Assembly: GCA_945903305.1 (NCBI GenBank)
Contig: CAMDOA010000010.1
Span: 1 to 58,872, forward strand
Source: Chitinophaga pinensis
GTDB lineage: Bacteria; Bacteroidota; Bacteroidia; Chitinophagales; UBA10324
DNA: 58,872 bases
Direction of reading: 5' to 3'
A model generated the notes under the pieces. It ran no database searches and was not told the origin of the DNA. It worked only from the letters and a program-made list of their open reading frames with translations. How positions within the stretch are numbered: the first letter of the stretch is position 1; each line of letters starts with the position of its first letter. Made by a program: the position numbers and the translations under genes. Positions 1-58,872 of the stretch are shown in pieces.

Positions 1-653
1 TTTATATGTTGCCAATCACTTGTTTGATTCGTGTTGTTGTAGTTTAAATTAAAAAACTCCGGATGATCGGCCACCACTCCGTAATTACTTAATGAGAAAT
101 TAACAGATTGAACGGTGTGATCCCACGAATGCCATTCCCACACAATGTTTCCGCCGGTAGTGCCAACAGGTTCCACTTCAATAATTTTATCGGGCCACAT
201 GATGTGGTTTACCGAACTTCCTTTTGCCACAGCTTCTGCAGCCGTTTTTAATTCATACGAAATCATTAACACATTGCCATTTGGCATCGGGCATATATCA
301 TGATGCAGATTATAAGAAGAAGTAGAATAAGTATAGGTCCATAAAACAGTTCCGCTGTAACTAACCTTTTGTACTACACCTGTCATTCCACCTCCACTAA
401 ATGTGGAGTTGTTTATTTTTACTGTTCGCAATAACGAACCACCCGGTAATAAATAACAAGAATATCCGGTGCCTCCTCCCGTTAAATTCCAGGTGTGAAA
501 GGGTGTACCATTCGTATCAATCAGGTTAGCAGTACTGCTGTTTTGTACACTGTAAAGCGTGTAATCGCCCCATTGTTGAGCATAAGAAAATTCAATGCTA
601 AGCATGGTAAGCAATAACATAGAAATGGATTTGAAACTTTTTTTATTTATCAT
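1..653 (-). CDS. Arylsulfotransferase (ASST)-like secreted protein, 3' part outside the window
   Basis: This frame is open from an ATG at 651-653 to the window edge, giving about 217 N-terminal residues; the C-terminus is missing. It begins with a signal peptide (MINKKSF, a hydrophobic core, then SYAQ). The mature part has the pattern seen in Bacteroidota arylsulfotransferase-family proteins: DTNGTPFHTW, then YNLHHDICPMPNGNVLM, then IVWEWHSWDH. In that family a six-bladed propeller carries catalytic histidines, and the HHD stretch here is in the expected early position. Bacteroidota members often end in a T9SS sorting domain, which cannot be checked here. A TAnnTTTG promoter element lies 21 bases upstream of the ATG. 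The fold family is fairly secure; the enzymatic substrate is unknown. Confidence 0.75.
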   Translation of the reverse strand, partial: MINKKSFKSISMLLLTMLSIEFSYAQQWGDYTLYSVQNSSTANLIDTNGTPFHTWNLTGGGTGYSCYLLPGGSLLRTVKINNSTFSGGGMTGVVQKVSYSGTVLWTYTYSTSSYNLHHDICPMPNGNVLMISYELKTAAEAVAKGSSVNHIMWPDKIIEVEPVGTTGGNIVWEWHSWDHTVQSVNFSLSNYGVVADHPEFFNLNYNNTNQTSDWQHI

Positions 654-674
654 GTTTGTTTTTATGAATGGGTA

Positions 675-682
675 CAAAAGTA
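675..682 (-). promoter_or_regulatory. Bacteroidota-type -7 element for the ASST-like gene
   Basis: Read on the minus strand this is TACTTTTG, an exact match to the Bacteroidota -7 consensus TAnnTTTG, 21 bases upstream of the ATG at 653. I do not see a clear -33 TTTG at the usual spacing. Confidence 0.55.
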
Positions 683-896
683 TTTTTCCTGATATAAAAT
701 CAGTCAGATAGTTATTTTATTCAAAGGTTTAATGAGGATGAATTTTTAGACAATGCGAAAAACAAATTGAATCACCACTCCATTTAATCAATCCGGTTGA
801 ACACCATTAGTAAAAGGGTGAGCGCGAATTTTTACTATGTAAAAATGAATGAATTCAAAAAAAAAGAATGTAAAACGCAGTGGCAGTAAATAAAAA

Positions 897-3800
897 TTAC
901 CGAATCAAAGTCACATCACCTTTCAGAATAATCAGATCTCCCTTCATGGTTTCAACTTCGGCATAATAAACAAACACACCGGTATTTACGGGCGAGTTTC
1001 TGAAGGTGCCATCCCATCCCTGATAAATTCCGTTTGACTCAAATACTTTTTCACCGGTTCGGTCATAAATCATCAGGTGAACATTCTGCAGGCTTCTTCC
1101 ATACACATAAAAAATATCGTTTACTCCATCATTATTCGGAGTGAAAGCAGTTGGAATAAAATAATTGATATTCGGAACCACAATAAATTTTCCCATTATA
1201 AAAGTATCAGTACATCCGATGTTGTTATAGGCAATCAACATCACTTCATAATTTCCTGAATCAACATAAGTATGATAAGGCGAAAAAACAGTACTGCTGT
1301 CGCCATCGCCAAAAAACCATTTGTACGAGCTGGCATAAACAGATTTATTAATAAAACTGAATGTGGCATCTTTTATTTCAGTTACTATTTCTGCTTCCGG
1401 TGTTGCAGTAAAATTCGCAACCGGATTATTTAACACTTCAATAAAATTCGGTTTGGTTAATGAATCCACGCAACCTGAGGCTGTGGCGACAATTAATTTC
1501 ACAGTAAAATTTCCGGGGGTATAAGTATGTGTAGGATTTTCGTCGGCACTTGTTCCATCATCACCAAAATGCCAGAGAAACGAATTCCCCAGTAAACTTT
1601 GATTGATAAAGGAGGTAGTAAATGGACTGCAACCCAAACTATCAGTTACAGTAAACGAAACCTGCGGCAACAAATCAATTAAAATAATTTGCGAAATCTG
1701 CGATGAAGTGCAATTATTTTCAGTAACCGAAAGGGTGATTGTATCAATTCCTGAATTTAAAAAATGAATAGAGTAGGGTCCCATTCCTGTTCCTGTATTA
1801 ATTGTTCCGTTATCAAAATTCCAATTGAAAGTTGCTCCGGATGTTGCTGTTCCGTTGTATGTAATCAATGCATCCTGATCAGGACAAATAACAGAAGGTG
1901 AAATTGTAAAATCAGCTGTAGGAACCGGATTTACTATTATAGTATGAGTTGTTACAATTGATGGACAACCATTTTCAGAAACCGTGAGCGTTACATTGTA
2001 AGTACCTGCCGAATTATATTTAATCTGATATGGTCCTTGTCCGCTTCCACTCAAAATTATTCCGCCACCAAAATCCCAAGTGTAAATTCCGGTTGCAGAA
2101 GCGCTTCCTGAATAAGAAATTAATGCGCTGTCTGATTGACAAATTGCAGCAGGTGAATTAAAAGTTGATGTTGGAATCGGGTAAACAATTATGGAATGTG
2201 AAGTAGCCGGAGAAGTGCAGCCATTTTCAATTACTGTTAATGATACATTGTAGTTGCCTGCATTTGTCCAGCTTAAACTATATGGCCCTTGTCCGGGACC
2301 GCCGGTTGATACGGCACTACCGAAATTCCAATTATAAGTTGATGAAGTTGCCGATGTTCCTGCATATGTTGCCGTTGAAATATTTCCTGCACAAATGGAT
2401 GCAGGAGTAAAATTAAAAGCTGAAGAAGGTATTGGATGCACTATCACATTTACTGTTGAAGCAGGAGAAGCGCATCCATTCACTGAAGCAGTAACTGAAT
2501 AATTTCCGGAATGCGCAACAATAGAATTGGCTCTTGTTGGGTTTTGTAAAACAGATGTAAATGCTGAAGGACCTGTCCAGGAATAAGATGCTCCCGTAAT
2601 ATTTCCTGCACTTAAATTAATTGTTTGCCCTGCGCATAAAGGTGAATTACTTGTTGCCCCCGGAGCTAACGGAACAGGTTTTACTAAAACGACAATGCTC
2701 GAAGGCGGACTTGTACAGTTAAATACTTTTACTGTGGCATTGTAAGTTCCGCTTGATGCAAGTGTTGCCGCAGGTATTGTTGGATTCTGTATTGCAGAAG
2801 AAAAACTATTCGGCCCTGTCCAGGCAAAAATTCCGGTTGGAACATTTGCTGCATTTAATTGCAAAGTTTGTCCTGCACAAATCGGACTGTTCGATGATAA
2901 AACCGGAGAAGCCGGAATCGGATGAATAACCACATTTGAAGAAACAGTATTTCCTACACAACCCGCTAAAGTCATAGTGAGCGAATAGCTGCCCATGTTA
3001 CTTGCAACAGTTACATTATTGATTAAAGGATTTTGTTGATTGGAAGTATAACCATTCGGCCCGGTCCATGAATAGGTAGATCCAGCAACCGGTTGCGTGG
3101 TTAGGTTCAGTGTTTGCCCATCGCACAAAGGACCATTATTAACAGGAGTTGCAGGTGGCGATAAATTTATTACAGCATTTGTAGTAGCAGGCAAACTTGT
3201 ACAGCCAAGAACGGTTACAGTTGCATTATAATTTCCTGAATTAGCAAACGGAACATTTGTGATTACAGGATTTTGCAAAAATGAATTATAGTTATTTGGC
3301 CCCGTCCAATGAAAAGTTCCGCCTGTAACATTTTGCGCTGTTAGATTTAAAGTTTGCCCCGAACACATCGGTGCATTATTGCTGATAATTGGTGGAGCAG
3401 GAATTGGATTAACAACAACATTTGTGCTTGATGGATTTCCTAAACATCCATTGGCAGTGGCGATCACGGTAAATGTTCCCGCATTTATTGCTGATGAAAT
3501 GGGTATGATTGGATTTTGTTGTGAAGAAGTAAAACCTGCAGGGCCAATCCATGAATAAGAACCACCGGCAATTGTTGAAGCAAATAATTGAACCGATTGA
3601 CCATTACAAGTCGGACTGTTACTGCTTGCTATTGAATTCGGAGTTGGATAAATGATTACATTGGTAGTAAGCGGCAAACTATTGCAACCATTTACATTTA
3701 TTGTTAATGAATAATTTCCTGCATTGGCAACTATTGTACTTGCGATAACCGGATTTTGTAATGAAGAATTAAATCCACCAGGGCCTGTCCACGAATAGGC

Positions 3801-6218
3801 AGCGCCTGCAACAGTTGCCGCATTCAAATTAAGAGTAAACCCTTGACAAATTGGAGCATTACTTGTCGGAGTTGGTGCCGTTGGTATCGGATTTAAAATA
3901 ACTGTTGTTGTTGATGGAGCACTTAAACATCCGAGTTTAATTATGATGCAGGAATAAACTCCGGCATTGGCAGCAACAGTTGAATTAATAATTGGATTTT
4001 GAAGTGAAGATGTAAATCCATTTGGACCAGTCCATTGATAAGTTGCATTATTTATTGTGGCAGCATTTAATTGCATTGTTGCCCCAAAACAAATCGGACT
4101 GTTATTAGAAAGCACAGGAGCCGCCGGAACAGGATTTATCATTACAGATGTTGTTCCTGCATTTGTATTGGTACATCCGTTTGCAGTTACTGTTAAAGTA
4201 TAAACTCCGCCATTGGTACTTGCTGCATTTGTTATAACAGGATTTTGCAATGCAGAAGAAAATCCATTCGGTCCAACCCATGAATACGAACCACCAACTA
4301 TTGTTGCGGCAAATAAATTTATTGATGTGCCCGGGCAAACCGGACTATTGGAAGTTGGAGTCGCAACCGGTATTGGATAGATAACCACATTGGTTGTAAG
4401 CGGAAGACTATTACATCCATTCACATTTATTGTTAAAGAATAATTTCCTGCATTAGCAGCAGTCGTATTTGGAATTGTTGGATTTTGTTGGTTAGAAGAA
4501 AATCCATTCGGTCCGGTCCATGAATAAGTTGCACCACCGACTAATGCCGCAGTTAAGTTTAATGTATTGCCGGGACAGAAAGGGGCATTGTTCGAAGGAG
4601 TTGGCGCAGTCGGACTTGGAAATAAAATAACATTGGTTGTTGATGAAGCACCTGTGCAACCGAGAACTGTAATAGTGCAAGAATAATTACCGGCATTTGC
4701 TGCAACAGTATTATTGATAACTGGATTTTGAAGTGAAGAGGTAAATCCATTCGGACCGGTCCATGAATAAGTTGCGCCTGCAACCGCAACTGCTGAAAGT
4801 TGTAATGCAGCGCCAACACAAATTGGTGCGTTGCTCAAAATGGTTGGAGCCACAGGAATTGGATTTACAACCAAATTAATGTTTCCGGTATTAGTACTTG
4901 TGCATCCATTTAAAGTAACAGCCAAATGATAAACACCAGAATTTGCGAGGGTTGCATTTGTAATAACAGGATTTTGTTGCGAAGATGAAAAACCATTCGG
5001 GCCTGTCCATGCATAAGTGCCACCGACTACTGTAACAGCATTTAAATTAATTGTTGAACCAACACACAGCGGACTATTGCTTGATGGTGTGGCGACAGGA
5101 ATTGGATTGACAGTAACAATTGCAGTGGCGGTATCAGCGCATGGATAGCCTTTATTCACTATCAACTTCGCAGTATATGTTCCGGCGGTGTTATAGGTGT
5201 ATGTTGGAGAAAATAAAATTGAAGTGTCTGAAGTTCCTGCCACACCAAAATCCCAGAAATAATAGGTAGCAGCTGTACTGGTGTTAGGAAAAGTCAGCGG
5301 GGCTCCTTTACAAACTGTAAAAGTGGGAGGAATAATGGCGTTCACATTTTGAATACATTGAACAACATTGAATTGAAAATCTCGGTAGTGAGAACTTAAT
5401 AAAACTCCGTTTCTATATTCTTTTACACAAACACCCACTACAAATTGCCCAAGCGTATTTGGCACACCGGTAATCATTCCGTTTGATGTATTAATAGTTA
5501 CCTGGGGCGAACCACCAACCGGGTTACTAAAAGTATAACCTCCGGTAAATGGGATGGGGGTATAAGGTGGGGGCGAAGCAGGTGATGGAGTTGGATTACC
5601 CTGGCCACCGCCATTAAAAGGATTAAAAAAACTATAAACCAATTGGTCGCCGTCTATATCAGTTGCCACATGATTAAACACAAGTGGCTCATTAACGCAA
5701 ATGCAAGTCGGTGGGAAATTGGTAAACTCAGGACTGCTGTTTCCAACGGCAATAGCTGATGGAGGTATTGAGGCCATAAAAGTAGCGCCATAAGTATTCG
5801 GGTTGCTTACATTTAAGATGGTGCCATTTCTACAACATCTTTGATAGACTAATGTATATCCGCCGGCCAAAGGCGGAAGCACTTTATTGGTGGTATAAAC
5901 AGCAGCTTCAACACAAATATTGGGTGGAGTGGTTAGGCAAATATTCCCGGTGTTATTTGGAATTGAAATGGGTCCTGGAAAATTGATATCAATCGAATCA
6001 ATTAAGGCAAGGGTAGTAGAATTGAAAAAATAAACAGTGATTGGATTGTCAAAATTTGTTTGTGCATTACAATCTCTGTATAGCTCTAATTTTATCTGGT
6101 AAACATTATTGCCTAAAAACTTATAAGTCAATTCCCCACCAACTATATGAGTTGCTTTTGATTGAATTGGATGTAACCAAAACAAAAACGCAAATAGCAG
6201 AAGGAGGGTTTGCTTCAT
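897..6218 (-). CDS. Giant secreted adhesin-like repeat protein with Ig-like and PKD modules and a type B T9SS sorting domain
   Basis: This 1773-residue protein starts with a signal peptide (about residues 1-21) followed by THIVGGELTYKF, a stretch typical of the N-terminus of large Bacteroidota surface proteins. Residues about 370-1263 hold eleven Ig-like modules of about 81 residues, each with a cysteine pair and a YSWTGPNGF-type centre. Three PKD-like modules with NWNFG or TWDFG cores follow, then two classic PKD domains (LWHFGDDG, KWFFGDGD). The last 91 residues, from NINYFIPTAFTPNNDG, form the gliding-motility-associated type B C-terminal domain (CHU_C/TIGR04131), which routes the protein through the T9SS. 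No catalytic domain is visible, so an adhesive or structural surface role is the likely inference. The protein belongs to a widespread family type, but its ligand cannot be read from sequence. Confidence 0.9.
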   Translation of the reverse strand: MKQTLLLLFAFLFWLHPIQSKATHIVGGELTYKFLGNNVYQIKLELYRDCNAQTNFDNPITVYFFNSTTLALIDSIDINFPGPISIPNNTGNICLTTPPNICVEAAVYTTNKVLPPLAGGYTLVYQRCCRNGTILNVSNPNTYGATFMASIPPSAIAVGNSSPEFTNFPPTCICVNEPLVFNHVATDIDGDQLVYSFFNPFNGGGQGNPTPSPASPPPYTPIPFTGGYTFSNPVGGSPQVTINTSNGMITGVPNTLGQFVVGVCVKEYRNGVLLSSHYRDFQFNVVQCIQNVNAIIPPTFTVCKGAPLTFPNTSTAATYYFWDFGVAGTSDTSILFSPTYTYNTAGTYTAKLIVNKGYPCADTATAIVTVNPIPVATPSSNSPLCVGSTINLNAVTVVGGTYAWTGPNGFSSSQQNPVITNATLANSGVYHLAVTLNGCTSTNTGNINLVVNPIPVAPTILSNAPICVGAALQLSAVAVAGATYSWTGPNGFTSSLQNPVINNTVAANAGNYSCTITVLGCTGASSTTNVILFPSPTAPTPSNNAPFCPGNTLNLTAALVGGATYSWTGPNGFSSNQQNPTIPNTTAANAGNYSLTINVNGCNSLPLTTNVVIYPIPVATPTSNSPVCPGTSINLFAATIVGGSYSWVGPNGFSSALQNPVITNAASTNGGVYTLTVTANGCTNTNAGTTSVMINPVPAAPVLSNNSPICFGATMQLNAATINNATYQWTGPNGFTSSLQNPIINSTVAANAGVYSCIIIKLGCLSAPSTTTVILNPIPTAPTPTSNAPICQGFTLNLNAATVAGAAYSWTGPGGFNSSLQNPVIASTIVANAGNYSLTINVNGCNSLPLTTNVIIYPTPNSIASSNSPTCNGQSVQLFASTIAGGSYSWIGPAGFTSSQQNPIIPISSAINAGTFTVIATANGCLGNPSSTNVVVNPIPAPPIISNNAPMCSGQTLNLTAQNVTGGTFHWTGPNNYNSFLQNPVITNVPFANSGNYNATVTVLGCTSLPATTNAVINLSPPATPVNNGPLCDGQTLNLTTQPVAGSTYSWTGPNGYTSNQQNPLINNVTVASNMGSYSLTMTLAGCVGNTVSSNVVIHPIPASPVLSSNSPICAGQTLQLNAANVPTGIFAWTGPNSFSSAIQNPTIPAATLASSGTYNATVKVFNCTSPPSSIVVLVKPVPLAPGATSNSPLCAGQTINLSAGNITGASYSWTGPSAFTSVLQNPTRANSIVAHSGNYSVTASVNGCASPASTVNVIVHPIPSSAFNFTPASICAGNISTATYAGTSATSSTYNWNFGSAVSTGGPGQGPYSLSWTNAGNYNVSLTVIENGCTSPATSHSIIVYPIPTSTFNSPAAICQSDSALISYSGSASATGIYTWDFGGGIILSGSGQGPYQIKYNSAGTYNVTLTVSENGCPSIVTTHTIIVNPVPTADFTISPSVICPDQDALITYNGTATSGATFNWNFDNGTINTGTGMGPYSIHFLNSGIDTITLSVTENNCTSSQISQIILIDLLPQVSFTVTDSLGCSPFTTSFINQSLLGNSFLWHFGDDGTSADENPTHTYTPGNFTVKLIVATASGCVDSLTKPNFIEVLNNPVANFTATPEAEIVTEIKDATFSFINKSVYASSYKWFFGDGDSSTVFSPYHTYVDSGNYEVMLIAYNNIGCTDTFIMGKFIVVPNINYFIPTAFTPNNDGVNDIFYVYGRSLQNVHLMIYDRTGEKVFESNGIYQGWDGTFRNSPVNTGVFVYYAEVETMKGDLIILKGDVTLIR
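2430..5110. repeat. Eleven in-frame tandem repeats of about 243 bp encoding Ig-like modules
   Basis: The stretch encodes eleven consecutive modules of about 81 residues, each with the order PIP, SNSPxCxG, NLxA, YSWTGPNGF, QNPxI, NAGxYS and NGC. Modules 1, 4 and 7 resemble each other, as do 2, 5, 8 and 3, 6, 9. This gives a three-module super-repeat of about 730 bp, with modules 10 and 11 diverged. Modules 3 and 6 share an almost identical run from NAGNYSLTINVNGCNSLPL onwards. Confidence 0.85.
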
Positions 6219-6268
6219 TTCTGTTTCAATAATACTTCAATTATCTCAGGTATTGTTATTCATTCCGA

Positions 6269-8188
6269 TTAGTGTTTCACAAATCTTACACTATCATGAC
6301 TATTGCCTGAATTTAAATTGATTTCATAAAGGCCTGAAGCAAAATCTTTCAGGTTTATTGTTTCGTTCATTTGCTTGTTAATTGGTGAAGCGAAATTTTT
6401 TATCATAACAATCTGCCCCAATGAATTCACAATACTCAATTCGGTCTTTTCATTTTTTATTACAAAATTCAAATGCAATAAATTATCAGTAACCGGATTC
6501 GGATAAATCAAAAATTGTTGGTTGTTTGAAAGTTCATTTATTCCATCAGGAAAAACAGATAATTGTATTTGAATAGTATCACCACCCGGGCAACCGGCGC
6601 TTGTTACAACTAATGTTACAGTATAAGCACCAGTTCCACTGAAAGTGTAAATCGGATTTTGATTACTGCTTCCGTTTCCATCTCCAAAATTCCACGACCA
6701 GCTTGATGCGTTAAAGGAACTGTCGTGAAACAAAACTGTATTGCCATTCATGGTGTAACCAAAATTTGCAGTTACATCTTGTGTAACAACAATTATCAAT
6801 GATGAATCAGTAGTACTGCATCCGGTATTGTTGCTTGTAACAGTTATTGTATAAGTTGTAGTTGTGGTTGGGTTCACCTGTGTATTATTTGTTGTAATTC
6901 CTCCGGGGTTCCATAAATAAGTATTTCCACCACCACCTCCTCCGCCACCAGAGCCAGAAGCAAGATTTACAGTGCTTCCTGTACATACAGTATCGTCCGA
7001 AGATGTTGGGTTAATGTTTGGACCATTTGCCACTGTAATATTTAAAGTAGCTGAAGCAGCACAACCAGAAGTATCAGTTCCGGTAACAGTATAAATTGTA
7101 TTTGTTCCCGGTGTTGCAAAAACAAGATCGCCGGTTGAATTATCTAATCCGGTTGATGGACTCCATGTGTATGTAGTAGCTCCGGTAACAGAAAGAATAA
7201 CGGGATCTCCGCCATTGCAAAATGCAGCCCCGCCATTTGGTGCAACAGTTAAAACAGGAAGTGGCGAAGTACTCACATTTATTGAAGTAACTGCAGATGT
7301 ATCAGCACTGGCAGAATTCGAGCAGCTGATATAACAACGGAAATAAGTGGTGGCTGTTAATGTATTTGAAGTATAAGTTGCCACATCAAATGCTTCATTA
7401 GTCCACGGACCTGTGGCACTTAATGAACTTTGCCATACAATAGAAATTCCCGATGCACCGGTTGTTTGTCCGGTTATAGCTAAAGTTGTTGTTCCGCTTC
7501 CGTCACAAATTAATATGGGATTTGCATTTAAGTTTCCAATTGTTGGCGTGCCGGTACATTGCGGAGGATAAGAAGTCCATGAAACATTATCAATAAAAAT
7601 ATGATTTCCCGAATGGCCTTCCCCGCTAAAAATTAAATAGTTTGTATTTGTATTAAATGATTGCGGCACATCGAACGAATAAAAGTACCAACCAAAAATG
7701 CTAACGGTATCGGGCAAATTATAGCTTGCCAAGCGGGCAATAGCTCCTAATCGAACCGCACCGGTTAAGTCGTTTATTGTATTCACCATTAGTGTTAAAC
7801 TATCAATGGAATTAACCAAACCTGTATCACGATACATCCAGAAAGAAAGCGTGGCGGTATCTGTTGCTGTTAATCCTGAATAGTCAATTACCGGAGTAAA
7901 CATAGCTTGTGTACTTATGCCGGTATAACTATGGCTGCTGAATCGGGCCATTCCCGCTCCACTGAAAGGTGCGGCAATAGGTGGAAATGTTGCATTCGTA
8001 CGGCGAACCCAGATATCACCAGGATTTCCACCGATACCAACCGGAGTATTTAAAGTCCAGCCAGTTGCCGGAAACGCTAGGGCATCAAAACTTTCGGAAT
8101 TGACAATTTGCGCAGAAGAATAATTAATATTAATCATCAACAAAAGACAGGCAGAAAATACATAAATCAGGAACGGATTCTTTTTCAT
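6269..8188 (-). CDS. Choice-of-anchor J protein with PKD domain and type A T9SS sorting domain
   Basis: This 639-residue secreted protein has a signal peptide ending near NYSSAQ. Residues about 30-210 look like a choice-of-anchor J / MAM-like jelly-roll domain: ESFDALAFPATGW near the start and HIFIDNVSW near the end. Ig-like segments follow, then a glycine run (about residues 413-420), a PKD domain with WSWNFGDGNG, and a type A T9SS C-terminal domain starting at FLIYPNPVTDN and ending in SVRFVKH. No enzymatic motif is visible; adhesion or carbohydrate binding is inference only. It lies 50 bases upstream of the giant repeat protein on the same strand. A TATTCTTG sequence about 50 bases upstream of the ATG is a one-mismatch -7 box. 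Confidence 0.85.
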   Translation of the reverse strand: MKKNPFLIYVFSACLLLMININYSSAQIVNSESFDALAFPATGWTLNTPVGIGGNPGDIWVRRTNATFPPIAAPFSGAGMARFSSHSYTGISTQAMFTPVIDYSGLTATDTATLSFWMYRDTGLVNSIDSLTLMVNTINDLTGAVRLGAIARLASYNLPDTVSIFGWYFYSFDVPQSFNTNTNYLIFSGEGHSGNHIFIDNVSWTSYPPQCTGTPTIGNLNANPILICDGSGTTTLAITGQTTGASGISIVWQSSLSATGPWTNEAFDVATYTSNTLTATTYFRCYISCSNSASADTSAVTSINVSTSPLPVLTVAPNGGAAFCNGGDPVILSVTGATTYTWSPSTGLDNSTGDLVFATPGTNTIYTVTGTDTSGCAASATLNITVANGPNINPTSSDDTVCTGSTVNLASGSGGGGGGGGNTYLWNPGGITTNNTQVNPTTTTTYTITVTSNNTGCSTTDSSLIIVVTQDVTANFGYTMNGNTVLFHDSSFNASSWSWNFGDGNGSSNQNPIYTFSGTGAYTVTLVVTSAGCPGGDTIQIQLSVFPDGINELSNNQQFLIYPNPVTDNLLHLNFVIKNEKTELSIVNSLGQIVMIKNFASPINKQMNETINLKDFASGLYEINLNSGNSHDSVRFVKH

Positions 8189-8395
8189 TTCAATTTTTTT
8201 AATTGTGTAAATTTTTTAGCGGACGCAAGAATAGAGGTTTAAGTAGCTAGTACTTGGTAAACTTTGTAAACGGTAAGGCTAATTTTCCAGATTAAATTTA
8301 ATATTAATTAAAGCAATAAAAAGTTTGATAACAACGATAATTAAATGATCAACAGATTGATATTGTTGTTGATAGACCCGGCGATAAAATAATTG

Positions 8396-8468
8396 TGGTG
8401 AGACCCAGATTTGAACTGGGGACGCAAGGATTTTCAGTCCTTCGCTCTACCAACTGAGCTATCCCACC
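8396..8468 (-). tRNA. tRNA-Phe (anticodon GAA)
   Basis: The minus strand folds into a complete cloverleaf. The 7-bp acceptor stem pairs GGTGGGA with TCTCACC with one G-T pair. The D arm is GCTC/GAGC, the anticodon stem AAGGA/TCCTT with loop CTGAAAA, and the T arm CCCAG/CTGGG with loop TTCAAAT. The anticodon is therefore GAA. The discriminator base is A and the 3' CCA is not encoded, as is common in Bacteroidota. It stands alone, between the choice-of-anchor J gene and dnaN. Confidence 0.97.
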
Positions 8469-8485
8469 ATTGGTTAAGAGGGCGG

Positions 8486-8493
8486 CAAATATA
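8486..8493 (-). promoter_or_regulatory. -7 promoter element of tRNA-Phe
   Basis: The minus strand reads TATATTTG, an exact TAnnTTTG match, 17 bases before the mature 5' end of tRNA-Phe. This is a good distance for a short 5' leader removed by RNase P. Confidence 0.65.
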
Positions 8494-8799
8494 GTTGCAT
8501 TACTCAATTATGGAAATCAAACGCTCAGTCATTGATTTAAAATTTTATTTACCAGCACTTGTTTCATCAGCGCACCTAACTGAAGATAAAAATTTTTTGA
8601 ACCGAAGTATTTCTGTAATAAAAAATTCATCAATTAAAAAAAATTAAATTTCCGTAAGTAAAAAATTGATTCGCCATAGTTTCCAATCATGCTATTTCAA
8701 AATATTTATATTTACCCCGTTACAAAATTTATTCAACACATTAATTAAACGCCATTCTGCAAATTCAGTATGAGCAAGACCAAACCAACCGACAGCAAA
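8494..8799. other. AT-rich gene-free stretch upstream of dnaN
   Basis: About 300 bases hold no credible reading frame. They separate the divergent tRNA-Phe and dnaN promoters. TATATTTA at 8707-8714 on the plus strand is one base off the -7 consensus and could drive dnaN with a leader of about 85 bases. No DnaA-box cluster or other origin-like repeat is seen. Confidence 0.5.
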
Positions 8800-9918
8800 A
8801 TGAAATTTATTGTTTCTACAGGAGCGTTGTTAAAACAGCTATCGCTCATTGATGGGGTTATCAGCACCAACACGGTGTTACCCATTCTCGAAGATTTTTT
8901 GTTCGAAATAAAAAAAGCAAAGCTCACTGTTTTCAGTACCGACCTTGAAACTTCAATGAGCACAACACTTGAGGTGGAAGCAAAGGAAGATGGAAAAATT
9001 GCCATACCGGCCCGCATGCTTATTAATATTTTAAAATCGCTGCCCGAGCAACCACTTACATTCAGTATTGATGAGCAGAGTTATGGAATAGAAATAACTT
9101 CCGATAATGGAAAATACAAACTAACTGGCGAAAATGGCGATGACTATCCGCGCATTCCAATTGCCGAAAACATTAAGGATATAAAAATCAGTTCTTCCGT
9201 TTTAAAAAATGCGATAAGCAAATGTTTGTTTGCGGTTGGTACTGATGAGTTGCGCCCGGCTATGACCGGAGTTAATTTCGAATTATCAAAAACCGGAATC
9301 ACCTTCGTAAGTACTGATGCGCACAAATTGGTTCGCTTTAAAAGAATGGATACAAGAAGCGAGGCCGACGCATCATTTATCATTCCACGAAAAGCATTGC
9401 AATTGGTTAATGGCTCGTTGCCCATAGATGATACGCAGGTTAATTTATCTTATAATTCCAGCAACGCATTTTTCAGTTTTGGCACTGTGAATCTTATTTG
9501 CCGATTAATTGATGCGCGCTATCCGGATTATAATGCGGTGATACCAACCGATAATCCGAACAAATTAATTATTGGTACAACCGAAATTCTGAATTCGCTC
9601 CGCCGATTAATTATTTTCTCTAATAAAACCACACATCAGGTAACTTTTGAATTAAAAGGAAGCGAGCTTACCATAACTGCCCGCGATTTGGATTTCAGTA
9701 ATGAAGCTACAGAAAAATTAGTTTGTAATTATAATGGCGAGGATATTGAAATATCATTCAACGGCCGGTTTCTCACTGAAATTTTAAGCGCCATCAGTAC
9801 TGATGAAGTGAAGTTTGAATTCAGCACCCCAACCAGAGCATCATTAATTTCTCCAACAGCAGGTGACGATAAAGAAGATACGCTGATGCTGGTGATGCCG
9901 ATTATGGTGAATAACTAA
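8800..9918 (+). CDS. dnaN: DNA polymerase III subunit beta (sliding clamp)
   Basis: This encodes the ring-shaped clamp that tethers the replicative polymerase to DNA. The sequence starts MKFIVSTGALLKQLSLIDGV and contains the family landmarks TVLPILEDFLFEI, IPARMLINILKSLPEQP, RPAMTGVNFEL and YPDYNAVIP, and ends in MLVMPIMVN. All three clamp domains are present. An in-frame ATG at 8770 would add ten residues (MSKTKPTDSK). I prefer 8800 because it gives 372 residues, the usual family length, and the canonical MKF start. dnaN is not next to dnaA here. The DUF5606 gene that follows is convergent with it. Confidence 0.96.
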   Translation: MKFIVSTGALLKQLSLIDGVISTNTVLPILEDFLFEIKKAKLTVFSTDLETSMSTTLEVEAKEDGKIAIPARMLINILKSLPEQPLTFSIDEQSYGIEITSDNGKYKLTGENGDDYPRIPIAENIKDIKISSSVLKNAISKCLFAVGTDELRPAMTGVNFELSKTGITFVSTDAHKLVRFKRMDTRSEADASFIIPRKALQLVNGSLPIDDTQVNLSYNSSNAFFSFGTVNLICRLIDARYPDYNAVIPTDNPNKLIIGTTEILNSLRRLIIFSNKTTHQVTFELKGSELTITARDLDFSNEATEKLVCNYNGEDIEISFNGRFLTEILSAISTDEVKFEFSTPTRASLISPTAGDDKEDTLMLVMPIMVNN

Positions 9919-10005
9919 ATACTGATTTGATAATTAGAGGATGTGCTAATTTGATATTGGAGTAACGACTCAATTATCATAGATTCAAATTTCCAAATCT
10001 TTCAA

Positions 10006-10443
10006 TCACTCAGCAGGTTTTACTGATTTTTCCTCCAGCTGCTTCAGCTCTTCCTCGGTCTTTATTAAGTTGTTTGCTTTTAAGATGTGAAACCAACGCA
10101 CCATCTTTTTTATATCGCTGTTGTGAACGCGAACTTTATCGTGAGTTGGAATTACGGCAGTAAAATATTTCCGTAACTCATCATTCGAAGCTTTTGCGTC
10201 CGGTGGAGGAGTTTCTGTTTCCGCTTTCAACATATCAGCGAACACAAATTTCAGTTCGCGGTTTTCATCATTGTCTAAATAAATGGTGATGTTTTCCAAT
10301 GAAGAAATGTTGTGTACCCTTGCAGAGATGAATTGTGATTTTCCATCTTCGAGTCCTGTAACAATTACTCCGTTTGATTTGGACGAAAGCACTCTGAAAA
10401 GTCCTGACATTCCGGTGATGGCAACTATTTCTTGAAATTCCAT
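10006..10443 (-). CDS. DUF5606 domain protein
   Basis: This 145-residue cytoplasmic protein has no signal peptide or membrane segment. Its first 75 residues (EFQEIVAITGMSGLFRVLSS, then NGVIVTGLEDG) match the pattern of DUF5606, a conserved Bacteroidota family of unknown function. The C-terminal half, with EELRKYFTAVIP-like sequence and VRVHNSDIKKMVRWFHIL, is predicted helical. A TATTTTCG -7-like element lies 19 bases upstream of the start, and the gene diverges from the TMTC-like gene. No function is assigned; the family assignment is from recall of the sequence pattern. Confidence 0.85.
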   Translation of the reverse strand: MEFQEIVAITGMSGLFRVLSSKSNGVIVTGLEDGKSQFISARVHNISSLENITIYLDNDENRELKFVFADMLKAETETPPPDAKASNDELRKYFTAVIPTHDKVRVHNSDIKKMVRWFHILKANNLIKTEEELKQLEEKSVKPAE

Positions 10444-10462
10444 AAAAGAAAATTTTGGGTTG

Positions 10463-10470
10463 CGAAAATA
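10463..10470 (-). promoter_or_regulatory. -7-like element for the DUF5606 gene
   Basis: The minus strand reads TATTTTCG, one base from TAnnTTTG, 19 bases upstream of the ATG. The TTCG variant recurs before recR, radA and the MMPL gene in this window. Confidence 0.4.
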
Positions 10471-10504
10471 GAAATAATTTTAAGCGCCGATCAAAACAGT
10501 TTAA

Positions 10505-12394
10505 ATGGCCAAACAAAAACTTCCGAATTCCAAACCGCTTGATATTAAACCACTGATAAAAGCAGAGTGGTACGAGCAACCGAATGTGCAGGCAATGGTG
10601 CTTGCAATGCTTGCAATGCTTTTATACGCTGTCACTTTTCAGAATGAGTGGGCGCTCGATGATGTCATCAGCATCACCATGAATTCATTTACACAAAAAG
10701 GATTTGCCGGAATTCCCGACCTGTTATCGAAAGATAGTTTTTATGGTTTTATTGGAAATGCAAGCGACCTCTCCGGCGGCCGGTGGCGTCCACTTGCATT
10801 AATAAGCTTTGCAACTGAAATAGAAATTTTAGGCTGGAAAAAAACCGGTATTGACAATAATTTATCTCTTGCACATTTCATGCATTTTAATAATGTGCTC
10901 TTGTATGCTGCCATTGCATTTTTACTTTATCAGTTATTGTATAAACACATCACAAAAAAAATCTGGCCATCATTCATCATTGCTTTGGTGTTTGTTGTTC
11001 ATCCGATTCACAGCGAAGTAGTGGCTAATATCAAGAGTCGCGATGAATTGCTTTCGTGGTTTTTTCTTTTGCCCACTTTGATTTTTGCACTCAACTGGAA
11101 GAAGAAAAATAAATTTATCTTTCTCTTGATGAGCGCAGCTTGTTTTTTTATGGCGTTATTATCAAAAGAAAACGGGATCACTTTCATTGCCATTTTGCCA
11201 ATCACTTTTTTCTGTTTCACAAATTTGGATTGGAAGAAAAGTTTTCTGGCAACAATACCTTTTATCATAATTACCGTTCTATATATGCTTCTGCGATTCT
11301 CCATAATTGGGTTCGTTCACAAAGAAATTACCGAGGTAATGAATTCGCCTTACTTGTATGCAACTCCTATGCAGGCACTCGCGACAAAAATATTTGTACT
11401 CGGAAAATATATCATCATGCTTTTTCTCCCCTTGAAACTGAACTACGATTATTCATATAATCAGATTCCTTACTCAAACTTTGGTGATTGGCAGGTATTG
11501 CTTTCCATTGTTGTACAACTTGGATTGTTGATTTATGCTTTAAAAGAAATCAGAAAGAAGAGTTTGATTGCTTATGGAATTCTGTTTTATTTCTTCAGTG
11601 TATTTATTGTTTCCAACCTGGTGGTTGATACCGGTGGGGTGATGGGCGAACGATTTTTGTTTCAGGCATCGTTCGGATTTTTAATTGCCATTGTTGCGAG
11701 CATTTCATTGCTATTACAGAAAATTAGTATTGAACAAAAGACTTTGAAGCCAATCTTGATTTCTATTCTTATCATTATCGTACTTCCATTATCATACAAA
11801 ACATTTTCGCGCAGCAAGGAATGGAAAAATGATAAAACACTTTTTATTATTGATGCTGTTATCAACCCGAATAGTGCACGAACTAATAATGGAGCCGGAA
11901 CTTCCTATATTTTTTTAGGCGACGAAGCAAAGGATTCATTACTGAAAGCCTCTTATTACGACAGTTCGGTTTACTTATTAAAAAAAGCATTGCGCATTCA
12001 TCCGAAATACACCGACCCTTATTTGAATTTGGGCGTAGCATTCAACAGAAAAAAAATGATTGACAGCGCTGAATTTTATTGGAACATAGCCCGTTCGATG
12101 CAGCACACACACCCGAAGTTGGGCGAATTTGATAAAGTGCTGGTTGCAGAATTCTTGAGTGAAGCAGCAAAAATTTATCAGCAAGGCGATACTACAAAAG
12201 CAATAACCTGCTACCGAAAGGCGGTGATGTATGGACCCGGTGATTATAAAACCTGGTACAACCTTGCCGGCGTTTATTTCACCATTCATAAATACGACAG
12301 TGCACGAATATGTTTTGAGCAAACATTAAAACTCAATCCGAAAGATGAAATGGCGGCCAAAGCGCTCAACTTTATGAATGCGACAAAAAAATAA
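10505..12394 (+). CDS. TMTC-like polytopic membrane protein with C-terminal TPRs, possible O-mannosyltransferase
   Basis: The 629-residue protein has about 11-12 hydrophobic segments between residues 30 and 440, then tetratricopeptide repeats from about residue 475 (YTDPYLNLGVAFNRKKM, YKTWYNLAGVYFTIHKY). The early loop has NEWALDDV and GGRWRPLALISF, and a later loop has HPIHSEVVANIKSRDELLS. These match the conserved loops of the TMTC/GT-C O-mannosyltransferase-like family, in which an early acidic pair is catalytic. A role in transferring sugar from a lipid carrier to exported proteins is plausible for a phylum with general O-glycosylation, but that is inference. It starts 61 bases from the divergent DUF5606 gene, and a strong hairpin terminator follows its stop. 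Confidence 0.75.
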   Translation: MAKQKLPNSKPLDIKPLIKAEWYEQPNVQAMVLAMLAMLLYAVTFQNEWALDDVISITMNSFTQKGFAGIPDLLSKDSFYGFIGNASDLSGGRWRPLALISFATEIEILGWKKTGIDNNLSLAHFMHFNNVLLYAAIAFLLYQLLYKHITKKIWPSFIIALVFVVHPIHSEVVANIKSRDELLSWFFLLPTLIFALNWKKKNKFIFLLMSAACFFMALLSKENGITFIAILPITFFCFTNLDWKKSFLATIPFIIITVLYMLLRFSIIGFVHKEITEVMNSPYLYATPMQALATKIFVLGKYIIMLFLPLKLNYDYSYNQIPYSNFGDWQVLLSIVVQLGLLIYALKEIRKKSLIAYGILFYFFSVFIVSNLVVDTGGVMGERFLFQASFGFLIAIVASISLLLQKISIEQKTLKPILISILIIIVLPLSYKTFSRSKEWKNDKTLFIIDAVINPNSARTNNGAGTSYIFLGDEAKDSLLKASYYDSSVYLLKKALRIHPKYTDPYLNLGVAFNRKKMIDSAEFYWNIARSMQHTHPKLGEFDKVLVAEFLSEAAKIYQQGDTTKAITCYRKAVMYGPGDYKTWYNLAGVYFTIHKYDSARICFEQTLKLNPKDEMAAKALNFMNATKK

Positions 12395-12406
12395 ATTTCC
12401 TTAACG

Positions 12407-12439
12407 AAAGATGCCATCCCTTAAAGGGATGGCATCTTT
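12407..12439. terminator. Bidirectional intrinsic terminator
   Basis: A perfect 16-bp inverted repeat (AAAGATGCCATCCCTT and its complement) around one central base is flanked by A and T runs. It sits between the convergent TMTC-like gene and the small exported protein, so it can end both transcripts. Confidence 0.9.
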
Positions 12440-12459
12440 TTATTTATAAGAATTAATTT

Positions 12460-12963
12460 TTATGGCAGATAACGAAACGAGTTAAAAAACTTGTCTTTTT
12501 GCATTTCAGGCATTTCGCCTACAATAGGATTACAGGTGAGTTCAAATAATTTATTGTCTTTATAAAATGCACGAACAAGCGATCTCATTCCAAACATTTC
12601 ATAACCATATTCCATACACAAACCGCCATTGAACTGAAGCTCTTTCATTTCATTTATTTTAGTTGAAAACAAATCTTCAATGACTCCCACATTGGTTTTT
12701 ACACGATCGCGAAAAGATTGCTCAGTAAAGTTTTCGGTATTGAAATTAACACTCACATAAAAATTAGTTAAGGGCTCGTTCAGTGTTGCAGAAATAAACC
12801 AAGAGTCACCTTTTTTTTCAGCTTTAGGTTTTTCAGGAAATTGAATTTCAAATTTTGCTTTTTTCTTTTCTGCATAAGTTACCCAATCACCTTCGCCATA
12901 TTTGAAAGCCATTATAGAAACAAGCACCAGAGAAATTAAGGACAGCCGGATCGCAGTTTTCAT
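12460..12963 (-). CDS. Small exported protein of unknown function
   Basis: This 167-residue protein has an N-terminal signal sequence (MKTAIRLSLISLVLVSIMAF), a lysine-rich segment FEIQFPEKPKAEKKGDSW, and a compact alpha/beta body ending NSFRYLP. The pattern FEIxFPxxP near the start and FFNSFxxLP at the end is seen in many small Bacteroidota periplasmic proteins. I cannot attach a function. It lies 77 bases downstream of the DUF3089 lipoprotein gene on the same strand, so co-transcription is possible. The convergent terminator at 12407-12439 follows its stop. Confidence 0.75.
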   Translation of the reverse strand: MKTAIRLSLISLVLVSIMAFKYGEGDWVTYAEKKKAKFEIQFPEKPKAEKKGDSWFISATLNEPLTNFYVSVNFNTENFTEQSFRDRVKTNVGVIEDLFSTKINEMKELQFNGGLCMEYGYEMFGMRSLVRAFYKDNKLFELTCNPIVGEMPEMQKDKFFNSFRYLP

Positions 12964-13040
12964 TGTAATTTTTTTTGTGAATTTAACATCACTTCGAATC
13001 GGAATTTATAAAAGTTGTTCGCAAGTAATTAACAAGCGTA

Positions 13041-14087
13041 TTATTTTTTTCCTTTCATATAGGCAGTGCATCGGTCATCTATATTTTTTCGGAGGTTCAT
13101 ATAAAACAACCCATAGTCAAGAATGTGATAAATTTTCCAATCAAATAATTTGCTGCCACGGAAAACAGGTTTGTTAATCCACAACAATCCATTGTGCACC
13201 TGCGCATCGCAAATATTCGGATAAACATGATTCATATTCCGAAGCAATCCTCCATTATTATAACTGAAATCAGCATACAAAGAATCGGTTCGCCAGGTGA
13301 GCGGGTTGGTACACACCGCATGATTTAAACCATATTCATAGTAGGTAGGAGTATAGCCATTAGCAAAAGTGTTCCACGAAATCCAGCAATTAGTTTGTGT
13401 TGAATCTTGGCACGGAACAATGCAACAAAAAGAATCGGTTGGTACCGGCATACCAATTAAATAAGCGCACACTAATTGTTTTTCTAAATCCTTTCCATCA
13501 AAATAATCTTTAAGTAAGCGAGCGGCATGTATCGTTCCCTGGCTGTGACCGGCAATAATTATAGGGCGGCCATTATTATTATGTTGCAGGTAATATTCAA
13601 AGGCATTTTTCACATCGTCATAAGCCGTATCGAGCGAATTTCTTTTTGCATCCATGTCCTTTGTATAGAAAGCACTGATGTGAGCCTGCCGATAACGCGG
13701 CGCATAAATTTTGCACGATACATTGAACACACTCGCTTGTAATTTTATAGTTGAACCATCGACTTTCTTGTTCAATGCTTTATCATTCACATCTGCATTC
13801 CATTTAAATGCTCCTTCGGGTTCATCAGTGAAAATAGTTGGGTGAATAAAAAACACATCCACTTTCGCTGAGTCTTGTCCGTATTTTAATTTCTTATCTG
13901 GCATTTCATCTCCTTCATCTTTCATGGCAGGAAGCGAAGCCCAAAAATCATTTTTACTATAATTGGGCGCAGGCGGCACGGCGCTTTGGGTGAATGGTGA
14001 TTGAATTAAATATCGCTTGGAAATATGGCATGAAATGCCGGCCGTAAGAAAAAGGATTACAAGAAAAATTCGCGCAATAAGTGTCAT
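13041..14087 (-). CDS. DUF3089 alpha/beta-hydrolase lipoprotein
   Basis: The 348-residue protein begins with a hydrophobic signal ending in GISC, with Cys20 as probable lipidation site. It matches the DUF3089 pattern: KVDVFFIHPTIF near residue 76, APRYRQAH near 129, and the nucleophile elbow AGHSQGT with Ser182. DUF3089 proteins are lipase/esterase-like alpha/beta hydrolases, so a lipid or ester hydrolase in the envelope is likely. The substrate is unknown. The catalytic Asp and His are not assigned with confidence; HVYPNICDAQVHNG near residue 290 is a candidate for the His region. No strong promoter was recognised upstream. Confidence 0.82.
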   Translation of the reverse strand: MTLIARIFLVILFLTAGISCHISKRYLIQSPFTQSAVPPAPNYSKNDFWASLPAMKDEGDEMPDKKLKYGQDSAKVDVFFIHPTIFTDEPEGAFKWNADVNDKALNKKVDGSTIKLQASVFNVSCKIYAPRYRQAHISAFYTKDMDAKRNSLDTAYDDVKNAFEYYLQHNNNGRPIIIAGHSQGTIHAARLLKDYFDGKDLEKQLVCAYLIGMPVPTDSFCCIVPCQDSTQTNCWISWNTFANGYTPTYYEYGLNHAVCTNPLTWRTDSLYADFSYNNGGLLRNMNHVYPNICDAQVHNGLLWINKPVFRGSKLFDWKIYHILDYGLFYMNLRKNIDDRCTAYMKGKK

Positions 14088-14261
14088 TGAATGAATAAAA
14101 TTCCGGTCAACATTACAAAATGGATTATGAATTGGCTGTGTTCAGAACTAAAAAAAATATTCTTTGCGGTGTTTTAACGAAAAAAAATGAAACCTAAACG
14201 AATTTCAAAAAGCTAAATTATTTTTTTAGCGATACCAGGTTTTATAAAATGGAAATTCATT

Positions 14262-15095
14262 TTATAGCACAACCACTTTTTTTACTTCATTATAATTTCC
14301 AAAACTTAATTCAAGCAAGTACATGCCGGCAACAGCCGGCTTATCGAAAACCTGCAAATGAGTTCCGCCGTTATAATTTTCATTTTTGAGTATTGAAATT
14401 GTTTTTCCGCTTAAATCAAGCAAGCGAAGCTGAATTTTTCCTGCCGCTGAATTTCTAAAGCTCACATACATTTTTTCTGCTACCGGATTTTGAACGGTTA
14501 AAAAATCAGGAGAATTATTAATAGCGGAAAGTGAACTGAACGGATTGGGTTGAAACACTAGGGAAGTGGTATAGCAATGATCGCCGCTACTGCCGTTATT
14601 ATTATTAGCGCAAATGGAGGCTACATATATTGTTACATCGCCAACATTTGTTGATGGGGCTTGCCAGTCAAATGTCCATGAATTAGTAGTGTTGGCAGTT
14701 TTATGACCAACATAAGATCTGTTGTTAGCAGCAGTTTGCAGCGAAGTTGTATTTAAATTAATAAGCGACCAGATGCCTTGCTTGTTATTTGAACCATCAA
14801 GTACTGTTGCCTCAAATCCGAATCGGGTCATTCCTGTTTCTGCGGTAGTTACAGTAACGGTGTAGGTTGAATCGGGTTTGTAAAACGGTTGATTGAATGA
14901 AACATTTAAAGTGCCGGTAAATGTGTTGGGGGTAGTATTATGACAGCCTGATTTCCCGCAGGTTGTTTCAGCTGGAGCACCTGTATTGACAGTGGGAGGC
15001 TGCGCAACTTTTGTATAGCTTTCTGTTGTCATTAAAATAAAAGTAAAGGACAATACGGTAGAGGCAATTATTGCGAGCATGCTTTTTCTTTTCAT
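14262..15095 (-). CDS. Choice-of-anchor V protein with type A T9SS sorting domain
   Basis: The 277-residue secreted protein has a signal segment (MKRKSMLAII to about residue 30), then NTGAPAETTCGKSGCH. The body (GTLNVSFNQPFYKPDSTYTV, then TRFGFEATVLDGSNN) resembles the reelin-like choice-of-anchor V domain. A type A T9SS tail follows (NPVAEKMYVSF, then AGMYLLELSFGNY and KKVVVL). Family members usually carry a CxxCH-like motif after the signal peptide; here the spacing is C46, C51, H52, that is Cx4CH. Whether heme is bound is unknown. It lies 15 bases downstream of bcp and probably belongs to the M23-bcp transcription unit. Confidence 0.85.
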   Translation of the reverse strand: MKRKSMLAIIASTVLSFTFILMTTESYTKVAQPPTVNTGAPAETTCGKSGCHNTTPNTFTGTLNVSFNQPFYKPDSTYTVTVTTAETGMTRFGFEATVLDGSNNKQGIWSLINLNTTSLQTAANNRSYVGHKTANTTNSWTFDWQAPSTNVGDVTIYVASICANNNNGSSGDHCYTTSLVFQPNPFSSLSAINNSPDFLTVQNPVAEKMYVSFRNSAAGKIQLRLLDLSGKTISILKNENYNGGTHLQVFDKPAVAGMYLLELSFGNYNEVKKVVVL

Positions 15096-15110
15096 AGTTT
15101 TATTTGTGTT

Positions 15111-15575
15111 TTACTTTTTTGTGTATGATTTTAAAATTTGTTGTGTATGGTTTTCCGCATCTATTTTTTCAAATACCTTTTCAATAACACCCTGCTCATC
15201 AATAATAAATGTAGTTCTGATAATGCCCATGTATTTTTTGCCAAATAACATTTTTTCTCCCCACACTTTATAAGCATTAATTATTTTTCTTTCAGTATCA
15301 GCAATCAAAGAAAAGTCAAAGCCATGCTTGGTTGCAAATTTATTATGCTGTTTAATACTATCAGCGCTTACGCCTGCAATTTCAAAACCCTTGTTTCTTA
15401 AATTTTTATAGTTGTCGCTTAAGTTGCATGCTTCTGTTGTGCATGTGGGTGTATCGTCTTTCGGATAAAAAAACAGAATTAATTTTTTACCGGCAAAATC
15501 AGATAACGAAATCGTTTTTCCATTTTGATCAAAGCCTGTAAATGGAGGTGCTTTTTTATTCTCTTTGATTGGCAT
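15111..15575 (-). CDS. bcp: Thioredoxin-dependent thiol peroxidase (Bcp/PrxQ peroxiredoxin)
   Basis: The 154-residue protein reduces hydrogen peroxide and organic hydroperoxides using thioredoxin-type reductants, normally in the cytoplasm. The signature YPKDDTPTCTTEAC carries the peroxidatic Cys45 and the resolving Cys50, the two-cysteine arrangement of the Bcp/PrxQ class. GVSADS, FSLIADTE and RTTFIID are further landmarks. There is no signal peptide. Its start is only 2 bases after the stop of the M23 peptidase gene, so the two are almost certainly co-transcribed, with the choice-of-anchor V gene following. Confidence 0.95.
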   Translation of the reverse strand: MPIKENKKAPPFTGFDQNGKTISLSDFAGKKLILFFYPKDDTPTCTTEACNLSDNYKNLRNKGFEIAGVSADSIKQHNKFATKHGFDFSLIADTERKIINAYKVWGEKMLFGKKYMGIIRTTFIIDEQGVIEKVFEKIDAENHTQQILKSYTKK

Positions 15576-15577
15576 AT

Positions 15578-17308
15578 TTATATTTTAAATTTTATGGTTG
15601 TGGTTTTCACATTAGCTACTTCATCGGCAACCACCAGTTTTAAAGTATGCTCACCTTTATTTAATTTATTGTCGTTCTTCCAGGTGAGAGTTTTACTTTT
15701 AAAATCAAACTCAAACAAAACCCATTCATCATCAATATATCCGTTGTATTGAACAATGCCGCTCAAATTATCGGCAATTTTTATTTTGATATTATCAGCC
15801 ACAAGTGTTTCATTGTTTTGGATATTAATAAATGATACAGTGGGTTTTGTGGTGTCGACAGAAACATAAAACTCACCGAATTCACGAATTTTTGTTATGA
15901 GATATGCGCCATTCCATTTCGATGTTTTAGCGCTTACTTCTCCTTTATAATTCCGAACACAGATAACTGCTTTTGACCGAAGGCTTTCAGAAAGTTTTTT
16001 TGGTATTATCTGAATAGTACAATAACTGTGTAATGGAGTAAACGGGTCGCCGCAGGTATATACAGCGGAAAGTTTTTGTGTGTCAGTTGAATTTGTTTTT
16101 CTGCATTGAAATTTCAAATCATTGTAAAATACTCCATCCGGAAAGTTTATTTTAATGCTATCCTCTGTATAATTATTTTCTTCGTTCCACTTAAATAATT
16201 TCTCCTCTTTTTTCAAAGATGTTTCAATATCCTTTTTAATTGAAAGCGATTTTTTAATGTTAAAACGAAGCACCGATTTGTTTCCGGCATAGTCCTTTAC
16301 AATTACTTCTACCTTGTGTGATATGGTATCTGTCAGGTTTATTATCCCTCTGTTATTACAGTCATAATAAATTCCTGCATTATTTCCGGGCAATAAAAAA
16401 TTACGATAAACCAGTACTCCGGTGTTTTTTTTCTCGGCAAAATCAATGTGTGCATTCACATACCGGCCTTCAGAAAAATCAAGGCGGTCTAACTTGAAAC
16501 CATAAAACGGTTTTCCGTCAATAGTTGAATGTATTGAATAGATACCGAAATCTCCATCAGCATCATTGTTATCGGCAAAATCAGTAGCCCGAATGCCGAA
16601 TGACAAGTATTGTTTATTGAATATTATTGTTTGGCTGACCGAATATTCATTGCCTTTTTTTATTAATGCGAAAGTTTTTTTTTCATTTGATGGTGCAGTT
16701 AAACTAACCGGATAAACTACCAAGCTGTTTATTGTAGGGGAAATAAAATCTTTAATGGATATCCATTGCAATGGATTTAGAGGAAAAGATTCGCCGGAGG
16801 CATCGCGAATTTCGAAATGAAGATGAGGTGCCGTAGAGGTTCCGGTATTGCCTGATAATGCAATTATTTCGCCTTGCTTCAGCGGGAATAAATTTTTCTC
16901 AGGATATAAATCTACCTCAAACGATTTTTTTAAATACTGTTGTTCTCGAACATATTTTTCAATGGCTTCATTATATTTTGACAGGTGACCATAAACACTC
17001 ATAAAACCATTGGGATGCATAATGTATAATGCATGACCATATCCGCCGGCCTGCACTTTAATGCGCGAAACATAACCATCGGCAATTGATTTTACAGCGA
17101 TACCGGTTTTTCCTCTTGTAGAAAAATCAATACCGGTATGAAAATGATCGCCACGGGGCTCACCAAAATTGCCACTCATATAAAGAGGAATATCGATTGG
17201 ATTTATAAACACACTATCGGTATTATTTGTAGTTGGAATCTGAAAGGAAATAAATAATGCAAGCCCGAATAACAAACCAATAATGGTGAATGGAAAATAT
17301 TTTTTCAT
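15578..17308 (-). CDS. M23 family metallopeptidase (LytM-type, murein hydrolase-like)
   Basis: The 576-residue exported protein has an N-terminal hydrophobic anchor (about residues 7-24). Its peptidase domain lies between about residues 45 and 170, unusually close to the N-terminus. The zinc-binding pattern is intact: H57 and D61 in HFHTGID, and H162/H164 in PHLHFE. This predicts an active endopeptidase acting on peptidoglycan cross-links or glycine-rich peptides. The 400 residues after it are beta-rich (for example VKDYAGNKSVLRF and IADNLSGIVQYNGY), probably Ig-like substrate-binding modules. It leads a likely operon with bcp and the choice-of-anchor V gene. Confidence 0.9.
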   Translation of the reverse strand: MKKYFPFTIIGLLFGLALFISFQIPTTNNTDSVFINPIDIPLYMSGNFGEPRGDHFHTGIDFSTRGKTGIAVKSIADGYVSRIKVQAGGYGHALYIMHPNGFMSVYGHLSKYNEAIEKYVREQQYLKKSFEVDLYPEKNLFPLKQGEIIALSGNTGTSTAPHLHFEIRDASGESFPLNPLQWISIKDFISPTINSLVVYPVSLTAPSNEKKTFALIKKGNEYSVSQTIIFNKQYLSFGIRATDFADNNDADGDFGIYSIHSTIDGKPFYGFKLDRLDFSEGRYVNAHIDFAEKKNTGVLVYRNFLLPGNNAGIYYDCNNRGIINLTDTISHKVEVIVKDYAGNKSVLRFNIKKSLSIKKDIETSLKKEEKLFKWNEENNYTEDSIKINFPDGVFYNDLKFQCRKTNSTDTQKLSAVYTCGDPFTPLHSYCTIQIIPKKLSESLRSKAVICVRNYKGEVSAKTSKWNGAYLITKIREFGEFYVSVDTTKPTVSFINIQNNETLVADNIKIKIADNLSGIVQYNGYIDDEWVLFEFDFKSKTLTWKNDNKLNKGEHTLKLVVADEVANVKTTTIKFKI

Positions 17309-17462
17309 CGCACCAATATTACTGAATTGACTTCTCCGTAAATCTGTATCGCATTAAAGTTGTCAGTAACGGGTAGTTAATTGTTTTATAAAAACACCTT
17401 ATTGGCAATAGGTTTCAAACACAGTAAACGGTAAGAATAAATAAGTCGGAAATATTTTTTTA

Positions 17463-18008
17463 CTATCTGTAAATTGAAACAGTGCTTGATTTTTTGTCAA
17501 ACATAAATTGACTATTCGCTTCCTTGGCCTCTTCAATGGATGAAGTCTTCAGGCTTACTTTTGCCTGTATAAATATTTTTTCCGGTAGAATTTTCAGCGG
17601 AACCGATATTCTGTTTACCGCTGAACCGGAACCGCCAACGGTAAATGTTTTTGCAGCCTGTATTATTTTTTCCTGATTATTTTCATGAGAGCTGATATTT
17701 AAAACAGCGCTTCTGATTTCATTTTTATCCACGGTCATAAATTCAAAATACAAACTATCCGAGTCCTGACTCAATTCAATTTGAGCCGGAGCGATTTCTC
17801 TGTTTTGTTTATTATTGAACAAAGATATTTTGAATTTCTTTTTGCGGCCGGCTTTTGCCTCTTCACTATTGCCAATCATTTGATAGGCAAAAATTCCGCA
17901 ACAGAAAATCACCGCAAAACAAATTCCGTATGATGCTAAACGCAAAGTTGGTTTTGTTTTCAGCTTTAAAATATTTTTCGGAAGCAATTCAATGTGTGGC
18001 TTCATCAT
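17463..18008 (-). CDS. Single-pass membrane protein of unknown function
   Basis: The 181-residue protein has a basic cytoplasmic N-terminus, one membrane segment (about residues 26-46, SYGICFAVIFCCGIFAYQMI), a basic stretch (AGRKKKFKI), and a beta-rich domain of about 120 residues. I recognise no family. Two adjacent ATG codons could serve as start (18008 or 18005). It lies 103 bases downstream of the PIF1-type helicase gene on the same strand. The gap contains a dispersed-repeat copy (18076-18099), so co-transcription is uncertain. Confidence 0.65.
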   Translation of the reverse strand: MMKPHIELLPKNILKLKTKPTLRLASYGICFAVIFCCGIFAYQMIGNSEEAKAGRKKKFKISLFNNKQNREIAPAQIELSQDSDSLYFEFMTVDKNEIRSAVLNISSHENNQEKIIQAAKTFTVGGSGSAVNRISVPLKILPEKIFIQAKVSLKTSSIEEAKEANSQFMFDKKSSTVSIYR

Positions 18009-18075
18009 GGCAAAAGGTATTTGCTGCCTTTACGCTTTCATTTTTTGAAAGTTACCATTGAGAAATCTTGTCAAT

Positions 18076-18099
18076 TTCTTCGACAAGTTCAGGCTGACA
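18076..18099 (-). repeat. Dispersed repeat of the CTGAGCTTGTCGAAG family
   Basis: On the minus strand this reads TGTCAGCCTGAACTTGTCGA followed by AGAA. It is the same short element found twice inside the second VWA gene and once upstream of polA. It sits in the gap between the helicase gene and the single-pass membrane protein gene. Confidence 0.6.
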
Positions 18100-18111
18100 A
18101 ACACAATTCGG

Positions 18112-20358
18112 TCAAACCACTTCTTTCGAATTGGAAATATTTTTCGATTCCAGCCATTTTTTATGATTCATCACTGCGCGGATATCGGAATAAGTAAACT
18201 CATCTCCTAACATTTCTTTTATGGCGGCGCTTGATTCGCCAACTGATTCTTCCAGCACTTTTAAAATGATTTCAATTTTTTGCAACGATAAAATTTCAGT
18301 CACTACAATTTCTCCGGTTGGAATAAAAGTTAACAGATGACCGACAATGGTACTTGCAGTCAGCTCACGAAGTTTTGCAATTTTAGCAATAGATTTTCCT
18401 TCTTTGAATAATTGAAAACTCACACGATTGGTATCGCCCTTCTTCGGTTTAGTTGACTTTATTTTTTCAATCAAATGACTGGTATCAATCGGAATTTCAT
18501 TTTGCTTTTCAACGAGTGCTAACAAATCATTCGCGTTGCTTCCCTTCATCAATGCTTCAGCAAACTGAATGGATTGTTTCAGCTGAATTTTTTTTCTTTC
18601 CGAAACAATCAACAGGGTTTGTAATCCGTGCAGGAATTTTTTTGTTTTCTTTTTCAGTATGTTTTCTTCTAAATAAATTTTTATCAGCGCAATAATTTCA
18701 TTCAATGCTTTGATAAAAAAGTTAGAGGCAGATTCAATGCGATGATGCAGGTGCTGGTAAGTATCAAATTCAGCAGTGGCCAACAAACCTTCCAGCTGTA
18801 ACACAAATTTTTTTGCGACTTCGTTTTGCTCCGAAATTTTTTCGACCAATCCTTTTGCCCACGCTTTCACCGAATTTTTATCAGTCACTTGCCGGTGAGT
18901 TAATTCTTCATCGAACTCATTGAATGCCTCCACCAGTTTTCCCCAATCATAAAATTTCAGTAGCGAGCGACTGATAAATATTTTTTGTTCGACCTGCAAA
19001 TTTTCTTTCAGCAATTCTTTATTCAATTCCGATTTTGAAAAAGCTAAAACCCGATCGTCGGTTGAAATGGATTGCGGCAAAATTTTAGAATACAAAATCA
19101 ACCCTTCCATTCCTGTAAGGCGACTGAGCGCGACATAAACCTGCCCGGCAGCGAACGAATCTCCCGCATCAATAATTGCTTTCTCAAAAGTTAAACCCTG
19201 ACTTTTATGAATCGTTATTGCCCATGCCAATCGGATTGGATACTGCGTGTAGGTTCCAATTTCTTCTTCATTCAAATGATTTTTCTCTCGGTCAAATGAG
19301 TATCGGATATTTTTCCAGGTTTCTTTTTCCAACTCCAATTCATCGGGGTCATTCGGAAACTCAACAACTATTTTTTCTCCGACAATTTTTTTTATTGTTC
19401 CGATTTTTCCATTGTAGTAACGGCGGATTTCACCTTTATCATTTTTGATGAACATGATTTGCGCCCCTTCCTTCAATTGCAAATTCATTTCAACCGGAAG
19501 CGCTTTCTCGCTGAATTCCTTTTCAATTTTCCCCGGAAACAAATGCAGTTTACCCGGCAGTTTATTTAATTGTGTTGAATTGATTTCGTCGGCTTTGTAA
19601 TTATGTGTGGTGAGTGTGATGTAGTGTTCATCATCGCGTGAAATAAATGACGGGTGATATTTTTCATGCAGCATTTCCAAATCAGTATTTGTAACCGAGT
19701 TGTTCCGAATATTATTTAAAATGCTGATGAAAGCTCCTTCCGTTTGCCGGTAAATTTTTTTCAGTTCAATGTAAAGCGGTTGCGATTGCTGAATCACCTG
19801 CGCATGAAAAAAGAACGGACTCTCATAAAATTCACTCAGCAAATTCCATTCATCTTGTTTTGCTACAGGTGGCAGTTGAAACAAATCGCCGATATATAAA
19901 ACCTGCACACCACCAAAAGGTTGCGTTAATTTATTTCTGAAATGACGAAGTATGGTATCTACAGCATCCAGCATATCAGCACGCACCATTGAAATTTCAT
20001 CTATCACCAGCAACTCCAGTTCTCGAATCAGTTCGCGCTTCTCCGCAGTGAACCGAATATTTTTCAGCAATGAATATTGGTCAGAAACATTTTCGTTCCA
20101 TGCCCGTGATTTCACCGGAAGAAAAGGGCCAAACGGCAATTGAAAAAAAGAATGTATGGTAACACCGCCGGCATTGATTGCCGCAACTCCTGTTGGTGCA
20201 ACCACAACCACTTTCTTGTAAGTATTTTCCTTAATAAATTTTAGAAAGGTGGTTTTACCGGTTCCGGCTTTTCCGGTTAAAAAAATATCGCGCCCGGTAT
20301 GGTTAACAAACCTTGCTGCCATTTGAAATATCTCGTTTGATTCATCATGCTTTTGCAT
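18112..20358 (-). CDS. PIF1/RecD-like DNA helicase with C-terminal helix-turn-helix domain
   Basis: The 748-residue protein has a Walker A motif at residues 29-37 (GKAGTGKTT), APTGVAAINAGG, a Walker B near residue 118 (LLVIDEISMV), IGDLFQLPPV, and a late helicase motif RLAWAITIHKSQGLTFEKAIID with YVALSRLTGMEGL. This is the PIF1-type superfamily 1B set, predicting an ATP-driven 5'-3' helicase acting in replication fork or recombination intermediates. Residues about 640-700 (FKEGKSIAKIAKLRELTAST, then HLL) form a helix-turn-helix of the HTH_40/RQC-associated kind, and VTEIL follows. The same architecture is common in Bacteroidota. The biological substrate is not known from sequence. Confidence 0.9.
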   Translation of the reverse strand: MQKHDESNEIFQMAARFVNHTGRDIFLTGKAGTGKTTFLKFIKENTYKKVVVVAPTGVAAINAGGVTIHSFFQLPFGPFLPVKSRAWNENVSDQYSLLKNIRFTAEKRELIRELELLVIDEISMVRADMLDAVDTILRHFRNKLTQPFGGVQVLYIGDLFQLPPVAKQDEWNLLSEFYESPFFFHAQVIQQSQPLYIELKKIYRQTEGAFISILNNIRNNSVTNTDLEMLHEKYHPSFISRDDEHYITLTTHNYKADEINSTQLNKLPGKLHLFPGKIEKEFSEKALPVEMNLQLKEGAQIMFIKNDKGEIRRYYNGKIGTIKKIVGEKIVVEFPNDPDELELEKETWKNIRYSFDREKNHLNEEEIGTYTQYPIRLAWAITIHKSQGLTFEKAIIDAGDSFAAGQVYVALSRLTGMEGLILYSKILPQSISTDDRVLAFSKSELNKELLKENLQVEQKIFISRSLLKFYDWGKLVEAFNEFDEELTHRQVTDKNSVKAWAKGLVEKISEQNEVAKKFVLQLEGLLATAEFDTYQHLHHRIESASNFFIKALNEIIALIKIYLEENILKKKTKKFLHGLQTLLIVSERKKIQLKQSIQFAEALMKGSNANDLLALVEKQNEIPIDTSHLIEKIKSTKPKKGDTNRVSFQLFKEGKSIAKIAKLRELTASTIVGHLLTFIPTGEIVVTEILSLQKIEIILKVLEESVGESSAAIKEMLGDEFTYSDIRAVMNHKKWLESKNISNSKEVV

Positions 20359-20639
20359 TTTCGAAATATATGATTTTTAATTTTCAGCTTCTTGCCGATA
20401 CTGAATTATAATTTTGTAAACAAAGCGAGATACATTATTTAAATTTTAAGCGGAGGCTATTAAATAAAGTCACAATTAACTTATCGTACAGATATTTTTC
20501 CGGCATTTAAAAAGCAGTAGCCAATTAAACCCCTACTAAAACTTGAAATTTATTTTTAAAATCCATATGAAAATCATAAGAAATTTAAGGTCAAACTTAT
20601 TAACCAAAAAATTCGGGTGCCGGATAATTAAGAAACCTG

Positions 20640-22916
20640 TTATTTAACAACAATTTTATTGTTGCTGATTTTTTCATTTACAAAAACCTGAAAATTATAT
20701 ACGCCTGAAGTTAAATTGCTGATATCAATAATTTGCTGATTGGAATTAATTGATACCAGGTTTACTATCTGACCAATGGAATTATATACTCTAATGAAAC
20801 CATTCTCCCATTTCATTCCTGAAAAATCAAAATTCAATTGATCATTTGCAGGGTTTGGAAAAATTTGCGGATTGTTTTCATTCGCAATTATCGGGGCCGA
20901 TACATTTTGAGAAATTAAAACCCATTGCTGGTAAGGAATTTTATTGTAAGCAGTAACCGTAACCAGCATTGAATCACCTGTGATGTTTGTCAAATCGCCA
21001 TTGGTAATAGTGATGTTTGCGTTACCTCCAGAAATATAGCCTGTTCCCAAAACTTTATCTTCTGCATACAAACCAACCATTGCATTATTTATATTGCAAT
21101 TTACTGTAAAACTGGTTGCCCAACGACCAACCTGGCTTGCATGAGTAGCGGTTAATACACTTGGCACATCTGTGCGAATCATTACTGAAGGATCACCAAA
21201 GCAGACCCAAGTATCAGTCATGGCAGTTCCCTGTGTTCCGTAAGCATCATTCATTTGCATACAACCCGCAACAGAAATACCCCCAAATGTTCTTTTAATA
21301 TTTGTTCCTGCATTTTCAGTTAATACTTTATTGAATTCATCTTGCGCCTCCATTGGAGGATTCCAGGATTGGTTTATGGTACTATTGAAATTAGCAATTG
21401 AACCAGCGGGTGCCCCGGTTGCATCTGTTGCTCTGGCCCATGATTCACCAAAGCAAGTATTCGGAACAAAGTTTCCGGTTTGACATCCAACAATCCAAAC
21501 AAAAGGCAGCTTGCGTGTATTGGTTAAAGCATCAATTGCAGTAGTGTTAAAACCAGTTGTTACAATCAAGCTAACATCGCCATGTCCGGTATAATTAATT
21601 AATCCAACGCCATTATTTACAAGTGTTGTAACATCGGAAGAAGCAGGATTTCCGGCAGCATCAGCACCACCATGAGAGGCATCATACAATTCTGATACAG
21701 TGGTATAATTATAACCCATTAACTGAGTACGAATACCTCTTTCGTGCTCCCAGTCAAACTGATTGTCATCACCGGGTCCTTCATCTGAAGCAATTCCAAT
21801 TGCATTTTTATACCATGTTCCCGGAGTAGGATTTTTTTCATACTGAACTGTACGATCAACCTGTGTATTAACTTGTGTTAATGAAGCTGCTGAAAATCGC
21901 CCGACAAAAATATCGGGATAATGATTGGTAGTACCACCGGCCAGGTAACCATAATTCTGATCCGAATCTTGGCCGCCATTCAAGCTGCTTGGCACCTGAG
22001 CCGCATCTCCAACCAATAATAAGTAGGCAAAATCACTATTTGTGTTGTAATATGTTTGTATATACGATTTTATTGCAACTGCTGTAGTGCCAATTGTGGA
22101 TACATCCTTAATCTCTACATCAATTCCCTGTTGTTTTTTCCAGTCAATAAATGGTTGCATTGCGTTCATATAAGCACCGTAACAAATGATTAACATTCTG
22201 CCGCCCTCAACTAAAGGGGTATACCTGACTTGATTTTGGGTTGCTTCAAAATTCAGAAAATGATTTTTATAAATCATCACAAACTGATCGACAATAGTCG
22301 TTAATGGTTTGGTGCGCACTAATTCATTTATAACAGGTGATGATATTGTGTTTAACTCAACAATAATTTTTGTTGAAACTTTTAATTCCTTGGTTACCGG
22401 ATTATATTGAATTGGATTTATTACAATTGTTTGCCCCCTATAATCGCGAACAATATGAGGCGTGCGAAGTGTTGCTGTTGCAGATGGAAAAAAACTATTA
22501 GTGGTATAAAAATCAGAATAAGTAAATGGAATTGAAGCAGGATCGGTAGGTCTGATAATATTTCCTTTTGAAGGAGCAATATTGATGTTCGAATGGGTAG
22601 TGTAGTCAACAATAGTGTATAATACATCCATTGTTTTATTATCCGGAATAATTACGGATGTAACTAATTTTTGTAAATCAGGTGCTCCTGAAATAAGCAT
22701 TGGAGTACCATCATTAATAATCGCCTTGTATTCAATTCCATGAGGCGTTTGCACTTCAATTAATTTAAATCCATGAACATTAACTTCTATCACAATTTTA
22801 TTCTCTGACTGATGCAGTACAGAATAGGTCGTTTGATCTCCTTTAATGTCAGTAGCGAAAGAATTAAAAACAAGGATTATTATCAAGGAAGACAATAAGA
22901 GAAAGAATTTTTTCAT
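20640..22916 (-). CDS. Gingipain-like C25 cysteine peptidase with type A T9SS sorting domain
   Basis: The 758-residue secreted protease has a signal peptide (MKKFFLLLSSLIIILVFNSFA). A propeptide-like region covers about residues 25-220 (with RDYRGQTIVINPIQYNP), followed by the C25 catalytic domain: LIICYGAYMNAMQPFIDWK, LLLVGDAAQVPS and INYTGHGD, whose catalytic His is near residue 445. The catalytic Cys lies in WIVGCQTGNF near residue 477. The order and spacing of this His/Cys dyad fit gingipains. Residues from about 679 (IFPNPANDQLNF to NKIVVK) are a type A T9SS sorting domain. At 758 residues it is much shorter than PorU, so I call it a secreted C25 protease rather than the sortase. Confidence 0.92.
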   Translation of the reverse strand: MKKFFLLLSSLIIILVFNSFATDIKGDQTTYSVLHQSENKIVIEVNVHGFKLIEVQTPHGIEYKAIINDGTPMLISGAPDLQKLVTSVIIPDNKTMDVLYTIVDYTTHSNINIAPSKGNIIRPTDPASIPFTYSDFYTTNSFFPSATATLRTPHIVRDYRGQTIVINPIQYNPVTKELKVSTKIIVELNTISSPVINELVRTKPLTTIVDQFVMIYKNHFLNFEATQNQVRYTPLVEGGRMLIICYGAYMNAMQPFIDWKKQQGIDVEIKDVSTIGTTAVAIKSYIQTYYNTNSDFAYLLLVGDAAQVPSSLNGGQDSDQNYGYLAGGTTNHYPDIFVGRFSAASLTQVNTQVDRTVQYEKNPTPGTWYKNAIGIASDEGPGDDNQFDWEHERGIRTQLMGYNYTTVSELYDASHGGADAAGNPASSDVTTLVNNGVGLINYTGHGDVSLIVTTGFNTTAIDALTNTRKLPFVWIVGCQTGNFVPNTCFGESWARATDATGAPAGSIANFNSTINQSWNPPMEAQDEFNKVLTENAGTNIKRTFGGISVAGCMQMNDAYGTQGTAMTDTWVCFGDPSVMIRTDVPSVLTATHASQVGRWATSFTVNCNINNAMVGLYAEDKVLGTGYISGGNANITITNGDLTNITGDSMLVTVTAYNKIPYQQWVLISQNVSAPIIANENNPQIFPNPANDQLNFDFSGMKWENGFIRVYNSIGQIVNLVSINSNQQIIDISNLTSGVYNFQVFVNEKISNNKIVVK

Positions 22917-23074
22917 GGACTAATTTTTTTTTTGGTTGCGAAAGGTATTACTTCTAATGAAATCTCAAAACACCATACAATCATCGGTCGTTTTTAGTTT
23001 CAAACCAATTGTTAATATTCAGTCACAAGATGAATGAACTGTGCTTCTATTTTTAGCCGCACAAAAATTTTGTA

Positions 23075-23917
23075 ATGGCCTCAACAGAAGAATTAAAAAA
23101 CACAGCAATACAAGTACGAAGAGATATTGTCAGAATGGTTCATGCGGTTCAATCAGGCCATCCGGGAGGTTCATTGGGGTGTACTGATTTTTTGACAGCA
23201 CTTTATTTCGAAATCATGAATCGCAAAAAGGAATTTGAGATGGATGGAATTGGTGAAGATTTATTTTTTCTTTCCAATGGCCATATCAGTCCGGTGTTTT
23301 ATTCAGTGCTTTCCCGTAGCGGATATTTTCCTGTTGAAGAATTAAAAACTTTTCGCAAACTGAATACAAGGTTGCAAGGTCATCCAACTACACACGAACA
23401 TTTACCGGGAGTAAGAATTGCAAGCGGTTCGCTCGGGCAGGGAATGTCGGTGGCATGCGGAGCGGCTTATGCAAAAAAAATGAACAACGATTCAAGCATC
23501 GTTTATTCACTGCACGGTGATGGCGAATTAGATGAAGGTCAAAACTGGGAGGCTATTCAATTTGCAGCGCATCATAAATTAGATAACATGATTGCAACCA
23601 TTGATTGGAACGGACAACAGATTGATGGACCAACAGAAAAAGTAATGGCGAACTTAGATTTGAAAGCTAAGTTCGAATCATTTGGCTGGCAGGTGTTACA
23701 GATGAATGGAAATGTGATGGAAGAAATTTTAGCAACTATGCAAAAAGCAAAATCAATAACAGGAAAAGGTAAACCTACAGTTGTGCTCATGAAAACAATT
23801 ATGGGATTTGGAGTTGACTTTATGATGGGCAGTCATGAGTGGCACGGTATTGCACCGAATGATGCACAACTGGCAAAAGCGCTGGAACAATTGCCTGTTA
23901 CACTTGGTGATTATTAA
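23075..23917 (+). CDS. Transketolase, N-terminal (thiamine diphosphate) subunit
   Basis: This 280-residue protein is the first half of a split transketolase, which moves two-carbon units between sugar phosphates in the non-oxidative pentose phosphate pathway. It carries SGHPGGSLGCTDFLTALYF, FFLSNGHISPVFYSVL, ASGSLGQGMSVACGAAYA and the thiamine-diphosphate/Mg motif GDGELDEGQNWEA with the paired Asn in ATIDWNGQQ. The length is normal for the N subunit, so it is not a truncated pseudogene. The C subunit is 3 kb downstream at 26980. In most Bacteroidota the two halves adjoin, but here two VWA genes lie between them. Confidence 0.94.
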   Translation: MASTEELKNTAIQVRRDIVRMVHAVQSGHPGGSLGCTDFLTALYFEIMNRKKEFEMDGIGEDLFFLSNGHISPVFYSVLSRSGYFPVEELKTFRKLNTRLQGHPTTHEHLPGVRIASGSLGQGMSVACGAAYAKKMNNDSSIVYSLHGDGELDEGQNWEAIQFAAHHKLDNMIATIDWNGQQIDGPTEKVMANLDLKAKFESFGWQVLQMNGNVMEEILATMQKAKSITGKGKPTVVLMKTIMGFGVDFMMGSHEWHGIAPNDAQLAKALEQLPVTLGDY

Positions 23918-24044
23918 AAATACTAAACCGCAGAGCCGCAGAAGAAATGATAAAATCAAAAGTTGCCAGCAACTTTTTTGTTTGTGAAAATTCATGTGAG
24001 AATCCGCAACAATTATTTTCGAAAGAATTAATCTGTGAATCCCT

Positions 24045-24066
24045 GTCCGCCTTTGAAGGATGTGGC
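24045..24066. repeat. Short imperfect palindrome of the CCGCCTTTGAAGG type
   Basis: GTCCGCCTTTGAAGGATGTG has imperfect dyad symmetry around TTTGAA. It lies in the 210-base gap between the transketolase N half and the first VWA gene. Similar sequences are, as I recall, common intergenic repeats in Bacteroidota. Confidence 0.35.
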
Positions 24067-24120
24067 TTAAATTTTTACACTGAAATAATTTCTATCGAAA
24101 CTTCGTTAATCAATTAAAGC

Positions 24121-24182
24121 ATTCTGATTGCTGAAAAAAATTCTACTACTTCTTCTTATAATTCTGATTGCTGAAAAAAATT
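24121..24182 (+). repeat. 22-bp direct repeat spanning the start of the first VWA gene
   Basis: ATTCTGATTGCTGAAAAAAA plus TT occurs at 24121-24142 and again at 24161-24182, offset by 40 bases. Because 40 is not a multiple of three, the two copies are read in different frames. The upstream copy supplies the proposed TTG start. Confidence 0.85.
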
Positions 24183-25483
24183 TCGCACAAACTTCCCGTA
24201 TATTAATTGTGTTGGATGGAAGCGGAAGCATGAAACAAAAATTTCAGCAACAGGTAAAATTTGAATTAGCCGGAAATATTCTCGTATCGTTTATTGATAG
24301 TATGGAGCGCACCAATCCGAAAGTGGAATTCGCATTGCGTGTGGTGGGTCATCAGTATCCTCGAGCGCAAAACAATTGCAAGGACACGAAGCTGGAAGTT
24401 CCTTTCGCAAAAAAAAATTCGGCAAACATTAAACTCGCACTCAACCGAATCAATCCGCAGGGACAAACTCCAATCACCTATGCACTCGAACAATCGCTTA
24501 ATGATTTTCCTAAAGATTCCACTGCATTTAATTCCATCATTTTAATTACTGATGGAATAGAAACATGCGGCGGAAATCCGTGCGATCTTGCTGAATTGTT
24601 TCAGCAAAAAAGAATTGTACTTAAACCATTTATTGTCGGATTGGGAATTGCTGATTCGCTGAAAAAATTCTTCAACTGCCTCGGAACATATTATGATGTG
24701 GCTGATGAAAATGAATTTGGTGGTGTGTTGAATGCAGTTATCAAACAAGCATTGAACCGAACCACAGTTCAGGTTAATTTATTAGATGCCTACGGAATGC
24801 CGAATGAAACAAATGTGGAGATGAGTTTTCTCGATCACTACTCACACAAAACACTTTTCAATTTCGTTCACACACTGGATGCACATGGAATTCCTGATAC
24901 ACTTAGGCTCGACCCGAAAGGAAGATATGATTTGGTGATTCATACTTTTCCTCCTTTACGAAAAAACAATATCGAATTGCTTCCAGGAAAACACAACATG
25001 ATTGCGTTGGATGTTCCGCAGGGTAAATTGAATTTGGTGATTGACGGACAATCAAATTCATACACACCGGTTCAGTGTATTGTTCGTAAAGTCGGAACCG
25101 AAGAAATTATATATGTGCAGGATTTTAATTCCACCAGAAAATATTTAGCAGGTGATTATGATTTTGAAATTCTCACGGTGCCAAGAATTTATAAATACGG
25201 AGTGCGCATGCAGCAATCACCTGAAACTGCTATTCACATTCCGGTTCCGGGAACTGTTACATTGCAACCAATGCAATTGGTGGTGGCAGCTTTATTTGTA
25301 AACGAAAATAATGCACTCACAAAAGTTTATGATTTCAATGCACTGAAAACAAATACAAGTTTGCAGGTTCAGCCAGGCGAGTATATTTTAATTTTCAGAC
25401 CCGATAAAGGAAAGCGCGCTAACCTCACACAGCAAAAAGTATTTACAGTTTCATCCAACAAAACAATACAGGTGAAGCTATGA
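24128..25483 (+). CDS. Exported von Willebrand factor A domain protein, paralogue 1
   Basis: The 451-residue protein has a VWA domain with the metal-binding MIDAS motif DGSGS at residues 30-34, immediately after a signal peptide ending FAQ. ILITDGIETCGGNPCDL comes later, and a C-terminal beta-rich region follows. Conserved cysteines occur at CKDTKLEVPF, ETCGGNPC and FNCLG. Such proteins bind other proteins or metal ions at the cell surface or in the periplasm; the partner is unknown. The proposed start is TTG at 24128. It directly follows an in-frame TGA, no ATG exists upstream of the signal core, and it gives a good signal peptide (MLKK, then leucines). The stop overlaps the ATG of the next gene by 4 bases. 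Confidence 0.85.
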   Translation: MLKKILLLLLIILIAEKNFAQTSRILIVLDGSGSMKQKFQQQVKFELAGNILVSFIDSMERTNPKVEFALRVVGHQYPRAQNNCKDTKLEVPFAKKNSANIKLALNRINPQGQTPITYALEQSLNDFPKDSTAFNSIILITDGIETCGGNPCDLAELFQQKRIVLKPFIVGLGIADSLKKFFNCLGTYYDVADENEFGGVLNAVIKQALNRTTVQVNLLDAYGMPNETNVEMSFLDHYSHKTLFNFVHTLDAHGIPDTLRLDPKGRYDLVIHTFPPLRKNNIELLPGKHNMIALDVPQGKLNLVIDGQSNSYTPVQCIVRKVGTEEIIYVQDFNSTRKYLAGDYDFEILTVPRIYKYGVRMQQSPETAIHIPVPGTVTLQPMQLVVAALFVNENNALTKVYDFNALKTNTSLQVQPGEYILIFRPDKGKRANLTQQKVFTVSSNKTIQVKL

Positions 25484-26976
25484 GAAACAGATTCTGCATT
25501 TTTATTTTTTCAATTTCAGCCGTCACTCTGAGCTTGTCGAAGAGCATTTTTCTTCGCCTCGGTTCGTGTCCCCAAGAACCGAAACTGCGTCGCGCATTAC
25601 TCATTTTTATTTTTTCACTCGCAACTGTCACTCTGAGCTTGTCGAAGAGCATCGCGCAAACCACTCCTTCAGTTCCAATTACAAGAATTTTATTTTTAGT
25701 TGATGCTTCTTCTAGTATGATGGTGTCGTGGGGAAATGAACCGCGAATGATTGTGGCAAAAAGAATTCTCGGAGAGATTATTGACACGCTCAAACGCAAA
25801 CCGAATATCGAATTAGGATTGCGTGTGTACGGCAGCCAAACTTTAGCATCGCTTAATGATTGTTATGATACAAAACTGCTTGTGCCATTTGGAAGCAACA
25901 ATGCAGGCATCATAAAAGAATCGTTAAAAAATCTGGAGCCAATGGGAATTACTCCAATCAGCATGTCGATGGAAAAAGCAGCGAATGATTTTCCGAACGA
26001 TGTGAATGCACGAAATATTTTAATATTAATTACTGATGGTGCTGAAAGCTGTGATACTGATCCATGTGCGGTTTCGCTTGCGTTGCAAAAAAACGGAGTG
26101 TTCCTTCGACCATTTATCATTGGATTAAATGCCGATAATTCCATTGTTGCTAATTTACAATGCATGGGTGCTTTTTATAATGCGCAATACCCGCAAGGAT
26201 TTAAAAATGCCATGCAACAAATTTTAAATGCTGCGCTCAATCCAACATTCATTCAAGTAAATCTGCTCGATGTAAATAACAATGCTTCTGAAACCGATGC
26301 AGTCATGACTTTTTACGATAACCGCAGCGGCGCCATTCGATACAACTATACCCACACACTCAACTACAAAGGAATTTCTGATACCGTAAATCTTGACCCA
26401 GTAAGTGCTTATAATTTAGTGGTGCAAACAACTCCGCCGGTTGAATTGAAAGATATAGAACTCGCACCTAAGAGTATTAATAAAGTAAATGTGCCTGCAC
26501 CACAAGGATTTTTATTTATAAAACTTCAGGGGAAAACAATTAACAACAACATCAACAGCAAAATAAAATGTCTGGTAAAGCAGAGTGATAAATACGGAAC
26601 GGTTACAGTTCAGGAAATAAATTCATCACAAAAATTAATATGCGGAAAATACGATCTGGAGTTTCTCACACTGCCAAGAACAAGATTGAACAACATTGAT
26701 ATTTCACAGAGTAAAACCACCACAATAGAAATTCCAACTCCGGGAGTTTTATCAATACAAAAAACAGTTCCCGGTTACGGAGGAATTCTTTGGTTGAACG
26801 GAACCAACTGGCAAAAAATTTATTCGCTCAATGGTTTCGGTGGAATGGAAACTGTTGCATTACAACCGGGCACTTACAAAATTATTTTCCGCACTAAAAT
26901 GTCGAAAAAAACTACAGACACTAAGGAACAACTCATTAACATTACAGCCGGAGGAACTGCCTCGGCAAAATTTTAA
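25480..26976 (+). CDS. Exported von Willebrand factor A domain protein, paralogue 2
   Basis: The 498-residue protein is a paralogue of the preceding one: MIDAS DASSS at residues 75-79, CYDTKLLVPFG, MGITPISMSMEKAANDFP, ILITDGAESCDTDPC and a matching C-terminal beta region ending NITAGGTASAKF. Its N-terminus is about 45 residues longer because a 35-residue segment is partly duplicated: FIFSISAVTLSLSKSI and FIFSLATVTLSLSKSI both appear before the mature region. The ATG overlaps the stop of the first VWA gene (ATGA), and the transketolase C half starts 3 bases after its stop, so the three genes form one tight unit. Whether the enlarged signal peptide still exports the protein cannot be told from sequence. 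Confidence 0.85.
   Translation: MRNRFCIFIFSISAVTLSLSKSIFLRLGSCPQEPKLRRALLIFIFSLATVTLSLSKSIAQTTPSVPITRILFLVDASSSMMVSWGNEPRMIVAKRILGEIIDTLKRKPNIELGLRVYGSQTLASLNDCYDTKLLVPFGSNNAGIIKESLKNLEPMGITPISMSMEKAANDFPNDVNARNILILITDGAESCDTDPCAVSLALQKNGVFLRPFIIGLNADNSIVANLQCMGAFYNAQYPQGFKNAMQQILNAALNPTFIQVNLLDVNNNASETDAVMTFYDNRSGAIRYNYTHTLNYKGISDTVNLDPVSAYNLVVQTTPPVELKDIELAPKSINKVNVPAPQGFLFIKLQGKTINNNINSKIKCLVKQSDKYGTVTVQEINSSQKLICGKYDLEFLTLPRTRLNNIDISQSKTTTIEIPTPGVLSIQKTVPGYGGILWLNGTNWQKIYSLNGFGGMETVALQPGTYKIIFRTKMSKKTTDTKEQLINITAGGTASAKF
25497..25652 (+). repeat. 105-bp in-frame tandem partial duplication containing two dispersed-repeat copies
   Basis: CATTTTTATTTTTTCA occurs at 25497-25512 and 25602-25617, and GTCACTCTGAGCTTGTCGAA followed by GAGCAT occurs at 25522-25547 and 25627-25652. 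Both pairs are offset by 105 bases, or 35 codons. Between them lies a small inverted repeat, TCGGTTC at 25559-25565 against GAACCGA at 25576-25582. Confidence 0.9.
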
Positions 26977-26979
26977 ATT

Positions 26980-27960
26980 ATGATGGAACAGGAAACTTTA
27001 ACCATGCTCGAACAATACACCAACAAAGACATGAAGGAAACACGCGGCGGCTTTGGTGCCGGACTCGCGGAAGTTGCAAGAAAAAATTCAAAAGTGGTTG
27101 CACTCAGTGCAGACCTTGCTGGTTCTCTTCGCATGGATGAATTCATAAAAGAATTTCCTATGCGGTTTATTCAGGTGGGAATTGCTGAAGCAAACATGAT
27201 GGGTGTTGCAGCGGGATTAACCATTGGTGGAATGATTCCTTACACCGGAACCTTTGCAAATTTTTCTACCGGAAGAGTGTATGACCAGATTCGCCAGAGT
27301 ATTGCTTACTCAGGGAAGAATGTGAAAATATGTGCATCGCATGCGGGCTTAACATTGGGTGAAGACGGAGCCACTCACCAGATACTTGAAGACATTGGTC
27401 TAATGAAAATGTTGCCGGGCATGACGGTGATTGTGCCATGCGATTACAACCAAACGAAAGCCGCAACCATTGCCATTGCAGATTATGTGGGTCCGGTTTA
27501 TCTGCGCTTCGGCCGACCGAAAACTCCGAACATCACTACTGCCGAACAATTCATTATTGGAAAAGCACAGATGATGAGCGAAGGAAATGATGTCAGTATT
27601 TTCGCTTGTGGTCACCTGGTTTGGAAAGCAATTGAAGCGGCAAAAATTCTCGCAGCAAAAAATATTTCGTGCGAGGTGATAAACATTCATACCATAAAAC
27701 CATTGGATGAAGAAGCGATTCTGAATTCGGTGCGCAAAACAAAATGTTGTGTAACAGCAGAAGAACATCAGCAGTACGGCGGACTCGGTGAAAGCATTGC
27801 AGGAGTGCTCAGCAGAAATTTTCCGGCACACATTGAAATGGTTGCCGTGCAGGATTCATTCGGCGAAAGCGGAAAACCTGAAGAACTTTTAACCAAGTAC
27901 AATATTGATACACCAAATATTTTGGAGGCGGTTATGAATGTAGTTGGGAGAAAAGGATGA
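26980..27960 (+). CDS. Transketolase, C-terminal (pyrimidine-binding) subunit
   Basis: The 326-residue protein is the second half of the split transketolase. It has TRGGFGAGLAEVARKN, VVALSADLAGSLRMDEF, the segment with the catalytic glutamate GIAEANMMGVAAGLTIGG, TFANFSTGRVYDQIRQSIAY, SHAGLTLGEDGATHQ and a C-terminal transketolase domain with TAEEHQQYGGLGESIAGVL. It must pair with the product of 23075-23917 to be active. ATG codons at 26980, 26983 and 27004 are possible starts; the family usually begins only a few residues before the TRxGFG motif, so a later start is likely. The distance of 3 bases from the second VWA gene suggests co-expression. Confidence 0.94.
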   Translation: MMEQETLTMLEQYTNKDMKETRGGFGAGLAEVARKNSKVVALSADLAGSLRMDEFIKEFPMRFIQVGIAEANMMGVAAGLTIGGMIPYTGTFANFSTGRVYDQIRQSIAYSGKNVKICASHAGLTLGEDGATHQILEDIGLMKMLPGMTVIVPCDYNQTKAATIAIADYVGPVYLRFGRPKTPNITTAEQFIIGKAQMMSEGNDVSIFACGHLVWKAIEAAKILAAKNISCEVINIHTIKPLDEEAILNSVRKTKCCVTAEEHQQYGGLGESIAGVLSRNFPAHIEMVAVQDSFGESGKPEELLTKYNIDTPNILEAVMNVVGRKG

Positions 27961-28000
27961 TTTAATGAATTGATATTTTTCAATTCTTTTTTTTCTTTTT

Positions 28001-28033
28001 AAACCTTCTTACCGTAACAAAGTCAGAAGGTTT
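28001..28033. repeat. Inverted repeat between the transketolase C gene and the sigma factor gene
   Basis: AAACCTTCT and AGAAGGTTT form a perfect 9-bp stem around a 15-base loop. There is no T-run directly after it on either strand, so it is either a weak terminator or a leader structure of the sigma factor gene 22 bases downstream. Confidence 0.45.
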
Positions 28034-28055
28034 CTTCATGCAAAATCATTTTTGA

Positions 28056-28607
28056 ATGACGCTACAGATAACCGATGCAGAATTATTAATGCAGTTTCGC
28101 ACAACTGACCGGCGCGAGGAGAGTTATACCATTCTCATTCGTCGGTATCAGGAGCGGCTGTACTGGCACATCAGAAGAATTGTGATTGACCATGATGATG
28201 CAAATGATATTCTGCAAAATGTTTTTATCAAAGTGTGGAAGAGCTTGGATGGTTTTCGTGAAGACTCGCAACTGTTTACCTGGCTGTACCGGATTGCAAC
28301 AAACGAAAGCATCACTTTTTTAAACAGCAAGAAGAAACGATTTTATCTTCCGATTGAAGATGTCACCAAGGAATTAAAAAACAAACTCACCACTTCCGGA
28401 AATTTTTCCGAGAGCAAAACCGAATTGAAATTGCAGGAGGCCATTTTGAGTTTGCCTGAAAAACAACGGATAGTTTTTAATCTGCGCTACTACGACGAAA
28501 TGCCTTACGAAGAAATGAGTAGAGTGCTCGGCACATCAGAGGGCGCATTGAAAGCATCATTCCATCACGCAGTAAAAAAAGTAGAGAAGTTTTTACTCGC
28601 CGATTAA
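28056..28607 (+). CDS. RNA polymerase sigma factor, ECF type (sigma-70 family)
   Basis: The 183-residue protein has region 2 (LLMQFRTTDRREESYTILIR, then DHDDANDILQNVFIKVWKS and LFTWLYRIATNES) and region 4 (ILSLPEKQRIVFNLRYYDEM, then YEEMSRVLGTSEGALKASFH). Regions 1.1 and 3 are absent, which defines an ECF factor. It would direct transcription of an envelope or stress regulon. The next gene encodes a single-pass membrane protein that is the probable anti-sigma factor. CATTTTTG directly before the ATG resembles the -7 box, which would make the transcript nearly leaderless. Confidence 0.94.
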   Translation: MTLQITDAELLMQFRTTDRREESYTILIRRYQERLYWHIRRIVIDHDDANDILQNVFIKVWKSLDGFREDSQLFTWLYRIATNESITFLNSKKKRFYLPIEDVTKELKNKLTTSGNFSESKTELKLQEAILSLPEKQRIVFNLRYYDEMPYEEMSRVLGTSEGALKASFHHAVKKVEKFLLAD

Positions 28608-28648
28608 ACCATCGACCAACAAAAACATCAGAGTAACATCAACAGAAA

Positions 28649-29269
28649 ATGGAAAACAGGAACGAAATACTGAATGAATTAAAACAACTCTCTCCGCTTT
28701 TAGCTGAACGGAAAAAAGAGAATCTGTTTATTGTTCCCGAAAATTATTTCAGTGGGGTGGAAGAAAAAGTGATGGGAAAAATTTACGCTGAATCAGTGAG
28801 CGCTGAATTGCGGAACTCCGGGTTGAAAGAATTTAAAAAGCAGGAAGTGTTTGATGTGCCTTACGGATATTTCGAGCGATTGCCCAATGAAATTCTGCAA
28901 AAGACTTCGCGAAAAAAATCGCTTTCTGTTTTGGAAAGCGTGAATGAATATTTTCAATATTCTTTTCGCTTATCACATTTGTTTGCTGCAACACCAATGC
29001 TTGCCGTCATGATTTTAGCCATTGTTGTTTTAACAAAACCTGCTGATGTGATTGATACAAGTTCGCCGGTTGCGCAAGTAAGCAATGAAGAAATCACCAA
29101 TTACTTAACGGAAAATATTTCTTCGCTCGATGAAAGTTCTATTGTTGCACAAATGGATGATAATTCCATTTCAAAACTGTCATCAGGCATTGAACAGGAA
29201 AGTTCAGAATATGATGAACTGCTGATGGATGCAACACAAATTACCCTTGATGACATTCAAAATCTTTAA
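28649..29269 (+). CDS. Probable anti-sigma factor, single-pass membrane protein
   Basis: The 206-residue protein has a charged N-terminal region of about 110 residues, one membrane segment (about residues 111-129, LFAATPMLAVMILAIVVLT) and an acidic extracytoplasmic tail. The N-terminal part contains two related motifs, FIVPENYFSGVEEKVM and FDVPYGYFERLPNEIL. Location (41 bases after the ECF sigma gene), topology and size fit an anti-sigma factor that holds the sigma factor at the membrane. No named anti-sigma domain is recognised. The assignment is therefore mainly by context. Confidence 0.7.
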   Translation: MENRNEILNELKQLSPLLAERKKENLFIVPENYFSGVEEKVMGKIYAESVSAELRNSGLKEFKKQEVFDVPYGYFERLPNEILQKTSRKKSLSVLESVNEYFQYSFRLSHLFAATPMLAVMILAIVVLTKPADVIDTSSPVAQVSNEEITNYLTENISSLDESSIVAQMDDNSISKLSSGIEQESSEYDELLMDATQITLDDIQNL

Positions 29270-29289
29270 TCCATAAATAATTTTACAAA

Positions 29290-29784
29290 ATGAAAAAGAA
29301 CATTTTTTTAGTGACAATTGCGCTGATGAGTTTCGTGCTTGTAAAAGCACAACCCAGACCCGGCGGTGGCGACAAGAAAGAAAAAATTGAAGCCATAAAA
29401 ATCGGATACATCACCAAGCAGTTAGAACTCTCTGCTGATGAAGCAAAAGTTTTCTGGCCTGTTTACAATCAGTTCGATACAGAGATTGAAGTCATACGCA
29501 AAGCCAGAATATCAGAACTGATGGGTGCCAAAATTAATTTCGAATCAATGAGTGATGCTGATGTTGCAAAAACAATTGACAGCGAATTCAATTCGCAGCA
29601 ACAGGAACTCAACCTCAAAAAGAAATACAATGAAGAGTTTAAAAAAGTGTTGCCCGTAAAAAAAGTGGCGAGGTTTTGGGTGGCCGAACAAAAATTCAAA
29701 CTTTACTTGCTCGAACAATTAAAACAACAAAAGGAAAATGGAATGCCACCACCAAAAGGACCCGGCCCCGGCGGCCAGCATTAG
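29290..29784 (+). CDS. Spy/CpxP-like periplasmic stress protein
   Basis: The 164-residue exported protein has a signal peptide (MKKNIFLVTIALMSFVLVKA), a charged helical body (KIGYITKQLELSADEAKVFWPVYNQF split by a short turn, then AKTIDSEFNSQQQELNLKKK) and a proline/glycine-rich tail. The pattern of helices starting with an xLxLxxxEAxxFWPVYNxF box is that of the Spy/CpxP-like family linked to sigma/anti-sigma systems in Bacteroidota. A role as periplasmic chaperone or sensor feeding the ECF system is plausible. It starts 20 bases after the anti-sigma gene and is probably in the same operon. Confidence 0.78.
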   Translation: MKKNIFLVTIALMSFVLVKAQPRPGGGDKKEKIEAIKIGYITKQLELSADEAKVFWPVYNQFDTEIEVIRKARISELMGAKINFESMSDADVAKTIDSEFNSQQQELNLKKKYNEEFKKVLPVKKVARFWVAEQKFKLYLLEQLKQQKENGMPPPKGPGPGGQH

Positions 29785-29887
29785 ATTGTTGGCATACGAA
29801 ATGCAATTACATTAGCGTTTTTAAAACCGATACAACTTCATTCAAATTTTTTTCGTCTCATTAATCAATTGATAAAAATAAATAACC

Positions 29888-30742
29888 ATGAAAAAAGGAA
29901 TCTTAAAAATTTCGTTAATCGCTCTTTTGTTTAGTTCGGTTTTCACTTTCAACTCTTGTAAAAAAGAACAAAGCGATGACGATACTTCAGTTGCTTCAGA
30001 TAATTTTAAAGCAGAAAATGAATCGGACAGAATCTGGGATGCAGTAAATTCTTCCGCATATGAAAACAGCATATTGAAAACAGAAGAAGGAAATTTTGTT
30101 TTACTTCCATCATGTGCTGAAGTTTTTTTAGATACAATTCCGGATACAATTACCGGAGAAAAATCATTAACCATTTTATTTGATACCACTGCATCCAATG
30201 GGTGCTTGTGCAGTGGTTGGGATAACAAGTATCGCAAGGGAGCTATTAAGGCTACTTGGACAGGAAAATATCGCGACCCCGGAACAATCATCACTATCTC
30301 CACCATCAACTATTATGTAAATGGAGATAAATATGAATATCAAAAAACGGTAACTAATAATGGATTTAACGGAGCAGGGCATCTGACATATTCGATTAAT
30401 GTATCAGTTGCAAATATTTATTTTACCGACGGAACATCCATGAGCTGGACCTCGCAGCGAACACGCGAATGGATTGAAGGCGAGGGATCGCTTACACCCC
30501 TTGATGATATTTATTCAATCAACGGAAGTGCTGAAGGTATAAACAGAGCCGGCACTGCATTTACCGCCACTATTGTTAATCCATTAGTATTAGCTGTAGG
30601 TTGCCCTTATATTAAAAAGGGAATTATTGATATAACCCCTGACGGAAAACCGGTGCGCACTCTTGATTTTGGAACCGGCGGCTGCGACAATGAAGCCACC
30701 GTTGAAATTAATGGTGTGGTTTACAATATTGTTTTACAATAA
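29888..30742 (+). CDS. Lipoprotein of unknown function
   Basis: The 284-residue protein has a lipoprotein signal peptide with the cleavage site before Cys24 (FNSCKKEQSDDD). An acidic linker follows, then a beta-rich domain with three or four cysteines in conserved-looking places (LPSCAEVF, NGCLCSGW, AVGCPYIK, GGCDNEAT). The repeats of YSINVSVANIYFTDG-like strands suggest a beta sandwich. I recognise no family. It lies 103 bases after the Spy-like gene and may be the last member or a target of the ECF cluster. A weak hairpin at 30761-30797 follows. Confidence 0.7.
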   Translation: MKKGILKISLIALLFSSVFTFNSCKKEQSDDDTSVASDNFKAENESDRIWDAVNSSAYENSILKTEEGNFVLLPSCAEVFLDTIPDTITGEKSLTILFDTTASNGCLCSGWDNKYRKGAIKATWTGKYRDPGTIITISTINYYVNGDKYEYQKTVTNNGFNGAGHLTYSINVSVANIYFTDGTSMSWTSQRTREWIEGEGSLTPLDDIYSINGSAEGINRAGTAFTATIVNPLVLAVGCPYIKKGIIDITPDGKPVRTLDFGTGGCDNEATVEINGVVYNIVLQ

Positions 30743-30760
30743 AAATTTCCGATTTGAGTA

Positions 30761-30797
30761 ATGAGTCCTCTGTATAATAAGGGGGCTCATTTTATTT
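30761..30797 (+). terminator. Probable intrinsic terminator after the lipoprotein gene
   Basis: ATGAGTCCTC and GGGGGCTCAT pair over about ten bases with G-T pairs, around a 10-base loop, and are followed by TTTTATTTTAT. The stem is imperfect, so this is a moderate call. Confidence 0.55.
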
Positions 30798-30827
30798 TAT
30801 ACAACAACACAATCGGCATCAATTTTT

Positions 30828-31826
30828 TTACAGGCCTAACCAACTAAGCGCATTCTCTCGCATCAATTTATTTTGAATGTCAGGTGGATAATTTAATTGT
30901 TCAATTAATTTTCCAGGCATATGCTCACCAAGTGGAAAAGGATAATCGGTTCCGAGACAAATTTTATCGTTTCCAACCATTTTAATTATCAACTGAAACA
31001 TATCAGGGTCGTGAACTAATGAATCAAGCCAGAATTTCCCAAGATAATTTCTCGGATTAATTTTATTATCCACTGCTACTAAATCGGGCCGAACATTAAA
31101 ACCATGTTCAATACGACCCAGAGTAGCCGGGAATGAACCACCACCATGAGCAAACGCAACACGGAGTTTTGGAAATTTTTCAAATACGCCACCAAAAATC
31201 ATATTACATATTGCAAGCGATGTTTCAGCGGGCATTCCAACCAACCATGGAAGCCAGTATTTTGGCATTTTTTCTTTTCCCATCATATCCCAGGGGTGAA
31301 CAAAAATGGCGGCTCCTAATTCTTCAGCTGCCCCATACACAGGAAATAATTCGGGATCATTTAAATTCCAATCATTAATGTGAGAACCAATTTCAACACC
31401 GGGCATTTTTAAAGTTTTTACACAACGCTCTAATTCTTTTATTGCAAGTTCAGGAGATTGCAGTGGCAATGTGCCCAATCCTATGAAGCGATTCGGAAAT
31501 CTATTTACGACAGAAGCAATATGGTCGTTAAAAAAACGAGCTGTATCATAAGCATCCTGTGGTTTTGCCCAGTAATGAAATAAAACAGGAATGGTACTAA
31601 GCACCTGAACACCTACACCATGTTTATCGCAATCGAGTATGCGTACCTCCGGATCCCAGCAATTATGTTCTATCTCACGAAAAAATTTATCGTCAATCAT
31701 CATCTTAGCGCAGCATGGCCGGTGATGTTCCAGATGAATGAATCCTTTATATCCGAATTTATCGGCCCATCGCGGAACTTGCTCAGGAATTATATGAGTA
31801 TGTATATCAATTTTTCCAGCGTTCAT
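30828..31826 (-). CDS. 2-amino-3-carboxymuconate-6-semialdehyde decarboxylase (ACMSD)-type amidohydrolase
   Basis: The 332-residue protein matches ACMSD along its length. It has IDIHTHIIPEQ with metal ligands H9 and H11, the WDPEVRI and VQVLSTIPVLFHYWAKP segments, IGLGTLPLQSPELAIKELER, AAIFVHPWDM, YWLPWLVGMPAETSLAIC, VAFAHGGGSFP and CLGTDYPFPLGE. ACMSD decarboxylates the ring-cleavage product of 3-hydroxyanthranilate in tryptophan (kynurenine) catabolism, diverting it from NAD synthesis. The match to the vertebrate enzyme is strong from recall. No other kynurenine-pathway gene is in the window, so here the gene is an orphan. It has no strong promoter element nearby that I recognised. Confidence 0.9.
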   Translation of the reverse strand: MNAGKIDIHTHIIPEQVPRWADKFGYKGFIHLEHHRPCCAKMMIDDKFFREIEHNCWDPEVRILDCDKHGVGVQVLSTIPVLFHYWAKPQDAYDTARFFNDHIASVVNRFPNRFIGLGTLPLQSPELAIKELERCVKTLKMPGVEIGSHINDWNLNDPELFPVYGAAEELGAAIFVHPWDMMGKEKMPKYWLPWLVGMPAETSLAICNMIFGGVFEKFPKLRVAFAHGGGSFPATLGRIEHGFNVRPDLVAVDNKINPRNYLGKFWLDSLVHDPDMFQLIIKMVGNDKICLGTDYPFPLGEHMPGKLIEQLNYPPDIQNKLMRENALSWLGL

Positions 31827-32077
31827 AAATTATAAGGGTATTAATTAATTTTAAAAATGCAAGTAAAGAAAATAATTGCTGTTTAATTACTTGTTCTGAT
31901 TTTTTAATTTTATAAATAGATAACTTTAGATAATGGGTATTCAAATCGAATCAACAAAAATTAATATTATAAAGTCAACTATTAAATTCATTGGGTTAAA
32001 CATTGTTATTAAGAAAGTGTGAAGTGGAAACTGTATTTACTAATATCAAATCAACCAATCAACAAATAACTTTCTCC

Positions 32078-34933
32078 TCAATGCGCATCCAACCAATTCA
32101 CTCCAGTTCCCACTCCAACTTCAATGGGCACATCGAGTTCAATGGCGTGAATCATTTTTTCTTTGATGATGGGAATGATGATGTCCACTTCTGATTTGTG
32201 TGCATCAAACACCAACTCATCATGCACCTGCAAAGTCATTTTCGATTTGAAGTTTTGTTTGCGAAACTCTTTTTGAATGTTAATCATCGCCACCTTAATC
32301 ATGTCGGCTGCGGAACCTTGTATGGGAGCATTGATGGCATTGCGCTCTGCAAAGCCGCGCACGGTTTGATTGGCTGAGTTGATGTCGCGCAATTTTCTTC
32401 TGCGACCTAAAACAGTTTGAACATAACCGTGCTCGCGCGCAAACTGAATGTTGTCGTTCATCAGTTGGCGCACGCCCGGAAATTTCAGGTTGTAGTTGTC
32501 AATGATTTCTTTCGCTTCGGTGCGCGAGATTTTCAGATTCTGTGCGAGACCAAATGCCGTTTGTCCGTAAGCAATTCCGAAGTTCACGGCTTTCGCCCTG
32601 CCGCGCATGTCACGCGTCACATCAGCAATCGGCACATTAAAAACCTGCGATGCAGTAGCGGTGTGAATGTCGAGACCATCAGCAAATGCTTTCAGCATGT
32701 TTGTGTCGCGGCTCAACCCTGCGATAATGCGCAATTCGATTTGCGAATAGTCGGCGCTGAGCAAAACATAATCTGCATTGCGCGGAATGAATGCCTTGCG
32801 GATTTCCCGTCCGCGCTCAGTACGAATGGGAATGTTCTGAATGTTTGGATCGGTACTGCTCAACCTTCCTGTTGCAGCAACTGCCTGATTGAATGAGGTG
32901 TGAACTCTTCCGGTCTTTGGATTTATCAAAGATGGAATGGCATCAACATAAGTTGATTTTAGTTTGGTGAACTCTCGATAATCGAGCAGGTGATTCACAA
33001 TAGGATAATCTCCTGTGATTCGTGACAGGGTATCTTCATCGGTGGAGTATTGTCCGGTTTTAGTTTTTTTTCCTTCGTAAGGAATTTTCATTTTATCAAA
33101 AAGCACTTCGCCTAATTGTTTTGGTGATGCGAGATTGAAACGCACTCCTGCGTCTTTGTAAACTATTTCTTCAGTGAGTTTTATTTCTTCTTCTAATTTT
33201 TTTGAATAGTCATTTAAAAATATTTTATCAATCGCCACACCTTCAAATTCCATATCGCACAGTACATGCATCAATGGTATTTCTACTTCTTCAAATAATT
33301 TTTCCACTTCATTTTCTTTCAGCTTCAGGAAAAATATTCTTTCTAATTGCAAAGTCACATCGGCATCTTCCGCCGCGTAGTCTGAAACTTTCTGCACCTC
33401 AATGTCGCGCATGCTGAGTTGCTTTTTCCCCACGCCGATTAATTCCTTAATGGAAACAGGTTTGTAGTTCAGGTAAGTTTCAGAGAGATAATCCATGCCG
33501 TGTCGCATATCCGGCTCTATAAGATAGTGTGCGAGCATGGTGTCGAATAATTTTCCGTTCACTTTTATATTATACCATTTCAGCAACAGCATATCGTACT
33601 TAATATTTTGTCCGCTTTTGCCTATGTTTTCATTTTCTAAAATGGGCCGGAATTTATTGAGCAGATTTTGCGCCTCAGTTTTATCAGCCGAAACCGGAAC
33701 ATAAAATGCTTCCTTGGGTTTTACTGCGAATGATAAACCAACAACTTCAGCATTGTTTGCATCTACACCGGTGGTTTCAGTATCGAAACAAAATTCTTTT
33801 GCCGATGAAAGCAACTGCAATAAATCATTCAGTTTTTTTTCATCATCCACTAAAATATAATTGTGTTCAGTATTAGAAATGGAGTTGAGGTTCTTCGGAA
33901 TATTCTCTTCAGCATCTTCTGAAGTTGCAACATCATTTCCAAATAAATCTTTTTGTCCGCCGGAGACCGACTCGGTTTTTGCGTCGGAGACCGGCGTGGT
34001 ATTAGAAGCCGCATCGGTCTGAGCTTCTGCTTTCCCTACTAAAAATTTTTCGCCGAGAATTCTTTTTCCGAGCGTGCGGAATTCCAGGTCAATAAAAATC
34101 TCTGCAAGCTTTTCGCGATTGGGTTCTTCCATATCGAAGTTGTGTGCATCCCAATCTATCGGCACATCGAGAATGATGGTGGCGAGTTTCTTCGAGAGAA
34201 TGGCTTTGTCTTTATGCTCTTCCACTTTCTCTTTCAGTTTTCCTTTCAGTTTGTCAGTGTTCGCTAATAAGTTTTCGATGGTATCGAACTCTTTCAATAA
34301 TTTTTTTGCCGTTACCTCCCCCACGCCGGGAATGCCCGGAATGTTATCTACGGTATCGCCCATTAAACCAAGAATATCTACTACCTGATCTATTCGTTCG
34401 ATTTCCCATTTCGCTTTTATTTCAGGCACACCAAGTATCTGTTCCGGATTTCCGAACGCCGGAGGTTTCCAGATAAAAATATTTTCGCTCACCAACTGAC
34501 CGTAATCTTTATCGGGAGTTACCATGTAAACTTTAAATCCTTTTTGTTCCGCCACTTTTGCAAGAGTGCCAATCACATCATCTGCTTCGTATCCATCACA
34601 CTCAATAAGCGGAATGTTGAATGCACGAATAACATCCTTGATGTACGGAATGTTTGAAACCAAATCTTCGGGCGCTTCTTGTCGGTTCGCTTTATAATCA
34701 GCAAAATCGGTATGCCGTTCCGTTGGTGCTGCAGTATCAAAACACACTGCTATGTGTGATGGCTTTTCTTTTTTCAGCAAATCCAGAAGCGTGTTTGTGA
34801 ATCCTTGAATGGCCGAAGTGTTCATGCCTTTCGAGTTGATAAGAGGATTTTTTGCGAATGCATAGTATGCTCGAAAGATGAGCGCGAACGCATCGAGCAG
34901 AAATAATCTTTTGTCTTCGGGGTTTCCGTTCAT
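32078..34933 (-). CDS. polA: DNA polymerase I
   Basis: The 951-residue repair and Okazaki-fragment polymerase has all three parts. The 5' nuclease is residues about 1-290 (LFLLDAFALIFRAYYAF, DGYEADDVIGTLA). The 3'-5' exonuclease is about 370-550, with its acidic residues intact (FCFDTETTGVDA), suggesting proofreading is active. The polymerase is about 570-951, with motif A LLSADYSQIELRI, motif B RGRAKAVNFGIAYGQ and motif C LQVHDELVFD. The linker between the nuclease domains, about residues 312-325, is encoded by a GC-rich palindrome (33958-33996) that looks inserted. A TAACTTTA sequence upstream is a one-mismatch -7 box. Confidence 0.97.
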   Translation of the reverse strand: MNGNPEDKRLFLLDAFALIFRAYYAFAKNPLINSKGMNTSAIQGFTNTLLDLLKKEKPSHIAVCFDTAAPTERHTDFADYKANRQEAPEDLVSNIPYIKDVIRAFNIPLIECDGYEADDVIGTLAKVAEQKGFKVYMVTPDKDYGQLVSENIFIWKPPAFGNPEQILGVPEIKAKWEIERIDQVVDILGLMGDTVDNIPGIPGVGEVTAKKLLKEFDTIENLLANTDKLKGKLKEKVEEHKDKAILSKKLATIILDVPIDWDAHNFDMEEPNREKLAEIFIDLEFRTLGKRILGEKFLVGKAEAQTDAASNTTPVSDAKTESVSGGQKDLFGNDVATSEDAEENIPKNLNSISNTEHNYILVDDEKKLNDLLQLLSSAKEFCFDTETTGVDANNAEVVGLSFAVKPKEAFYVPVSADKTEAQNLLNKFRPILENENIGKSGQNIKYDMLLLKWYNIKVNGKLFDTMLAHYLIEPDMRHGMDYLSETYLNYKPVSIKELIGVGKKQLSMRDIEVQKVSDYAAEDADVTLQLERIFFLKLKENEVEKLFEEVEIPLMHVLCDMEFEGVAIDKIFLNDYSKKLEEEIKLTEEIVYKDAGVRFNLASPKQLGEVLFDKMKIPYEGKKTKTGQYSTDEDTLSRITGDYPIVNHLLDYREFTKLKSTYVDAIPSLINPKTGRVHTSFNQAVAATGRLSSTDPNIQNIPIRTERGREIRKAFIPRNADYVLLSADYSQIELRIIAGLSRDTNMLKAFADGLDIHTATASQVFNVPIADVTRDMRGRAKAVNFGIAYGQTAFGLAQNLKISRTEAKEIIDNYNLKFPGVRQLMNDNIQFAREHGYVQTVLGRRRKLRDINSANQTVRGFAERNAINAPIQGSAADMIKVAMINIQKEFRKQNFKSKMTLQVHDELVFDAHKSEVDIIIPIIKEKMIHAIELDVPIEVGVGTGVNWLDAH
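33958..33996. repeat. Palindromic repeat inside polA
   Basis: CGCCGGAGACCGAC and GTCGGAGACCGGCG form a stem of 6 and 5 bp separated by an AGA/AGA internal loop, with an 11-base terminal loop. It is markedly more GC-rich than the surroundings and encodes part of the linker between the polA nuclease domains. Its TCCGCC core resembles the elements at 40875-40902 and 43298-43330. Confidence 0.7.
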
Positions 34934-34990
34934 TCTTAATAAAGTTATAAGTTGATTGGTTGATTAGTTATTAGAAACATTGATTGACAA

Positions 34991-35008
34991 TCTGAGTTTG
35001 TCGACGAG
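34991..35008 (+). repeat. Dispersed repeat of the CTGAGCTTGTCGAAG family, diverged copy
   Basis: TCTGAGTTTGTCGACGAG differs at two positions from the copies in the second VWA gene. It lies in the 144-base region between polA and the AhpD-like gene. Confidence 0.45.
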
Positions 35009-35077
35009 TGAGTGATTAGGGAATCGTGTGATTGGAAATTAGGGGATTCGGAAATTAATTTTTCAATCTTCATTCTT

Positions 35078-35428
35078 TCAATTTTTAATTTCATGTAAAG
35101 CTTCCCAATATTCAACTGCTCTTCGTGTGTGCGGAATCACGATGGTACCTCCAACAATATTTGCCACCGCAAACACTTCAAAAATTTCTTCAGTGGTTAC
35201 TCCTTCATCCTTGCACTTGCCCACATGATACTTGATGCAATCGTCGCAGCGCAAAACCATAGACGCAACCAATCCGAGCATTTCCTTTGTTTTCACAGGG
35301 AGCGCACCTTCCATGTAAGTGTTAGTGTCAAGATTGAAAAGGCGGTTGAGCACTTTGTTATTTCCTGCGGCAATCCGTTCATTCATTCGTGCGCGGTAAT
35401 CGTTAAAGTCTTTAACTAAATCACTCAT
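35078..35428 (-). CDS. Carboxymuconolactone decarboxylase/AhpD-like protein
   Basis: The 116-residue protein (start MSDLVKDFNDYRARM) carries the CMD/AhpD core: LPVKTKEMLGLVASMVLRCDDCIKYHV split over the CxxC motif RCDDCIKYH, with EIFEVFAVANIVGGTIVIPH following. AhpD-like proteins use the CxxC pair and the nearby His in thiol-based peroxide defence, and the pair is intact here. A longer frame from 35494 exists. Its extra codons overlap the hairpin terminator at 35480-35505, so I use the ATG at 35426-35428. Function is by family; the true substrate is not known. Confidence 0.88.
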   Translation of the reverse strand: MSDLVKDFNDYRARMNERIAAGNNKVLNRLFNLDTNTYMEGALPVKTKEMLGLVASMVLRCDDCIKYHVGKCKDEGVTTEEIFEVFAVANIVGGTIVIPHTRRAVEYWEALHEIKN

Positions 35429-35471
35429 GGTGTTTTTTATTTGAAGGTAAATGAAATCAGAAAGCAGTAAA

Positions 35472-35505
35472 TAAAAAAACCCCTGCCAAATCACTTCAGC
35501 AGGGG
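35472..35505 (-). terminator. Strong intrinsic terminator
   Basis: On the minus strand CCCCTGC, a 12-base loop and GCAGGGG are followed directly by seven T residues. It ends transcription coming from the EamA gene or from a small RNA encoded in 35507-35647. Confidence 0.9.
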
Positions 35506-35506
35506 C

Positions 35507-35647
35507 GCCTAAACACTATCCGGAATCGAACACTAATCAAGTCCGGATACTTTAGTAATATTTTTAGTTATTCATTTTAAATATTTGAAAATGAATTGGT
35601 GCTTTAAAATTAACTATTTTATAATTGTATCAAAATTTCAACATAAA
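35507..35647 (-). ncRNA. Candidate structured RNA or long 3' UTR upstream of a terminator
   Basis: Two perfect inverted repeats lie in the gap between EamA and the terminator: TATCCGGA at 35517-35524 with TCCGGATA at 35542-35549 (17-base loop), and ATTCATTTT at 35570-35578 with AAAATGAAT at 35588-35596. With the terminator hairpin this makes three stems in a row on one transcript. I did not find a -7 box for an independent promoter, and it matches no RNA family that I recognise. It may be simply the EamA 3' UTR. Confidence 0.35.
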
Positions 35648-36562
35648 TTATTTTTCAGAATTGGGTTTCTGAAAGGGAAGTTTAAACGATTGAATACTCA
35701 CTAAATAAACTCCGGCAAAAATTAAAACCATTGCCAGAATTTTTATTCCGCTCAAATCATCTCGACCTAAAATCATGGCGAAGATTGTTGCGAGTGCAGG
35801 TTGTACATAAATATAACTTCCGGCTAACGACGGATCAGCATTTTTTAAAGCAAGTATGTTAAATAGGTAAGCTAAAAAAGTAGTGGCAATAACAATGAAT
35901 GAAAGTTCGAACCAGATGTATGGAGTAAATGAATTCCAGTCAATGGAATGAAACTCATTCCATCCAATAGGCATTACGAAAATCCATCCGAACAAAAAAA
36001 CCCACTTGATAATTGTGATTGGATGATATTGGTGCATCAATGGTTTTACTATCACCAGATAAACAGCATAGGAAGCTGCATTGAGCATGATATAAATATC
36101 TCCTTCGGCAGTTGAAGTGCTGAATGAAATTTCTTTTCCAAAAACTGTAATGACTAAAGCGCCGCAAATGCCAACAATAATTCCAATGATTTTGAGTAGG
36201 GTTATTTTTTCATCTTTCAATAAACCGGATAACACCAAAACAATTATTGGCGTAGTGGTCATTATTAATGCTGCATGAATAGGTGTGGTAATTGACAGGC
36301 CTTTGAAAAATAAAAGTTGATTTATTGCAACACCAAAAAATCCACAGGCAATTAAAAGGGGAATGTCTTTTCGCTTAATTTTTTCTTTAATAAATACGGC
36401 ATGCACCATCAGAAACAAAACCAATGACACACTAACTCTGATAACTATGGCACCGAAAGGTTGAACGAAAGTGGGCACCACATCTTTTGCTATTGTAAAA
36501 CTGACTCCGTAAATAAGATTGGCGAGAAATAAAAATAAATGCGCCTGAAAAATTTTACTCAT
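35648..36562 (-). CDS. EamA/DMT family transporter
   Basis: The 304-residue membrane protein has about ten hydrophobic segments and the two-fold EamA repeat: FLFLANLIYGVSFTIAKDVV in the first half and IYIMLNAASYAVYLVIVKPL in the second. GFFGVAINQLLFFKGLSITTP and FLAYLFNILALKNADPSLAG are typical EamA loops. Such proteins usually export amino acids or other small metabolites; the substrate here is unknown. TACATTTA lies five bases before the ATG, so the transcript may be nearly leaderless. The structured region and terminator at 35472-35596 lie just downstream. Confidence 0.92.
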   Translation of the reverse strand: MSKIFQAHLFLFLANLIYGVSFTIAKDVVPTFVQPFGAIVIRVSVSLVLFLMVHAVFIKEKIKRKDIPLLIACGFFGVAINQLLFFKGLSITTPIHAALIMTTTPIIVLVLSGLLKDEKITLLKIIGIIVGICGALVITVFGKEISFSTSTAEGDIYIMLNAASYAVYLVIVKPLMHQYHPITIIKWVFLFGWIFVMPIGWNEFHSIDWNSFTPYIWFELSFIVIATTFLAYLFNILALKNADPSLAGSYIYVQPALATIFAMILGRDDLSGIKILAMVLIFAGVYLVSIQSFKLPFQKPNSEK

Positions 36563-36734
36563 TCGGGTAAATGTAGAATCAGAAAGAGATCAGAAAAAAA
36601 TTTTCGGGTTTAGTTCTTCACTTCATTGAAGAATTTTATTTTGACAATAATTTTTTTGATGCCTGGGGAAATTAAGAGAATAATAACAGAATGTGTTTTT
36701 TATTTTACTCATTTACGATGAGTGATCAATGTTT

Positions 36735-39700
36735 TTAAAAATCTGTTCCGAAAGAAAAATACCAGAGTCCTTTATTCAATACTCCACTATCCCATCCTCG
36801 CGCATAATCAAGTTTAATAAAATATCCAAACAAATTTGTTCGCGCACCGCCGCCAAAACCGGCAACTAAGGGCTCACGAAAATAATTGACCTGAACAGTT
36901 ATCGGACCTTCAGAAATAACTGCTGTATTAAAAGGATTGCTTTCGCTGTATGGCGAAAAACCCTGCCACCCGGTTCCGGCATCGGCAAAGGCAACCAATT
37001 GAAAATTTCTTATAAACTCAGAGCGGATTGGTGAGTTAAATAAATAACTGAATACAGGAAAACGGATTTCAGTATTGACCAGTGCAAATGAGTTTCCGTT
37101 TCGAATGTTTTGTTCAAATCCGCGTAGGTTGGTGGCTAATGTTTGAAATGCATAATTGGCTGTTGTGCTCACCGGTGTTGATGTGTTAAACTTTGAATTT
37201 ATCCATCCATCTATTCCACCAACATAATAAACTATTTTGCCATCGCCCCAGGAGGAAGCACCAGTAAACCGGGTTGCCCAAATAATATTCCGATGAATTT
37301 TTTGATAATGACGAAAATCGACTCCGGCCACAAATAACATTGGACCATTTTTAATTGCCATACCCATAACATCAGTATAAATTTTATATCGGGTGCCATC
37401 AAGAATATTATTCTGGATTTTTAAAGTGTTATCAAAAACATACTCGCCTCTGATGGAAACCCAGTTTTCTGTATAATTATCTAATCCTAAACTAAAACTA
37501 TCGGAACTCAGAAACACCAATTGCTCCATTCGGTAAGCCGCAATTCCCCGGATACTTTTTGTATAATCTAACGGATAACGATAGGCTGCTTCAAAATAGT
37601 TTGTTTTTGATTTTGCATAAACCGGATACGACCAAAACGGATTAGCATCATAAGGCGGCTTGGTTTCTGATTTTCTATAGAAAGTATATTTTTTATCGAG
37701 GCGTTTTTTTCGATCATCGAACGAAAAAAAATATTCGTTTCCGCCTAAATTAGTAGGTAGCCTGAAACCACCTGTAAAGCGATAATCTTCGAACAAATCG
37801 GCAGTGCTTAGTTTAATTAACCCGTTTAATCCCGGATTTATAAATTGACCTCCGTTAGGTGCAAAGCTCTGATAACGGTTAATGATTAAGTTATTATCCA
37901 ACTGAGAAACTACATAATCAGTTGAGAAACGCGGTGAGTAGGGTAGTATTTTACTAAACTTAATTCTCCATATTTTTTTCGCATTCAATTCCTGTTTTTC
38001 TTCTTCTTCTTTATTCTTAAAAGATATGACCGGTTTTTGAGAAAATTCGCTTTGGAAAATATAATTGTTGATGTCAATTTTTAAGGTATCAGGCGTGGAT
38101 TTTATACTGTCAACAGCCGTGGCGGGAAGTAATTTTTTTTTCTTTTCTTCCAGCAATTGCTTATCGTTTAATTGCTGAATATATTGAGTGTTTGGAATTG
38201 AATTGTTTTTGCCGGTATTTATTTCTGATAAATTTTTTGTTTGAATAAAATAATATTTTCCATTGTCGTAATATAATTCGGCCATCTTGCCGGCTTTCAA
38301 TGCATGCTCCTGTTCAAGAATACTGTTGTCGTAATTTGTATTGCTGAATGAATGTGCCACATCGCGATACATCGGGATTTTTTTTGTGGAATCAGGTAGA
38401 ATATTTCCGTTTGCGATTAATGAATCCATATTGTATTTCGGATTCAGAATAACCGAATCGGCGAAATAATAAAAGTGATTATAATGATCAAACACTGAAT
38501 CAATGTATGCGACATATCGATTATTGATACCGTTTTTATCACTGGTGTAAGAGAAAAAATAATCGTTGTATCCGGTGGCATTTCTTTCATCGGCATTGGG
38601 AGTATTGGTTACGCGGGTTATAATTTTATCTTTTGTTTTCAAATTGAAATAAAATAAATCGAAAGTTCCCAGAGGCATTATCGTATCTAATTTCAATGTG
38701 CGAAGTGTATCATCCATTCGGTTTGAACTCCACAACACAATGGTTCGGTTTGTTAGTTTTACAAAGTGCGGATCCAGATCATCATAAAAATCATTGGTAA
38801 TCTGATCAATTTTTCCCGACAAATAATTCAGGATATAAATATCGCTCTGGCTTTTGTTCACGGCGCTCATTACAATTGATTTCGGATCGGCGCCAAATGA
38901 AATGCTCAGTATCTTTTGAAAGTTGGTGATTTCTCTTTCTGTTTTTTTCTTCTTCTCAAAATCATAAACCACAATAAATACTTTGCCCTTTTTCTCCACA
39001 ATCATGGCCAGTTTATTTCCGGTTGGATCCCAGGCGGTTAACGGATAGGAATAGTCAACTGGCTGTGTGATATTTTTAAAACCGCCACGCAAATAAGTGC
39101 GGCGGCGCTTTTTTTCGATGTTATAAATCTTCACTTTATATTTGCCTAATACATTTTCGCAATAAGCAACCCGTTCAAAAGTGGGATCGGGTTTAAATTG
39201 ATAATATTTTCTTCCTTTCCTTGTTTTCACTGAAACTTTATCGAGCGTGGTTGGATCGATTTTTACCGATTGTTCCAATGCATACTGATTCCCGTAATAA
39301 TTATTGAAGTCAGCAATTAATTGTTTTAAAGTTTTTCCAATTACGAAATTGAATCCACTCTCGACACTTCGATTAATGCGTGTGAGGTATAAAATATTGG
39401 GAATGGAAGTGGCGCCATAATTTCTGGCGATGTAATACCATAATGCCTGCCCGGCAAATTTTGCATCTTCTCCAGTGAGGCGATTAAAATTTTTGTATTT
39501 ACCCGTTAGAACTCCGATTCGTAATCGGTTATCTAATTCAGTACTCCAGTCTTTTCCAATGTAAGATGCTAAACCTTCGGTGTACCACAAGGGTAAATTC
39601 AAAAGCACCGCATTTTGCAAAACCTCCTGAATGTTTCCACCAAACATCATGTTATCCAAACAAATTTTTGCAATGCCTTCCCGAATCTGAATTAATAAAT

Positions 39701-40097
39701 CGTTGTGATTGCCATTGAAATAAACAAACATTTTGTTGCCGATAATTTTGGTGGTGCCTCCGGTATTATTTTGTTCCACACCATAACCAATGTTCGATTG
39801 TTTCAAATCGCTGAGGTTATTGTAAATGAGAATATCAATGTTGTCGTTCACTTTATATTCGAGTGCATTCTCTACACTTTCAATTTGCCGTTCGCCTTCG
39901 GTAATTACAAATTTTCCAAGGTCTTGACCACCCAAATAAAAATAAACTGCGAAGCGATCTGATTTATAAAACGACCAGATGAAATCGCTGTACTGAACAC
40001 GGTTTTGTCCGAACTCTTCCTCTGTGGTTTGAGCCAATAACGGTGAACTCAAAAAAGAAAGGATGAAAAAGAAAAATAATGACCTCAGTATTTTCAT
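36735..40097 (-). CDS. Large outer-membrane protein: gluzincin-like domain, TolB-like propeller and Omp85-type barrel
   Basis: The 1120-residue protein has a signal peptide (MKILRSLFFFFILSFLSSPLLAQ). Residues about 45-280 resemble a peptidase-MA/gluzincin fold, with LPLWYTEGLASYIG. However, the expected HExxH helix reads IREGIAKICL, so the zinc ligands are lost. Residues about 290-600 contain TolB/PD40-type beta-propeller strands (YPLTAWDPTGNKLAMIVEKK, SDIYILNYLSGKIDQIT). The C-terminal 350 residues look like an Omp85/surface-antigen barrel with the LRGFEQNIRNG loop, NTEIRFPVF, FADAGTGW and a final strand ending SFGTDF. The start at 40097 replaces a longer one at 40124, which would lie within a -7 promoter box. 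Function is unknown; assembly or docking at the outer membrane is inference. Confidence 0.72.
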   Translation of the reverse strand: MKILRSLFFFFILSFLSSPLLAQTTEEEFGQNRVQYSDFIWSFYKSDRFAVYFYLGGQDLGKFVITEGERQIESVENALEYKVNDNIDILIYNNLSDLKQSNIGYGVEQNNTGGTTKIIGNKMFVYFNGNHNDLLIQIREGIAKICLDNMMFGGNIQEVLQNAVLLNLPLWYTEGLASYIGKDWSTELDNRLRIGVLTGKYKNFNRLTGEDAKFAGQALWYYIARNYGATSIPNILYLTRINRSVESGFNFVIGKTLKQLIADFNNYYGNQYALEQSVKIDPTTLDKVSVKTRKGRKYYQFKPDPTFERVAYCENVLGKYKVKIYNIEKKRRRTYLRGGFKNITQPVDYSYPLTAWDPTGNKLAMIVEKKGKVFIVVYDFEKKKKTEREITNFQKILSISFGADPKSIVMSAVNKSQSDIYILNYLSGKIDQITNDFYDDLDPHFVKLTNRTIVLWSSNRMDDTLRTLKLDTIMPLGTFDLFYFNLKTKDKIITRVTNTPNADERNATGYNDYFFSYTSDKNGINNRYVAYIDSVFDHYNHFYYFADSVILNPKYNMDSLIANGNILPDSTKKIPMYRDVAHSFSNTNYDNSILEQEHALKAGKMAELYYDNGKYYFIQTKNLSEINTGKNNSIPNTQYIQQLNDKQLLEEKKKKLLPATAVDSIKSTPDTLKIDINNYIFQSEFSQKPVISFKNKEEEEKQELNAKKIWRIKFSKILPYSPRFSTDYVVSQLDNNLIINRYQSFAPNGGQFINPGLNGLIKLSTADLFEDYRFTGGFRLPTNLGGNEYFFSFDDRKKRLDKKYTFYRKSETKPPYDANPFWSYPVYAKSKTNYFEAAYRYPLDYTKSIRGIAAYRMEQLVFLSSDSFSLGLDNYTENWVSIRGEYVFDNTLKIQNNILDGTRYKIYTDVMGMAIKNGPMLFVAGVDFRHYQKIHRNIIWATRFTGASSWGDGKIVYYVGGIDGWINSKFNTSTPVSTTANYAFQTLATNLRGFEQNIRNGNSFALVNTEIRFPVFSYLFNSPIRSEFIRNFQLVAFADAGTGWQGFSPYSESNPFNTAVISEGPITVQVNYFREPLVAGFGGGARTNLFGYFIKLDYARGWDSGVLNKGLWYFSFGTDF

Positions 40098-40104
40098 TGC
40101 TGTA

Positions 40105-40112
40105 CAAATATA
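40105..40112 (-). promoter_or_regulatory. -7 promoter element of the propeller/barrel gene
   Basis: The minus strand reads TATATTTG, an exact TAnnTTTG match, seven bases before the ATG at 40097. This excludes the alternative start at 40124 and implies a very short or absent leader. Confidence 0.65.
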
Positions 40113-40194
40113 ATCACTTCGCATTGATGAACAGATTTGAAAAAAGATTTTGCCCTTTGATATAGAAATAAAATTTACAACTCATTTTTGCTCC

Positions 40195-40854
40195 ATGCTT
40201 CAAACTCACTTTTTCACATTCAATCCTTTTCAGGAAAACACTTATATATTATTTGACGAAACAAACGAATGCGTCATTATTGACCCAGGATGTAGTGATG
40301 ATTCGGAGCGAAATGAACTCACTCAATTTATTTCAACCAACCAACTGAAACCTGTTTTGTTGATTAACACCCACTCGCATTTAGATCACATGCTTGGAAA
40401 CAGTTTTATAAAGCAGACTTACAACATTCCGTTTCTGCTGCATAAAAATGAATTACCCATTTTGCATTCGGCCGTGGAAACAGGTCGCAAGTATAGTGTT
40501 GTAATAACTCCATCACCCGAACCCGATCGTTTTATTGTGGATGAAGAAATTGTTTGCTTCGGAAAAACAGAATTGAAAACTTTATTTACTCCCGGTCATG
40601 CTCCCGGTGAAGTTTCTTTTTATCACGCCGAATCAAAAACATTAATTGCCGGCGATGTGTTGTTCAATGGAAGTATCGGAAGATATGATTTCCCATTGAG
40701 CGATTATGAAATACTGATGCAAAGTATTTTTAATAAACTATTAGTGCTGCCTGATGATGTGAAAGTTTATTGCGGACATGGTTCACCAACAACCATTGGG
40801 AAAGAACGAAGAGGCAATCCGTATTTATTGGAGTATGCAGATGGATTGAAATAA
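40195..40854 (+). CDS. MBL-fold metallo-hydrolase (glyoxalase II-like)
   Basis: The 219-residue protein has the metallo-beta-lactamase fold with an intact HxHxDH metal motif in INTHSHLDHMLGN. TLFTPGHAPGEVSFYH, LIAGDVLFNGSIGRYDFP and VYCGHGSPTTIGKERRGNPY complete the zinc-binding set, a layout seen in hydroxyacylglutathione hydrolase-like enzymes. The substrate is probably a thioester or related compound but is not determined. A TTG at 40150 would extend the frame by 15 residues. The ATG at 40195 is preferred because MLQTHFFTFNPFQENTYIL is the usual family start. CATTTTTG lies just upstream, one base from the -7 consensus. Confidence 0.9.
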   Translation: MLQTHFFTFNPFQENTYILFDETNECVIIDPGCSDDSERNELTQFISTNQLKPVLLINTHSHLDHMLGNSFIKQTYNIPFLLHKNELPILHSAVETGRKYSVVITPSPEPDRFIVDEEIVCFGKTELKTLFTPGHAPGEVSFYHAESKTLIAGDVLFNGSIGRYDFPLSDYEILMQSIFNKLLVLPDDVKVYCGHGSPTTIGKERRGNPYLLEYADGLK

Positions 40855-40874
40855 TATTTTTTATCACAAAATAT

Positions 40875-40902
40875 TTGACAATCCGCTGTGGCGGATTGTC
40901 AA
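40875..40902. repeat. Perfect palindromic repeat with ATCCGC/GCGGAT arms
   Basis: TTGACAATCCGC, TGTG, GCGGATTGTCAA is a perfect 12-bp stem with a 4-base loop, between the MBL gene and the convergent DUF3127 gene. It shares its arm sequence with the palindromes inside polA and the glycosyltransferase gene. Confidence 0.8.
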
Positions 40903-40915
40903 GTCTGAAATAAAA

Positions 40916-40947
40916 AAGTTCCATCCTGCTAAAGCAGAATGGAACTT
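40916..40947. terminator. Bidirectional intrinsic terminator
   Basis: AAGTTCCATCCTGCT and AGCAGAATGGAACTT pair with one mismatch and are preceded by an A run. It serves the convergent MBL and DUF3127 genes. Confidence 0.75.
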
Positions 40948-40973
40948 CAAGAAAAAATTTAAATAGTTATTTT

Positions 40974-41372
40974 TTAAAAGGGTAAATCATCATTGCCATT
41001 TGGTGCAGCAGGCATTGATGATGGAGAAGCCTGATTGCTGTATGAGGGAGTGGCTTGATTGTAACTGTTATTATTTGAGTTGCTGTTTGAAGAAGCGCCG
41101 CTGCTGATATCAATTTTCCACGCTTTGATATCGGAGTACCACTTACCATTAAATTCTCTTGATTCAAGATTGAAACCGATTCTTAATTCAATACCAGGTT
41201 GGTAATTTGCTACCTGATCCGCCCTTTCTCCAAAGCAAATGATGCAAACTTTTTTTGGGAATTGTTCAATTGTTTCAATAATCATATCGCGTTTTTTCCA
41301 GTCGCCACGCGCACTTTTGCCAGCTACTTCCTGATTTACCTGAATGAGTTTTCCAATTAATTCGAGTGTCAT
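40974..41372 (-). CDS. DUF3127 domain protein with SSB-like acidic tail
   Basis: The 132-residue protein has a compact N-terminal domain (MTLELIGKLIQVNQEV, then RGDWKKRDMIIETIEQFPKK and GIELRIGFNLESREFNGKWY), a low-complexity Ser/Asn linker, and the tip DDLPF. The N-terminal part has the look of DUF3127, an OB-fold-like family in Bacteroidota. The tip resembles that of single-stranded DNA-binding proteins, which bind partner proteins. A role in DNA metabolism is therefore inferred. The start at 41372 is preferred because a perfect -7 box (41391-41398) overlaps the longer alternative start at 41393. Confidence 0.85.
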   Translation of the reverse strand: MTLELIGKLIQVNQEVAGKSARGDWKKRDMIIETIEQFPKKVCIICFGERADQVANYQPGIELRIGFNLESREFNGKWYSDIKAWKIDISSGASSNSNSNNNSYNQATPSYSNQASPSSMPAAPNGNDDLPF

Positions 41373-41390
41373 AATTATTTTTTTAGGTGT

Positions 41391-41398
41391 CAAATGTA
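41391..41398 (-). promoter_or_regulatory. -7 promoter element of the DUF3127 gene
   Basis: The minus strand reads TACATTTG, an exact TAnnTTTG match, 18 bases upstream of the ATG at 41372. It covers the alternative start at 41393. Confidence 0.65.
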
Positions 41399-41482
41399 AG
41401 TTTTGGATTTAGAGAAAAAAGATTCTGATTGCAAATTAGTTAGTCACACGCTATCCACAAAAACAGTGTGCTTATCAACAAT

Positions 41483-43492
41483 TCAATTTTCTGTTTTTCT
41501 CCCAATGTTTCTTAAAGATTTGAAAATAATTTCGAAATCGCGAGCAACCGAATAATTTCTTGCATATAAAAGATTTAATCGGTTTGTGGCATCTATTGAT
41601 GTTTTTTTTGATAGCAGATCGGCCGGATTTAAAATTCCATTTTTTATTTTAGGTAAAGCCCCTGATTGTTCGCTAGCATATCCCACCCAGGTTTTTTTTC
41701 CTATGAAAACAGTGAATAAATTATTCAAAAGGCCGGTAAAATTCTTTACTAAAAATAAATTTAGAGGCAGTGTGATAAAAAGAAAAATACAAACCAGTAT
41801 ATCCAGCAGCCGCTTGTTTCTTCTATTGTTAGGCAAATCAATTTGCATGTTGATGTCGATGGTGTAGAGTTCGCCATTTGTGTCTTTCGAACCTGAGCCA
41901 ATCACACTCATGCTTTCTTCGGGAACAATTTTATAATCCACCCTTCCACCAATATCAACCATGTGACTGATGATTTGCTGCGACGAAATATCTTTCGAAC
42001 AAAAAATAATTTCATCAGGTCGATACAGCTCAACTAAATCGGTTAGCTGATTTAAATGACCAAGCCGCTCTTCTTCGCGCAATTCATTTGGATACGATTC
42101 TGAATCGGGCAACACAAAGCCAAGGTGCTGAAAATTTATTCGTGCATTGTTGAGCAATTGGTAAACTCTTTTTCCTTCCACATAACTTCCAGTAATCACA
42201 ATCTTGCGCTGAAACTCTTCGCCCCATCCAAAATGTCCGAAGCGAAAATAATGTCGGATGAATCTCCAACTTGTGAGAAAGAAGACTCCAAAAACAAATC
42301 CGAGTAAAATCATTCCGCGAGAGAAGCGAAGCGAGTCATCTAGGAATCCATAAACCGCTGCGATAATTAATGTTCCAATGACTAAACCACGAATAATTTT
42401 TCCCGGTTTCGAATTGCGATCATAACCTCCACTGAAAAAAATACTGAGCAACCACACAGCAATGTAAACAGGCACAATAATGAAAATGTATTGCGGCGGA
42501 TAACTCACCCCTTCTGTTGCTTTCACTTTTGTTTCCCACAAATTTTTGAAGAACAACATGGCAGCATATAAACCAACGGCATCAAACGATGGTGCAGCAA
42601 TTTTATCTAAAAACCTTTTAATCAACGATAGTGCGGCGCGGAAATAAATGGCTACTTGCAGCATCAGAATTAATCCATGAGCACTGCCTTGCGAAAAGTG
42701 TTTGCGTGCGAAAATGATCATCGCCATATAAAACATACGCACATAATTGAGCGAACCCTTCTTGGTGCTCTCACCTTTGTAATGAATGATTCGTGTGTCG
42801 GCGAGGTAATAATTTTTATGGCCGGCTTTTATTACGCGATACGAAAGATCAATGTCTTCGCCATACATAAAAAAAGTTTCGTCGAGCAAACCGATTTCAT
42901 CCAACACTTTTTTACGCAATAGCATAAATGCTCCGGCTAATACCTCCACTTCATGATTTTCATCGCGAGAAAGATGACCGAGATAATAGCGGGCAAAAGT
43001 TTTTGACTTCGGAAATAATTTCGTAAAGCCAAATGCTTTGAAGAAAGCAACCGTTGGTGTTGGAAAACCACGCTTCGATTCAGGTAGAAAATTTCCGGAG
43101 CCATCGAGCATTTTCACACCTAGTGCGCCTGCATCTTCATGTGCATCCATAAATGCAACACATTTTTCAAAAGTATCTTCTTCAACAACCGTATCAGGAT
43201 TCAACAGCAAAACATATTCTCCTTTCGCCAATCGAATTGCCTGATTATTTGCCTTAGCAAAACCGGTGTTGTCTTTATTTTCAATGAGAATTATTTCTTC
43301 GGATCCGCCAGAGGTCGGATTGGCTGCGCCAAATTTTTCTTTCACCAACTGCACCGAGCCATCCACCGAATGATTATCAACCACAAAAATTTCTACCGAA
43401 AGATTGCGCGATGCTTTACGCACCGATTGCAATGCCTGCTCTAAAAAGAACTTGACATTGTAGTTGACAATAATGACCGAGAGTTTAATCAT
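41483..43492 (-). CDS. GT2 glycosyltransferase fused to a sugar-phosphotransferase-like module lacking its catalytic core
   Basis: The 669-residue protein starts with a family 2 glycosyltransferase (SVIIVNYNVKFFLEQALQSV, VDNHSVDGS, LNPDTVVEEDTF, FMYGEDIDLSYRVI). Membrane segments follow from about residue 265 to 410, then a nucleotide-binding-like domain (RKIVITGSYVEGKRVYQLL, then PDEIIFCSKDISSQQIISH). The last 120 residues, from RNKRLLDILVCIFLFITLPL to LLYARNYSVARDFEIIFKSL, match both ends of a polyprenyl glycosylphosphotransferase. The catalytic centre between them (KFRSM and the DElPQ region) is missing. Residues about 56-67 (AANPTSGGSEE) are an in-frame insertion of a palindromic repeat. 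The protein probably makes surface polysaccharide. It overlaps recR by 4 bases. Confidence 0.82.
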   Translation of the reverse strand: MIKLSVIIVNYNVKFFLEQALQSVRKASRNLSVEIFVVDNHSVDGSVQLVKEKFGAANPTSGGSEEIILIENKDNTGFAKANNQAIRLAKGEYVLLLNPDTVVEEDTFEKCVAFMDAHEDAGALGVKMLDGSGNFLPESKRGFPTPTVAFFKAFGFTKLFPKSKTFARYYLGHLSRDENHEVEVLAGAFMLLRKKVLDEIGLLDETFFMYGEDIDLSYRVIKAGHKNYYLADTRIIHYKGESTKKGSLNYVRMFYMAMIIFARKHFSQGSAHGLILMLQVAIYFRAALSLIKRFLDKIAAPSFDAVGLYAAMLFFKNLWETKVKATEGVSYPPQYIFIIVPVYIAVWLLSIFFSGGYDRNSKPGKIIRGLVIGTLIIAAVYGFLDDSLRFSRGMILLGFVFGVFFLTSWRFIRHYFRFGHFGWGEEFQRKIVITGSYVEGKRVYQLLNNARINFQHLGFVLPDSESYPNELREEERLGHLNQLTDLVELYRPDEIIFCSKDISSQQIISHMVDIGGRVDYKIVPEESMSVIGSGSKDTNGELYTIDINMQIDLPNNRRNKRLLDILVCIFLFITLPLNLFLVKNFTGLLNNLFTVFIGKKTWVGYASEQSGALPKIKNGILNPADLLSKKTSIDATNRLNLLYARNYSVARDFEIIFKSLRNIGRKTEN
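43298..43330. repeat. Palindromic repeat inside the glycosyltransferase gene
   Basis: The segment contains the exact palindrome CGGATCCG and a hairpin ATCCGCC-AGA-GGTCGGAT with a one-base bulge. It encodes an extra stretch of about 12 residues in the GT2 domain. Its TCCGCC core matches the palindromes at 33958-33996 (polA) and 40875-40902. Confidence 0.6.
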
Positions 43493-44115
43493 TCGCGGTT
43501 CACAAGATAATTTTCATACGGCAGCCGTGTGGCAATCGAGCGAGCGAGTGTTAAATCATCTACATATTCCAATTCGCCACCGAAAGCCATTCCGCGTGCA
43601 AGTGTGGTGATTTTCACATTGGGGAACTGATGCAGTTTTCTTGAGAGATAAAAAATAGTAGTGTCGCCTTCCATGGTTGCATTCAACGCCATAATCACCT
43701 CTTCTATTTCATTGCTGGCAGTGCGATGAATGAGCGACTCAATATTCAACTGGTCGGGTCCGATGCCTTCGAGTGGAGAAATCACACCGCCCAACACATG
43801 GTACAAACCATTGTATTGATTCACTGATTCGATGGCAATTACATCACGAAAATTTTCGACCACGCACACGAGTGAACGATTGCGCGCATGACTGTTACAG
43901 ATGTTGCATTGCTCGCCATCAGAAATATTATGACAGGTTTTACAAAATTTTATTTCATTACGCATTTTAGCAATGCGACCGGAAAACTGATTGACCGATT
44001 CCGGATTCTGGCGCAACAGGTGAAGCACCAGGCGCAATGCACTTCTGCGTCCAATGCCCGGCAGTTTTTCAAATTCGCTCACAGCATCCTCAATCAATCG
44101 AGATGGAAAATTCAT
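43489..44115 (-). CDS. recR: Recombination mediator protein RecR
   Basis: The 208-residue protein works with RecO and RecF to load RecA at single-stranded DNA gaps. It has the helix-hairpin-helix start (FEKLPGIGRRSALRL), the four-cysteine zinc finger C58, C61, C70 and C73, and a Toprim domain with VCVVENFRDVIAIE, then GLYHVLGGVISPLEGIGPDQL and LARGMAFGGELEYVD. The length is typical. Its stop overlaps the start of the glycosyltransferase gene (ATGA), so the two are translationally coupled. A TATTTTCG -7-like box lies four bases upstream of the ATG. Confidence 0.97.
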   Translation of the reverse strand: MNFPSRLIEDAVSEFEKLPGIGRRSALRLVLHLLRQNPESVNQFSGRIAKMRNEIKFCKTCHNISDGEQCNICNSHARNRSLVCVVENFRDVIAIESVNQYNGLYHVLGGVISPLEGIGPDQLNIESLIHRTASNEIEEVIMALNATMEGDTTIFYLSRKLHQFPNVKITTLARGMAFGGELEYVDDLTLARSIATRLPYENYLVNRE

Positions 44116-44119
44116 GCGA

Positions 44120-44127
44120 CGAAAATA
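44120..44127 (-). promoter_or_regulatory. -7-like element for recR
   Basis: The minus strand reads TATTTTCG, one base off TAnnTTTG, only four bases before the recR ATG. If used, the transcript would be leaderless or nearly so. Confidence 0.4.
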
Positions 44128-44416
44128 GTTGAAGCAGAATATTGTAGGTAATGGACAAAAGTGTTATTAGTAAAATGTTAGCTTATTAATTACTATTCAC
44201 CCCGGCAATAAAAAATATTTATCAATCCGGTTTTGCCGATTTAACATCAAATACTTTTATTCAGTCGTAATTGTAAACACTTCAAATTCTCAGTTACTTT
44301 CAATTTCATTGCTTTCAATAATTCAATATATTAAACTAAACCCAAAGGCTGGTGCGGCAATAGTTAAAAATGCAAGTTGGTAATCAATTCAACTTCTGAT
44401 TAATCAACTTACTCAT
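44128..44416. other. Gene-free stretch between divergent recR and radA
   Basis: About 290 AT-rich bases lie between the recR and radA promoters. I see no reading frame with coding character and no clear hairpin or repeat. Confidence 0.5.
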
Positions 44417-44424
44417 TATGTTCG
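44417..44424 (+). promoter_or_regulatory. -7-like element for radA
   Basis: TATGTTCG is one base from TAnnTTTG and lies 10 bases before the radA ATG at 44435. Confidence 0.4.
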
Positions 44425-44434
44425 CCTTAAATAA

Positions 44435-45799
44435 ATGAGTAAAATAAGAACCGTTTTTTATTGCTCCAACTGCGGAGCGCAAGCAGCAAAGTGGATTGGC
44501 AAGTGCCCCAGTTGCAATGAGTGGAATACTTATGTGGAAGAAGTAATTGAGCGCGAAAAATCGGCGACTCCCTGGAAGAAAAAAGAAAAACACGAAGCGC
44601 CGAAACCAAAAACCATTCAGGATATAAAACCAATTCCGGAAGAACGGATTATTACTCCCGACAATGAATTGAATCGTGTTTTGGGTGGAGGAATTGTTCC
44701 AGGCTCAGTAATATTAGTTGGCGGTGAACCCGGAATCGGAAAATCAACCTTGCTTTTACAACTCGCATTGCGAATGGAAGGAGTGAAAGTTTTGTATTTG
44801 TCAGGGGAAGAAAGCGATCATCAAATCAGAATGCGTGCCGAACGAATCGGTACAAAAAATAAGGAGTGTTACATTTTACCTGAAACTTCAACGGCATTAA
44901 TCTTCCGGCATATCCAGGAATTGCAACCTGAAGTAGTGATTGTTGATTCGATACAAACCATGCAAACTGAGTTGGTGGAATCAACTGCAGGAAGCATTTC
45001 GCAAATAAGAGAATGCGCCGGCGAGTTTCAGCGATATGCAAAAGAGAGTGGAGTACCGGTTTTTTTGATTGGGCACATTACCAAGGAAGGAATAATTGCC
45101 GGACCAAAAATTCTAGAACACATGGTGGATACTGTGTTGCAATTTGAAGGCGACCGGCATTATAGTTATCGCATTTTGCGCACTGTAAAAAATCGTTTCG
45201 GCTCCACCAGCGAATTAGGAATTTATGAAATGCAGGGAAGCGGATTGAGCGAGGTCAGTAATCCATCAGAAATATTATTAACGCAGCGCGATGAAATGCT
45301 GAGCGGAATTGCGATTGCCGCAACTATGGAGGGCATGCGACCATTATTAGTGGAAACACAAGCGCTCGTAACACAAGCAGTGTATGGAACTCCGCAACGA
45401 ACAACCACCGGTTTTGATTTACAGAGAATGAGAATGCTGCTCGCCGTTTTAGAAAAACGATGCGGATTTTTTTTCGGAGTGAAAGATGTGTTCCTGAATA
45501 TTGCCGGCGGAATTCGGGTGGAAGATCCAGCCATTGATTTAGCGGTTGTTGCTTCTATTCTTTCTTCTTATGAAGATAAATCGCTTGCTCCGAATATTTG
45601 TTTTTGCGGCGAAGTAGGATTGAGTGGAGAGATTCGCGCCGTGAACCGTATTGAGCAGCGAATCAGCGAATCAGCAAAACTCGGTTTCGAAAAAATATTT
45701 GTTTCGGGTTACAACAAAAAAGGATTGAACTCACGCAAGCTCGGCATCGAGGTGGTGCTCGTCAATAAGGTGGAAGATCTGATTCGACGGATATTGTAA
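44435..45799 (+). CDS. radA: DNA repair protein RadA (Sms)
   Basis: The 454-residue protein is a RecA-like ATPase that drives branch migration during recombination. It has the N-terminal zinc finger C10, C13, C24 and C27, a Walker A at residues 97-104 (GEPGIGKS), the RadA-specific KNRFG motif (TVKNRFGSTSELGIYEMQ) and the Lon-like C-terminal domain (CFCGEVGLSGEIRAVNRIEQ). The length is typical. Its last 69 bases overlap on the opposite strand with a small membrane protein gene. The divergent recR gene has a related DNA repair role. Confidence 0.97.
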   Translation: MSKIRTVFYCSNCGAQAAKWIGKCPSCNEWNTYVEEVIEREKSATPWKKKEKHEAPKPKTIQDIKPIPEERIITPDNELNRVLGGGIVPGSVILVGGEPGIGKSTLLLQLALRMEGVKVLYLSGEESDHQIRMRAERIGTKNKECYILPETSTALIFRHIQELQPEVVIVDSIQTMQTELVESTAGSISQIRECAGEFQRYAKESGVPVFLIGHITKEGIIAGPKILEHMVDTVLQFEGDRHYSYRILRTVKNRFGSTSELGIYEMQGSGLSEVSNPSEILLTQRDEMLSGIAIAATMEGMRPLLVETQALVTQAVYGTPQRTTTGFDLQRMRMLLAVLEKRCGFFFGVKDVFLNIAGGIRVEDPAIDLAVVASILSSYEDKSLAPNICFCGEVGLSGEIRAVNRIEQRISESAKLGFEKIFVSGYNKKGLNSRKLGIEVVLVNKVEDLIRRIL

Positions 45800-46015
45800 G
45801 CTGCGTGTTTTATAAAACCGTGGTTGCACTTCCACAATCAAGAAGGTGATAATAAAAAATACGCCGATAAAAAATAACCCGAAGGCAGTCCATTCCCTTG
45901 AAATTTCTCTTCCGAAAATTTTATACAACACATTTTCTCTGTTTCGCAGTTTGGTATAACTGATTGCTCCGAATACGGTACTGAAAACGCCGATGGCAAG
46001 GATGAGGTAAATCAT
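45731..46015 (-). CDS. Small membrane protein, antisense overlap with radA
   Basis: The 94-residue frame has two hydrophobic segments (MIYLILAIGVFSTVFGAISY and FGLFFIGVFFIITFLIVEV) joined by a basic loop (KIFGREISREW). The C-terminal 23 codons run through the end of radA on the opposite strand. The two-membrane-segment structure and its place in an otherwise empty gap support a real gene. I recognise no family. The ATG is at 46013-46015. Confidence 0.55.
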   Translation of the reverse strand: MIYLILAIGVFSTVFGAISYTKLRNRENVLYKIFGREISREWTAFGLFFIGVFFIITFLIVEVQPRFYKTRSLQYPSNQIFHLIDEHHLDAELA

Positions 46016-46097
46016 TTTTGAGAATTTATTTTCTGCAAAGTTGTGTCAGTAAATTTTATTTCTCAATGAAATATTTACCTTTCAGAAAAATAGTTTA

Positions 46098-46811
46098 ATG
46101 CTCGCCAAATCATTTCAGTTTGTAAAACAAAGTGTGGATGATTTGCTTTATCTGTTTTTTCCGGAAGCATGCGTTGGTTGCGGAACGAGTTTGTTGAATC
46201 AGGAAAAAATAGTGTGTACCACTTGTCGGTTCAAATTACCTAAAACAAATTATCATAAATGGGAAAGCAACCCCATGGAAAAACATTTCTGGGGTCGCGT
46301 GAATTTTGAAATGGCTATTGCGTATTTATATTTTGGAAAAGAAACCCGGGTGCAGGAATTATTGCATCACTTGAAATACAAGGGCCGTCACGATGTAGGA
46401 ACTTACATTGGAGAATTATATGGCAGTGATTTAAAACGAGATGGCGCGGTTGATACAATTGATTTTATTATTCCGGTTCCGTTGCATCCATCACGCGAAC
46501 GGTTTCGCGGGTACAATCAGGCATATATGATTGGAAGAGGAATTTCGGAAGCCACCGGAATTCCAATCAGAAAAGATTTTTTATACCGGGGAGTTGCCTC
46601 CACCACTCAAACAAAAAAATCAAGATTTGAGCGATGGAAAAATGTGGAAGAAATTTTTTATACCGAAAAAACCGATCAGTGGAAAGGAAAACATTTATTG
46701 CTGGTGGACGATGTAATGACAACAGGCAGCACCCTTGAAGCATGCAGTCGTGTGTTGTTAAATAATACCGATGTAAAATTGAGCGCGGCCACAATTGCAG
46801 TTGCTATGTGA
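46098..46811 (+). CDS. ComF family phosphoribosyltransferase-like protein
   Basis: The 237-residue protein has the ComF layout. The N-terminal zinc finger has C25, C28, C40 and C43; then come LHHLKYKGRHDVGTYIG, PVPLHPSRERFRGYNQAYMI and the PRPP-binding loop LLVDDVMTTGSTLEAC near residue 203. ComF proteins are linked to DNA uptake and recombination in some bacteria; the ancestral activity is phosphoribosyl transfer. No other competence gene is nearby. The gene starts 82 bases from the divergent small membrane protein gene. Confidence 0.92.
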   Translation: MLAKSFQFVKQSVDDLLYLFFPEACVGCGTSLLNQEKIVCTTCRFKLPKTNYHKWESNPMEKHFWGRVNFEMAIAYLYFGKETRVQELLHHLKYKGRHDVGTYIGELYGSDLKRDGAVDTIDFIIPVPLHPSRERFRGYNQAYMIGRGISEATGIPIRKDFLYRGVASTTQTKKSRFERWKNVEEIFYTEKTDQWKGKHLLLVDDVMTTGSTLEACSRVLLNNTDVKLSAATIAVAM

Positions 46812-46879
46812 TTTAAGTTTCGGGTTATGAGTTTTAGGTTTCGGGTTGATTGAAGTTATTTGTGTTTCGAAAAACAGTA

Positions 46880-48223
46880 ATGAACAATTCGTATAAAGCA
46901 TATTCTTATTTAGGACTATTCATGTTTTTTGTGCTGCTTATTTTATCGTGCATTTTTTATAAAGAGCGAATTATATGCTTTGATACTGCACTTGTTGATT
47001 CACGAATCATTATCACAAACTATTTTTCAATATTCCCGGTTCGGTTTGGTGGCGCCATTCCGCAAATCATTCCGCTGCTCGCTACTATTTTTAATTTCCC
47101 CTTAAAACTGATTTTACTTTTTCATTCAATGGGAATGATTTTATTCTATCTCCTTTTTTTCATCCTGATTGTGTTTCGGTTTAAAAATTTTGTGTTTGCA
47201 TTTGCTTTGGTGTTTTATCTCACAATATTGGTGAGTGATGATTTTTACTGGTTCATTTCAGAGTACCAGCAAGGAATGGCTTACCTGTGCTTGTATGGTG
47301 CATGGTTAATGGAAAAACAAAAATCAGATTCGCCGATTAAACATTGGTGGATTCATTTTCTGATTGTTTTATGGATACAGTTTTTCTACCTGCTTATTGT
47401 TTTTCCTATGGTGTTTATGTTTTGCTTTTTGTATTTCATCAATGAAAAACGAAGTTTAAAATCTTTTTCAATTTTTATAGCAGTTGTTGTTGTTTCATTT
47501 GTAATCAGATATTTTGTTGGAAAAATGGATTGGTATGAGGCAGAAAAAATTCAATCGTTATCAGGCATTATTCAAAATATTTCTAATATGCTTTATTCCA
47601 AATCCTTTATTCAGTTTATCAATGATTTGAAATTTGATTACCTCTTGTGGTTAATCATTTTCATTTTCACCAACATTATTATTCTTCAAAAAAAACGATG
47701 GCTTTTGAGTTTTACAATGAGTGCTGTTTCGCTCATTTACTTAATAGTTGTGCTTGCTTTCAATCCGGCAGCAGATCGTTTTTATATTCAGAACATGTTT
47801 ATGCCTTTGGCATTTATGGTTGCATTGCCGTTTCTTTTTTACTTCATCAATCAATTAAAACCAAAAACCGGATTACTGATTCTTGTTCTCGTTTTTTCTA
47901 TTCGTATCGGATTTATTTATTCGGCACATCACCAATTTACAAATCGGGTGAATTGGTACAGCGCAAAAATTCAGCAACTCAGAAACGGACACGATAAATT
48001 CTATTTCATTCCTGCATCAACTGTCCCGATGGATACTTTGCTGATGACATGGGCTGCTCCTTTCGAAACACTTTTGCTTTCATCATTAAACAGTCCCGAT
48101 TCCACATTGGTCATAAAAATTGAAGACGATAATGCGGAGGTGAAAAACGATACTGCCGGAATATTTCAATCGTGGAAACCGGAAGATTTTCCATCACTGT
48201 ATTTTAATCTGCGCAGAAAATAA
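46880..48223 (+). CDS. Polytopic membrane protein of unknown function
   Basis: The 447-residue protein has about 11-12 hydrophobic segments up to residue 360 (for example GLFMFFVLLILSCIFY and WIQFFYLLIVFPMVFMFCF) and a soluble C-terminal region of about 85 residues ending SLYFNLRRK. The layout is like that of GT-C-type or flippase-like membrane enzymes, but no conserved catalytic motif is clear. A TTG at 46850 gives a longer frame; ATG at 46880 is preferred because MNNSYKAYSYLGL precedes the first membrane segment directly. TTTCGGGTT is repeated twice in the upstream gap. Confidence 0.7.
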   Translation: MNNSYKAYSYLGLFMFFVLLILSCIFYKERIICFDTALVDSRIIITNYFSIFPVRFGGAIPQIIPLLATIFNFPLKLILLFHSMGMILFYLLFFILIVFRFKNFVFAFALVFYLTILVSDDFYWFISEYQQGMAYLCLYGAWLMEKQKSDSPIKHWWIHFLIVLWIQFFYLLIVFPMVFMFCFLYFINEKRSLKSFSIFIAVVVVSFVIRYFVGKMDWYEAEKIQSLSGIIQNISNMLYSKSFIQFINDLKFDYLLWLIIFIFTNIIILQKKRWLLSFTMSAVSLIYLIVVLAFNPAADRFYIQNMFMPLAFMVALPFLFYFINQLKPKTGLLILVLVFSIRIGFIYSAHHQFTNRVNWYSAKIQQLRNGHDKFYFIPASTVPMDTLLMTWAAPFETLLLSSLNSPDSTLVIKIEDDNAEVKNDTAGIFQSWKPEDFPSLYFNLRRK

Positions 48224-48293
48224 AAACAGTCCTTTATAAATTACATTTTCTGTCTGCACAATTTCCATTCAACTTTGTCGTTCTTCGCTGCTG

Positions 48294-49664
48294 ATGAAAA
48301 TTAAAAACCTGATTATATTTATTGCAACTCTGTTCACTATAGCTTCGTGCCGCAAGGATGTTTTTCTCACCGACACTGCTGTTAAATTAAGTTTCAGTAA
48401 TGACACACTTACATTCGATACCGTATTTACTTCTATTGGTTCAGCTACCCGGTATTTTAAAATTTATAACAAAGAGAACAAGAAAATAAAAATCAGCAAC
48501 ATCAAGTTAGCCGGAGGAGTTGATTCGCATTTCCGGATTAATGTAGATGGCATTGCCGGCATTGAAGCGAAAGAAGTGGAGATAGCAGCCAACGACAGCC
48601 TGTACATTTTTGCCGCTGTAACTGTTGACCCCAACAACCTCGCTAATCCGTTTGTAATTGAAGATTCAATTTTGTTTAACACCAACGGAAACAATCAAGC
48701 AGTAATTTTAAATGCATGGGGACAAAACGCACATTTTATTTATGATTCAGTTATAACGGCCGATCAGCAATGGATAAATGATTTGCCGTATGTAATTATT
48801 AATTCCATGCTGATTGAAAGTAATGTTACTGTAAACATTGATCCCGGGTGCAGAATTTATAATCATCCGAACTCCATCATTTTTATAAAAGGAAAATTGC
48901 ATGTAAACGGAACCGCCACCGATACTGTATTTTTCAGAGGCGACAGACTTGAAAATTATTTTCAGGATTTGCCCGGTCAGTGGGGCGGAATAATTATTTT
49001 ACCGGGAAGCACCGGCAGTTCAATTACCTATACCACACTTCAGGATGGTGATGTTGGAGTCTATGCCAACGATTCAGTTGTATATACACAACCGCACATT
49101 ACACTCAAGCAGGTTGTTATTAAAAACATGACTTATGCCGGAATACGCGGTTTATCATCATGGGTAACCGGTGAAAATTTATTGATATACAATATCGGCC
49201 AGAATAATTGCTTTCAAAATATTTTAGGTGGTAAGTATCAATTTGATAATTGCACCTTTGCCAATTACAGTAGTACTGTCATTAATCATCAGGAACCTGC
49301 GGTTTACCTGAGTAATTATTATACTCCTGACAATATTGAGTACTTACTGTTTGGATGTACTGCCGAATTTAATAATTGCATAATCTGGGGTGGACTCGAT
49401 CAGGAAATTTCGATAGATTTAATTGGTGCAGGCACTATTAATACCATTCAATTTAATTCCTGTTGCATAAAATCAGATTCAACTCATTCAGGAAGCTGGT
49501 TTAAAAATGATCCGTTATTTATTAATTACACCGAAAACAATTATCAATTATCAAGTGGTTCGCCTTGTATTGATACCGGAATTGAACCTGTTTCTTTAAC
49601 AACAGATATTACAGGATTTATAAGAACTCTTCCATTTGATATTGGCGCTTACGAAAAGCAGTAG
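48294..49664 (+). CDS. Right-handed beta-helix lipoprotein (choice-of-anchor Q-like)
   Basis: The 456-residue protein has a lipoprotein signal with Cys19 (TIASCRKDVF). Residues about 30-150 are a beta-sandwich-like N-terminal region (FDTVFTSIGSATRYFKIYN). From about residue 180 it shows short repeating strands typical of a parallel beta helix (NSMLIESNVTVNIDPGCRIY, IKGKLHVNGTATDTVFFRG). The end, YQLSSGSPCIDTGIEPV, is the choice-of-anchor Q signature that ends many Bacteroidota beta-helix proteins. It is probably surface- or outer-membrane-anchored, and polysaccharide binding is inference. CAACTTTG lies 25 bases upstream, one base off the -7 consensus. Confidence 0.82.
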   Translation: MKIKNLIIFIATLFTIASCRKDVFLTDTAVKLSFSNDTLTFDTVFTSIGSATRYFKIYNKENKKIKISNIKLAGGVDSHFRINVDGIAGIEAKEVEIAANDSLYIFAAVTVDPNNLANPFVIEDSILFNTNGNNQAVILNAWGQNAHFIYDSVITADQQWINDLPYVIINSMLIESNVTVNIDPGCRIYNHPNSIIFIKGKLHVNGTATDTVFFRGDRLENYFQDLPGQWGGIIILPGSTGSSITYTTLQDGDVGVYANDSVVYTQPHITLKQVVIKNMTYAGIRGLSSWVTGENLLIYNIGQNNCFQNILGGKYQFDNCTFANYSSTVINHQEPAVYLSNYYTPDNIEYLLFGCTAEFNNCIIWGGLDQEISIDLIGAGTINTIQFNSCCIKSDSTHSGSWFKNDPLFINYTENNYQLSSGSPCIDTGIEPVSLTTDITGFIRTLPFDIGAYEKQ

Positions 49665-49782
49665 GACACAAAAACATTTTTCTGTTTAATTACTGATTGA
49701 GTTTTTTCTGTTTCAAAATTTATTTTTCATTCCGAGAACAATGCATACAACCGTTTCGTATTCCTTAGTCTCTGAATAAACA

Positions 49783-51993
49783 GTGCAAACAATTCAAAAT
49801 TTTTATTGGTCGTTTCCGGTTCAGCTGCTGCTGCTGCACCTGCGCCGCAATTTATTTTTACTCATTTCATTTATAATTCTCATTCTGTTTGTAACTAAAA
49901 ATTTAGCAGCACTATATGGCTTTGCTTATTTGTTTTTAGATCCTGAGTACTTAGGCAAAGTAAATTTCTGGAGCTTCTTTTTAGTAGGAATCGGGTTTGG
50001 CGCTTTTGTTTTAATCTGGAACATTACCAGTTATATTCTCAACTCGCACCGCTTTCCGTTTCTGGCAACTTTTGAAAAACCATTTACAAGATACTGCCTG
50101 AATAATTCTATTCTTCCGCTGTTTTTTGTTGCCGTTTATTTTGTTGAGTTGGTTCATTTTCAAACCGAGTATGAATTATCTGCCTGGTATAAAATAGCGG
50201 CAAGTATTGCCGGATTTATTACAGGTGCCTTGTTGTTGATTGCAGTTTCTTTTTCAAAAGCATTAAACACGCATTATAATCAGGCGCACGAACATAGAAC
50301 CAAGCATACCGCCATGAAGCGCTGGAGTTTTAATATACGAACAACAGATCATCGCAAACTGCGTGTCGATTATTTTTTTATTTACCCATGGAAAATCAGA
50401 AGAGTGCGTGAGGTGGATCATTATGAAGAAGAAAAATTGTTAACCGTTTTTAAACAGCACCACCGCAATGCCTTGATTCTGGAATTGATTGCTTTGGAAG
50501 TAATCATTCTGCTTGGCTTTTTAATGGATTATACAATGTTCAGAGTACCGGCAGCATCCAGCCTGTTTTTATTAATGAGCATTCTGGTGGCACCAATCGG
50601 CGCTTTTTCATATTACCTGAAAACATGGGGAACCTCTGTTTTTATTTTGCTGGTTCTATTATTCAGTTTAATGCTTCAGTTTGATTTTATGAATCATAAA
50701 AACAAAGCATTCGGGTTAAATTATTCATCTGAAAAACGAATGGATTACATACTTTCAACTATTGAAAGTAAAAGCGCCGACAATGTTTTTTACAAGGATA
50801 AAGCGCGGGAAATTAAAACACTTAATAATTGGAAACAGAAAGTATCAAAGGGCGATTCAGCTAAGCCAACACTAGTATTAATAAATTGCAGCGGCGGCGG
50901 ATTGCGGGCAACTGTTTGGAGTTTTTATGTGATGCAGGTTTTAGATAGCCTGACTGGCGATCGATTTTTTAATCATTCAAAATTAATCAGCGGTGCTTCG
51001 GGCGGAACGCTGGGTGCGGCTTATTACCGCCAACTGTTTTTAGAAAAACAAAACGGAAAACAAATAGATCTGAGCAGCGATGAATACCTGAATAATATTT
51101 CGCGTGATTTATTAAATGCTGTTTCATTTTCGTTTGTTGTAAATGATTTATTAATTCCCTGGCAGCGGTTTCGGATTAGCGAAAATCAATACCGAAAAGA
51201 CCGGGGTTACCTATGGGAAAAACAACTGAACGAAAACACGAAAGGAGTTTTAGATAAATCAATTGCCGATTATTCTTCTGATGAACAATCGGCTGTTATT
51301 CCGATGATGGTTTTCACGCCGACAATAATTGATGATGGAAGAAAATTAAATATTGCTGCTCAGCCAGTAGCTTATCTGAACAAACCGGCAAATTTTTCAG
51401 ATGCCAATAAAGCATTGAAGACCGATGCTATTGATTTGCAAAATTTCTTTTCAAATCAAGATGCAACACAATTACAATTATCAACCGCCATCAGAATGAA
51501 TGCAACATTCCCCTACATTATGCCGAATGTTTACCTGCCTACTACGCCTGAAATTCAAACCATGGATGCAGGCTTGCGCGATAATTTCGGAATTGAAACC
51601 AGTATGCGGTACTTATATGTTTTTAAAGATTGGATAAATGAAAATGTGGGGCAGGTGGTAATTGTGCAAATGCGCGACATGAAAAAAAATATTGAACCTA
51701 AAGTGAGCTCACATCAATCGTTGATGAGTAAATTTTTTGATCCGATCAGCAGTATATTTATTAACTGGAGCGATTATCAGGATTTTCATTTTGATGAACA
51801 GATTAACAGCGCAACCGGTTGGTTAAACTCTGAATTAAACATTCTCACTTTTGAATACACTCCATCGGTATTAAATAGCGCTGCAAGTATGACCTGGCAT
51901 TTAACCACTAAAGAAAAACTGGATGTGGTGAACGCTATTAATAACAAGCATAACCAGGCCGAGTTGAAAAAAATAATAACATTATTGAAATGA
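49783..51993 (+). CDS. Membrane-anchored patatin-like phospholipase
   Basis: The 736-residue protein has about seven hydrophobic segments in residues 15-310 and a patatin domain from about residue 360. The oxyanion glycine loop (NCSGGGLRATVW), the serine nucleophile motif GASGG and the Asp partner (MDAGLRDNFGIET) are all present, so the hydrolase should be active. It would cleave acyl groups from membrane phospholipids. The start is GTG at 49783, the first start codon after an in-frame TAA; the upstream ATG at 49741 ends after 12 codons. Its stop overlaps the next lipoprotein ATG by 4 bases. Confidence 0.85.
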   Translation: MQTIQNFYWSFPVQLLLLHLRRNLFLLISFIILILFVTKNLAALYGFAYLFLDPEYLGKVNFWSFFLVGIGFGAFVLIWNITSYILNSHRFPFLATFEKPFTRYCLNNSILPLFFVAVYFVELVHFQTEYELSAWYKIAASIAGFITGALLLIAVSFSKALNTHYNQAHEHRTKHTAMKRWSFNIRTTDHRKLRVDYFFIYPWKIRRVREVDHYEEEKLLTVFKQHHRNALILELIALEVIILLGFLMDYTMFRVPAASSLFLLMSILVAPIGAFSYYLKTWGTSVFILLVLLFSLMLQFDFMNHKNKAFGLNYSSEKRMDYILSTIESKSADNVFYKDKAREIKTLNNWKQKVSKGDSAKPTLVLINCSGGGLRATVWSFYVMQVLDSLTGDRFFNHSKLISGASGGTLGAAYYRQLFLEKQNGKQIDLSSDEYLNNISRDLLNAVSFSFVVNDLLIPWQRFRISENQYRKDRGYLWEKQLNENTKGVLDKSIADYSSDEQSAVIPMMVFTPTIIDDGRKLNIAAQPVAYLNKPANFSDANKALKTDAIDLQNFFSNQDATQLQLSTAIRMNATFPYIMPNVYLPTTPEIQTMDAGLRDNFGIETSMRYLYVFKDWINENVGQVVIVQMRDMKKNIEPKVSSHQSLMSKFFDPISSIFINWSDYQDFHFDEQINSATGWLNSELNILTFEYTPSVLNSAASMTWHLTTKEKLDVVNAINNKHNQAELKKIITLLK

Positions 51994-52463
51994 AATTAAT
52001 TAGTTGCGCATTTATTCTTGTGGTGATAACTGTTTTTTCGTGTAAAAAATATCCTGATGGACCAACATTCAGTTTGCGTTCACCGAGCCAAAGAATCATT
52101 GGTGCATGGAAGCTTAATTCTTATCTGGTGAGCGGTAACGATTCGACAAGTAAATTTTCAGGGTATACAGTTTTACCGGGGTTAGATTTAAAAGACCCGG
52201 GCATTAATGATACTTCCGGATATTTAATCAGGGGCGGAATTGATACCGTTTTATATGTTTCGAATTTTGGACTGTATGAATTGAAAAATAAAAAAACCGA
52301 ATTGGTTTTAACCTCCACTAAAATTTTAAATCCATTAAACCTATACGGGCCACTGATGAGCTCAGTTGCCATCACTTATAAAATATTGCGCCTTTCGAAA
52401 AAGGAATTGTGGCTGCAAACTGAATTTAACGGAAGCAGTTATGAATATAAATATGAGCGATAG
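51990..52463 (+). CDS. Small lipoprotein of unknown function, coupled to the patatin gene
   Basis: The 157-residue protein has a lipoprotein signal with Cys18 (TVFSCKKYPDG), then RIIGAWKLNSYLVSG and a beta-rich body ending YEYKYER. The IxGxWKL start and short strands are like those of lipocalin-type Bacteroidota lipoproteins. The 4-base overlap with the patatin gene suggests the two proteins act together, perhaps in the envelope. That link is inferred only from coupling. Confidence 0.72.
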   Translation: MKLISCAFILVVITVFSCKKYPDGPTFSLRSPSQRIIGAWKLNSYLVSGNDSTSKFSGYTVLPGLDLKDPGINDTSGYLIRGGIDTVLYVSNFGLYELKNKKTELVLTSTKILNPLNLYGPLMSSVAITYKILRLSKKELWLQTEFNGSSYEYKYER

Positions 52464-52471
52464 GTTGATTT

Positions 52472-53365
52472 TCATTCAGCTATAATATCAAAATGACCGT
52501 GCAATAATTCCGCTTCCGGAATATTGGGCTCAGTAACTTGATAATGATGAGCAGTTAACCATTCCAATAATGCAAATGACGAATCGCCTTGCTTGTTTAA
52601 TAAGTCATTATCTAATTCTATAAATAATTTTGGATGATGTTGGTTAATTAATCGTTCAGCCCCTTTCAATACTTTCAATTCATATCCTTCTACATCCATT
52701 TTTATCAAATCAATTTTCACCTTTTTTTCATCAACCAAAACATCATCTAATTTTTTTATTTCAATTTTTTCGCCGGATGTTGAAATGAAATTCATTCCTC
52801 TGTTTGTTTGCTCGGCAATCTGCAAAAAGGCGCTTTCGTTTTTTTCACCTAAAGCGAAACCATGCAGATTAATTCGATTGCTGAGAGTATCGTTCAGTGC
52901 AATATTTCGCAAACATTTTTTATAAGTATTAGTTGAAGGCTCAAACGAAATCACACAGCCGGTACTGCCAATAAGTTTCGCCATGTTTAAGGTGGTTTCT
53001 CCTATGTTGGCACCGATATCAATAACAGTCTTTCCGGGTTTCACCATTGAGTATAATTTTTTTCGCGGCTCCACATCGTTGTGAAAATAAATATTCCATT
53101 CCACCCAATCACTCAAATCCAATTGATAATTAATTCCATTTCGATTTACAGTTCTGAAAGAATCTTTACTGTAAAATGTATGTCGGGGCATGCAGGCAAT
53201 AGCTATTCGGTACAACATTGGAATATTTCTGAGCGCTAAAACAATTTTTTCACCCGAAGGATTCGCAAATAATTTTTTCAGAAATGATGGAGCAGCCACT
53301 AAAACTAATTTGATGATTTGCCAATTTAGTTCGTAAAATTTTTTCCTGAATTTAATTGAACTCAT
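52472..53365 (-). CDS. FkbM family methyltransferase
   Basis: The roughly 297-residue protein has an N-terminal helical region and an S-adenosylmethionine-dependent methyltransferase domain. Its SAM loop is VIDIGANIGETTLNMAKLIG, followed by CVISFEPSTNTYKKCLRNI, DLIKMDVEGYELKVLKGAER and FIELDNDLL. This is the FkbM pattern, common in glycan and surface polysaccharide modification. The frame continues upstream to an ATG at 53443, which overlaps hflX by 38 bases. I prefer the ATG at 53365 (MSSIKFRKKF), which avoids the overlap. The substrate is unknown. Confidence 0.88.
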   Translation of the reverse strand: MSSIKFRKKFYELNWQIIKLVLVAAPSFLKKLFANPSGEKIVLALRNIPMLYRIAIACMPRHTFYSKDSFRTVNRNGINYQLDLSDWVEWNIYFHNDVEPRKKLYSMVKPGKTVIDIGANIGETTLNMAKLIGSTGCVISFEPSTNTYKKCLRNIALNDTLSNRINLHGFALGEKNESAFLQIAEQTNRGMNFISTSGEKIEIKKLDDVLVDEKKVKIDLIKMDVEGYELKVLKGAERLINQHHPKLFIELDNDLLNKQGDSSFALLEWLTAHHYQVTEPNIPEAELLHGHFDIIAE

Positions 53366-53405
53366 GAATGCTTCACATTTGATCAGGTGTTGAAGTATAA
53401 TATCT

Positions 53406-54593
53406 TTAGAAGAAATGTGTTTTGTATGGATACCGGATTTCATATTGCTCCTTCACTTTACTGTAAATTAAATCTTTCAAATCATTGATGTTTTCTTTTT
53501 TAGTGGCTGAAATAAATACGGCACTGTTATTTGATTTTATCTGCCAGCTTTTTTTCAATTCATCCATCAAATCCAATTTCACTTCCGGTGGAAGCATTTC
53601 GTCGAAATAACTTTTCTCATATAAATCCATTTTATTAAATGCATAAATGGTGGGTTTTCCTGATGCACCAATTTCGGTGATGGTTTTATTTACCACTTCC
53701 AATTGCTCTTCAAACTTTGCATGCGATATATCAATTACATGAATCAGAATATCTGATTCGCGCACTTCATCCAATGTGCTTTTAAAACTTTCTATCAAAT
53801 GATGGGGCAGTTTCCGAATGAAGCCAACGGTATCGCTCATCAGAAAAGGCATTCGTTCAAAAACAACCTTGCGAGTAGTGGTATCAAGTGTGGCAAATAA
53901 TTTATTCTCGGCAAACACATCTGATTTGCTCAGCAAATTCATCAATGTACTCTTGCCAACATTCGTGTAACCCACCAGCGCCACGCGAATTAATTCGCCA
54001 CGACCTTTGCGTTGTGTGAAACTTTGTTTGTCAATTTTTTCGAGTTGCTCCTTCAATAATGAAATCTGGTATTTCACAATCCGGCGATCGGTTTCAATTT
54101 CTTTTTCTCCCGGCCCGCGCATTCCAATTCCGCCTTTTTGTCTTTCTAAGTGAGTCCATAATCCTTTCAGTCGCGGTAATAAATATTGCAATTGAGCTAA
54201 TTCAACCTGCGCTCTTGCTTGTGCGGTCATTGCCCGGCTTGCAAAAATGTCGAGTATAAGATTGCTGCGGTCTAAGATTTTAATTTTTAATTCTTTCTCA
54301 ATATTTCGAATTTGCGAACCACTCAAATCATCGTCAAAAATTACCAGATCAATTTGCTTTTCGTCTGCATAAGTTTTTATTTCCTGCAATTTCCCGGAGC
54401 CAATAAAAGTGGCATTGTCCGGCGATTTCAATCGTTGCGTAAATCGTTTGATAGTAATAGCGCCAGCGGTTTCAGCTAAAAATGCCAACTCATCCATAAA
54501 CTCTTCTACCTGTTCTTCCTTTTGTCCCGGAAGAATCAAGCTCACTAAAATCGCTCTTTCTTCGCGGTGTGTTGTCTTGGGTACTAACGACAT
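53406..54593 (-). CDS. hflX: GTPase HflX
   Basis: The 395-residue protein is a ribosome-associated GTPase that rescues stalled ribosomes, notably under heat or antibiotic stress. The N-terminal HflX domain has TFIGSGKLQEIK and VIFDDDLSGSQIRNIE. The linker has the ERQKGGIGMRGPGEKEIETD signature. The GTPase domain has GYTNVGKST, LMSDTVGFIRKLPHHLIESF and FNKMD. A longer frame starts at 54626, but a perfect -7 box at 54624-54631 covers that codon, so MSLVPKTTHREERAIL at 54593 is the better start. The FkbM gene follows on the same strand. Confidence 0.96.
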   Translation of the reverse strand: MSLVPKTTHREERAILVSLILPGQKEEQVEEFMDELAFLAETAGAITIKRFTQRLKSPDNATFIGSGKLQEIKTYADEKQIDLVIFDDDLSGSQIRNIEKELKIKILDRSNLILDIFASRAMTAQARAQVELAQLQYLLPRLKGLWTHLERQKGGIGMRGPGEKEIETDRRIVKYQISLLKEQLEKIDKQSFTQRKGRGELIRVALVGYTNVGKSTLMNLLSKSDVFAENKLFATLDTTTRKVVFERMPFLMSDTVGFIRKLPHHLIESFKSTLDEVRESDILIHVIDISHAKFEEQLEVVNKTITEIGASGKPTIYAFNKMDLYEKSYFDEMLPPEVKLDLMDELKKSWQIKSNNSAVFISATKKENINDLKDLIYSKVKEQYEIRYPYKTHFF

Positions 54594-54623
54594 TTGTTTC
54601 TTTATTGATAAATAAAATCCGGT

Positions 54624-54631
54624 CAAAGATA
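54624..54631 (-). promoter_or_regulatory. -7 promoter element of hflX
   Basis: The minus strand reads TATCTTTG, an exact TAnnTTTG match, 30 bases upstream of the ATG at 54593. It overlaps the alternative start codon at 54626. Confidence 0.65.
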
Positions 54632-54855
54632 TTCACCTGAATTGCATCTTGTTTATTTTCCTGAATGCCGGATAGTTGGTTTGTTTGATGATTGAGTATG
54701 CAGATATATTCCTTTTCATATTTCATACAATCAATTTGTTTTTTTCTCTCACAAATTTAACGAGCAGAGTTGGAGGGAAGGAGAAATAATAATTTTAAGA
54801 ATTACAGGAACTGTATTTGAAATAACTAATTAATAAATCAACTTATAAATTCCTT

Positions 54856-57168
54856 CTACTTTATCACGGCAATTTTCCCAACCAATTTATCAGTGCCTGC
54901 GGCATTGGTTGCATACACTAAGTAAACTCCAGTGTTCACTCGATTGCCTTTCAGGTCTTTTACATTCCATACTGCTTCGCCGCCATTCGATTCGGTTTCA
55001 TAAACCAGTACGCCCGATAAGTCAGTTATTTTTATAAATGATTGATAAGCCAATCCCTGAATGGTTACTACACCTGAAAAATTATCGCGCACCGGATTCG
55101 GAAAAATATAAATACTGTCAGAAAGAAATCCGGATTCATTGCCTTCAATTGCATCACTGCGGTAAACAATAATGCCCAGATCAGTAGCGAAATAAACATC
55201 ACCATTTTCATTATCAATAGCAAGTGTTACAATATTATTCGAAAAAAGCGGGCTGTTTTCGGTAGTGAAATGGTGTATTTGTTCGGTGCCATCGGCTGAC
55301 ATTAAAAAAGCTCCGTTATTGGTGGCAAACCATTTTCTGTTAGCACCATCAACAGCTATATCATTTATTATTTCTGTTTCAAGCAAGTAACCATTATAAA
55401 TATCTTCTTTCACAATAATTTGCTGGGCATCGCAGCCTTCAGCACTGAATACATCGTAAGGACAATAAAATACAGCAACGCCTTCATCGGTTCCCACCCA
55501 TACATAACCATCTTTATCAACTGCAAGGCAAAGGATGTTTTTATTAGGCAACCCACCTGTTCCAATGCCCGTGCCAAGTGTCACAAGACGGTCGTCGTTG
55601 GTGGCAACTGAATCGTCGCCACTATCATAAACAAAAATTCCATTACCTCTTCCCAAAACAAACCATTTGTAATTATTCTGATCAATTACGATATCGGCAA
55701 GTTGTCCGCCACCGGTGTTGGCTGATGGAAGGTTGAATGAATGCCAATCACCTGATGGGGTTAATAATGAAAGCGGTTTAACCGCACCGTAATTCGAAAC
55801 CCATAAATTCTGCTCAGAATCAAAAGCCAGCCCCGAAACACGAACGCTACCCGGGTCGCCTTGAGCGGCTTGCAACGAACTGTTAAATTTATAAACCGTG
55901 TTAAAACCACCGTCGGCGTTTAGCTTTATAATTCCCCAGCCAAAAGAACCCAGATAGGCTTCACCGGAAATTGGGTTAATAGCAATTTTAAACAAATCTG
56001 TTATCGTATCGAGGGCACCACCTGCATTGTACTTATTATAATTGAGCCAGTATCCATTAAAACTGATATAATATCCGCTGGCTTCAAAAGAATAATTCCA
56101 ATCATTTACTCCGCCCGGTACTACATAAGCAATTTTATTTCTGACAGCAATTTTTGCAGCCTTGGTAGAATATGGTCCGGTTGGAAAAATATATTTTTCC
56201 TGTGCTGATGAAAAATATTTCAAACCCATTTGCAAGTCAGCAACCCAATAGTTGTTTGATTCGTCTTTAATAGCTTCTTGCGGCGAATTAAATGCAGTAT
56301 TTAATGAGTCATTATTATTATCTGCGTATAATCTGACAACTCTTTTTATTAATCCGCTATCTGAATCCATGCAAATTAAAAGTTCATTTCCGGCATCATT
56401 CATTGAACTGATTTTCATGTTTTGTCGAAAAAATATTTTATTCCAATGTGCCCCGTCAAATTTGAAAATGGAATCATTTAAATTACAATAGATAGAATCA
56501 TTGAATGAAATAATATCTATGACCTGCAAATCCGGAAGTCCACTTACTACTTCCATTTTTACCCATTGAGAATAGTCAGCAAGGTTGGTGGAATTTAAAT
56601 AAGCTCGATATAAACCAGAAGCAGTGGCGGCATAAAAATAAATGGAATCAGAGGTTAAAGCGTTTACTTTATTGAACGAGGTGGTTTGACCGGGATAATA
56701 GGTATCAGCAATTTCAAGCTTATTTAAATTGAGGGCAACAATACCAAATCCACAACTCAGGTATGCCATACTTTCTTTTTGAAAAATGCTGGTAATGCTT
56801 TTGTTGCCTACAATATTTTTTCGTTTAATATCAGCAATATTGTAAACGCCCTGTTCACTTAAAATATCAATATTGCTGTTGCTGTAAGCAATTATTAATT
56901 GATTATTTCCAGCATCAAAATGAAGTGTGCTGAATCCAATATCCGACAACCCATTCACCTTGCTTAGTTTTTCGAAACTGAAATCAGTTTTATCAACTGA
57001 GTAAAGCGACACATTGGTTGCGCAATAAATTTTATTTTCCGACTGAACAACTGACTGTGCATTCTGATAGGGTAAATTATCTTTCCATGTGCCTACCGGA
57101 ATATCCTGGGCGGCAAGCTGCTGAACGAAAAAAACAAAAACTATCAATATAAAAACTAAACGATTCAT
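54856..57168 (-). CDS. porZ: PorZ-like T9SS surface component, two-propeller protein with type A sorting domain
   Basis: The 770-residue protein has a signal peptide ending QLAAQ, then QDIPVGTWKDNLPYQNAQSV, a start typical of PorZ. Two beta-propeller regions follow (NVSLYSVDKTDFSFEKLSKV, then NGLSDI; and later NYKWFVLGRGNGIFVYD, GYVWVGTDEGVAVFY, NRKWFATNNGAFL). A type A C-terminal domain ends the protein (IYIFPNPVRDNF to VGKIAVIK). In Porphyromonas gingivalis, PorZ is a surface protein of about the same length needed for T9SS cargo maturation and delivery of the anionic lipopolysaccharide anchor. The length and layout agree. A related two-component-regulator propeller protein of other function remains possible. 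Confidence 0.82.
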   Translation of the reverse strand: MNRLVFILIVFVFFVQQLAAQDIPVGTWKDNLPYQNAQSVVQSENKIYCATNVSLYSVDKTDFSFEKLSKVNGLSDIGFSTLHFDAGNNQLIIAYSNSNIDILSEQGVYNIADIKRKNIVGNKSITSIFQKESMAYLSCGFGIVALNLNKLEIADTYYPGQTTSFNKVNALTSDSIYFYAATASGLYRAYLNSTNLADYSQWVKMEVVSGLPDLQVIDIISFNDSIYCNLNDSIFKFDGAHWNKIFFRQNMKISSMNDAGNELLICMDSDSGLIKRVVRLYADNNNDSLNTAFNSPQEAIKDESNNYWVADLQMGLKYFSSAQEKYIFPTGPYSTKAAKIAVRNKIAYVVPGGVNDWNYSFEASGYYISFNGYWLNYNKYNAGGALDTITDLFKIAINPISGEAYLGSFGWGIIKLNADGGFNTVYKFNSSLQAAQGDPGSVRVSGLAFDSEQNLWVSNYGAVKPLSLLTPSGDWHSFNLPSANTGGGQLADIVIDQNNYKWFVLGRGNGIFVYDSGDDSVATNDDRLVTLGTGIGTGGLPNKNILCLAVDKDGYVWVGTDEGVAVFYCPYDVFSAEGCDAQQIIVKEDIYNGYLLETEIINDIAVDGANRKWFATNNGAFLMSADGTEQIHHFTTENSPLFSNNIVTLAIDNENGDVYFATDLGIIVYRSDAIEGNESGFLSDSIYIFPNPVRDNFSGVVTIQGLAYQSFIKITDLSGVLVYETESNGGEAVWNVKDLKGNRVNTGVYLVYATNAAGTDKLVGKIAVIK

Positions 57169-57306
57169 GACGCTAAAAGTAAGATTGTCGGGTTAAACGC
57201 AGAAAATTGCTTTGTGGTATATTTAATAAATGTCAAAATTGATTTGGGTATTTAATTTTATTTATGACTTCTCTGCTTTCAGAAAGGCGAAACAACAACT
57301 TATAAT

Positions 57307-57314
57307 TACTTTCG
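57307..57314 (+). promoter_or_regulatory. -7-like element for the MMPL-family gene
   Basis: TACTTTCG is one base from TAnnTTTG and lies 23 bases upstream of the ATG at 57338. Confidence 0.35.
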
Positions 57315-57337
57315 CCCCGAATATTTTTTTGAAATAA

Positions 57338-58872
57338 ATGTGGCATAAAATAGCTGTTGGAATACTACGGTTTCGGTTGTTGCTTTTAATTATTGTTGCA
57401 GCAACAACTGTGTTCATGGCTTACATGGCCAAGGATGTGGAATTGACTTACAGTTTCGCTAAAGTTATTCCCACCGATAACCCGAAGTATATTGATTACC
57501 TGCACTTCAAAGATAAGTTTGGTGAAGATGGAAATGTGCTCGTGCTCGGAGTGCTTCCAAAAAATTTGTTTGATTATCAGTTTTTTAAAGCGTGGTACCA
57601 GCTTGCTGACAGTTTAAAACATTTGGATGGTGTGGAAGATGTTCTTTCCATTTGCAAAAGTTACAATGCTGTAAAAGATACAGCCACCGGAAAAATTTCG
57701 CTGCAACTGATTTTTCCTCACCTACCCAAATCGTTTCCGGAGCTCGATAGTTTAAGCAGAATATTTTATTCGTTGCCATTTTATAAAGGCAGATTGTATG
57801 AACCCGAAACCGGAGCCACATTAATGGCTGTTCGAATCAATCAAAAAAAATTAGACAGCAAGGAGCGCATTGCCATAGTTGAAAGCATTAAACAACTTGG
57901 CGAAAAATTTAAACAACGAACCGGTTTAGAAATTAATTATAGCGGACTGCCAATGATCAGAACGGTAATGGCAACACAAGTAGCTGCTGAGTTAAATATG
58001 TTTTTGTTGTTAGCAGCATTGGTTACCGGATTGGTTTTGTTGTTTTTGCTCCGCTCTTTTTATGCAGTTATTTTTTCGCTGTTAGTAGTTGGCATCAGTG
58101 TAATCTGGTCGGTTGGCACTATTGTATTGTTTGGTTTTAAAATCACTTTGCTCACCGGTTTAATTCCTCCACTTGTTGTAGTAATCGGAATAACCAATTG
58201 CGTTTATCTGCTGAATAAATATCACATTGAGTTTGTGCGACTCGGCGATAAAATGCAGGCGCTTCAATTGGTGATTGAAAAAATCGGACTCGCTACTTTG
58301 TTTACCAACCTCACAGCTGCAATCGGGTTTGGTGTTTTTTATTTTACACGAAGCACCGTGTTAAAAGAATTCGGATTGGTTGCCGGATTAAACATTGCCG
58401 GCATTTTTTTCGTGTCAGTTATTATTATTCCGTGTGTTTTCAGTTTTCTGCCTTCGCCAAAAGCAATGCAGTTAAAATATCTGAAGCAGGTATTGCTCAA
58501 TAAAGTTCTCGACACATTTACACACTGGGTTAATCACTACCGAAAAACAATTTACATCACTACTGCAGTTATAGTGGTGTTTTCTGTAATCGGAATGTTG
58601 CGGCTTAATTCAACCGGATTTATTGTTGATGACATTCCGCATGGCGATAAATTGTATACCGACTTAAAATTTTTCGAAAAGCATTTTAAGGGTGTAATGC
58701 CTTTCGAAATTTTAGTTGAGGGAAAAGAAAAAAATGCATTGAAGAAAGGAAACACGCTGATTAAAATGAATCAGTTGCAGGACACTTTAAAAACTTATTC
58801 TGAATTCTCTTCGCCACTCAGTATTATCGAAGCTATCAAATTTATTAATCAGGCAAATGCGCAAGGCGATCC
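57338..58872 (+). CDS. MMPL/RND-family exporter, 5' part
   Basis: This frame is open from ATG at 57338 to the window end, giving 511 residues of a protein that continues beyond it. It begins with a membrane segment (FRLLLLIIVAATTVFMAYM) and an extracytoplasmic domain (YIDYLHFKDKFGEDGNVLVL, LKHLDGVEDVLSI). A block of membrane segments follows from about residue 215 (NMFLLLAALVTGLVLLFLL, with ITLLTGLIPPLVVVIGITNC and FTNLTAAIGFGVFYF), then a second extracytoplasmic segment. This is the MMPL/SSD-containing RND layout. Such proteins export lipids or other hydrophobic compounds using the proton gradient. The substrate is unknown. Confidence 0.88.
   Translation, partial: MWHKIAVGILRFRLLLLIIVAATTVFMAYMAKDVELTYSFAKVIPTDNPKYIDYLHFKDKFGEDGNVLVLGVLPKNLFDYQFFKAWYQLADSLKHLDGVEDVLSICKSYNAVKDTATGKISLQLIFPHLPKSFPELDSLSRIFYSLPFYKGRLYEPETGATLMAVRINQKKLDSKERIAIVESIKQLGEKFKQRTGLEINYSGLPMIRTVMATQVAAELNMFLLLAALVTGLVLLFLLRSFYAVIFSLLVVGISVIWSVGTIVLFGFKITLLTGLIPPLVVVIGITNCVYLLNKYHIEFVRLGDKMQALQLVIEKIGLATLFTNLTAAIGFGVFYFTRSTVLKEFGLVAGLNIAGIFFVSVIIIPCVFSFLPSPKAMQLKYLKQVLLNKVLDTFTHWVNHYRKTIYITTAVIVVFSVIGMLRLNSTGFIVDDIPHGDKLYTDLKFFEKHFKGVMPFEILVEGKEKNALKKGNTLIKMNQLQDTLKTYSEFSSPLSIIEAIKFINQANAQGD

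Follow-up and report, generated by a model that had tools for sequence, protein, structure and literature searches.

What a single polypeptide would do with a protease-like domain, a propeller and a membrane barrel is the question raised by one gene in the window, the whole stretch of 58,872 nucleotides of Chitinophaga pinensis DNA that was analysed. An earlier note had read a signal peptide, a degenerate gluzincin-like domain, a TolB-like propeller and an Omp85-type barrel into this one chain, and had suggested a dead protease presented at a barrel, perhaps as an assembly, secretion or surface-display factor. The features of the gene are as follows.

36735..40097, minus strand: whole gene, an open frame of 1120 amino acids plus stop
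40032..40097, minus strand: signal peptide, residues 1-22, without a lipobox Cys (judged by eye from the translation)
39264..40019, minus strand: gluzincin-fold domain, residues 27-278, predicted inactive (model of the domain alone, Foldseek and VIA)
39666..39680, minus strand: HExxH register, residues 140-144, EGIAK in the window protein (homologue alignment)
39576..39578, minus strand: third zinc-ligand position, Glu174, kept in the window protein (homologue alignment)
38232..39254, minus strand: TolB-type beta-propeller, about residues 282-622 (VIA against TolB chains, TIGR02800)
37935..38231, minus strand: linker, mostly of low confidence, residues 623-721, no POTRA seen (model)
36738..37934, minus strand: Omp85-type beta-barrel, residues 722-1120, with C-terminal Phe (VIA against BamA 8xnb)
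37107..37127, minus strand: LRGFEQN, from residue 991, at the position of the Omp85 loop-6 RGF/Y motif
36966..36989, minus strand: FADAGTGW, from residue 1037, at the Omp85 FxDxG strand motif

All of the motifs first quoted, IREGIAKICL (from residue 138), LPLWYTEGLASYIG (from residue 168), LRGFEQN, NTEIRFPVF (from residue 1008) and FADAGTGW, are present in the 1120-residue translation, whose ATG is an internal start, the same frame being open from an ATG at 40124. The hydrophobic N-terminus resembles a signal peptide by eye, as had been claimed, and the first 30 residues contain no Cys such as the lipoprotein signal of TamL would have. The three-part architecture is borne out by predicted structures and fold searches. 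In a whole-chain AlphaFold2 model made with 38 sequences (mean pLDDT 81.6, pTM 0.78), the predicted barrel aligns by VIA with Deinococcus radiodurans BamA (8xnb; Z 25.5, 322 residues, 4.2 A) and has BamA and TamA as its top Foldseek rows, and the predicted propeller aligns with TolB-like 2ojh (Z 23.0, 246 residues, 3.0 A), the match to TolB spanning model residues about 260-591 in mature numbering. Within the linker, model residues 636-688 (mature numbering) have pLDDT below 50. The N-terminal domain modelled alone (pLDDT 83.7) gave five Foldseek matches with E below 0.001, all to clostridial collagenase peptidase domains, and its best 50 VIA rows, led by 7wss (Z 15.1, 223 residues, 4.4 A), are all peptidases of the collagenase, M30 and M1 kinds, which we take to belong to the gluzincin clan. 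The C-terminal barrel and the N-terminal gluzincin fold, on which the earlier note had staked its reading, are both found in the predicted models, and on these models we regard the union of gluzincin fold, TolB-type propeller and Omp85-type barrel in one chain as confirmed.

The profile comparison that had been suggested gave a divided result. With the window protein alone as query no Pfam PD40, Peptidase_MA or Omp85 match was obtained; across 38 family members PD40 was matched in 20, Peptidase_MA_2 in 14, DPPIV_N in 13 and Omp85 in 2, and POTRA was absent among the 22 Pfam families that these members matched at E 0.01. For the window protein, NCBIfam TIGR02800 (TolB propeller) gave E 5.6e-11 with 42 bits, far below its cut-off of 343, and a PDB sequence search gave a weak TolB match (E 0.004). 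The loop-6 RG(F/Y) and FxDxG motifs, which we take to be Omp85-defining, are kept in 154 and 172 of 176 homologues respectively (LRGF and FADAG in the window protein), and Phe is the last residue in 167; with the C-terminal barrel of the predicted model, the window protein thus has the traits of the Omp85 superfamily. Used as the sole query, it had matches in 193 of 296 genomes taken from across the phylum, with a single match in its own genome, so that the family is phylum-wide and not restricted to a few proteins. Because the folds agree in two models and relatives occur throughout the phylum, a chance match of motifs can be rejected. A scan of viral contigs with the single protein gave eight pattern matches and no relative.

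Is the protease dead? In the window protein the gluzincin fold is present, and of the set of HExxH and third-ligand Glu it has Glu174 alone. It had been proposed to check whether the HExxH position is always lost among homologues, and it is not: HExxH and the third-ligand Glu are found in 38/38 relatives examined from outside the window's class, comprising 36 in the main alignment set, all with H140, E141, H144 and the Glu174 position, and two found separately. Within the class HExxH occurs in 0/140 members, the window protein included, and the third-ligand Glu is kept in 10 of 60 diverse members. The description as a dead protease is therefore right for the window protein and its class and wrong for the family. 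On a tree of 101 members a single change accounts for the distribution of HExxH, and we infer this to be one loss at the root of the window's class. The two relatives found separately, L217 and L228, have HExxH and the Glu and stand outside the neighbour counts (n=36) and the tree, L063 (overlapping L049) and the 10-base stubs L067 and L069 were left out of the locus set, and the protein frames of L038 and L061 were taken from late starts in one set.

The fusion of a propeller to an Omp85 barrel is itself already in print, in contrast to the earlier statement that the two are normally separate polypeptides. The 'WD40-Omp85' subfamily of Heinz and Lithgow (2014; PMC4104836) has, by its description, an N-terminal TolB-like propeller and an Omp85 barrel without POTRA domains; it differs, in the available text, in that a gluzincin domain, the loss of HExxH and a TamB operon are not mentioned. 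The 'OMP-TolB-like' clade described in 2025 (PMC12204202) likewise has, in the text available, an outer-membrane barrel, a TolB-like propeller in the periplasm and, next to it, a domain that is called a Rossmann fold there and is a gluzincin fold here; a Balneolaceae TolB-like protein is presented in the same account as a form that has lost its barrel. In the available portions of the propeller-Omp85 literature found, the gluzincin domain, its loss and the gene's neighbours are all unnamed, and literature searches pairing Peptidase_MA_2 with Omp85, or peptidase MA with both PD40 and the outer membrane, found no paper.

The neighbours of the zinc-bearing relatives suggest where the protein may act. 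Seventeen of the 36 out-of-class loci, spread over nine family codes, have the gene as the third in an operon-like row on one strand, TamB-like > RNase R > protease-propeller-barrel gene, in which the genes mostly overlap or stand a few tens of bases apart; the other 19 loci lack the TamB-like row. The TamB-like gene encodes about 1500 amino acids (in one of the 17 loci it is cut to a fragment by the end of the contig). A first Pfam scan of these neighbours gave AsmA/DUF748 and not TamB; TamB PF04357 matches the C-terminal part of 4/8 tested, with E down to 5.4e-37, and the other four were placed as TamB-like by alignment, at 14-41% identity to its first row. A six-frame PF04357 search found the linked gene above cut-off in 5/9 linked genomes (G227, G047, G022, G001 and G236), as the sole match in G047, G001 and G236, and left it unmatched in four (G148, G263, G065 and G014). 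The alignment ends in an invariant Phe, after what appears by eye to be an OMP-type last strand. An in-frame TGA was considered in two linked TamB-like genes and dropped as a break, the frame in G014 being whole from a start inside the match and the TGA there lying before it. Of the 78 out-of-class genomes for which the positions of both genes were listed, 53 have their best TamB-like gene no more than 6 kb from the barrel gene; family f24 is over-represented in this count, G125 is included though divergent, and G062 is scored as non-adjacent although a TamB fragment adjoins the gene where the contig ends (L051). G065 and G227 each have a further TamB match, 3.4-3.5 kb away from a further Omp85 match and on its strand, so that in these two genomes each TamB appears to be paired with a barrel gene of its own. 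This gene row is new here; literature searches, with preprints and most subscription papers outside their scope, found no paper whose available text describes the domain set with TamB.

We tentatively propose, at somewhat less than an even chance, that the family is a TAM-like outer-membrane partner of the TamB bridge in which protease and propeller replace the POTRA domains. The protein would work like TamA or TamL: a TamB-like bridge would span the envelope, with the barrel as its end in the outer membrane, and the propeller and gluzincin domains would be a docking and checking module beneath the barrel. The zinc-bearing gluzincin domain would probably act at the barrel, cutting clients that have misfolded or stalled, in the way that BepA works at BAM, and once the zinc site had been lost in the ancestor of the window's class it may have been retained as a binding module. 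Outer-membrane location, TamB partnership and client handling are what this proposal would predict of the family, and the window protein may keep the same role though its own locus has no TamB gene. The BamA-like barrel of the predicted model, with its conserved RG[FY] and FxDxG motifs, is consistent with the TAM-like reading. Among the functions first suggested, assembly fits best, because the TamB operon occurs in relatives; nothing was found that points to secretion or surface display, and a place in the T9SS is doubted. Like TamA and TamL the protein has an Omp85 barrel; a same-strand row with a TamB-like gene is seen in 17 of the 36 zinc-bearing loci and in none of the 140 in-class ones. 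It differs in the gluzincin-propeller module that stands where no POTRA was found, and in having no visible lipobox Cys. POTRAs are the parts of Omp85-type barrels known to contact partners, and the failure to find one counts against the TAM-like reading, as do the in-class flanks and the 19 zinc-bearing loci without a TamB-like gene, and the four linked genomes in which PF04357 left the linked gene unmatched. Because the middle gene of the row encodes RNase R, a cytoplasmic enzyme, shared regulation may be all that the row reflects. Operons that pair a TamB gene with an Omp85 gene exist elsewhere, as TamA-TamB and TamL2-TamB2, and according to the available text of the same source tamL and tamB of Bacteroidota lie in separate operons, which makes gene order an unsafe guide to TAM partners in that phylum (PMC12045153).

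Alternatively, the gluzincin domain could have the main job, the barrel being a tether, in a quality control that removes bad outer-membrane proteins and of which the in-class pseudoprotease retains only the binding of clients. BepA is a separate polypeptide with TPRs and belongs to another peptidase family. If the analogy holds, BepA, described as an M48 protease at BAM (PMC13067283, in its available part), likewise places an HExxH metalloprotease near an Omp85 barrel, in contrast to the window protein with no zinc motif. The intact zinc site of the out-of-class members and the Peptidase_MA_2 matches agree with such a role, as does mean pairwise identity, which drops from zinc-bearing to other members more in the N-domain (56.4% vs 38.6%) than in the propeller (44.0 vs 33.0) or the barrel (43.8 vs 40.0). 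However, the family persists across the window's class with its barrel conserved and the zinc site gone, which means that proteolysis cannot be its core function in that class, and a mere tether needs no conserved Omp85 loop-6 motif; we consider this explanation unlikely. It is also quite improbable that BamA- and BamB-like parts are fused in the protein to make an additional insertase for outer-membrane proteins, independent of TamB and with the propeller in the role of BamB, as the accessible text of the 2014 proposal for 'WD40-Omp85' has it (PMC4104836): conservation of the barrel and its motifs would fit, but the propeller's VIA rows are TolB chains, with BamB not among the best 50, which does not exclude BamB, and the recurrent gene row includes TamB. 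Very unlikely is a Tol-Pal stand-in whose propeller binds a Pal-like peptidoglycan protein while the barrel anchors it, tying outer membrane to cell wall: TolB is the closest propeller by structure (Z about 23) and sequence, and is derived from OMP-TolB-like proteins according to the available text of PMC12204202 (2025), but no Tol-Pal gene was found among the recurrent neighbours scanned with Pfam, and an anchor does not need insertase-type barrel motifs. TolB itself has neither barrel nor gluzincin domain, and the window N-domain is a gluzincin fold and not the TolB N-terminal domain.

TamB is present in many bacteria without TamA or TamL, as the accessible text of PMC4494059 has it. With regard to the TAM-like reading, a barrel gene that is widespread and shares a gene row with TamB is a concrete candidate partner, and bears on lipid and protein delivery to the outer membrane outside the Proteobacteria. 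A bolder form of it, which we hold to be rather doubtful, is that a third kind of TAM exists, whose TamB bridge has as its outer-membrane port a protease-propeller-Omp85 chain and not a POTRA-bearing Omp85. A zinc protease would guard this port across most of the phylum and would have been switched off a single time, at the root of one class, in which the port would also have lost its coupling to a dedicated TamB gene. The change from an active protease to a pseudoprotease, confined to a single node, offers a natural experiment on the purpose of the protease.

In the window's class the surroundings of the gene are of another kind. A TamB-like profile found nothing in the fetched flanks of 140 in-class loci, window included (some contigs being short). 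The neighbours in the window are, by Pfam, EamA, CMD, MBL, DUF3127 and glycosyltransferase genes, with no Tol-Pal operon, and one of them adjoins the gene divergently:

40195..40854, plus strand: MBL-fold hydrolase gene (PF00753, E 9.8e-28, scanned from one codon earlier), divergent

By reading frames this divergent neighbour is present in 79 of 80 closest-relative loci, a group of close relatives that comprises the 80 best among 528 or more loci and is kept apart from the diverse set, and in 40 of 60 diverse in-class loci; by tblastn it is found in 80/80 and 20/37 loci. Eight other window genes used as queries were not found in the 117 loci, leaving the MBL gene as the only recurrent neighbour of those tested. 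PorU- and PorV-type genes lie nearby in 9 of the 60 diverse in-class loci.

The open frame at 36735-40097 (-), here called the barrel gene, encodes 1120 aa, and all of the motifs cited in the earlier note were found in its translation. The three-part architecture proposed in that note, a gluzincin-like domain followed by a TolB-type propeller and an Omp85-type barrel in a single chain, is borne out by predicted structure. In the full-length model (mean pLDDT 81.6, pTM 0.78), mature residues ~703-1098 align with BamA as an Omp85-type barrel (Z 25.5, 322 residues, 4.2 A) and residues ~260-591 with TolB-type propellers (Z ~23, ~240 residues, ~3 A), with the stretch joining them (residues 636-688) modelled at pLDDT <50; all 50 Foldseek matches listed for this model are BamA, BAM or TamA entries. 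The N-domain modelled separately (pLDDT 83.7) has clostridial collagenase peptidase domains as its top Foldseek matches (E 7.3e-5), and the 50 VIA matches listed are peptidases of collagenase, M30 and M1 type with a best Z of 15.1, on a scale where helical folds may reach ~Z 13 without kinship. Kinship with peptidases is nonetheless backed, as Peptidase_MA_2 matches in relatives agree. Taken alone, the protein has no relevant Pfam match, its NCBIfam TolB propeller match (5.6e-11) falls far under the model's cut-off, and, compared by sequence with solved structures, it comes closest to TolB chains (E 0.004). It is thus nearly undetectable to family libraries, and family matches emerge only on alignment of 38 members: PD40 (20/38), Peptidase_MA_2 (14/38), DPPIV_N (13/38) and Omp85 (2/38).

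The HExxH register of the window protein reads EGIAK. The earlier note had asked whether this position is always lost, and it is not, with the motif kept in 36/176 extracted homologues and missing in 140/176. The split is exact: 36/36 members with the motif lie outside the window's bacterial class, and 140/140 without it (the window protein, the best 80 loci and 59 others) lie within. Two more out-of-class members beyond the 176 have both HExxH and the third-ligand Glu, giving 38/38; this Glu is present in 36/36 zinc-bearing members and in 10/60 diverse in-class members, the window protein included. A single change, placed on a branch whose SH-aLRT support is 100, accounts for the HExxH trait in an unrooted 101-member tree built without the N-domain by a quick method without bootstrap. 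Loss within the class would be the natural direction on this unrooted tree, given that gluzincins at large are zinc enzymes. Mean pairwise identity in diverse in-class versus zinc-bearing members is 38.6% versus 56.4% for the N-domain and 33.0% versus 44.0% for the propeller, with a small drop for the barrel (40.0% versus 43.8%); for two sets sampled unlike each other, the lower in-class identity is only suggestive of relaxed constraint.

The family is widespread. The window protein as query found matches in 193/296 genomes across the phylum, and the family profile (E <= 1e-5) in 280/295 genomes of the window's class. Profile matches were absent or weak in family codes f5, f6, f12, f76 and most of f7, where the weak matches are perhaps to the propeller only. 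Named relatives among the best 80 of at least 528 loci are mostly Chitinophagaceae and kin, and a viral scan with the window protein gave no relative. The protein query matched once in the window's own genome, where the family profile also gave a second, weaker match.

Outside the class, RNase R lies directly upstream of the barrel gene on the same strand in 19/36 zinc-bearing loci, and in 17/36 it is preceded on that strand by a gene for a protein of ~1500 aa (in one locus a fragment of 146 aa where the contig ends); in many cases the stop of one gene overlaps the start of the next. These 17 loci span nine family codes, and the linkage needs 5 changes on the tree. Judged from its sequence, the ~1500-aa protein is TamB-like. 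Whole-length Pfam scans returned AsmA/DUF748 only, and C-terminal parts matched TamB in 4/8; for one such protein (locus L049, 932-5620) the C-terminal part alone matched TamB at 5e-37 where the whole-length scan had missed it, so that scans of long proteins can conceal domains. An invariant Phe closes the alignment of 16 TamB-like proteins. The best TamB-like gene lies within 6 kb of the barrel gene in 53/78 genomes, and in 52/58 of those where it scores at least 780 bits. A six-frame search with Pfam TamB (PF04357) covered 13 out-of-class genomes, 9 with the linked gene, which matched above the cut-off in 5/9 (G227, G047, G022, G001, G236) and had no match over it in 4/9 (G148, G263, G065, G014). 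With all first-look candidates scored, the linked gene was the sole PF04357 match in G047, G001 and G236; G065 and G227 each have a further TamB match at a distance of 3.4-3.5 kb from a further Omp85 match, and so does G022, where the Omp85 match falls in a 79-aa frame.

Taken together, the TamB row, the lack of POTRAs and a barrel that keeps its Omp85 motifs point to the barrel protein as a possible alternative outer-membrane end of a TamB bridge. We put this forward tentatively, somewhat short of an even chance, because RNase R lies in between and roughly half of the zinc-bearing loci, like every locus of the in-class set, lack the linkage; our confidence is slightly lowered again by the genomes in which the linked gene lacks a Pfam TamB match. 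An earlier paper places TamL in operons with TamB (PMC4494059), and another states that tamL and tamB in Bacteroidota lie in separate operons (PMC12045153). At such a bridge end, the protease domain would, as BepA is described to do (PMC13067283), clip or check clients close to the barrel, and after one ancient inactivation it would have been kept as a binding domain.

Within the class, a TamB-like profile found no match in the flanks of the 140 members, which vary in length and include short contigs, and the window's genome has two TamB and two Pfam-Omp85 matches, every one on contigs other than the window's. Searches with 9 neighbouring window genes found just one that recurs beside the barrel gene, the divergent MBL-fold gene (PF00753), whose ATG is 97 bases from that of the barrel gene. 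This MBL-fold gene takes the first divergent position in 79/80 of the best loci (best 80 of at least 528) and is present in 40/60 diverse in-class loci, at first place in 34 and second in 6. Beyond it, 6-7 loci carry a CDP-alcohol phosphatidyltransferase, a PorU-type C25 peptidase and PorV, and PorU and PorV occur in a different arrangement in 2 further in-class loci. In another in-class group, a TauE-type gene (19/60) and an M20 peptidase (24/60) come next. None of these neighbours indicates one single function. In eight in-class loci (L041, L044, L045, L054, L056, L058, L059, L068) the gene immediately upstream, in the same orientation, encodes an FAD-dependent oxidoreductase (DAO), and in 6/8 it stands between the barrel and MBL-fold genes.

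Propeller-Omp85 fusions were described in 2014 (PMC4104836) and once more in 2025 (PMC12204202), so the architecture itself is not new. In the clade of PMC12204202 the domain beside the propeller is called a Rossmann fold, in contrast to the gluzincin N-domain of the window protein. A literature search of partly available sources, with preprints and most subscription papers outside its scope, found neither the gluzincin identity of the N-domain nor the single zinc-site loss nor the TamB-RNase R row.

Other window genes were identified by domain scan, except the last, which was named by eye:
897-6218, minus strand: PKD protein, also with Ig-like domains, and a C-terminal CHU_C
6269-8188, minus strand: PKD protein with a Por_Secre_tail type IX secretion signal
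40974-41363, minus strand: DUF3127 protein with a low-complexity tail ending Asp-Asp-Leu-Pro-Phe
43489-44115: recR-like gene

CHU_C and Por_Secre_tail in the first two indicate that the organism has T9SS-type cargo. The tail of the DUF3127 protein resembles that of single-strand DNA-binding proteins. Seven bases 5' of the barrel gene's ATG at 40097, TATATTTG (window 40105-40112, minus strand) resembles the Bacteroidota -7 element, and as such would put the transcript start nearly at that ATG. Matches to the pattern TAHHTTTG number 22 in the window, fewer than in shuffled sequence (mean 61).
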